Of a DNA stretch of 30,130 nt, positions 1 through 30,130 are shown one piece after another. The notes under the pieces are model-generated. The model saw only the letters and a program-made list of their open reading frames with translations. It was not told the origin of the DNA and made no database searches. Within the stretch, counting starts at the first letter, position 1; every line of letters begins with the position of its first letter. This DNA comes from Anaerolineae bacterium (lineage in GTDB: Bacteria > Chloroflexota > Anaerolineae > Anaerolineales > Villigracilaceae), in contig JAFLCF010000033.1 of assembly GCA_017303735.1 (NCBI GenBank), positions 1 through 30,130 of the forward strand, written 5' to 3'. The position numbers and the translations under genes are program-made.

Positions 1-30
1 GAAAAGGATTTAAAAATCTGCGTTTCACCT

Positions 31-95
31 GCCCTTGCGGGCGGTGCAAGGGTCAGCGTTTACACCGCACTTGCGTTCGGTGCAAGTGTCAGCGT
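31..95. repeat. Tandem pair of hairpin units with compensatory change
   Basis: Two 29-base units (31-59 and 67-95) start 36 bases apart and end in the same TCAGCGT. Each can fold: CCCTTGC/GCAAGGG in the first and CACTTGC/GCAAGTG in the second. The C-G pair of the first stem is replaced by A-T in the second, so pairing is kept although the sequence changed. The array may continue to the left of the window. Function unknown. Confidence 0.6.
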
Positions 96-115
96 CCCCT
101 TTGCTCTTAAAAACG

Positions 116-150
116 AACTCACCCGCAAAACATTAATTTTGGGGTGAGTT
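116..150. repeat. Inverted repeat, AACTCACCC arms
   Basis: AACTCACCC (116-124) pairs with GGGTGAGTT (142-150) around a 17-base A/T-rich loop. It lies 50 bases downstream of the minus-strand gene ending at 201, so it could help end that transcript, but there is no clear U tract. Between it and the gene lies a short imperfect tandem of TACTTATTACTTGT (about 155-190). Confidence 0.45.
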
Positions 151-200
151 ATGTTTTACTTATTACTTGTCTACTTATTACTTGTTTGCTTGCTACTTCC

Positions 201-425
201 CTACTTCTTCAACGCATTGATCTCAGCCAGCACCTTCTTGACCATGTCTTCGGTGAGACCGGCGTCTTTGGCTTGCGGCATGGCAAGGATCTGTTTGAGG
301 GTGAAGCCTTTTGCCATTCCGATCATGGGGTTCTTGGAGATGCCCGGGATGTGCTTCTCCAGAACTTTCACGGCGCCGGTGTCTTCCAGAATGTCGCCTA
401 CGGTGGTATCCATTGTGTATGCCAT
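201..425 (-). CDS. Small conserved helical protein
   Basis: This 74-residue protein opens with TTVGDILEDTGAVKVLEKHIPG, continues with NPMIGMAKGFTLKQI and ends in a basic helix. The pattern (a short helix, a VLEKH-P-G turn, an NPMIGMAKG-TL-Q-I segment) is one I associate with a small domain found alone or at the C-terminus of secreted bacterial hydrolases. It loosely resembles DUF1858 at its start, but I cannot name the family firmly. There is no signal peptide or membrane segment, so it is probably cytoplasmic. AAGGAG stands a few bases upstream of the ATG, supporting this start. It is followed by T-rich sequence and an inverted repeat. No catalytic residues are apparent. Confidence 0.75.
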   Translation of the reverse strand: MAYTMDTTVGDILEDTGAVKVLEKHIPGISKNPMIGMAKGFTLKQILAMPQAKDAGLTEDMVKKVLAEINALKK

Positions 426-515
426 TTTATGCTCCTTGGTTGGGTGGGTGTGAAACGCTTCACACGGTCTCTTATTATAAACAGTTGGTTGAAATAAATC
501 TTATGAACTTTCTCT

Positions 516-546
516 GCTCTAGTGAGGGCTTAGCCCTCACCAGAGC
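516..546. repeat. 31-bp palindrome, GGGCTTAGCCC core
   Basis: GCTCTAGTGAGGGCT (516-530) and AGCCCTCACCAGAGC (532-546) form 15-base arms with one mismatch around a single central base. The layout matches the palindrome at 11886-11916, and the GGGCT-A-AGCCC core recurs near 13408. It lies 9 bases beyond the stop of the VF530 gene, but no U tract follows on either strand, so it is listed as a repeat rather than a terminator. Confidence 0.65.
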
Positions 547-555
547 CAAAAGGAT

Positions 556-780
556 TTACTTGCTCACAGACTGCAAGTACAACTCTTCCACTTTTTTGCG
601 CGCCCATGCGGTTTGACGTAGAAACTTGAGGCTCGATTTGATGCTTGGGTCATTCGTAAAGCATTTGATCGGGATGCGTTTACCCAGTTCTTCCCAGCCG
701 TATTGACTGACCAACTGGGTAACTATCATTTCAAGCGTAATACCGTGCAGGGGATTCTTGGGTTGGGAAGTTTCTGTCAT
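556..780 (-). CDS. VF530 family (DUF2132) small protein
   Basis: The 74-residue product matches the whole VF530/DUF2132 pattern: NPLHGITLE near the N-terminus, a TQLV-YGWEELG segment, [19 protein letters not shown] in the middle and a [13 protein letters not shown] end. Members are small single-domain proteins for which DNA binding has been suggested; their cellular role is unclear. The ATG at 780 is chosen because it aligns with the family start and has AAGGAT upstream; a TTG two codons earlier is also open. A second, truncated copy of the same family lies at about 2126-2218, so this appears to be the surviving paralogue. Confidence 0.85.
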
Positions 781-974
781 AAGCAATCATCCTTCAATCA
801 TAAAAAGAATAAATACAAGCAATGCTTTCATAGGTCAACTCCCTATTAATCATACCCGTTATCTTGTAGAGATGCTGCAAGTCAGACGATGCCTGAACAG
901 GAATACAATCACTCAATGGCATGACCATATGCGGGTACAATCACAAAAGGCTCATCTTTAGGAAGGATAACAAA

Positions 975-2141
975 ATGAGAAAAAACATCATAATGACCCT
1001 GCTAGTAGCTAGCCTTCTATCGGCTTGCGGCATTAACCCGTTCATCCCCACGCCTACGACTACATTCACTGCCACCCTGGCACCCCCAACGATTCTGCCA
1101 ACGACTACAGCCACGTTCACCCCCACAGCCACACCCACCCTCACACCCACTCAAACCCCGATTCCCTCGCCAACCCTTGAGGTTCCACCGTTGGATACTG
1201 CCATCCCTGTTCCGCCGGGTGTCTTTGATCTTCGCGAGGGATTCTTCTCAAGTGAGGGCATCGACTCGCTCCTCTTCATGCATCAAACCATTTTTCTGGA
1301 TGATCTGCGTGATTTTTATATAACCGAATTAACCAACCGCGGCTGGACCTGGGTCTATACCGAAGAAGGCTCATCCCATATCCCTGCAACAGGGGCGCGG
1401 CTCTTGATTCTCGAATTCAAGAAAGACGGACAAAAACTGGGCATATTGGCATACGGATCTGAAGAAGGCGGCGCGCTCGTCTCTGCGGCGGTCGGCTTTA
1501 GCGGATATTTTCAGTTCGGAGCTCTGGTAATTAGTTCAGTAGATGGCACGGTTTCTTCACCATCACCCGAAGAGATTCAACCAGCTTCCATGAAATTCTC
1601 CTCGCCATTCCTGAGTTTCAACCATCCATCCCATTGGGTGGCACAAGACCGACTCATGCAAAGATTTTATGGCGACGATAATAGTACCTACCTACTTGAA
1701 GGGGAAACGACCTGCTCGGTCGAATTTGACCCCTGTCTGGTTGCTTTTGCCAATTTATCGAACAGCCATTTCGATGTGCCTGTTTCCATCCGCCTCTGGT
1801 CTGACCTCGCCGGATTGACCCTCGAAGAAGCAGATGCCCTACGCTGGCAGCAATTAAATTCCCCTTCCAATCCGTATCGCTTCCCCGAAGATGTAGCAGT
1901 GCCGGGTTCGTTGACATCGCTCGAAACCCGCAATTTTACGCTTGTAGATGGCACACCCGCCCTTCAACGCATCTATCAATGGAAGCAGCTTAAATTTAGC
2001 GGCATCATGATCGGCACATACACCCTTTTTTCAACCCCAAGCGGTTATATCGAATTCCACACCGACTACCGCAGCGATGAATGGGACTTTATGAAGCCGC
2101 TCATTGAACAAGTCAACGCCAGCATGTCTGCCCAGCCGTAG
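975..2141 (+). CDS. Secreted lipoprotein with Thr/Pro-rich linker
   Basis: The 388-residue protein starts [19 protein letters not shown]: a basic N-terminus, a hydrophobic stretch and an LSAC lipobox, so it should be lipidated on the Cys and exported. About 50 residues of Thr/Pro-rich repeats (TPTPT-like) follow, a typical extracellular linker in Chloroflexota, and then a roughly 300-residue globular part that I do not recognise. GGAAGGA at 961-967 stands just upstream of the ATG, which is preferred to an in-frame ATG 18 codons earlier. The final codons (SAQP and stop) lie on DNA that reads as a VF530 fragment on the other strand, so the C-terminus may have been altered by a rearrangement. 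Ligand and role unknown. Confidence 0.8.
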
Positions 2142-2218
2142 CGTTCTACCAATTGGGTGACGATGGTTTCGAGGGTGATGCCGTGCAGGGGATTGTTCGG
2201 TTGCGGGGAATCTGTCAT
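2126..2218 (-). pseudogene. Truncated VF530 (DUF2132) gene, 5' part only
   Basis: From an ATG at 2218, with AGGAG upstream, this strand reads [20 protein letters not shown], then [12 protein letters not shown]. This is about 30 residues clearly homologous to the N-terminal part of the intact VF530 gene at 556-780. After YGWADM the reading frame runs into the antisense of the lipoprotein gene and resemblance stops; the conserved [15 protein letters not shown] half is missing in all frames. It would have been the last gene of the minus-strand run 3356-2244. It looks like a gene cut by a recombination that joined it tail to tail to the lipoprotein gene. Confidence 0.7.
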
Positions 2219-2243
2219 GGGTGGCTCCTGCCGCTTGTGACCA

Positions 2244-2552
2244 CTACAGCTCACCCGTAGGGAAAAGAGCCGCCCAGGCGCGTTCATCACCTGCCAGCAA
2301 TTGCAGACCGGCGCGGGTGGGCGTGTCACATTCCTGGGCGTCTAACGCGCGGGCTAGCTCGCTGCAAGCCGGGGAAAAATAAGCGATCACTTCACAATGC
2401 AATCGTCCTTCGGATTCTGAGCGGGTAAAGACCGCCATCTGCGGCGGACTGCCCGCTGCGAGGAAGTGTTGCCGAAACAAGGCTTCGATTTCATCAGCAG
2501 GGATTGCCGCTGTGATCCCGTCGCCAAGGCTGAGCGTATGCCAATCGTTCAT
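2244..2552 (-). CDS. Hypothetical protein, 102 aa
   Basis: The product begins [20 protein letters not shown] and is a small acidic soluble protein, with no signal peptide or membrane segment. I do not recognise a family. The ATG at 2552 is chosen because the upstream open frame is the antisense of its neighbour and looks non-native; AAGG stands about 12 bases upstream. It lies 26 bases after the DUF7662-like gene and 25 bases before the truncated VF530 copy, so the three probably shared a transcript. Two Cys ([13 protein letters not shown]) and a Trp-rich end are the only visible landmarks. No function can be assigned. Confidence 0.65.
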
Positions 2553-2578
2553 GGGGTATTGCCTTTCTGTGCCATAGA

Positions 2579-2833
2579 TCATGCCCGCGCCAGAACCACG
2601 CGCCTCTTGCGGACATCCACCTTCGCGATCTTCCAACCTGCATTTGCCCACGCCCGCAAGTTGACGTGGTTGCCTTCTTTCTCGTGCAGCCACCAGCGTT
2701 CATCTTCATACGCAGACGCGGGCAGTTTGAACTTCAATATCTCTTCGATCTGTTCAAAGGAAAGGCGCACTTCTTTTTTGCTCTTCAGAAGCGTCAGAAG
2801 GTAGGTTTCAAGCGGAGCATATTTGCCAGGCAT
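2579..2833 (-). CDS. DUF7662-like small protein
   Basis: The 84-residue product starts MPGKYAPLETYLLTLLKSKK and contains LSFEQIEEILKFKLPASAYE, a WWLHEKEG stretch and a RAWANAGWKIAKVD end. This order (KY-PLE-YL, F-IE-IL-LP-SA, WW, A-W--AGW) is the signature I know for DUF7662, a small domain of unknown function found alone or with mobile and defence genes. It is soluble and probably cytoplasmic. The gene is the middle member of a tight minus-strand run, 22 bases after the 166-residue gene and 26 bases before the 102-residue gene. Confidence 0.75.
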   Translation of the reverse strand: MPGKYAPLETYLLTLLKSKKEVRLSFEQIEEILKFKLPASAYEDERWWLHEKEGNHVNLRAWANAGWKIAKVDVRKRRVVLARA

Positions 2834-2855
2834 AATTATTTCTCTTGCCTCACAT

Positions 2856-3356
2856 CTATTCGGCAGACAAGCTCTGGCTTAACCACAAAGCCGCCAACAA
2901 ATAATGATCGGACTCGGGCTTACTCTTCTGCGCGGACAAGTCCGTAGCGAGTTTATCGAACTCGGGCGTATCTTCGCCTTGCACAAAGCCATAACGTGCC
3001 TGCTGCCAGCCCCAGCTCTCAGGGACGGGGATATTCGCCTCGCGCGCCGCCTTCGCCAGGGACTCGATCAGCTCGTGTTGTTTCTCTGCCCATAAACAAA
3101 TGACCGCTTCAGCCACATGTTCGTTGACCTTGAACTCTTTCACCACTTGTATCTTTGCCATCTGCGCTGGAATGCTTTGAAAGGACCGAAAGCCATTCAC
3201 TTGAATCGTCTTCTTGAACACATCCAAGGCAAATTTATTGAGTTCCGGCGACGCCTTGGGGTAGTGACCCAGCGCCTCCGCCACCACCAGTTGACGATAC
3301 TCATCGTCCATCATTTCGTTGACTTCGATCCACGGTAGTACATTTGCTTCTGTCAT
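2856..3356 (-). CDS. Hypothetical protein, 166 aa
   Basis: A soluble, mostly helical protein opening MTEANVLPWIEVNEMMDDEY. AAAGGAGAAGCA stands directly before the ATG, giving a convincing start. It is the first gene of the minus-strand run 3356-2244. The C-terminal half (EDTPEFDKLATDLSAQKSKP) is charged and helical; no membrane segment, signal peptide or catalytic motif is visible. I do not recognise the family. Codon use resembles the housekeeping genes rather than the A+T-rich island beginning about 250 bases upstream of its start. Confidence 0.7.
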   Translation of the reverse strand: MTEANVLPWIEVNEMMDDEYRQLVVAEALGHYPKASPELNKFALDVFKKTIQVNGFRSFQSIPAQMAKIQVVKEFKVNEHVAEAVICLWAEKQHELIESLAKAAREANIPVPESWGWQQARYGFVQGEDTPEFDKLATDLSAQKSKPESDHYLLAALWLSQSLSAE

Positions 3357-3394
3357 TGCTTCTCCTTTGAATTTAAAAGTCTACCTCTCCCCGA

Positions 3395-3414
3395 CCCTCC
3401 CCTAAAGGGGAGGG
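3395..3414. repeat. CCCTCCCCT/AGGGGAGGG palindrome
   Basis: CCCTCCCCT (3395-3403) pairs with AGGGGAGGG (3406-3414) over a two-base centre. Just before it, 3373-3390 is an 18-base sequence identical to 9409-9426, which is the 3' end and stop of the RAYT transposase gene. This suggests a repeat or a remnant shared by the two edges of the island. Confidence 0.55.
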
Positions 3415-3430
3415 AGAACCCCACGCCCTT

Positions 3431-3519
3431 CCTCCTCCAAATACGACAATGAAAGACTTACAGAATTTTCCAAACTCTAACTCGTCGTATTTGGGGGAGG
3501 TGCCGAAGGCGGAGGGGGC
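3431..3519. repeat. Long-arm palindromic repeat, AAATACGAC family
   Basis: CCTCCTCCAAATACGAC (3431-3447) faces GTCGTATTTGGGGGAGG (3484-3500) with one mismatch over a 36-base loop, followed by a GCCGAAGGC mini-hairpin and a GGAGGGGG end. The same arrangement with a 9-base loop occurs at 26847-26917, and a half copy at 29891-29927. This copy ends exactly where the hsdS fragment at 3520 begins, so it appears to have landed in, or recombined with, that gene. Confidence 0.7.
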
Positions 3520-3609
3520 TTAGACCTTCGCCTGCAACACATCCAGATAGGCGACAATGCGCCGCTGTTGAATGGGCAACTGAAATGGGTGTATGGCATT
3601 TTTGTTCAT
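3520..3609 (-). pseudogene. hsdS fragment 1 (type I R-M specificity subunit)
   Basis: The 29-codon frame reads PFQLPIQQRRIVAYLDVLQA in its second half, which matches the conserved C-terminal element of type I restriction specificity subunits (PLPP-EQRRIVAYLD-LQAKV). The match stops after AKV, where the palindromic repeat at 3431-3519 supplies the stop codon. The target recognition domains and the real C-terminus are missing, so this is a remnant. About 40 bases are nearly identical to fragment 2 at 4194-4346. Confidence 0.75.
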
Positions 3610-3613
3610 AGTT

Positions 3614-4174
3614 TCAATGTTGCTTATTAGTTTCTAATTGCCTACAGTCACACATAACAGAGCTTTCCCAGACAGTTGTTGTCGTATCTAATTTTTTGCT
3701 CTTTGTCTTTCCAGTGTCGAGTACAAGAAGCCAATGAATCAAGTATATTTTTCCAGTTTCTAAGACATAATGTTCTTGAATTTTCCAAGCTACGTTTGGC
3801 TCAAATTTATAATTAGAGTAATTTCTAAACAAGCGAGTTTTGTAAAGAGGTTTTTCAAGATCTAAAGTGTTAATATGACCAATCGATTGATCAGTTGACA
3901 TAGCATAAATCATTATTTTCGATAAATTCACATCAATATTTACATGATACGGGCTTTTGTTATTCCATATTCCTTCAACCGTAAGTATTGTTTTCTCTTT
4001 CCCAAGCTCAATAGAGCTTACACTGATAGTTCCTTCCAAAGCTGGGACTTCTTTGTTTGCCTTTTGTTTTTCCATCGTTATCCAATTAAAGAAAACCCAT
4101 ATGCCTCCAATGATAATTGATAAAGAAGGCAACCAATCTCTGATGAAATCCAAAATTGAGTTAATGCTACTCAT
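3614..4174 (-). CDS. Small membrane-anchored protein of unknown function
   Basis: This 186-residue protein has one likely membrane segment near the N-terminus (about residues 17-32, LSIIIGGIWVFFNW). A roughly 150-residue soluble domain rich in beta-type sequence follows (GTISVSSIELGKEKTILTVEG, KIYLIHWLLVLDTG), ending in a Cys-containing tail. The gene is A+T-rich like the island to its right and lies between two hsdS remnants, which suggests it arrived by transfer. I do not recognise the family. Single-pass proteins with a small C-terminal domain are common in defence islands, but nothing here proves such a role. Confidence 0.65.
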   Translation of the reverse strand: MSSINSILDFIRDWLPSLSIIIGGIWVFFNWITMEKQKANKEVPALEGTISVSSIELGKEKTILTVEGIWNNKSPYHVNIDVNLSKIMIYAMSTDQSIGHINTLDLEKPLYKTRLFRNYSNYKFEPNVAWKIQEHYVLETGKIYLIHWLLVLDTGKTKSKKLDTTTTVWESSVMCDCRQLETNKQH

Positions 4175-4193
4175 TTACACCTTCCTTAATTTT

Positions 4194-4346
4194 TCACAAC
4201 TCTCCCTTGAACGCTTTATCTAATACGCTCGCCATCAGCGCGGACAACTCCTCCCCGCCCTTGACTTGCAACCCCCACAGCGCGTTGACCTTCGCCTGCA
4301 ACCCATCCAGATAAGCGACAATGCACTGCTGTTCAATATTATTCAT
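4194..4346 (-). pseudogene. hsdS fragment 2 (C-terminal tail), possibly translated
   Basis: The 50-codon frame contains EQQCIVAYLDGLQAKVNALW and ends LMASVLDKAFKGEL, the well-conserved C-terminus of HsdS (EQRRIVAYLDGLQAKV, then ELDALLPSVLDKAFKGEL). Everything upstream, including both target recognition domains, is missing. The ATG at 4346 lies three bases after the stop of the 255-residue gene, and GAAAGG overlaps that stop. A 50-residue tail peptide could therefore still be made by coupled translation, though it may simply be a remnant. Confidence 0.8.
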
Positions 4347-4349
4347 GGC

Positions 4350-5117
4350 TTACCTTTCACTCAAAAGCAACATTTCACAACCAATAAACGTCCTTGCCAG
4401 ATAAGCAGCCTGCAAAATTGGTCGTCTATCAGCAATCAAGTTTTCTCTGGATAATCCTTTCCAAAATCCTTGTCCAATAGCATGTGAAATAACTTCAATA
4501 ACTTCATCACGAATATTTAGTTCATCGTTTTGTGTCATTTCTTTCTTTTTTTCTTTCACTTCCTCCCTTACCTTGTGAACAAAGTATTTAGAGCCAATTT
4601 TTTCTACATTCAACCTCTTTGGCTCTTTTGAGTAAAAGCCATGATCGTTGGCAGCATTGAAGGCAATGTAATGATCATCATAATCCGTTATAGCCCCAAT
4701 TGTAGACGGTTCGATAAAAAACGAATCTTCTATAATAGTTCGGTTTAGATATGATGTATTGAATTCCTCAGGCGTATGAAATTTTGGTGCAGCATAAAAA
4801 ACAGTATTGCCGCTTGCCTCTAATCCAAGCAACATTGGATGTTGTTGCGAACGGATTAAAGAACGAATATGCATTCGAAAGTAGGGCAACCCAAAGTTCA
4901 CCGCTTCTAATGCATTATCCCTTACCATACAATCAGACAACTTGAACTGAAGAAAAAGCACGCTTCCTGAATATTGTATTTGTACATCATACCCGCCACC
5001 TTGCTGTCCTTCTTGTCGCAAAGAGGGAAAGATTGGAGCAGCGGATAAATCTCCTAATCCAGAAAAAGCTTCTGTTAAAGCATAACCGTATGAAAATTCA
5101 GAAATTGATGGTCTCAT
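4350..5117 (-). CDS. Putative PD-(D/E)XK-like nuclease of the HerA/NurA island
   Basis: A 255-residue soluble protein starting MRPSISEFSYGYALTEAFSG. Residues 40-60 read GGGYDVQIQYSGSVLFLQFK, with Asp44 and a beta-strand Gln57-x-Lys59. This spacing resembles the core of PD-(D/E)XK nucleases with Q in place of E. The MRPS-SEFSYGYALT start, the YFRMHI block and the YAAPKFHTPEEFN block look family-conserved, and I believe similar proteins are widespread hypothetical proteins, but no function is known to me. It is the last gene of the four-gene operon, 52 bases after the DUF4338 gene. The nuclease call is an inference from one motif. Confidence 0.6.
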   Translation of the reverse strand: MRPSISEFSYGYALTEAFSGLGDLSAAPIFPSLRQEGQQGGGYDVQIQYSGSVLFLQFKLSDCMVRDNALEAVNFGLPYFRMHIRSLIRSQQHPMLLGLEASGNTVFYAAPKFHTPEEFNTSYLNRTIIEDSFFIEPSTIGAITDYDDHYIAFNAANDHGFYSKEPKRLNVEKIGSKYFVHKVREEVKEKKKEMTQNDELNIRDEVIEVISHAIGQGFWKGLSRENLIADRRPILQAAYLARTFIGCEMLLLSER

Positions 5118-5169
5118 AATGCCCTATAAATACCTAGTTCAGGATAGATTGAAATAATATTCTCAAAAG

Positions 5170-6249
5170 CTAGCTGTCCTCAGCAGTTTGAATGTTCAAT
5201 AGGTTATCTTGCAATTTCGTTATTCTAGGGACAACCCATTTCTCTCTCCAATATTCAACTAGTTGGGTCTCATCGAATATCTTCCACTTAACTCTCTTTT
5301 CTTCCCCCAATAAAAATGGCTTCCAATTATCGGCGAGTACGCAACGATAATATCCTCGTTGCCACCCAATACTCATAATATCCATTGGAAGATCAAGAAT
5401 CCTTAACCCTTCACGTAAAATTCTCATTTTCCAATTTGGACCTTGTCCATATTTGTAAGTTTTGAACTTCTTTTTTGCAACAACCTTCTTTATTAATTCC
5501 CAGCTACCATTAGCTGTTATGTGAATATGGCTTTGCCCCTTTGTATAACCGATGAATTTCCAATTAAATAAACGATTGTAAATAGCAGATTTTCCAAATG
5601 CGCCAAGTGTATCAATATAAACAAGATATGGTTTTTTCTTTTTTTTAGAAATCAGAGGTGTTGTCTGACTATATTTTTTTCGAAAAGTATCTCTAATTTT
5701 TGGAAACATTAAAGTTAAGGCAACTAATTTCGAGCCAAGTATCAGGTTATAGGGAGGAACAGCTCCTAAAATATAGGCAGTCATACAATTATATAAACGA
5801 TCAAGTTTTTGCTCTTTGGTCCATCCAATAGAATGTTTATCTCTTGTTTCTAGACCAATAACAGGGTCACAAAGCCCAATTATCCCAATAAGCTTTTCAT
5901 TTTGTCTATCAAAAACAAAAAACCTTAATCTTCGACCATAACCAGTAGTTACAGGCACTGACCAAAAAGAAGTAGCATAACTCCATAATCGAGCATGTTC
6001 AGTTGAGCTATTTACCTCGACCAAATAAGGGAAAACCTTAAGAATGTCAATTTCATCTCGTGTAGCAATATACTTTTCGACCTTTACCTTGTGTCCACGA
6101 CCCAAAAGATTAGTTTGAACAGCAAGTTTTCCTTGCATTGTTCGAAAATCGCTAACGACTAATTTGTTCTCCTTCTTGTTCCAGAGAACTCCATAATCTT
6201 TCAAGTTTTTTATGATTTTTCGCCGAACTTTTTTCTTATCGTAATTCAT
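5170..6249 (-). CDS. DruA-like DUF4338 protein
   Basis: The 359-residue product carries the DUF4338 hallmarks in order: GRRLRFFVFD (about 106-114), LIGIIGLCDPVIGLETRDKH followed by SIGW (120-143), LYNCMTAYILGAVPPYNLIL (about 152-171), and YNRLFNWKFIGYTKGQ (224-239). In DruA these correspond to RDRWIGW, the NNARFLILP-NLAS block and YRAANW--VG-T-G. DUF4338 defines the DruA subunit of type I Druantia, an anti-phage system; its activity is not established. The start codon overlaps the HerA stop by four bases (ATGA), so the two are translationally coupled. DruB-E are absent, so this is not a classical Druantia locus. The gene is A+T-rich and looks acquired. Confidence 0.8.
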   Translation of the reverse strand: MNYDKKKVRRKIIKNLKDYGVLWNKKENKLVVSDFRTMQGKLAVQTNLLGRGHKVKVEKYIATRDEIDILKVFPYLVEVNSSTEHARLWSYATSFWSVPVTTGYGRRLRFFVFDRQNEKLIGIIGLCDPVIGLETRDKHSIGWTKEQKLDRLYNCMTAYILGAVPPYNLILGSKLVALTLMFPKIRDTFRKKYSQTTPLISKKKKKPYLVYIDTLGAFGKSAIYNRLFNWKFIGYTKGQSHIHITANGSWELIKKVVAKKKFKTYKYGQGPNWKMRILREGLRILDLPMDIMSIGWQRGYYRCVLADNWKPFLLGEEKRVKWKIFDETQLVEYWREKWVVPRITKLQDNLLNIQTAEDS

Positions 6250-8195
6250 GATTTTTGTTCGATAACGTAATTTTTTCCTGTCTCGTCTTTTGAAAGCTTG
6301 AATGGCATATCCTTGTCTTGCCCAGAGAGTTTAGCTTCGGCAATGCTGATTGCAGACTTGCTGGGATACAAATTTCCTTTGCCAGTTTTATATTTACTTT
6401 TGTGCGGGTGATTGTCAGGCAAACGATTGTTCACATCACCCCATAACTGCACCCAAGAGGGCTTAAGGTTGTTCGATTGCTGAAAATCAGTCAATACTTG
6501 AATTACAATTTTCATAAAATCATCATTTTCTTGCACCCTTTGTTTGTTCACACTTTCCCAAGCTTTTTTGGGTTGCAATGCGTCTATTTCTTTAACAACA
6601 TCATCATATTTCCGAATCTTTGCACCAAAAATCACCGTAGTTGGTTTTATGCTACCATCTTCTGAATATACATTTGAATAGAAATAAGCATAGCCTCTTA
6701 AAGGTTCACTCTGTATGTAATGCGCTACAGGCTTATAAGTTGGATTATTATCTGTCAAAGCCCTAATATCTCCCTGTGTAAGAAGATGAAGAACAAAGAA
6801 ATTGTTAGTCTGACTCAATATCGTGTCGTCGATTGATGATGGCTGTTGAGTTATATAGATTAAACCGAAGCCAAACTTACGTCCTTCCTTTGCTATTCTG
6901 ATTACAATATTGCCTTCGTCACTCCTAAGCGCAGATTGAGAAAGAAAATTTTGCGCTTCTTCCACCATAACTAATACAGGTACAGTATCTTCACCGTTAA
7001 CAAATTTTGTTTCATTGTTTCTAAAAACCTTGCTCAATACAATTTCAACCAAACCCTCCGCTGTATCTATTGGCATACGAGACAAATCCATTACGACAAT
7101 TCTTCTATCTTCCACGGCTTCTTGAATTGTAGATAATAATTTCGACTCTGCATCATGGTGGCTAAAAACCAAGCGAGATAACACTGTCCTCAACCCAGAA
7201 GCAGAAACTCTCAACGAGTTCATTTCTGACCCATTGCCGTGCATGCCTAAAACTTCTAATATTTCGTCAAGGTCGGTTTCAAAAAGTTTTTCAGAAATTT
7301 TATCTACAAGCTTGTGCCATTTACTCTCAAGTTCAGACCTCTTTATTGACATTAGCCAAACAGCATAATTTGTTCCCCGCTTTCCAGAAGGAAATAAATT
7401 TTCAACAACCTCCTGAGGAAGCAAATCCTTTAAGTTCAAGTTCGGCTTTCCTGCAATTAAATCAGGATAATCTTCGTTTCGGTCAGCCCGAGAAAAAACA
7501 ACCAACCTATCCTTTATGTTTTTGATATCTGCAAGCCCAGGACTTTGTTGGGTTTTAAAACTGTATTCGCCATCAATATCAAAAATAATAATGGCAGTAT
7601 CATCGCTATGATAACCAATCTCAGCCATAAGCGATTTTATTAGGTTGCTTTTTCCAAATCCCGCTTGACCAAGAATGGCTGACCTGCGTTTCAAGAATCT
7701 ACTCACGCTCAACTTCACATGAACATCTTTATGTACTTCATCGCCAACTGCATAATCGCCTAAATAACTTACATTTTCTTTTCCTGAGTCCAAAGCTGTG
7801 ATTTGTTGAAGTTCAGCTTTATTCGGATATCGTACGATGGCTGAACGATTTGGATACGTTCGAATAACAGGATTTATGCCTTTCTCTTCAAGCACGCCAA
7901 CTAGCCTGATAATAAATTCTTCAGCAAAATAAATATTCTTCTCTTCAGCAGACAAATCTTCGTCAACAATAACCTCTTGTATTTGCGCCTCCGAGTCTCC
8001 AAACGAAATCTGCTTCTCTTCTTCAATTCTTGCGACCCACTTAAGAGCACCTCCATCTACAACAAGCAAATCCCCTAAACTTGGAGCTAAATCTAATTTT
8101 TCGTACTTTACTCTAATCTTGAAAGTTCCCCTTTCTGACCAACTTCCAACGATATTTGTAATCTTTCCGCCAGTAATAGGTGAAATCCGAGACAT
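6246..8195 (-). CDS. herA: HerA-like DNA translocase ATPase
   Basis: A 649-residue protein with a beta-rich N-terminal region consistent with a HAS barrel, then an FtsK/HerA-type ATPase domain. Walker A is GQAGFGKSN (176-184), an IIIFDIDGEYSF strand follows at 202-213, Walker B is VPVLVMVEEAQNF (405-417), and a polar sensor is YITQQPSS (447-454). The Glu-Glu pair and the Gln in TQQP are typical of HerA. HerA forms a hexameric ring that pumps DNA and works with NurA nuclease in archaeal end resection; in bacteria such pairs occur in defence loci. It starts 3 bases after the NurA stop and overlaps the next gene by 4 bases, so all are one operon. It is A+T-rich relative to the flanks. Confidence 0.9.
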   Translation of the reverse strand: MSRISPITGGKITNIVGSWSERGTFKIRVKYEKLDLAPSLGDLLVVDGGALKWVARIEEEKQISFGDSEAQIQEVIVDEDLSAEEKNIYFAEEFIIRLVGVLEEKGINPVIRTYPNRSAIVRYPNKAELQQITALDSGKENVSYLGDYAVGDEVHKDVHVKLSVSRFLKRRSAILGQAGFGKSNLIKSLMAEIGYHSDDTAIIIFDIDGEYSFKTQQSPGLADIKNIKDRLVVFSRADRNEDYPDLIAGKPNLNLKDLLPQEVVENLFPSGKRGTNYAVWLMSIKRSELESKWHKLVDKISEKLFETDLDEILEVLGMHGNGSEMNSLRVSASGLRTVLSRLVFSHHDAESKLLSTIQEAVEDRRIVVMDLSRMPIDTAEGLVEIVLSKVFRNNETKFVNGEDTVPVLVMVEEAQNFLSQSALRSDEGNIVIRIAKEGRKFGFGLIYITQQPSSIDDTILSQTNNFFVLHLLTQGDIRALTDNNPTYKPVAHYIQSEPLRGYAYFYSNVYSEDGSIKPTTVIFGAKIRKYDDVVKEIDALQPKKAWESVNKQRVQENDDFMKIVIQVLTDFQQSNNLKPSWVQLWGDVNNRLPDNHPHKSKYKTGKGNLYPSKSAISIAEAKLSGQDKDMPFKLSKDETGKNYVIEQKS

Positions 8196-8198
8196 AAT

Positions 8199-9287
8199 TT
8201 AATCCTCCTTGCTCTTTATTTCTTTTTTAATTTTTATTTCAATACCTTTAGCAGTTACCTTCTTAGTTCTAGCATGCTCATGTGCTCTTGCCAAAGGCTC
8301 TGGTGCTCCATTAAAGCGGTCAGGCAAAGTTCTTTTTGGAAGACCTGCAATTAAGCTAACCACATACTCATAGCTTCTATCTTTGTATTGTTTTCTGCGA
8401 CCTTCTGGAACACCTTCCCAGTTTGTTTCTGCAAACTCGGGGATTTCCAGAGTAAAAATATCTGCACGAATGTTTTCTTTAAATCTTGCCAGGTGAAGGT
8501 TTTGACCAAACACAACTTCGCCTTCTCGATACAAATCATAAGTATAAGAGAGCGTCATAAGTTCATGGTCATTTTCGACTCTTAAGACAAAAGGTTTCCC
8601 ACTCTTGTAAACCAGTGTGTCTTGAAGATAAATGTCTAAGTGCCGAAGCAAGCTTGACGATTTTGCTACTCCAACGATCAAATTTTCATTTTTTTGGCAA
8701 ATTTCAGTTACTTTTGATTGCAATTTGTAATAAGCACTATTTGGGTCGCGCACTTCTCTTTTGAATATTTTGTTTCTAAGTAACCCATCTCTAAGCAAGA
8801 TAACTTTTGTGTTCTTCTTAGCATACCCAAGAAGCACTGCCCATTCTAGGCATTCACGCAAAAACTCCCGAAGGTTTCTTGGTGGTTTAGTTGAATTGTT
8901 TTTGCTTTCCTCGAGAGTAACTAAATAACTTAAGTCGCTCCAGTTTTTGATCTCAAGAATATCTAGCAAATCTTTTAACGGTTCTTCTTTAAAAAGACCA
9001 TCAACAAAATCGATCACATCTTCTGATGGCACTTCTTCAGGAATTGCTCTATCAACATATACCTTTCCATCCGAGTCTGCACATCGAAAATAACGCCCCG
9101 TTGTGTAATCAAGTTCGATAGGAAAATCACCAGTGTCAACTGAAAAAGCGTGGAAACGATAATAATCTCTGAGTTCCGAAAGGTATTCTTTTCTTTCCTC
9201 AATGAATTCCTTGATAGCTTTAGCCTTTTTCTTTTGCTTAGCTTCAATTTCTTGAAATTTTTCTATACCTTGAATATTTCCCAACAT
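8199..9287 (-). CDS. nurA: NurA-type nuclease
   Basis: A 362-residue protein with a long charged helical N-terminus (about 1-45). NurA-type elements follow: FSVDTGDFPI (48-57, the position of the first metal-binding Asp), ILLRDGLLR (163-171), LIVGVAKSS (203-211), and a C-terminal GAPEPLARAHEHAR stretch like the Pro-Leu-Ala-His block of NurA. NurA proteins are metal-dependent nucleases stimulated by HerA. The gene lies 3 bases upstream of herA and is the first gene of the operon; the roughly 85 bases between it and the palindrome at 9373-9405 must hold the promoter. I rate NurA as likely because motif order and partner both agree, although motif I reads VDTG rather than VDGS. Confidence 0.8.
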   Translation of the reverse strand: MLGNIQGIEKFQEIEAKQKKKAKAIKEFIEERKEYLSELRDYYRFHAFSVDTGDFPIELDYTTGRYFRCADSDGKVYVDRAIPEEVPSEDVIDFVDGLFKEEPLKDLLDILEIKNWSDLSYLVTLEESKNNSTKPPRNLREFLRECLEWAVLLGYAKKNTKVILLRDGLLRNKIFKREVRDPNSAYYKLQSKVTEICQKNENLIVGVAKSSSLLRHLDIYLQDTLVYKSGKPFVLRVENDHELMTLSYTYDLYREGEVVFGQNLHLARFKENIRADIFTLEIPEFAETNWEGVPEGRRKQYKDRSYEYVVSLIAGLPKRTLPDRFNGAPEPLARAHEHARTKKVTAKGIEIKIKKEIKSKED

Positions 9288-9372
9288 AGTATTTATTCCT
9301 ATAAGTACATTCTACTAGCATTGGCTTCTGTCGGCATGGGTCTCCCCATTTCTTCTATTTTACCTGAGCTTT

Positions 9373-9405
9373 AGACCTCCGAGGTCTTAAAGACCTCGGA
9401 GGTCT
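9373..9405. repeat. Compound palindrome downstream of RAYT gene
   Basis: AGACCTCCGAGGTCT, then TAA, then AGACCTCGGAGGTCT. Each 15-mer is itself a palindrome with one odd central base, and the two are reverse complements of each other, so the whole 33 bases also form one long hairpin. It lies 12 bases after the stop of the transposase gene and matches, with compensated base changes, the element inside that gene (9812-9844) and the pair upstream (10069-10119). Confidence 0.85.
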
Positions 9406-9416
9406 GGGTTAAAAGT

Positions 9417-10055
9417 CTACCTCTCCAACCCCTCCACATACTTCCGAAACTCCTCATCCACCTTCCGGTTTTGAATATACTCCGTCACAAACTTCTTATA
9501 CTCCTCCCCCGTCCCAAAATTCTCTGCAATAAACTCACGGTTCACCAGAGTCCCATTCCGCAAGCCCAGCCACTCCAGATAATTCGAAAAATCCCACATC
9601 TCCGGCGAAGCCGCCAGCCCATCCTTCACCGGGTTGGCATGAATGTACGCGCACAAGGTCAACAAATGCTTATAGGTTGTAACCGGCTTGGCTTGGAACT
9701 GTCCCTGAAAAAGAGCGCCCGTCCGATCAAAGCGCTTGTTGATGGCTTTGGTGTAAGAGATCAAAAACTTTTGCATGGCGAGGGACACTTGCTTCGAGAC
9801 TCCCGGTGTCGAGACTTCCGAAGTCTTAAAGACTTCGGAAGTCTGGTTTACACCCACCACCTTTACCAAAAGATGATAATGCGTCGGCATCAGGCAATAC
9901 GCAATGACCTCCACCCGTCCGCGCAGGTAACGCTTAATGCCCTTCAAAAAATAAACATAGTTCTCACGTTCCATAAAAACAACCTGACGGTTATTTCCGC
10001 GATTGTAAAAGTGATAATACTGATCAGGAACAAAAGGAATTTCTCTGCGTGGCAT
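9417..10055 (-). CDS. RAYT / Y1-type transposase (REP-associated)
   Basis: The 212-residue protein is a Y1-type (IS200-like) transposase of the REP-associated group. It has FYHFYNRGNNRQ-type N-terminal sequence (YYHFYNRGNNRQVVF, 13-27), the HUH pair in MPTHYHLLVK (56-65, His59 and His61), the catalytic Tyr in ISYTKAINKRF (99-109, Tyr101) and ALFQGQFQAK (114-123). RAYTs nick single-stranded REP palindromes. The ATG at 10055 has GGAGG upstream. Residues 69-87 (NQTSEVFKTSEVSTPGVSK) are an extra stretch encoded mostly by a REP-like compound palindrome inside the gene and lie between the HUH motif and the tyrosine helix. Palindromes of the same design lie on both sides of the gene. Confidence 0.9.
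   Translation of the reverse strand: MPRREIPFVPDQYYHFYNRGNNRQVVFMERENYVYFLKGIKRYLRGRVEVIAYCLMPTHYHLLVKVVGVNQTSEVFKTSEVSTPGVSKQVSLAMQKFLISYTKAINKRFDRTGALFQGQFQAKPVTTYKHLLTLCAYIHANPVKDGLAASPEMWDFSNYLEWLGLRNGTLVNREFIAENFGTGEEYKKFVTEYIQNRKVDEEFRKYVEGLER
9812..9844. repeat. Compound palindrome inside the RAYT coding sequence
   Basis: AGACTTCCGAAGTCT, TAA, AGACTTCGGAAGTCT: the same 33-base design as 9373-9405 with paired C-G to T-A changes in every arm. It lies in frame in the transposase gene and encodes TSEVFKTSEV on the minus strand. The TAA spacer reads TTA-containing codons on the coding strand, so no stop results. Confidence 0.85.
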
Positions 10056-10068
10056 GAAAGCCTCCAAA

Positions 10069-10119
10069 AGACTTCCGAAGTCTGCGACATCGTCCCCATA
10101 GGGGAGACTTCGGAAGTCT
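10069..10119. repeat. Split pair of RAYT palindromes upstream of the gene
   Basis: AGACTTCCGAAGTCT (10069-10083) and AGACTTCGGAAGTCT (10105-10119) are the same two 15-mers as in the internal copy but are separated by 21 bases that contain CCCC-ATA-GGGG. The first palindrome lies 13 bases upstream of the transposase start, so the element probably forms part of the 5' leader. A GTGTCGAG sequence adjoins both this element and the internal one. Confidence 0.8.
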
Positions 10120-10170
10120 GGTGTCGAGGTCTCAACATAAGTTACCCCGTTATAAAAAAAGTATAGCATA

Positions 10171-10544
10171 AACGTAAAGAATTCTCTTGGCTACCCGAAA
10201 GAAAAACCACCGCTCATACTCCATCCATCCTTCGTCCATCCTATATCCCCCCTTTCAACCTGAAACCGCCCTCTATCCACCCTCTTACTCTCGTCTTACC
10301 ATCCTCTTACTGTCTCTTACTGCCCCAATGTAGCTCCACAGTAGCTCCACAGTAGCTCCAATCAAGTCCCAAGCCAACCGCCACCCCCAACCTTCCAACC
10401 TGACACTTGGCACCTGACACCTCGCACCTTCCAACCTTCAACCTTCAACCTTCAACCTTTGACCATTATTTAACCCAACTATTACCTATTACCCATTCCC
10501 TAATCCCCAATCCCTCATAAAATACAGCCAAGGAGAAAACACCC
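10171..10544. other. Non-coding, pyrimidine-biased low-complexity stretch
   Basis: No convincing gene. It contains three tandem copies of about GTAGCTCCACA (10329-10360), GGCACCTGACACCTCGCACC-like near-repeats (10400-10430) and a run of CCTTCAA heptamers (about 10429-10458). The + strand is strongly C/A/T-rich up to the amylase ribosome binding site AAGGAG at 10530-10535. I see no certain promoter. Confidence 0.6.
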
Positions 10545-11879
10545 ATGGGCGTCATGATGCAAACCTTTTATTGGGACTGTCCCAAAGAAGACGGCAAAGA
10601 ATTTCAATGGTGGAACTATATAACCCGCGAGATCCCCGGGCTGGCGAAGGCGGGCATCACCTCACTCTGGCTGCCCCCCGTCCACAAAGCCGCCAATCTA
10701 TTCGGTCCCTCCATGGGCTACGACCCCTACGACTATTACGACCTCGGCGAATTCGACCAAAAGGGCGGCGTCCCTACCTGGTTTGGCACGCGCAAAGAGT
10801 TGGACGCGCTCATTGAAAGCGCACACAAGCACGGGCTGAGTCTGATCGCGGATATGGTCCTCAATCACAACTCCGGCGCCGACGCGCAGGAAGTCAACCC
10901 CATCAACGGGCAGCAACGCTGGACCGTCTTCAACGCCAAGAGCGGACGCTTCCTTCGTAACTGGGAGTCGTTCCACCCCAGCATGTATGAGTCTTGGGAT
11001 GAAATGACCTTCGGCGACATGCCCGACCTCTCGCATCGCAACCCCTACGTGTATGCCGAGCTGCTCAAGCTTGCGCGCTGGCTCATCGAAGAAGTCGGCT
11101 TCGACGGCTTCCGCTACGACTTCGTCAAAGGCTTCGCCGCTAACACCGTCACTGCCATTCAAGAATATCGCTACATGAAGAACGGTGCGTATCACAAACC
11201 TTATGGCGTTGCCGAATATTGGGACAATGCCTCAAACACCCTGCACTGGGTCAACGAAGCCAACGAAGCCAACTACAACCCGGTCGACGCCTTCGACTTC
11301 CCCCTGCGCGAACTGCTCAAAAACGTATGCGACGTGTACGGCTTCAGCCTCAAGAACCTAGTCCACGGCGACTCGGTGCTCAAAGCCCAACCGCATAACA
11401 CCGTCACCTTTGTCGAGAACCATGACCTGCGTGACGAAGGTCGCCCGATCACCAATGACAAACTGCTCGCCTACTCTTACATCCTCACGCATGAGGGCTA
11501 TCCCTGCATCTTTTGGAAGGATTACTTCAACTACAACCTCGCCCTGCGGGACACCCCCAACGGCATCGACGCCCTCATCGCCGCGCATGAAAAACATGCC
11601 GGAGGCAACACCTCCATCCTCTACCTCTCCGACGATCTCTACATCATGCAGCGCGGCGGGCACGGCGACCAACGCGGGCTGATCTACGTCCTCAACAACC
11701 GCGGCGACGACTGGCGCGGAGAGTGGGTCACCACCCAATGGAGCAACGCCTCTTTCTCACCCGTGGCTTGGTGGGGCAAAAAAGACCTTCACCGCCCCGA
11801 CGACCAAACCACCAACCCCGAAGGGCGCGCCCAATTCTACGCCCCCGCAAGAGGCTATGCTGTTTATACATTGAAATAA
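10545..11879 (+). CDS. Alpha-amylase family protein, GH13, intracellular
   Basis: A 444-residue GH13 enzyme that should hydrolyse alpha-1,4-glucan. The four conserved regions are visible: DMVLNH (103-108), GFDGFRYDFVKG (185-196, nucleophile Asp192), GVAEYWD (221-227, acid/base Glu224) and FVENHD (289-294, stabiliser Asp294). The start MGVMMQTFYWDCPKEDGKEF resembles the liquefying alpha-amylase subgroup (GH13_5-like), with a short C-terminal beta domain ending in GYAVYTLK. There is no signal peptide, so it probably acts on storage glucan or imported dextrins in the cytoplasm. AAGGAG lies 9 bases upstream. It stands alone on the + strand, with no sugar transporter or regulator beside it. Confidence 0.92.
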   Translation: MGVMMQTFYWDCPKEDGKEFQWWNYITREIPGLAKAGITSLWLPPVHKAANLFGPSMGYDPYDYYDLGEFDQKGGVPTWFGTRKELDALIESAHKHGLSLIADMVLNHNSGADAQEVNPINGQQRWTVFNAKSGRFLRNWESFHPSMYESWDEMTFGDMPDLSHRNPYVYAELLKLARWLIEEVGFDGFRYDFVKGFAANTVTAIQEYRYMKNGAYHKPYGVAEYWDNASNTLHWVNEANEANYNPVDAFDFPLRELLKNVCDVYGFSLKNLVHGDSVLKAQPHNTVTFVENHDLRDEGRPITNDKLLAYSYILTHEGYPCIFWKDYFNYNLALRDTPNGIDALIAAHEKHAGGNTSILYLSDDLYIMQRGGHGDQRGLIYVLNNRGDDWRGEWVTTQWSNASFSPVAWWGKKDLHRPDDQTTNPEGRAQFYAPARGYAVYTLK

Positions 11880-11885
11880 AAAAAC

Positions 11886-11916
11886 GCTCTGGCTGGGGCT
11901 AAGCCCCAGCCAGAGC
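11886..11916 (-). terminator. 31-bp palindrome acting as terminator on the minus strand
   Basis: GCTCTGGCTGGGGCT (11886-11900) and AGCCCCAGCCAGAGC (11902-11916) pair perfectly around one base. Read on the minus strand the hairpin is followed by GTTTTTTTATTT, an intrinsic terminator for the gene ending at 11966. On the + strand it follows the amylase stop by 6 bases but has no U tract. It shares its design and GGGCTaAGCCC core with 516-546. Confidence 0.75.
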
Positions 11917-11965
11917 ATTCACTATTCCCTATTCCCAATTCCCCACTCCCCATTCACTTCCTCCC

Positions 11966-12241
11966 CTAACAATTCCCATCCTCACCCGGCATACACATAT
12001 CCCCCTGATACAACTGCCAGTGAGTCATCAGCTTCTCCAACGCCTTAATATACGTCGGGATCTCATCTCCACTCACAACGCGTTCATTATTCGTGATCAC
12101 CGGCAACGCCAGCCCCTCAAACATCGTCTGCGCCTCCGCAGGCTCCACGATCACCCGGTCATATGCCAGCACCAACTCACGGAACTCCGCCTCGATCGTA
12201 TCCGCCAGCGGACTCTTCTCTTCGCGATAAAGTTTTATCAT
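11966..12241 (-). CDS. Thioredoxin-fold-like small protein
   Basis: A 91-residue protein, MIKLYREEKSPLADTIEAEF onward. The pattern of a short N-terminal strand (MIKLY), a helix, a strand (YDRVIV), then LPVITNNERVVSGDEIPTYI with a cis-Pro-like LPV and a final helix resembles glutaredoxin or GST N-terminal domains. However, the usual CxxC after the first strand is replaced by REEKSPLA, so ordinary redox catalysis is unlikely. Two Cys appear only at the very end (DMCMPGEDGNC). It is probably cytoplasmic. The fold assignment is inference from pattern only. A strong terminator lies 50 bases downstream. Confidence 0.65.
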   Translation of the reverse strand: MIKLYREEKSPLADTIEAEFRELVLAYDRVIVEPAEAQTMFEGLALPVITNNERVVSGDEIPTYIKALEKLMTHWQLYQGDMCMPGEDGNC

Positions 12242-12451
12242 TCACACATCTCCTCCCCTATCAGACGATTTCACCCACCCATATCTTCCACCACACCAAC
12301 AACCACACACTCCTTCGCGGTTAATTCTTTGATCTTTCCTTCGCGCACTTAGCGCCCTTCGCGGTTAATTTTCGTACGCCCACCAATACCCCTCGCCAGA
12401 ATGTTTCTAATCCATTCACCTCTACTTAAAATCTCACTATACGCCCTCTCC

Positions 12452-12560
12452 AATCCCGAAGGGATGACATAGCCTTTAGGAAAGCTTATAACACCCCTTC
12501 GGGGTTACCTACAAACCTTATGAAAATCTATAATCCTTGCACTCCTTCGGAGTTAGGACA
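12452..12560. repeat. CCCGAAGGG-type palindromic repeat cluster, left
   Basis: Three short palindromic units in about 110 bases: TCCCGAAGGGAT at 12454-12465, CACCCCTTCGGGGTTAC at 12492-12508 and CTCCTTCGGAGTTAGG at 12542-12557. The 25 bases from 12452 recur identically at 13568-13592, on the far side of the next gene. The surrounding stretch 12242-12649 has no gene and also contains two CTTCGCG/GGCGGTTAATTTT degenerate repeats (about 12318-12372 and 12597-12622). Confidence 0.75.
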
Positions 12561-12649
12561 TACTCAGCAGCGCCCAACAATCTCTTCTTTAGCGCACTTC
12601 GCGCCCTTGGCGGTTAATTTTTTATCTTTCCTTCACCCTTAAAGGTACA

Positions 12650-13387
12650 ATGATAAACATGCAACCTGTTCTCAAACAATGGCTCGGCATCCTGCTCTTT
12701 CTACTCGGCACAGGCATTGGGCTAACCCTCACCGGCATCATGACCTGGGGCGAAATGGAATCCAACCTCGCCATCAACATCCCCGACGCCAAAGGGCTCG
12801 ACCTATCCTGTCCGCTTATGCTGGCATATAACGAAACCGGCATCGTTCAAGCGGTCATCGTCAACGAAACCGAAAAGGAAGTCAAACCCGTCATCAAAGC
12901 CGGCTTCGGTCAACCCGACTCACTCTCTCAACAAAAGATCGAAGAAACCCATATCCTCGCCGCAAGAAAATCCCAAACCATTCAATGGTCCATCGACGCA
13001 TCCCAGTCCGCATTTGGGCGCATCATCCCCGTCAGCATCATCCAATCACGTTACAGCAGCAACCCTCCGCGCTGGGGCGCTTGCGGCGTTCTACTCTTTA
13101 GCCTCTTCGGCTTGAACGGCGCCACCTCTCTGGCACTCATCATCGTCACCAGTCTGCTACTGCTCGCCGCAGGCATTTTCCTAACCTATCCCATCCTCAT
13201 TGCCCGCGGCGACGCTCTGCGTAGTCTGCGCCAGGCAGGCGGCTTGCTCACCTTCCTCACCATCACCGCCCTCATCAGCGCCCTCTTCCGCTGGTGGGGT
13301 CTCAGCATCCTCATCGAAACCATCAGCCTCATCGCCCTCGGCACCTTCCTCATCGACAGTCTCTTCGGTCAACACAAATTGATATAA
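12650..13387 (+). CDS. Multi-pass membrane protein of unknown function
   Basis: The 245-residue protein has one N-terminal membrane segment (about 11-31, WLGILLFLLGTGIGLTLTGI). An external domain of about 110 residues with beta-type sequence follows (GIVQAVIVNETEKEVKPVIK), then three or four C-terminal membrane segments (about 145-240). AAAGG stands just upstream of the ATG at 12650; a second ATG three codons later is also possible. The layout, a large loop bounded by membrane helices, suggests a membrane-bound extracytoplasmic domain, but I do not recognise a family. It is flanked on both sides by CCCGAAGGG-type repeats and has no operon partner. Confidence 0.7.
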   Translation: MINMQPVLKQWLGILLFLLGTGIGLTLTGIMTWGEMESNLAINIPDAKGLDLSCPLMLAYNETGIVQAVIVNETEKEVKPVIKAGFGQPDSLSQQKIEETHILAARKSQTIQWSIDASQSAFGRIIPVSIIQSRYSSNPPRWGACGVLLFSLFGLNGATSLALIIVTSLLLLAAGIFLTYPILIARGDALRSLRQAGGLLTFLTITALISALFRWWGLSILIETISLIALGTFLIDSLFGQHKLI

Positions 13388-13397
13388 AATTCTATAC

Positions 13398-13592
13398 GCT
13401 CCAGCGGGGGCTAAGCCCTTACACTTACGATCTCTAACACCCCTTCGGGGTTGAATGGATCTAATTTTCACATCTATAATCATTTGACCCCTTCAGGGTC
13501 AATAGGTCTCTTCTTCTAAATCCCGAAGGGATGATAGGATTATAGAAAACAATAAATAGCCATACCAAATCCCGAAGGGATGACATAGCCTT
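13398..13592. repeat. CCCGAAGGG-type palindromic repeat cluster, right
   Basis: A GGGGGCTaAGCCC half palindrome (about 13405-13418) is followed by four units: AACACCCCTTCGGGGTT (13436-13452), TTGACCCCTTCAGGGTCAA (13484-13502), AATCCCGAAGGGATGAT (13519-13535) and AATCCCGAAGGGATGAC (13568-13584). Spacing is 36-50 bases. The units occur in both orientations and the arms vary with compensating changes. There is no gene between 13388 and 13668. Confidence 0.75.
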
Positions 13593-13668
13593 CCATGCTT
13601 TGTCACCCAATCAGGTCACAACACAAGGTGATGTATTCTTTCTGAGACTTAACATATAGAGGTGTATC

Positions 13669-14190
13669 ATGGATCAATACGAAAAGAATGTAGATGCCGC
13701 CGCCAACAAAGTCTTTAACACCGCCGAAAAGGTCGGGCGCGGCGCGAACAAACTCGCCATCGGCTGCACCACCATTTTTGCCAACCTGTTCTTTGGCGCA
13801 TTCTGTCTGTGGGGCGTCTATGCCGCCTACATTGCCTACCGCCTCGAAACCACCGGCATCGTCACCACTGGCACCGTCACCGGCTTGGAAGAATCCACCA
13901 CCGACGGCTCCACCACCTATTCCCCCGTCGTCGAATTCACAGCCAATGGGCAAACCTACACTTTCGAAAGCGATAACGCCTCCAGCCCGCCCGCCTACCA
14001 AGTCGGCGAAACGGTCAACGTACGCTACGACCCCGCCGACCCCAACACCGCCCAGATCGACAAACTCACCGAACGCTGGCTCATGCCCATCCTGCTCATT
14101 CCCTCCATGCTCTGCGGCTCCATCATCCTCACCTTCGCCATGGTGCGTGCCTGGCGTCGCGGAGATGACGTACTCTCTCAAGTCTTATGA
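13669..14190 (+). CDS. DUF3592 membrane protein
   Basis: A 173-residue protein with a membrane segment at about 35-57 and another at about 137-160. Between them is a domain reading GIVTTGTVTGLEESTTDGST, TYSPVVEFTANGQTYTFESD, YQVGETVNVRYDPADPNTAQ. This is the DUF3592 signature (a variable-strand core ending V-G--V-V-YDP-DP--A-I). The domain should lie outside the membrane between the two helices; no enzymatic role is known. It is first in a three-gene + strand cluster, since the next gene starts inside its last codons. Confidence 0.85.
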   Translation: MDQYEKNVDAAANKVFNTAEKVGRGANKLAIGCTTIFANLFFGAFCLWGVYAAYIAYRLETTGIVTTGTVTGLEESTTDGSTTYSPVVEFTANGQTYTFESDNASSPPAYQVGETVNVRYDPADPNTAQIDKLTERWLMPILLIPSMLCGSIILTFAMVRAWRRGDDVLSQVL

Positions 14191-14567
14191 CCGAACTCGT
14201 CCCCATCCACTTCTACGACGAATCCATCGAAGTCCGCTTCGAGGAGCCGCCCGTGCGCGAGAAAGCGCCGCACTGCCCCAACGCCTTTATCTGGAACGGC
14301 AACACCTATCCCATCACCGCTGCTCTCGCCGAATGGACAGATTTCACCCGCCGTGGCAGAATGGCAAACAACATGCGTCCTGCCCATGCCGCCGCTGCCG
14401 CCACACGCGGCTCCCTGAACGTCGGGCGTTACTACTTCCGCGTGCAAGTGGCAAACGGGCAGATCTTCGACATCTACTACGACCGTGCCATGAAAAGCGT
14501 AGACGACCGCAAAGGTCAATGGGTTCTATATAGAGAACTGGAACAACATGAATCAAGCACCGGATAA
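14187..14567 (+). CDS. DUF6504-like protein
   Basis: A 126-residue soluble protein. Recognisable elements are VPIHFYDESIEVRFEEPP at the start, APHCPNAFIWNGNTYPITAA followed by LAEW in the middle, and GRYYFRVQVANGQIFDIYYD with QWVLYREL at the end. These match the small DUF6504 family (a P--F-W-G--Y-V--L--W core and a YYRV-T--G--F-IYYD-----W-LYR end), whose role is unknown; some members occur next to DNA polymerase IV-type genes, which are not seen here. The ATG overlaps the preceding stop (ATGA) and the 3' end overlaps the next gene by 20 bases, so the three genes are co-translated. Confidence 0.8.
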   Translation: MTELVPIHFYDESIEVRFEEPPVREKAPHCPNAFIWNGNTYPITAALAEWTDFTRRGRMANNMRPAHAAAAATRGSLNVGRYYFRVQVANGQIFDIYYDRAMKSVDDRKGQWVLYRELEQHESSTG

Positions 14568-15261
14568 TTTCACCACCCCGCCTCCCCCTCCGCCCGCGCC
14601 TGCCACCTGGTCCGCAAACGATACCTGGCTCGGGCTGGCACTGCTCATCCCGATCGTGTTTGGCTACGCTTATGCGTTCTCCCGTCTCGAACCCACACCT
14701 GGCTTGAACCTGCTTTTTGTCGCCCTGTTCGAGCTTCTCCTGCTCATTCCCATCGCCATCATCTTTCTCTGGCGTAAGGTCTCCTGGGCAGAGCTAGGAC
14801 TCAAACGCTTCGACAACCGCGTCTTATCGCTTGGCTGCGGCATGCTCATCATGATCTACTTCATCACCATCATCAACAACCTGATCATGATCGAACTGAA
14901 TGTCGTCATCCAAGCCGAGCTCATCACCGAGATGTTCAACGAAATAGACTCGCCCTTCATCTTTGCCTTTTCCACCGTTGTCTTGGCACCCTTCGCCGAA
15001 GAGCTTTTCTTTCGCGGCTTTCTCTTCAAAGGCTTGCGCGAAAAATACGGCTGGGTCAACGCCCTCATGTTCAGCTCGATCATCTTCGCCTTGTTTCATG
15101 GGCAGCTTGCCACTCTGCTGCCCACTTTCTTAATGGGCGCCTTATTTGCCTATATGTTTCAGAAGACCGAGTCAGTCTTGCCGGGCATGCTTCTGCATTT
15201 TTCCATCAATGCCTTCAGCACAACCATGTTTTTGATCGCCATGCAAATGGGACTGATGTAA
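14548..15261 (+). CDS. CPBP family intramembrane metalloprotease
   Basis: A 237-residue multi-pass membrane protein with a Pro-rich cytoplasmic start (TTPPPPPPAP, 9-18). The CPBP (Abi/Rce1-type) motifs are present: EELFFRGFLF (151-160, Glu151/Glu152 and Arg156), FALFHGQ (180-186, His184) and HFSINAF (217-223, His217). Such proteases cleave substrates within the membrane, and some members process peptides or prenylated proteins. The substrate here is unknown. It is the last gene of the DUF3592-DUF6504-CPBP cluster and converges on the NADH dehydrogenase gene with only 5 bases between the stops. Confidence 0.9.
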   Translation: MNQAPDNFTTPPPPPPAPATWSANDTWLGLALLIPIVFGYAYAFSRLEPTPGLNLLFVALFELLLLIPIAIIFLWRKVSWAELGLKRFDNRVLSLGCGMLIMIYFITIINNLIMIELNVVIQAELITEMFNEIDSPFIFAFSTVVLAPFAEELFFRGFLFKGLREKYGWVNALMFSSIIFALFHGQLATLLPTFLMGALFAYMFQKTESVLPGMLLHFSINAFSTTMFLIAMQMGLM

Positions 15262-15266
15262 TCCAG

Positions 15267-16517
15267 TCACTCACGGGTGATCAACCGCACCTGATTGTCG
15301 TAGAAGAAATAATCCCACGCCCAGTTGAACATCACGATAATGCGGTTGCGAAACCCGATGATGCGATAGATGTGCAAGAAGACCCATATCACCCAGGCGA
15401 TGAATCCGCTAAAGGAGATGCCGAAGATACGCGCGACGGCGGCGTTACGTCCTACCGTGGCGAGTAGACCGGGGTCTTTGTAGTGGAATGCTTTGGGTTC
15501 TTTCCCTTCCATCATTAACTTGATATTCTTCGCGGCGGCTTGACCCTGCTGAATTGCCACAGTTGAAAGCATAGGCAGGGGTTGTCCATTCCCATTGGCG
15601 AGAAAAGCGGCGTCACCAATCACAAAGGCTTCAGGAAACTGAGGCAGGCTCAACGTCGGTGTGATGCGAACGCGTCCCATCCCACCTTTTTCTGCGGGCA
15701 AGGCATCGATGATCTCGGCAGCTTTCGCGCCCGCCGTCCAGATCAGCGTTTGGGTTTCAATGATCGCGCCATCCGCCAAGGTCACGCGTTGACCGTTGAA
15801 GTCTTGCATTTTGGTATTCAAACGTACATCCACTTGTTTGTTTTGTAAAAGCCGCAACGTAGCCTGACGCAATTCATCGGGGTATGCCGCGATCAGGTTT
15901 GCACCGGCTTCAAGCAGAATCACCCGCGCCTCACTCAGGTTCAAGCGCGGATAATCCTTACGCATCACATGCGTGATCAACTCGGCCAGTGCGCCTGCGG
16001 TTTCCACGCCAGTAGGTCCGCCGCCCACAATGACAAAGGTGAGCAGGGATTTGCGTTTCTCGGCGTCGGCTTCGCGGCTGGCTTGCTCAAACATCGAAAG
16101 CAGATGATTGCGCGTCGTAACTGCGGTCTCAAGATCTTTTAACTGCAAGCCATGTTTCTCAAGCGTGTCAAAGCCGAAGAAGTTCGTGCGTGCGCCCGCC
16201 GCCAGCACAAGATAGTCGTAGGCGATCACCGAGCCGTTTAGCCTCACAAACTTCTCCGCGAGATTAACATCGGTCACTTCGCCCATTTGAAATGTGAGAT
16301 TCTTTTGTTTGCGAAAGATGGTGCGCACCGGCTGGGCGATCTGCGAAGGCAGTAACCCGGCAATGGCAACCTGATACAACAAGGGTTGAAATAAATGATG
16401 GTTGTTCTTATCGATCAGCGTGATACGAACCGGGGCTTTGGCAAGTCCGCGGGCGGTCTCAAGCCCGGCAAACCCAGCACCAACGATGACGATATGGGGC
16501 TTTTGTTTGGTATTCAT
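15267..16517 (-). CDS. ndh: Type II NADH dehydrogenase (NAD(P)/FAD-dependent)
   Basis: A 416-residue flavoprotein that passes electrons from NADH to quinone without pumping protons. The FAD site IVIVGAGFAGLETARGLA (9-26) and the NAD site VIVGGGPTGVETAGALAEL (162-180) are both complete. VLAAGARTNFFG and a late FVIGDAA segment (second FAD contact) are present. The C-terminal 50 residues (FSGFIAWVIWVFLHIYRIIG, then FNWAWDYFFYDNQVRLI) are hydrophobic and amphipathic, as expected for membrane attachment of NDH-2. GAGGA lies upstream of the ATG. It is apparently a single-gene unit, with a 33-base palindrome about 18 bases before its start. Confidence 0.92.
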   Translation of the reverse strand: MNTKQKPHIVIVGAGFAGLETARGLAKAPVRITLIDKNNHHLFQPLLYQVAIAGLLPSQIAQPVRTIFRKQKNLTFQMGEVTDVNLAEKFVRLNGSVIAYDYLVLAAGARTNFFGFDTLEKHGLQLKDLETAVTTRNHLLSMFEQASREADAEKRKSLLTFVIVGGGPTGVETAGALAELITHVMRKDYPRLNLSEARVILLEAGANLIAAYPDELRQATLRLLQNKQVDVRLNTKMQDFNGQRVTLADGAIIETQTLIWTAGAKAAEIIDALPAEKGGMGRVRITPTLSLPQFPEAFVIGDAAFLANGNGQPLPMLSTVAIQQGQAAAKNIKLMMEGKEPKAFHYKDPGLLATVGRNAAVARIFGISFSGFIAWVIWVFLHIYRIIGFRNRIIVMFNWAWDYFFYDNQVRLITRE

Positions 16518-16534
16518 GGTTTCCTCTAACTCTC

Positions 16535-16567
16535 AGGTGACAGTCACTTTGAAAGTGACTGTCACCT
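16535..16567. repeat. 33-bp palindrome, GTGACAGTCAC type
   Basis: AGGTGACAGTCACTTT and AAAGTGACTGTCACCT form perfect 16-base arms around a single G. Each arm contains its own smaller palindrome (GTGACaGTCAC and GTGACtGTCAC), the same nested design as the RAYT elements. A second copy at 29938-29966 serves as a terminator. This one lies in the leader of ndh. Confidence 0.85.
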
Positions 16568-16683
16568 ACCTCTAATTGTGAAATTATTCACCAATATTAT
16601 AACAAAAATACTCTTATTTGTACATATTCTCACAAAAGAGGATGGATATTAAATCCCCTGCTCCACCCCAATAAACAAAACAA

Positions 16684-16710
16684 CCTCCCGCATCTTTCTC
16701 AAGCGGGAGG
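16684..16710 (-). terminator. Intrinsic terminator of the small membrane protein gene
   Basis: On the minus strand CCTCCCGC, an 11-base loop and GCGGGAGG are followed by TTGTTTTGTTTATT. It lies 47 bases after the stop at 16757, a typical Rho-independent arrangement. Confidence 0.85.
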
Positions 16711-16756
16711 CTGTTGTTAACCATCAAGCGGAATCATCCGCTGAAAACTCTACGAC

Positions 16757-17056
16757 CTATTTTTTCTTCTCTTTGGCGTGTTCTTCTTCTTTCGGTTCTT
16801 CCTTCTTTTTCATGAACTGCATGATCAATGCTGCACCTGCACCGATGGCAAAAGTTCCCATCGAAGCCGGGCTGGAATAATGTGTCAGCCCGATGAGCAG
16901 GAGGAAAAACCCGGCGGCGAGGGCGATCTGCACCTGCCAGACAGCTTTGTAATAGGCATCCAACATGAACCGAGTTACGCCCAACCCGAGCAAAAGAAAA
17001 CCAATGGCGCGGATCACAAACCCTAGGGTAGCAAGAACTTCTTGAAACGTTTCCAT
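16757..17056 (-). CDS. Small two- to three-helix membrane protein
   Basis: A 99-residue protein, METFQEVLATLGFVIRAIGF onward, with hydrophobic segments at about 10-28, 41-57 and 66-80. It ends in a very charged cytoplasmic tail (MKKKEEPKEEEHAKEKKK). AAGGAG precedes the ATG, and a clear terminator follows. I do not recognise a family; the tail is the kind of Lys/Glu-rich end seen in many small membrane proteins and does not indicate function. It is separated from the DUF456 gene by 112 bases. Confidence 0.75.
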   Translation of the reverse strand: METFQEVLATLGFVIRAIGFLLLGLGVTRFMLDAYYKAVWQVQIALAAGFFLLLIGLTHYSSPASMGTFAIGAGAALIMQFMKKKEEPKEEEHAKEKKK

Positions 17057-17168
17057 GTCTCTCCTTTTTGATGATCGTGTATATCAATCTTTGAATGGTA
17101 CACCAGAGTGAGGGTATTGTACCCCGCCGAGATTACGGTTTTTACCATCATCCAGAATGGACATCTGT

Positions 17169-17696
17169 TTACGCGACCACCCAAGCCCACAGACCCCAGA
17201 AGGCGATCATCACGGCACCAATGCCCATCCGTGCAGCGACAGACCAGCCCCAACCCGTCATCCACGCTTTGGTGTTTGCCATGGCTAATGCCTTGTCTTT
17301 CAACCTATTCCACTCGGCAAGATATAGCGCCACAGGCGAAGCGATGATGCCCATGATGGGTGTAAAGAACAAGCTCACCACGATCCCCGCTGCAAACGAC
17401 CACAAGATCGAGCTCCACGGCACATCCTTATCGCGGACATGTTTGGCGATGATGATGTTATCTGAAATATTACCGCCGATCATCAGCAGGGTGATCAGAA
17501 CGAACAGCAGCCAGCTGACCCAGGTCATGTTGCCAAGGCTGGCCTGAACAATGGCATAGACCAGGATCGCGATCCACATCACCACCAAGCCAGGGAAGAC
17601 GGGGATCAATAAGCCCAACAAGCCAAAGATCAGCACAGCAAAGGTTAAAACCTCAAAAAACACTTGCACGAACAGTTCCCAATCGACAGGATTCAT
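17169..17696 (-). CDS. DUF456 membrane protein
   Basis: A 175-residue multi-pass protein. The N-terminal FGLLGLLIPVFPGLVVMWIA block (about 24-43) is the characteristic LG-(I/L)G---P-LPG motif of DUF456, and the repeat-like GNISDNIIIAKHVRDKDVPW and GIVVSLFFTPIMGIIASPVA segments are also typical. DUF456 proteins are small integral membrane proteins of unknown role. AAGGAG stands before the ATG. It lies downstream of serS but is separated from it by a long hairpin. Confidence 0.88.
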   Translation of the reverse strand: MNPVDWELFVQVFFEVLTFAVLIFGLLGLLIPVFPGLVVMWIAILVYAIVQASLGNMTWVSWLLFVLITLLMIGGNISDNIIIAKHVRDKDVPWSSILWSFAAGIVVSLFFTPIMGIIASPVALYLAEWNRLKDKALAMANTKAWMTGWGWSVAARMGIGAVMIAFWGLWAWVVA

Positions 17697-17736
17697 ATCG
17701 TTTCTCCTTGGATAGAAAAGGCATCAGAAAAAGTAA

Positions 17737-17790
17737 GGGCGACCCTATACGTTTCATTGAGGTCATTCACTCTCAATGGACGGGTCGCCC
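17737..17790 (-). terminator. Two-tier hairpin, likely serS terminator
   Basis: GGGCGACCC (17737-17745) pairs with GGGTCGCCC (17782-17790), and inside it CATTGAG (17755-17761) pairs with CTCAATG (17772-17778). On the minus strand the hairpin is followed by TTACTTTTTC, 48 bases after the serS stop. The GGGCGACCC/GGGTCGCCCCTAC ends look like a dispersed repeat that has been used as a terminator. Confidence 0.6.
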
Positions 17791-17837
17791 CTACATTTAA
17801 TATATGTACGGATATTAACCCGTTTGGTTCTTTATCG

Positions 17838-19109
17838 TCACGGCTTGATGACGTCGATGCCGCCCATCCACGGACGCAGAACCTCGGGGACGATAATGGA
17901 GCCATCGGCTTGCTGGTAATTCTCCATCACGGCGATGAGGGCACGCGGCAGACCCAAACCGGAACCGTTGAGCGTGTGCGGGAATTTGACCTTCCCGCCA
18001 TCGGCTGGTCGATATTTGATGTTGGCGCGGCGGGCTTGGAAGTCGGTGTCGTTTGAGACCGATGACACTTCCAGCCATTCGTTACAGCCGGGTGCCCACA
18101 ATTCGAGGTCATAGGTCATGGTTGCGCCGAAGCCGATGTCGCCGGTGCAGAGCTGTTTGACACGATACGGAATGCCTAACTGTGCACAAGTCTCTTCGGC
18201 ATCTTTCAACATCTTCTGGTGCATCGCCTCTGATTCTTCGGGTTTGCAGTAGATGTACATCTCAACCTTGTCGAATTGATGTCCGCGTTTGATGCCGCGC
18301 ACATCGCGCCCAGCGCTCATCTTCTCGCGGCGGAAACAAGGCGTGTATGCCGTGTATTGACGCGGTAGGAAGCTCTCTTCCATGATCTCGTCCATGTGCA
18401 AACCGGTGAGCGGAATCTCCGCAGTGGGCACGAAGTAGTAATCTTCCTCGTGATCTTTGTAGAGATTATCGGCAAACTTGGGCAGTTGACCTGCGCCATA
18501 GACAGTCGCGGTTTTGACCATGAATGGCAGGTACTCTTCTTGATAACCCTGACGAGTGTGCAGGTCGAGCATCCATGCAATGAGAGCACGTTGTAAGCGC
18601 GCGCCTGCTTTTTGTAATACGTAAAAACGGGAACCGGTCAGCTTGGTGCCGCGTTCAAAGTCAATGATGCCGAGCGCAGGTCCGAGGTCCCAGTGCGGAA
18701 GCGGGGTGAAGTCAAATTTGCGCGGCTCCCCCACCGTCTTGATGACGATGTTCTCGCTGTCATCTTTGCCATACGGCGTGCGCGGATCGGGGATGTTCGG
18801 CAACGTGGACATGAGGTAATTCAGTTCGGATTCGACCTCCGCCACGACCTTATCCAACTCTGTGATCTTGTCGCCCACCACACGCATCGCCTCGATCTTG
18901 GACTGGCGTTCTGCGGCGTCTTTCATTTTGCCGATCTCTTTCGAGACGACGTTGCGCTCCGCTTTGAGCTGCTCCACTTCACTGAGCAGACCACGGCGCT
19001 TTTCATCCAACGCCAAAATGGAGTCGACGGGAGCCGGGTTGTCCTGGCGGTCTTGCAATGCCTTGCGGACAACTTCTGGGTTTTCACGAAGCAAATTGAT
19101 ATCGAGCAT
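17838..19109 (-). CDS. serS: Seryl-tRNA synthetase
   Basis: A 423-residue class II aminoacyl-tRNA synthetase that charges tRNA-Ser. An N-terminal coiled-coil arm ([20 protein letters not shown] onward to about residue 105) precedes the catalytic domain. That domain includes [16 protein letters not shown], motif 2 ([20 protein letters not shown]), and motif 3 with [18 protein letters not shown] near the end, where the Arg that binds ATP sits. The family length is about 420-430, so the gene is complete. The ATG at 19109 is chosen over one nine codons upstream because GGAGGTG lies just before it. A T-box leader immediately upstream should tie expression to uncharged tRNA-Ser. Confidence 0.96.
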
Positions 19110-19145
19110 GTTGCACCTCCGAGTGCATAACACCATGAAAGGTGT

Positions 19146-19396
19146 TAAATAAAATACGCCCCATTCCGTTTGCAGGACGAGGGGCGTCTCGTGGTGCCAC
19201 CTGCTTTCGCCACGCCTTGGCGTGACCTTGGATGCGCGCTAACGGGCGCTCCCGATTCTCTTATGACTTGCGTCTCTCCGAGAACGACTGGGCAAAGTGG
19301 ATTTCATCCTCTGGCGGATCGCCTCACACTGACCGGCGACTCTCTGTACCGTTGCTGAACTACTTATCTTTGCGCTTGTCTTTGAAATCGAACTGG
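19146..19396 (-). promoter_or_regulatory. T-box riboswitch leader of serS
   Basis: On the minus strand this 250-base leader contains an AGAGAG element (19345-19340) followed by CGCCGGTCAGTGTGAGGCG, typical of the distal part of Stem I, and a GAAATCCAC loop in which UCC (19301-19299), a Ser codon, is followed by A. The T-box core AGGTGGCACCACG (19202-19190) follows, then a terminator hairpin ACGCCCC/GGGGCGT (19187-19156) and ATTTTATTT. T-boxes read uncharged tRNA and release the terminator; here that would be tRNA-Ser. The specifier assignment is by eye. Confidence 0.88.
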
Positions 19397-19400
19397 CGAG

Positions 19401-19406
19401 ATTATA
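19401..19406 (-). promoter_or_regulatory. Probable -10 box of the serS leader
   Basis: On the minus strand GGTATAAT lies directly upstream of the T-box leader, giving a perfect TATAAT hexamer. No good -35 hexamer is visible 17 bases further upstream, where the 31-base palindrome lies. Confidence 0.6.
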
Positions 19407-19415
19407 CCAAAAAAG

Positions 19416-19446
19416 AAGTAGGTCACGCTTGAAGCGTGACCTACTT
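19416..19446 (-). repeat. 31-bp palindrome, GGTCACGCTT type, terminator-like
   Basis: AAGTAGGTCACGCTT and AAGCGTGACCTACTT form perfect 15-base arms around a single base. On the minus strand it is followed by CTTTTTT, so it could act as a second terminator after tRNA-Glu, and immediately after that comes the serS -10 box. It belongs with the other short-centre palindromes of the window. Confidence 0.75.
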
Positions 19447-19462
19447 GATGTGCAAAACAAAA

Positions 19463-19480
19463 ACCGCCTTCTCAGGCGGT
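19463..19480 (-). terminator. Terminator of the tRNA-Glu transcript
   Basis: On the minus strand ACCGCC-TGAGAA-GGCGGT is followed by TTTTGTTTTGC, 14 bases after the 3' end of the tRNA: a standard intrinsic terminator. Confidence 0.85.
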
Positions 19481-19493
19481 CGCTGCTAAATAG

Positions 19494-19566
19494 TGCCCCC
19501 ACGGGGATTCGAACCCCGGTCGTGGCCTTGAAAGGGCCGCGTCCTAGTCCACTAGACGATGGGGGC
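19494..19566 (-). tRNA. tRNA-Glu (UUC anticodon)
   Basis: Read on the minus strand this is a complete 73-base cloverleaf without encoded CCA. The acceptor GCCCCCA pairs with TGGGGGC, followed by discriminator A. The D arm is GTCTAGTGGACTAGGAC, the anticodon stem and loop are GGCCCTTTCAAGGCC with anticodon TTC, and the T arm is CCGGGGTTCGAATCCCCG, with the usual GGTTCGAATCC. It lies between the 184-residue protein gene and serS, with its own terminator. Confidence 0.96.
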
Positions 19567-19619
19567 ATTTCTTAAGCGGGCGAGATTTTATCATCCAGTG
19601 CGGAATGCGTCAAGAAATT

Positions 19620-20174
19620 TTAGAGATTGGTTTCCGGCTTGGCACGCTGGTTCAAGAGTGCGATCAGATCGATCAGTTTGCGGTTGATCAGAATCCCGGC
19701 GCTTTGTACGCGAAAACTGGGGATAAGAATGGCAGATAAGGTTGCGTTGAAAATGGGTATAAATTCACGCGAACCATCGGTAACCAGGCTGGCAAAATCG
19801 AAACGCCCCGGCAATTCCATAATGCCATCCACCTCAAACATGGAAGTGGTCAGGCGGATGGGGTATTCGATGGCGTTGGTATAACCGCCGCGCACAATTG
19901 CATGCGGGCCCAGGTCTTCACGCCGCGGCAGACATACGGCATGGATCTGCTTCTTCAACGTCCGCACCAGTTCGAAATGATCAACCAGTTTGGTCGGCAT
20001 ATGCAGGCGCGCCATGCGTGCATCGTGAATTTCAAGGGTCGAATGCGAGGGATCGTTCAAGAATCCCATGGCACCGTGTGTGGTCACTGCGATCTTGCCA
20101 GCCACACGATACCCGGCAGTGAGAATATCTGACAGGACAAAACGATACGTACGCGGAGAAGTATCAAGCGACAT
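19620..20174 (-). CDS. Hypothetical protein, 184 aa
   Basis: A soluble protein starting MSLDTSPRTYRFVLSDILTA. The sequence is rich in short beta strands (GIMELPGRFDFASLVTDGSR, FIPIFNATLSAILIPSFRVQ), has no signal peptide and no membrane segment. I do not recognise a named family; similar proteins may be confined to Chloroflexota. It starts 14 bases after the YgiT-type gene and ends 53 bases before tRNA-Glu, so it is probably the third gene of a lepB-ygiT-like operon. The ribosome binding site is weak, which fits translation coupled to the gene upstream. Confidence 0.7.
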   Translation of the reverse strand: MSLDTSPRTYRFVLSDILTAGYRVAGKIAVTTHGAMGFLNDPSHSTLEIHDARMARLHMPTKLVDHFELVRTLKKQIHAVCLPRREDLGPHAIVRGGYTNAIEYPIRLTTSMFEVDGIMELPGRFDFASLVTDGSREFIPIFNATLSAILIPSFRVQSAGILINRKLIDLIALLNQRAKPETNL

Positions 20175-20188
20175 GCGAAAAGATCCAG

Positions 20189-20479
20189 TTAAGAGTCAGG
20201 CATGGGCGGGCGTGAACCAGCCTGAGGTCGAGGGCGAGGCGGGGTACGTCGATGAGATGAGGTCGGCTTGCCTGCATTCGGGTCCAATAACATATTCAGC
20301 CATTGGATCGCCCGTTCATCATATTCACGACGCCCGCAAACATCACAAACCCAGGCGGGGAAATGCGGCACGGTGATCAGCTCACGCCCCAGCCAGGTAA
20401 AGTAAGTAACATGCCGAGGCTGAAGCACACCAGCATGACATTCATTACAAGGGATCATTTCGTCTTGAGGATTATTCAT
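20189..20479 (-). CDS. YgiT-type zinc-finger protein
   Basis: The 96-residue product has CNEC (11-14) and CDVC (45-48), with VTYFTWLGRELITVPHFPAW between them. This is the YgiT-type zinc finger, as in the N-terminal domain of the MqsA antitoxin. No helix-turn-helix domain follows; instead the C-terminus is a Pro/Arg-rich tail (RRTPPRPRPQAGSRPPMPDS). No toxin gene is next to it, so an antitoxin role is not supported. The ATG at 20479 is chosen because the upstream frame is antisense of lepB. It lies 8 bases after the lepB stop and is probably co-transcribed. Confidence 0.85.
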   Translation of the reverse strand: MNNPQDEMIPCNECHAGVLQPRHVTYFTWLGRELITVPHFPAWVCDVCGRREYDERAIQWLNMLLDPNAGKPTSSHRRTPPRPRPQAGSRPPMPDS

Positions 20480-20487
20480 CGATAGCC

Positions 20488-21078
20488 TTATTGCGAGGCA
20501 GCCACTTCGGGATGATCGAGCACACCCCACATGGGCGGGGGCCAATAGATCACGACCGCCTTGCCAACCACATTTTCCTGGGGCAGCAAACCCCAATCTT
20601 TCGAGTCGTTTGAGTTGTTGCGATTGTCGCCTAATACAAAAAGGAAACCCTCGGTTACAACCCACTCGCCAGAGTACGCCGGTGACTGGGCAATATAGTC
20701 TTCATTTAAGAGTTGACCGTTCAAAAAGACCTGACCATTTTGTACGCTGATGCGGTCGCCGGGCAGACCAATAATGCGTTTGACCAATTCTTCTTCGGGG
20801 TTGAGCGGAAAATGGAAGACGATGATATCGCCGCGTTCAAACTCGCCAAGCCAATAAGTCATCTTGCTGACCAGTACGAACTCACCATCTTCAAGGGTGG
20901 GGCGCATACTGAAACCGTCCACACGCACACGAGCCGAAACCGAGTTGATGCCGATGAACAAAATGACAGCCAACACCAACGTTTCGATAATATCAAGGAA
21001 GAAACGCTTCCAATTTGTAGTTTCCGCCGCAGGTTGTTGTACTTCTTCTGCCAACGGTTCCTGATTAAGATTTTCCAA
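20488..21078 (-). CDS. lepB: Signal peptidase I
   Basis: A 196-residue type I signal peptidase that removes signal peptides outside the membrane. One N-terminal membrane segment (about 28-46, LDIIETLVLAVILFIGINS) is followed by DGFSMRPTL (54-62, catalytic Ser57), ELVKRIIGLPGD (97-108, general base Lys100) and GDNRNNSNDSKDWG (the conserved GDN-xxSxDSR box). A TTG start at 21078 is preferred because GGAGG lies just before it and the family seldom has a longer cytoplasmic part; a GTG at 21162 would add 28 residues of unlikely sequence. It heads the lepB-YgiT-184aa run. Confidence 0.92.
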   Translation of the reverse strand: MENLNQEPLAEEVQQPAAETTNWKRFFLDIIETLVLAVILFIGINSVSARVRVDGFSMRPTLEDGEFVLVSKMTYWLGEFERGDIIVFHFPLNPEEELVKRIIGLPGDRISVQNGQVFLNGQLLNEDYIAQSPAYSGEWVVTEGFLFVLGDNRNNSNDSKDWGLLPQENVVGKAVVIYWPPPMWGVLDHPEVAASQ

Positions 21079-21268
21079 AATGCCTCCAACTGCCTCGAAA
21101 TTATACTGCCAATTTCCAGACAGCCCTCCAGCCTTAAGTCTACCCTCATACAAACGCTTCACACCCCGCCGCTGCCTGCTTCTGTTCCTTCAGGCTTGTG
21201 CGCCGCCTCAATGTTAGCACGACCTTGCGTCTGCTCCCCACTTGCAATGGAGTTTCAACCCACCCCGC

Positions 21269-21832
21269 TCACCCCTCGCAAAAGCGCTGTTTGGATTTGT
21301 GCTCGTCTGGCGGGGTTTCGCGCCAGTTGCGCACAAAATCGCATTGTTCCTCGGTTTCAGGCGAACGGACGAGAAAATAATTATGCGGTCTTGTTTGGTA
21401 AAGCGTGTTCACTTTTTCCAAGGCGTTCTTTGCCGTCATGCCGTGCCGCACGAGGTAACATCCCGCCACTGTGCCGGTGCGCCCCACCCCGCCCCAGCAA
21501 TGGACATATACCGGGCTGCCGTTTTGTATCGCCGCATCGATCGTATCAAGGATCAGGCGCATGGTCTGCGGCGATGGCACTCTGTGATCGCGAATGGCAA
21601 AGCGATGATAAGCAACCTCATAGCCATAGATAGCGGCTTGTTCTTTTAATACAGGTTCGTATGGCACAAGCTCGTTCGGCTGGGTCAGGTCAATGAAGGT
21701 GCGAATGCCAGACTCGAGGAAGGCATCCATGCGCCTGCGAGCAGATTCAGGGTCGTACCCGCCTGGGTATTCGCCTGCAAGGAAGAGGTTTTCTTCCAAC
21801 CAATAGGATTCGATGATGGGGAGTTGAGTCAT
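21269..21832 (-). CDS. Dual-specificity/tyrosine phosphatase family protein
   Basis: A 187-residue protein with the CX5R active site VHCWGGVGRTG (110-120, Cys112 nucleophile and Arg118). An upstream RDHRVPS (81-87) supplies a likely general-acid Asp82. The N-terminus (SYWLEENLFLAGEYPG) resembles small bacterial protein-tyrosine phosphatases of the DSP-like group. It has no signal peptide, so it should act in the cytoplasm on phosphoproteins or phosphoinositol-like substrates. It lies 23 bases downstream of a metallopeptidase gene on the same strand and is probably part of that run. Confidence 0.9.
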   Translation of the reverse strand: MTQLPIIESYWLEENLFLAGEYPGGYDPESARRRMDAFLESGIRTFIDLTQPNELVPYEPVLKEQAAIYGYEVAYHRFAIRDHRVPSPQTMRLILDTIDAAIQNGSPVYVHCWGGVGRTGTVAGCYLVRHGMTAKNALEKVNTLYQTRPHNYFLVRSPETEEQCDFVRNWRETPPDEHKSKQRFCEG

Positions 21833-21855
21833 GTCGTTCGCTTCTCTTTAAGGGT

Positions 21856-22902
21856 TTATTGTGGGAAGTTTTCGCACAGACTCGAAAGAATCTCTGAACG
21901 GAGTTGCACCAATTCGGGATACCGATAGAAGAATAATATCTTTTGTTCAGCAATGGTATTCCCTGCGGGCTTTTCAGCAAAGACAAAGAAACCAAAGGCT
22001 TCGGCAATATCTTCGGCGGGGTGGGTTACGGAGTAGTCGGTGAGGAATTGGTCTTCATACTTGATATAGAACTCATCGAGCTTTTCGTAATAGAGGTCTT
22101 CATCTTCTTCGAGGTTGATCTCATTCCATTCGTCGTAGATGTCGAGCCAGAATTCTTCGTAAAAGGCATTGATATATGAATCCGGATTCGAGCAGCCTTC
22201 ACCGGGGAAGAAGGTGGAGCAGGCAGAGACTTCATCCAAGTAGATGTCGTTGTCATCGGGGTTGTTGAAGATGGCAAGGCTGGGAGTTACCTGATCGGGA
22301 GCGAGGGTCATGAGATGGGCATATTCATGCACAAGCGTGAAAGTGAGATAGTAGTAGTCGCTGGTATCGGCGATATCCACTTCGAGACCCCATAGATTTG
22401 GGTCATCATAGGTTTGCGCCACGGCAGCAAGTACGTTATCTGTGCCATCGGTCATGATCGAGAACTCTGCCAGGGTTGGGCGATATTCGAGCGGGATCAG
22501 GGCGGTGAAATACTCCCATATTTTTTGATGGGCTGCGGTATCGTCCTGTTCATCTTGCAGGTCGGCAGGGACGGATTCGTAATAGGGGTCCTTGATCTCA
22601 TTCCCCGATACAAGATAGGTCACCAGATAGTTTGTCTCTTCGCCATCGCTTGGGGCGTTGTTGAAATCTTTGGCGAGGTCGTTGGAAAGGTCGATGGATG
22701 TATTTGCATCCACGATCTGTTGGGTGATGATCGGGCAGGATGCTGTTGTGTCTGAAGGCGCGGCAGGCAAATCGACCGGCGGCTCGCTTTCAAAGGAAGC
22801 GGCCTCGCCTTCAGTGTTGGCTCCCTCTCCCAGTACGGTGACACAGGCAAGGGTGGAGAAAAGAAGCGCTGAAAGGGCGAGGAGTAGGTTTAGTCGCGGC
22901 AT
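21856..22902 (-). CDS. Lipoprotein with HEYAH metallopeptidase-like domain
   Basis: A 348-residue protein. MPRLNLLLALSALLFSTLAC is a signal peptide with lipobox ending at Cys20, so it is anchored outside the cell. An acidic linker follows. The core has TFTLVHEYAHLMTL (HExxH at 192-196, the zinc site), a Cys-containing loop (ACSTFFPGEGCSNPDSYINA) and DYSVTHPAEDIAEAF, where the ED-IAE segment may give the third zinc ligand. The C-terminus is YPELVQLRSEIL. I infer a zinc peptidase; no named family is certain. It is a clear paralogue of the gene upstream (22954-23937). The ATG at 22902 is chosen for the signal peptide and the AGGGAT before it. Confidence 0.82.
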   Translation of the reverse strand: MPRLNLLLALSALLFSTLACVTVLGEGANTEGEAASFESEPPVDLPAAPSDTTASCPIITQQIVDANTSIDLSNDLAKDFNNAPSDGEETNYLVTYLVSGNEIKDPYYESVPADLQDEQDDTAAHQKIWEYFTALIPLEYRPTLAEFSIMTDGTDNVLAAVAQTYDDPNLWGLEVDIADTSDYYYLTFTLVHEYAHLMTLAPDQVTPSLAIFNNPDDNDIYLDEVSACSTFFPGEGCSNPDSYINAFYEEFWLDIYDEWNEINLEEDEDLYYEKLDEFYIKYEDQFLTDYSVTHPAEDIAEAFGFFVFAEKPAGNTIAEQKILFFYRYPELVQLRSEILSSLCENFPQ

Positions 22903-22953
22903 ATCAATATCCCTGAAAAATTTTTCCAAGGATACCATACCCACCCCACTGCC

Positions 22954-23937
22954 CTATTCAAGCGAGCAGGCTCCGTTCAAAATGTCAGAACGGAGTTGGA
23001 CCAGTTCGGGGTATTCATAGAAAAAGTTGATCTTCTGTTCTTTGATCGAATTGCCAGAGGGCTTGGGGCTGAAGACAAAATAGGTAAACGATTCGGCAAT
23101 ATCTTCGGTGGGATGGGTCACCGAATAATCATCAACGAATTGGTCTTGATGTTCTTTATAAAATGCATACAGTGCCGCGTAGTATTCCAGGCTGGCATCT
23201 TCATCATATTGCATCACGTCGATGACTGACCATTCTTCTTCGAGGTCTACCCAAAAGCGATTGTAGAAGGCATTGACATAGGAATCTTCGTAACTACAAC
23301 CCGTGCCGGTGAAGTAATAGGCACAGGCTGCGCCTTTTTCTATTTGCAGTTCAGGGTTGAAGGGATCATCAACCAGTTCCTTATCTGGTGCGACCTGTTC
23401 AGAGTTCAATGTAAGCAGATGAGCGTATTCATGGATGAGGGTGAAGATCAGGCTGTCTTTATCTTCCAAGTCAGCGACGTCAACTTCCAACATCCAGTCG
23501 GTCGGGCTTTCGGAGAGCTGCCCTACTGCTGCAAGAGTATTTGAGTATCCATCGGTGAAGACGTTGAATTCGACGACCATGTCGCGATCTGCGGGTGGGA
23601 TGAGGGTAGCGAAGACCTGCCAGGCTTCTTGCTGCGAAGCGGAGTCTGCTTGTTGAGGCTCGAAGGCGGCGGGTACATCTTTGAGCTCGGGGTTGGTAAT
23701 GGAATCACCATCCACCGAGTACGAGGTTAGGTAGCGAAAGTCAGGCGCAACGTAGTCTGCGGCGGATTCATCCATGGCGTACACATCGCCTTGAGCGCTG
23801 GCGATGATCTCGGTCATGGTCAGTGGGCAAGAACCACCGACCTGTGGGGTTGCACCGGGTTCTGGCAGAAAGTGCCAAGCCAGAAACACAGCGCCGATCG
23901 TAATAACCAGCAAAAGTGCAAATGCCTTGTTACCCAT
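22954..23937 (-). CDS. Signal-anchored HEYAH metallopeptidase-like protein
   Basis: A 327-residue paralogue of the following gene. It has HEYAH at 169-173 within IFTLIHEYAHLLTLN, a CAYYFTGTGCSYEDSYVNAF loop, DYSVTHPTEDIAESF and YPELVQLRSDIL. Its N-terminus (MGNKAFALLLVITIGAVFLA) is a membrane anchor or signal segment without a lipobox, so it probably stays tied to the membrane by that helix. GGAGG just upstream of the ATG at 23937 decides the start. It lies between the anchored 337-residue protein and its lipoprotein paralogue, all on one strand with gaps of 14 and 51 bases. A substrate is not evident. Confidence 0.82.
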   Translation of the reverse strand: MGNKAFALLLVITIGAVFLAWHFLPEPGATPQVGGSCPLTMTEIIASAQGDVYAMDESAADYVAPDFRYLTSYSVDGDSITNPELKDVPAAFEPQQADSASQQEAWQVFATLIPPADRDMVVEFNVFTDGYSNTLAAVGQLSESPTDWMLEVDVADLEDKDSLIFTLIHEYAHLLTLNSEQVAPDKELVDDPFNPELQIEKGAACAYYFTGTGCSYEDSYVNAFYNRFWVDLEEEWSVIDVMQYDEDASLEYYAALYAFYKEHQDQFVDDYSVTHPTEDIAESFTYFVFSPKPSGNSIKEQKINFFYEYPELVQLRSDILNGACSLE

Positions 23938-23951
23938 AAAACCTCCGTAGA

Positions 23952-24965
23952 TTATTTGGCGGGGATGGTGATCCAACCTGCATCGAGCAGATATAAATAA
24001 AGATATCCGATCAACATGATCATCCACAAGAAAAGCTGAATACGATCCATTAGATTTTCCCATGAGATCGAAAGATTGTCACGAATGGTTTGCATGACAC
24101 TTTCAAGGTTATCCAACTTGGTGCGGACGTTATCCTTCCAGTCTTTGAGATAGAACTGTTCATGAATGGCTTCGTACAGATCGGCGGTGTACCAATCACC
24201 AATGAGCAGCATGTTCTGTTCGGCACGTTCAAAGTCGAGCATGATCTCTAATTTGTGTTGGGCGATCTGGCTGATGATGCCACGTGTGGCACGCAGGCGT
24301 TTGCGGCTGCCAAAAAACGTTTCGCGGATCTTATCGAGCATTTCTTCAATGGATTGATCCAACATGCGATAACGCAGGAGCTGATAATTGCCGATCTTGA
24401 TCAATGCTATATCGGAACGATAATCGGCATTGGGTGCAATGATGACGGCGCCTTCCCAGTCCACCATGGTCAATTCGCGATCCGAGTAATGCACACGCGC
24501 CTGTAAGAGTTCTTCGATCTCCACATTATCCAATGACTCGCGCTGTGAGCGAATGAAGGTGGCAATGGCAACCGCATTCTTCTCCAGCCATTTATCGGGC
24601 GCGGACTTCACCTCTTGCACCAGCAGAATGCTGAATTCTTCATACATCCCAGCATGACGATAGGCATCGGGCATATAGCGGCTTTGCAACGTCTGCTGGA
24701 TCTTCATGCGGTCTTTAAGCACCGACGAGTCGAATGGATCTTTCAAATCGTAATGACATTCGATCATTTGCACGCGGTCATCATAGCGCTGACGTGACAC
24801 CGCAACGGCATAGCCCTCAACGACGATGGTCTCTTCGCCCAGGGTCACCAGGTCAATATCCACGGGTTGGAAGTAAGGCGCATCTTTCAGCCCTGTAAAC
24901 TGCTCGGGCGGCGGCACCTTTCCTTCGGCTGAATCAGGAAAAGCAAGTAAATAACAGATCTCCAT
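23952..24965 (-). CDS. C-terminally anchored membrane protein
   Basis: A 337-residue protein, MEICYLLAFPDSAEGKVPPP onward. It is a soluble alpha/beta N-terminal part (to about 190), then a long helical region including RYRMLDQSIEEMLDKIRETF and about 60 residues of coiled-coil-like sequence (DNVRTKLDNLESVMQTIRDN), ending in one membrane helix (LFLWMIMLIGYLYLYLLDAG). The order of a globular domain, a helical hairpin and a final membrane helix recalls RMD1/DUF155 proteins, but I am not sure of the family. It starts at ATG 24965 with AGCGAGG upstream and heads the run of metallopeptidase genes. Confidence 0.7.
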   Translation of the reverse strand: MEICYLLAFPDSAEGKVPPPEQFTGLKDAPYFQPVDIDLVTLGEETIVVEGYAVAVSRQRYDDRVQMIECHYDLKDPFDSSVLKDRMKIQQTLQSRYMPDAYRHAGMYEEFSILLVQEVKSAPDKWLEKNAVAIATFIRSQRESLDNVEIEELLQARVHYSDRELTMVDWEGAVIIAPNADYRSDIALIKIGNYQLLRYRMLDQSIEEMLDKIRETFFGSRKRLRATRGIISQIAQHKLEIMLDFERAEQNMLLIGDWYTADLYEAIHEQFYLKDWKDNVRTKLDNLESVMQTIRDNLSISWENLMDRIQLFLWMIMLIGYLYLYLLDAGWITIPAK

Positions 24966-25181
24966 AAAACCTCGCTTCAATAAGTGTAGCACAGGAAGAT
25001 GATTGATGACTTTTTACTCGTATGTATGTGCTGCTTGTCCTAGGATGAATTTTCGGTTGGCTTTATACTTGGAAAAGACTTAAACACGAAGGACACAAAG
25101 AGCACTAAGGGTTAAAGCTCTTTGGGCTTATGTTCTTCCTTCGTGAACTTCGTGCCCTTTGTGGTGAAAAGGTTTTTTATT
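24966..25181. other. Divergent intergenic region with degenerate inverted repeat
   Basis: There is no gene in these 216 bases. The sequence CACGAAGGACACAAAG (about 25085-25100) has its near inverse CTTCGTGCCCTTTGTGG (about 25148-25164), with another CTTCCTTCGTG at 25135-25145. The similar CGCCCTTGGCGGTTAA-type sequences around 12350 and 12600 suggest a dispersed repeat. It must also hold promoters for both flanking, divergent genes; I could not pick one confidently. Confidence 0.45.
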
Positions 25182-26834
25182 ATGACTCTCATCGACCGAT
25201 ACAATAAATGGAAAGAAACAACTCTCAAGAAGTCTTTGGATAAGTTCAAAGAGCGCAAGGAACGTTTTGAAACCAGTGCAGGGATCGAAGTGCCGCGCCT
25301 CGCGACTCCGACCGGAGCTGATTCAACCTACGAAGAGAAGCTTGGCTTCCCCGGAGAATATCCCTACACTCGCGGCGTGCAACCGACGATGTATCGTTCG
25401 CGTTTTTGGACGATGCGCCAATATGCGGGCTTTTCTACGGCAGAAGAATCGAACAAGCGGTATCGCTATTTGCTGGGACAAGGTCAAACGGGGCTATCGG
25501 TTGCGTTCGACCTCCCAACTCAAATTGGGTATGATGCGGACGATCCCATCGCGCAGGGAGAAGTTGGCAAAGTAGGCGTGTCCATTTCGTCGATCAAGGA
25601 TATGGAGCAGTTATTCGATCAGATCCCATTGGATAAGGTTTCGACCTCGATGACGATCAACGCGCCTGCGGGTGTGCTGCTTGCCATGTATATTGCCGTT
25701 GCCAAACGCCAGGGCGCGGACATGCACCAACTGCGCGGCACGATTCAGAACGATATTCTCAAAGAATATGTGGCGCGCGGGACGTATATCTTCCCCCCTG
25801 CCCCGTCGATGCGACTGATCACCGACATCTTCCAGTTTTGCTCGAAGGAAGTGCCGTATTGGAATACGATCTCGATCTCGGGCTATCACATCCGCGAAGC
25901 CGGTTCGACCGCCGTGCAAGAAGTGGCATTCACCCTCGCGAACGGAATCGCCTACGTGGAATCGGCCCTCGCGGCGGGACTGAACATCGACGATTTTGCG
26001 GGTCAGCTTTCGTTCTTCTTCAACGCGCACAACAACCTACTCGAAGAAGTTGCCAAATTCCGCGCGGCGAGACGAATGTGGGCGCGCATCATGCGCGAAC
26101 GCTTCAAAGCACAGAAGCCATCTTCGTGGCAGTTACGTTTCCACACCCAAACCGCCGGTTCGACTCTCACCGCGCAACAGCCGGAAAATAATGTCGTGCG
26201 TGTGACCTTGCAAGCACTTTCTGCCGTCCTCGGTGGGACGCAAAGCCTGCACACGAATTCCATGGACGAAGCCTTGTGGCTGCCCACCGAAAAATCTGTG
26301 CGCGTGGCGTTGCGGACTCAACAGATCATCGCGCATGAATCGGGCGTAGCGGACTCAATCGACCCGTTGGCGGGTTCGTACTTAATCGAGCAGCTGACCG
26401 ATGAAATTGAAAAAGGCGCCGAAGCCTACATTGCTCAAATTGACGAAATGGGCGGAGCGATGCAATCCATTGAACGCGGATTCATGCAGAACGAAATTCA
26501 GAACGCAGCCTATGCGGCACAGCAAGCCATTGAAAAGAAAGAGCAAGTGATCGTGGGCGTCAATCAATTCACGGTAGACGAGACCTTGACGTTGGAACGT
26601 TTGAAAGTGGACACGTCGATTGAGTTGGGACAGCGTGAGGAGTTGCGGAAGTTGAGAGAGGCGAGGGATAACGAGAAGGTAAATTGGTATATCGGTAGAT
26701 TGGTGGAAGCCGCGAAAGGCACCGAGAACTTGATGCCACTCTTCATTGAATGTGTGGAGAATGATGTGACCCTCGGTGAGATCTGCAATACGCTGAGAGG
26801 CGTTTGGGGCGAATACGTGGCGGAAGGGTTTTAG
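25182..26834 (+). CDS. Methylmalonyl-CoA mutase, large (catalytic) subunit
   Basis: A 550-residue TIM-barrel subunit that should interconvert methylmalonyl-CoA and succinyl-CoA with adenosylcobalamin. Visible family blocks are [20 protein letters not shown] (CoA channel), [69 protein letters not shown] (including the catalytic His) and [16 protein letters not shown]. The sequence ends at about 550, without the cobalamin-binding DxHxxG domain; this is normal for the two-subunit form, whose small subunit must be encoded elsewhere. The ATG at 25182 (AAAAGG upstream) fits the family start; the longer frame runs into a repeat. It would serve propionate or branched-chain metabolism. Confidence 0.93.
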
Positions 26835-26846
26835 TCCCCCACCCGT

Positions 26847-26917
26847 CCTCCCCCAAATGCGACGGTACTTCTGTCGCATTTGGGGGAGGTGCCTGCGATA
26901 GCAGGCGGAGGGGGGCG
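26847..26917. repeat. Long-arm palindromic repeat, AAATGCGAC family
   Basis: CCTCCCCCAAATGCGAC (26847-26863) and GTCGCATTTGGGGGAGG (26873-26889) pair perfectly over a 9-base loop. A GCCTGC-GATA-GCAGGC hairpin and a GGAGGGGGG end follow. It is the same family as 3431-3519 and lies 13 bases after the mutase stop, where it may serve as a terminator. Confidence 0.8.
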
Positions 26918-26957
26918 GGGCGGTAGTTAATATTTGAAAAAGCAAGGAGCTTAAGAA

Positions 26958-27191
26958 ATGAAAAATTGGGAATATTTGTATGCACTCGCTGAAAACAACG
27001 AGGTGATTGAAGTCAACGGCGCCATGATCGGCACGGCATTACGAGGGTTTGTCACCACCTATTCAGGCAGACCAACGCTGACCGACTTTCTAAATCAATC
27101 TGGGCAAGAAGGCTGGGAGTTGGTTGGGATGAGCCCCATGGGCGAAGTTGGAACTACTTTACGGCTCATTTTCAAAAGACCGATGAATTAA
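26958..27191 (+). CDS. DUF4177-like small protein
   Basis: A 77-residue protein, MKNWEYLYALAENNEVIEVN onward, ending LNQSGQEGWELVGMSPMGEV and LRLIFKRP. The WEY start, the LN--G-EGWELV turn and the final hydrophobic strand with KRP form the pattern of small DUF4177-type proteins of unknown function. AAGGAG lies 11 bases before the ATG. It is a soluble protein. The next gene begins 8 bases after its stop, so the two are probably co-transcribed. Confidence 0.7.
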   Translation: MKNWEYLYALAENNEVIEVNGAMIGTALRGFVTTYSGRPTLTDFLNQSGQEGWELVGMSPMGEVGTTLRLIFKRPMN

Positions 27192-27199
27192 AGAAAACC

Positions 27200-27721
27200 A
27201 TGCAGGCGCTTGATTTTTGGAAGGCAATCACCAAGGACAAAGCCAATCACTTGGAATCTTTTCTAGCGATGCTAGAAGAGAATGGAATTCGCTTTTGTGT
27301 CATCGACGGGCAAGGCGTCAACGCCTATGTTGACCCGCTCGTCAGCCTTGACTTGGATTTGGCGGTCACTACAACACAAGCAGAATTGATCGAATCCCTG
27401 CTTACCAAACACTACAAAGTGACACGCTTTCCGCACAGCCTTAATATTGAATTACCGGACTCTGATCTGAGAATTCAAATTCAAACCGATTCCCGGTATG
27501 GCGAATTTGCCGCCCGTGCCAGCCGAAGGGAAATCCTTGGGCTGACATTGCCTGTTGCCCGCCTGGAGGATATTTTGCAGGGAAAGGTTTGGGCAATTCA
27601 AGACCCTGACCGCCGCGCAAGCAAACGCCAAAAAGACCTTGCCGACGTAGCGCGGATTTTGGAGTCGTACCCCGACTTGAAAGCCCAAGTTCCCGCAGAT
27701 GTTCTGGCGCGATTGTTGTAA
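27200..27721 (+). CDS. Nucleotidyltransferase-fold protein (AbiEii/MNT-like)
   Basis: A 173-residue protein. FCVIDGQGVNAYVDPLVSLD followed by LDLAV (32-55) has the nucleotidyltransferase pattern: a G-x-G/N stretch and, 10 residues on, Asp51-x-Asp53. The later RLEDILQGKVWAIQDPDRRA and KRQKDLADVARIL segments (third acidic position and helical end) fit the same fold, as in AbiEii-type or MNT-type proteins. These transfer nucleotides to protein or tRNA, and some act as toxins or antitoxins. No cognate HEPN or AbiEi partner is visible beside it. The substrate is unknown, and the fold call rests on motif spacing. Confidence 0.65.
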   Translation: MQALDFWKAITKDKANHLESFLAMLEENGIRFCVIDGQGVNAYVDPLVSLDLDLAVTTTQAELIESLLTKHYKVTRFPHSLNIELPDSDLRIQIQTDSRYGEFAARASRREILGLTLPVARLEDILQGKVWAIQDPDRRASKRQKDLADVARILESYPDLKAQVPADVLARLL

Positions 27722-27824
27722 GGCTTGATAGTGGGGGGAATACCTGACGGAGGAGTTTTGAAAGTATATATTTTGGTGTCACAAAACCTTATTACTAGAT
27801 TAGAATTTGAGTTGAGGATTATTA

Positions 27825-29048
27825 ATGACAGAAAACCTGACCAACGAAGAAAAACGAGTAATATTTTATTCTGATGAGACTCAACCTACTATAGCCAGTA
27901 GTGTTAATCCTGACACATCTCTATCAGCACTAAATCTAAATTGGCGCGAAAAGGACCTGCCGGAACGAGAAAGAACAAAGCATGTTCATCGCCTTCACCC
28001 ATATTTAGGAAAATTTATTCCCCAATTAGTTGAAATATTTTTGAGAAAATATTTCAAACCTGGGCAAACAGTATTAGACCCTTTTGGCGGCTCTGGGACT
28101 ACTCTTGTTCAAGCAAATGAATTAGGCGTTAATTCCGTCGCCTACGATATATCTGCCTTCAATGTGCTTTTAATGCGAGCGAAAACGGATAGATATGATT
28201 TGAAGAAAGTCAAACTCGAAATTACTGATATTTTGGAACGAGTTAATTTAGAAACGCAAACACACGCTCATCAATTGACTCTTTGGGAAAAAGGCGGGGA
28301 ATACAACGTTAATCTTCAAAATGAATATTTATCCACTTGGTTCGCTCCTCAAGCGTTACGAGAGTTAATTACCTATCGAAATTTAATTGAGCAATATGAA
28401 TATCAGCACCTCTTGAAGGTTATTTTATCTAGATCTGCTCGCTCATCTCGTCTTACAACTCATTTTGACTTAGACTTCCCAAAGAAACCTCAGACGGAAC
28501 CATATTGGTGCTATAAGCACGCCAGAACCTGCGTACCAATCGACAATGCATTTAAGTTCTTGAAGCGTTATAGCTTAGATACAATTAAAAGACTTGAAGA
28601 ATACTCTGCTCTAAGAACTAATGCTCAAGTTTCAATATTTCATGGTGATAGCAGGCTTGAAAAGATTCCTCCAATTGACGGGTTGATTACTAGTCCGCCT
28701 TATGTTGGTCTTATTGATTATCACGAACAACATCGATATGCATATGAACTCTTTGGTTTAGAAGATCGCCGTTCCAATGAAATTGGACCTGCTGAACAAG
28801 GTTCTAGCCAAAAAGCAAAAAAAGCCTATCAAGAAGCTTTATCACAGGTTTTCATTAATGCTATGAAATCCATGACTCCTGGAGGCTATTTGGTTGTAGT
28901 AGCTGGAGATAAGCATGGACTTTATGATGAAATAGCGGAAAATTGCGGTGTAGTTGTAGAAGCTATCGTGAGGCGACATGTCAATCGTCGAACAGGAAGA
29001 CGTTCAACAGAATTTTATGAAGATATATTTATATGGAGAAAACCATGA
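27825..29048 (+). CDS. Type II DNA methyltransferase, probably N4-cytosine
   Basis: A 407-residue modification enzyme. Motif I, VLDPFGGSGTT (83-93), binds S-adenosylmethionine, and motif IV, TSPPYVGL (289-296), is the catalytic loop; the TSPPY form is typical of N4-cytosine methylases. The 195-residue gap between them probably holds the target recognition part, since motif I comes first. A later FYEDIFIWRKP closes the sequence. GAGGAT precedes the ATG. Its stop overlaps the start of the endonuclease gene (ATGA), so the pair is a translationally coupled restriction-modification operon. It is A+T-rich compared with the flanks and likely acquired. Confidence 0.9.
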   Translation: MTENLTNEEKRVIFYSDETQPTIASSVNPDTSLSALNLNWREKDLPERERTKHVHRLHPYLGKFIPQLVEIFLRKYFKPGQTVLDPFGGSGTTLVQANELGVNSVAYDISAFNVLLMRAKTDRYDLKKVKLEITDILERVNLETQTHAHQLTLWEKGGEYNVNLQNEYLSTWFAPQALRELITYRNLIEQYEYQHLLKVILSRSARSSRLTTHFDLDFPKKPQTEPYWCYKHARTCVPIDNAFKFLKRYSLDTIKRLEEYSALRTNAQVSIFHGDSRLEKIPPIDGLITSPPYVGLIDYHEQHRYAYELFGLEDRRSNEIGPAEQGSSQKAKKAYQEALSQVFINAMKSMTPGGYLVVVAGDKHGLYDEIAENCGVVVEAIVRRHVNRRTGRRSTEFYEDIFIWRKP

Positions 29049-29860
29049 TAAATCCACAACTACGAGCAACAATCAAAGGATATTTAGAAGGCTTTATTGA
29101 TGGTTTGGTTCAACAGCATAAACCTACAGATAAGCCACCTCGGCTCTTGAGAGAAGGCTTTGAAGAAGAACCACCGACTGACGGAGGGTATAAGCCTTTT
29201 CACGAAGCTATTATTCCAGAACAATTGCTGCGAGTTAGTGCTTTTGAAAGATCATTCTCAACTAAACTGGGGTCAACATTTGAAGAATGTGCTCGACTTA
29301 TTGCCTCTCAAACTTTCAAAACTGCCCGCCGAAATTTTGTCGCAACAGGTCAAATGCCAGCGGCAGCAACGGTGAGAATTGAACAACTTGTAAATCAAAT
29401 TACTTCTGAACACAAACCAAACTTTTTAAATTTTATCGATGAAGTACTTAAAGTAGAAGATAAAAATTGGGTTGAAAGACCAGTAGTTGCAGATTTGTTT
29501 TTGGAAAATGACAAGGGTGTTCGCTATTTCTTTGAAATAAAGTCTCCTAAACCTAACAAAGGTCAATGCTTAGAAATAGCTGAACGGCTACTTCGAGTTC
29601 ATGCAATAACCCAAGAAAAACGTCCTAAAGTCAATGCATACTTTGCTATGGCGTATAACCCTTACGGTAATCGGCGAGAGGATTACAAACATAGTTTTAG
29701 TATCCAATACCTTGATATGAAAAACGAAGTTCTAATTGGTGATGAATTTTGGACAATTATCGGTGGAAAAGGAACATACGAAGAACTTCTCGATATTTAT
29801 CGTGAAGTAGGATATGAAAAATCAAAAGCCATGATGGATGCATTATTATTTGGATTTTAG
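29045..29860 (+). CDS. TdeIII/MjaII-family type II restriction endonuclease
   Basis: A 271-residue enzyme partner of the methylase. The block YKPFHEAIIPEQLLRVSAFE followed by RSFSTKLGSTFEECARLIA (49-87) is the signature I know for the TdeIII-type family. The nuclease core is VVADLFLENDKGVRYFFEIK (147-166), a PD-(D/E)XK arrangement with Asp150, Glu164 and Lys166. Family members such as TdeIII and MjaII recognise GGNCC; this target is an inference for the present enzyme. The ATG at 29045 overlaps the methylase stop, with GGAG 10 bases upstream. A terminator follows at 29938. Confidence 0.88.
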   Translation: MINPQLRATIKGYLEGFIDGLVQQHKPTDKPPRLLREGFEEEPPTDGGYKPFHEAIIPEQLLRVSAFERSFSTKLGSTFEECARLIASQTFKTARRNFVATGQMPAAATVRIEQLVNQITSEHKPNFLNFIDEVLKVEDKNWVERPVVADLFLENDKGVRYFFEIKSPKPNKGQCLEIAERLLRVHAITQEKRPKVNAYFAMAYNPYGNRREDYKHSFSIQYLDMKNEVLIGDEFWTIIGGKGTYEELLDIYREVGYEKSKAMMDALLFGF

Positions 29861-29890
29861 AGTATCTGCGGAAGGAATGAAGGGAGAGCA

Positions 29891-29927
29891 GCCCCCCTCC
29901 GCCCTAGCGGGCGCTTCCCCAAATGGA
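29891..29927. repeat. Half copy of the long-arm palindromic repeat
   Basis: Read on the minus strand, GTCCATTTGGGGAAG followed by CGCCCGCTAGGGCGGAGGGG matches one arm plus tail of the repeats at 3431-3519 and 26847-26917. The opposite arm is missing, so it looks like a solo or decayed copy 30 bases after the endonuclease gene. Confidence 0.6.
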
Positions 29928-29937
29928 CATTACTCAC

Positions 29938-29973
29938 GTGACAGTCACCTGCGAGGTGACTGTCACTTTTTTT
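29938..29973 (+). terminator. Terminator of the restriction-modification operon (repeat-derived)
   Basis: GTGACAGTCACCT, GCG, AGGTGACTGTCAC (13-base perfect arms) followed by TTTTTTT. It lies 78 bases after the endonuclease stop. It is a second copy of the palindrome at 16535-16567 with a changed centre, so a dispersed repeat here provides an intrinsic terminator. Confidence 0.8.
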
Positions 29974-30016
29974 ACACAAAGCTGACAGGTTTACCTATTT
30001 CCTCCCCCATCCCGGC

Positions 30017-30101
30017 AAAAATGACCCGTCATTTTTAAAAAATGTACTGACATTTTCCCAAACATGTACTGACATCTTTTAAAAGATGTCAGTACATGTT
30101 T
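30017..30101. repeat. Cluster of palindromes at the window edge
   Basis: AAAAATGAC-CC-GTCATTTTT (30017-30036) is followed by a 12-mer ATGTACTGACAT at 30042-30053, again at 30064-30075, and inverted at 30086-30097. The last two are the arms of a perfect 42-base palindrome with no loop (30060-30101). CTGACAGGTTTACC (29982-29995) and CTGACAAGTTTTCC (30113-30126) flank the cluster as near-direct repeats. No gene is present from 29861 to the end of the window. Confidence 0.75.
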
Positions 30102-30130
30102 TTAATTTGAACCTGACAAGTTTTCCAGAA

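What the first reader, a model, noticed from the sequence alone, without database searches (positions are those of the whole stretch)
4350..9287. Four-gene NurA-HerA-DUF4338-255aa operon: candidate undescribed defence system
The genes are packed head to tail (gaps of 3 bases, a 4-base overlap, then 52 bases), are A+T-rich, and sit beside restriction gene remnants and a transposase. HerA-NurA pairs are DNA-resecting machines that have been reused in bacterial defence. DUF4338 is the DruA domain of Druantia. The fourth protein has a D-x12-QxK nuclease-like core and no known role. DruB-E are absent, and I know of no named system with this set. One model is that HerA-NurA processes DNA found or nicked with the help of the DUF4338 and 255-residue proteins.
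Basis: partly seen in the sequence, partly recalled or inferred. Interest (0 to 1): 0.88.

Follow-up and report, generated by a model that had tools for sequence, protein, structure and literature searches.

The report
DruA-NurA-HerA DNA-destroying defence operon
Three bacterial genes that recur together pair a likely DNA-pumping and DNA-cutting machine with a protein known from another anti-virus system, and here a separate nuclease-like gene sits beside them; the set looks like a so far unnamed way of destroying invading DNA, which still has to be tested.

Summary
In detail: NurA, HerA, DruA (DUF4338) and a 255-aa protein (P255) lie head to tail on the minus strand, 9287 to 4350. The "four-gene system" does not hold as stated. 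NurA+HerA+DruA recurs: 17 of 24 DruA loci from genome scans have all three, but 0 of 24 have P255 (two loci end at contig edges). P255 recurs in 41 other loci, 0 of which have trio-type genes; in 13 of 30 loci scanned a large neighbour matches a PADLOC defence model strongly, and its predicted fold resembles PD-(D/E)xK resolvases. So: a three-gene core plus a separate accessory.

Trees indicate that a HerA-NurA pair was exchanged around a stable DruA, and some trios sit beside CBASS, AbiE or R-M genes. This favours defence, with HerA-NurA shredding dsDNA. DruA is predicted to be a GNAT fold and relatives occur without HerA/NurA in 81 of 81 phage loci examined. Boldest reading: DruA chemically marks DNA. 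That is unproven, as is any phage protection. I found no description of the trio in the papers searched. New variant of a known kind.

The parts
8199..9287 (-). NurA-domain protein, 362 aa, first gene of the operon (core)
   Evidence: Pfam PF09376 E=1.3e-5; D167, G168, K209 invariant in 22 of 22 aligned, D73 in at least 90%
6246..8195 (-). HerA-type hexameric ATPase/translocase, 649 aa (core)
   Evidence: Pfam DUF87 E=3.6e-21; best PDB sequence match TdpA 8wet E=5.8e-27; G179, G181, K182, D206, D370, E413, R439 invariant in 15 of 15 aligned
5170..6249 (-). DruA (DUF4338), 359 aa, predicted GNAT fold (core)
4350..5117 (-). P255, 255 aa, PD-(D/E)xK-like protein, accessory and not part of the recurring core

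Best explanation
NurA-HerA-DruA is a three-gene anti-invader system. A HerA hexamer pumps double-stranded DNA into a NurA dimer that cuts both strands (published for archaeal HerA-NurA, inferred here). DruA, a predicted GNAT-fold protein, is the partner that decides which DNA is attacked, in my preferred version by chemically marking host DNA, otherwise by tagging foreign DNA (inferred). P255 is a separate nuclease-like accessory that has joined this operon, as relatives have joined the neighbourhood of Gabija, restriction-modification and other systems. Shown here: recurrence of the trio, exchange of the HerA-NurA pair around DruA, intact HerA motor residues, defence neighbours at some trio loci, independence of P255 from the trio, predicted folds. 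Not shown: phage protection, DNA degradation by these proteins, any chemistry of DruA.
For: Trio in 17 of 24 DruA loci (9 of 14, 5 of 5, 0 of 1, 3 of 4 in the four phylum searches with matches; loci read, recounted), against no trio-type gene in 635,513 bases of P255 loci. Patchy: DruA matches in 24 of 1333 genomes in the five phylum searches. Pair exchange: window against L078 is DruA 60%, HerA 18%, NurA 16%, and the trees disagree accordingly. Defence neighbours: CBASS-type cyclase 2.1e-105 and type IIG-like enzyme at L062, AbiEi/AbiEii at L059; TmtA between DruA and NurA at L088. Archaeal HerA-NurA cuts both strands of dsDNA whatever the end structure, and its authors suggest virus defence (PMC12977600, abstract and passages). 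P255: 13 of 30 scanned neighbours match PADLOC at 1e-20 or better.
Against: No phage assay. Of ten proteins scanned near trios, those of L061, L075 and L089 matched nothing in PADLOC, and the flanks of the Nostoc-led trios read by eye look like ordinary genes, with L076 and L077 at the same place near a gene that looks like ribosomal protein S4, which could fit a housekeeping role. 12 of the 17 trios supplied the profiles used for the final count, so those profile hits are by construction; their NurAs were first found by Pfam (7 loci, two below cut-off) or by a profile of the first eight (5 loci). NurA is remote from solved NurAs (best E=0.033). PMC10853773 (passages) reads the GNAT-like DUF4338 fused to DndF as one of several possible suicidal effectors, which goes against the marking idea. 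7 of 24 DruA loci lack the trio. No random-gene control was run for the PADLOC matches.
Confidence: 0.55

Rival explanations
1. DNA repair or chromosome maintenance: HerA-NurA resects broken chromosomal ends, as first proposed in archaea, and DruA modulates this. No anti-phage role.
For: HerA-NurA is best known from archaeal end resection (titles and abstracts). Flanks of the Nostoc-led trios look ordinary by eye.
Against: Patchy presence, 5 of 292 genomes in that phylum search. Exchange of the pair around DruA. Defence neighbours at L059, L062, L088. DruA is otherwise known from Druantia. PMC12977600 argues that HerA-NurA of Thermococcus is unlikely to work directly in resection (abstract).
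Confidence: 0.15
2. DruA is a GNAT-type toxin or effector that modifies a protein or tRNA when HerA-NurA senses or processes foreign DNA (abortive infection).
For: GNAT fold. PMC10853773 proposes suicidal action for GNAT domains fused to DndF (passages). A 'bacterial toxin' entry, 7byy, is among Foldseek's weak rows (E=0.82).
Against: Stand-alone relatives in 81 of 81 phage loci examined, where a toxin alone would need another purpose such as host takeover. Very strong conservation, 58% mean column identity in 36 aligned relatives.
Confidence: 0.2
3. All four genes, P255 included, form one obligate system.
For: Same strand with a 52-base gap in the window. Relatives of P255 with 77-90% identity lie on short contigs whose context I could not see (P0002-P0005).
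Against: P255 in 0 of 24 DruA loci over 400,677 bases; trio-type genes in 0 of 41 P255 loci.
Confidence: 0.08

Closest known systems
Druantia type I (DruABCDE)
   Same: DruA (DUF4338) matches the PADLOC DruA model, E=9.4e-82
   Different: The motor is HerA with NurA, not the DruE helicase; no DruB-E match among the four proteins. DruA next to a DruE-type helicase was seen at L085 (PADLOC) and L060 (Pfam DEAD and MZB)
Archaeal HerA-NurA
   Same: HerA translocase encoded beside a NurA-domain protein
   Different: Third gene DruA; NurA remote in sequence from solved ones (best E=0.033); Mre11-Rad50 linkage not tested
HerA-DUF4297 and SIR2-HerA defence pairs
   Same: HerA motor with an enzymatic partner; HerA matches solved chains annotated as HerA, several of which I recall as these systems
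   Different: Partner is NurA; DruA added
TdpABC (HerA-like TdpA; phosphorothioate mark)
   Same: TdpA is the best solved relative of the window's HerA (E=5.8e-27); with the trio profile it is practically tied with 9c1m (5.5e-27 and 1.2e-26)
   Different: TdpC-like modification gene not looked for by sequence; here the extra gene is DruA. The Tdp mechanism is recalled; I saw only the title of An et al. 2025 in reference lists
DndFGH-like systems with DUF4338 fused to DndF
   Same: DUF4338 with a HerA/FtsK motor and a nuclease domain (PMC10853773, passages); L092 here has a 1247-aa DruA fusion near a 1596-aa protein with a mad8-like end
   Different: Separate proteins here, and the nuclease is NurA

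Membership tests
Druantia type I | DruA (DUF4338) present | tested here: met
   PF14236 E=6e-57; PADLOC DruA E=9.4e-82
Druantia type I | DruE helicase and DruB-D in the operon (type I is DruABCDE: PMC13316683, passages) | tested here: not met
   No DruB-E model matches the window's four operon proteins or the next ORF at 3614-4174
HerA-NurA pair | HerA central domain with intact motor residues | tested here: met
   PF01935 E=3.6e-21; Walker A and other residues invariant in 15 of 15
HerA-NurA pair | NurA domain | tested here: met
   PF09376 above cut-off for the window's protein; metal ligands not settled, as they depend on the alignment
HerA-NurA pair | Complex that degrades dsDNA | not testable with these tools
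   Biochemistry needed
SIR2-HerA or DUF4297-HerA | SIR2 or DUF4297 partner | tested here: not met
   Neither appears among the Pfam matches of the four proteins
TdpABC | TdpB nuclease and TdpC phosphorothioation enzyme | not tested
   No search with TdpB or TdpC was made; only the HerA match to TdpA was seen
PD-(D/E)xK nuclease (P255) | Core fold and D...QxK residues | tested here: inconclusive
GNAT fold (DruA) | GNAT fold | tested here: met
Mom-type DNA modification enzyme (DruA) | Homology to Mom and DNA-modifying activity | tested here: inconclusive
Anti-phage defence system | Protection against phage | not testable with these tools
   Needs plaque assays

The most novel reading that the evidence does not exclude
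DruA is a GNAT-fold DNA-modifying enzyme in the manner of phage Mu Mom. The trio is then a restriction-modification-like system with a new division of labour: DruA marks self DNA, and HerA-NurA pumps and shreds unmarked DNA. The stand-alone DruA relatives of marine phages are counter-defence that copies the mark. DruA would be one discriminator plugged into different DNA motors: DruE in Druantia, HerA-NurA here, a DndFGH-like machine elsewhere.
Probability: 0.27. Interest if true: 0.92.

Novelty: new variant of a known kind. Interest (0 to 1): 0.75.

Why it matters
It joins three threads: HerA-NurA, whose role in repair or defence is argued (PMC12977600); Druantia's DruA, whose chemistry I know of no account of (10 paper searches, none found one); and a DUF4338 gene found in many marine phage contigs. 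If the trio is a defence system, HerA-NurA gets a setting in which its role can be tested genetically, and DruA becomes a portable part used with several motors. The P255 family, without a Pfam, NCBIfam or PADLOC match for the window's member, is a lead to a nuclease-like accessory that keeps company with many defence systems.

Tried and rejected
Four-gene unit: rejected on the counts above. Catalogued system: no PADLOC match for the window's NurA and P255 (E up to 0.1) or for the NurA of L059 (E up to 1e-10); DefenseFinder was not available to me.

Literature (10 searches, open-licence PMC only). 'DUF4338', 'HerA', 'NurA' at least 2: 557 papers, 20 listed. At least 3 of 'DruA', 'HerA', 'defense', 'NurA': 25 papers, 20 listed, DruA in none of the 20. 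'DUF4338': 3 papers, of which I read passages of one. 'Druantia' with 'NurA': 0. At least 2 of 'Druantia', 'HerA', 'DruA': 11; passages read in three of them, no DruA-HerA pairing seen there; the other 8 seen as listing rows. 'HerA', 'nuclease', 'Gabija', 'NurA': 2, listing only. 'DruA' with 'GNAT': 0. Mom: listing only. Tdp: with reference lists. A description elsewhere is not excluded.

Plasmids: DruA matches 13 records; the best three are annotated with a DEAD/DEAH helicase nearby and no HerA or NurA. The window's HerA matches 460 records, 0 covering 80% of it. A trio NurA matches 2 records and P255 8 records; neither followed. P255 in phage records: none.

Full report
Anatomy. The four ORFs lie on the minus strand at 9287-8199, 8195-6246, 6249-5170 and 5117-4350, with a 3-base gap, a 4-base overlap and a 52-base gap. 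GC is about 0.35-0.40 in the island and 0.44-0.57 in the next several kb on each side. Pfam assigns NurA, HerA (DUF87) and DruA; the 255-aa protein (P255) has no Pfam, PADLOC or NCBIfam match. The longest contig listed for the window's own P255 is 30,130 bases, the length of the window, and no whole genome is held, so the host is not identified. I guessed Chloroflexota from the look of the window and did not test it; the closest trio among the loci read, with DruA 68% identical, turned up in the search led by a 'Chloroflexi' record.

P255 is not tied to the trio. It has 1299 homologues at E up to 0.001, 120 listed; E7, E36, D44, Q57 and K59 are invariant in the 30 that I aligned. The genome scan gave 40 loci and a viral scan 1. 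With profiles of 13 trios, no ORF in these 41 loci (635,513 bases) matches NurA, HerA or DruA at E 0.001. In 30 of the 41 loci I scanned one large neighbouring protein against PADLOC. 13 of 30 match at 1e-20 or better: L001, L004 and L011 (SMC-like), L005 (type IIG), L008 (Ppl-like), L010 and L016 (type III methylase), L014 (UvrD-like helicase), L020 (GajB), L023 (type I methylase), L026 (OLD-like), L028 (Mokosh MkoA), L037 (HKD+Snf2). L027 was left out as an rRNA methyltransferase. L003, L013, L015 and L017 gave weak matches, and 12 gave none at the limits used. L018, L022 and L024 carry a gene in the same BLAST cluster as the GajB of L020. I picked the proteins by size and nearness, and ran no random-gene control; helicase, ATPase and methylase models match broadly. 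In 31 of 41 loci the nearest upstream ORF is on the strand of P255; in 21 it lies within 125 bases, not counting L032, where it is a piece of a split P255. Several of these ORFs are short and doubtful. At L003 the upstream gene, 4 bases away, is a distant HerA-like or mad8-like ATPase (E 4.7e-5 and 1e-9).

The trio recurs. The window's DruA was searched in five phyla. Genomes with a match: 14 of 301 (E 1e-8), then at E 1e-20 5 of 292, 1 of 246, 4 of 247 and 0 of 247. All 24 loci were read with flanks. A recount without ORF selection gives the trio in 17 of 24, and P255 in 0 of 24 over 400,677 bases. By search: 9 of 14 (L059, L061, L062, L064, L065, L066, L068, L090, L091; L090 and L091 are near-copies, and the NurA of L091 is split in two), 5 of 5 (L075-L079), 0 of 1, 3 of 4 (L087, L088, L089). 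Order NurA-HerA-DruA, as in the window: 7 (L059, L075-L079, L089). Order DruA-NurA-HerA: 9. L088 has DruA, TmtA, NurA, HerA. The 7 without a trio: L060 and L085 have a DruE-type helicase and L063 one that looks alike by its first residues; L069 has DruA and HerA but no NurA match; L092 has DruA in a 1247-aa fusion near a 1596-aa protein with a mad8-like end; L067 and L086 end at a contig edge. 12 of the 17 supplied the profiles, so their final hits are by construction. Of these, seven NurAs were first seen as Pfam matches (L065 and L066 below cut-off) and five by a profile of the first eight. Besides, of 8 NurA homologues in the protein search, 3 (P0243, P0247, P0248) share their longest-contig length with a listed DruA homologue (P0238, P0190, P0223), which suggests linkage there too.

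Exchange of the HerA-NurA pair. Window against L078: DruA 60%, HerA 18%, NurA 16% identity. In the DruA tree L078 and L079 fall in the clade of the window, L059 and L075-L077 with support 100/100; in the HerA and the NurA tree they fall with L062, 100/100 each. So the pair seems to have moved as a unit around DruA. Caution: the tool flags long branches (the window and L062), so the exact join with L062 is unsure; but L078 and L079 are 34-43% identical in HerA to the DruA-NurA-HerA group and 16-18% to the window's clade, whatever the join. HerA motor residues G179, G181, K182, D206, D370, E413 and R439 are invariant in the 15 aligned, of 18 with the window. In NurA, D167, G168 and K209 are invariant in 22 aligned.

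Defence setting. Ten proteins near trios were scanned: L062 has a type IIG-like enzyme (2.5e-49), a CBASS-type cyclase (2.1e-105) and a PDC-S50 match (2.6e-14); L059 has AbiEi (2.8e-69) and AbiEii (2.4e-79); L091 an OLD/GajA-like ATPase (6.5e-25); L087 a UvrD-type helicase (1.2e-59, a model that also catches repair helicases). Single proteins of L061, L075 and L089 gave none. L088 has TmtA (3.7e-98) inside the set. I chose these by look and size; it is no survey. The Nostoc-led trios have ordinary-looking flanks by eye.

Phage relatives. One IMG/VR contig, L094, has a DruA with 59% identity and no HerA, NurA or P255 match on the 9,759 bases held; DruA begins 695 bases from the edge. Pelagibacter phage Mosig has an annotated DUF4338 gene near putative 2OG-Fe(II) oxygenases and MazG. 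A viral scan with it found 145 relatives, the best 80 kept. In these 80 plus Mosig, 81 of 81 match the trio DruA profile (E 1.2e-27 to 4.1e-20) and 0 match HerA, NurA or P255, in 770,947 bases. These 81 are one family of close kin (77-100% identity), so they are not 81 independent cases. They fit a stand-alone activity such as DNA marking or host takeover, without telling which.

Mechanism. HerA-NurA of Thermococcus cuts both strands of dsDNA from the ends whatever their structure, and its authors suggest virus defence (PMC12977600, abstract and passages). The window's HerA is nearest, among solved chains, to TdpA, which I recall as the motor of a nuclease complex held off by a phosphorothioate mark. 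No methylase was seen among the trio's genes, so the chromosome must be spared either by its lack of ends or by some mark; DruA is the conserved candidate for the latter. I therefore rank 'HerA-NurA shredder with DruA as discriminator' first (0.55), with DNA marking as its boldest form (0.27).

Verdict. Observation confirmed, interpretation partly supported: a recurring three-gene core, new as a combination as far as my searches reach, plus a separate accessory that keeps company with many defence systems.

Noticed in passing
L095 4638-5936 and L096-L175: A stand-alone DUF4338 (DruA-like) gene in Pelagibacter phage Mosig has 145 relatives in IMG/VR; 81 of 81 loci examined match the trio DruA profile and none has HerA or NurA.
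   Followed up: partly
L094 695-1789: A viral contig with a DruA 59% identical to the window's and no HerA or NurA on the stretch held; the following genes look like packaging genes by eye, not confirmed.
   Followed up: partly
L018, L020, L022, L024 around 7922-10807: In four Pseudomonas genomes P255 follows GajB (PADLOC in L020, same BLAST cluster in the others), like a third gene beside Gabija.
   Followed up: partly
L092 5896-15855: DruA domain inside a 1247-aa protein, followed by a 490-aa ORF and a 1596-aa protein with a mad8-like end, resembling the DndF fusions described in PMC10853773.
   Followed up: partly
L088 8624-15810: TmtA (sacsin-like, PADLOC 3.7e-98) lies between DruA and NurA-HerA.
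   Followed up: no
L075 7715-11743: The contig length equals that of a protein listed as Geitlerinema sp. PCC 7407 'Druantia anti-phage system protein DruA', yet this DruA sits with HerA and NurA, so the Druantia name may mislead.
   Followed up: partly
window 27825-29860: A DNA methylase and a TdeIII-type restriction enzyme, in a second A+T-rich stretch at the right end.
   Followed up: no
window 9417-10169: IS200-type (Y1) transposase ORF just upstream of the operon.
   Followed up: no
window 19493-19566: tRNA-Glu gene on the minus strand, with a seryl-tRNA synthetase ORF at 17838-19136.
   Followed up: no
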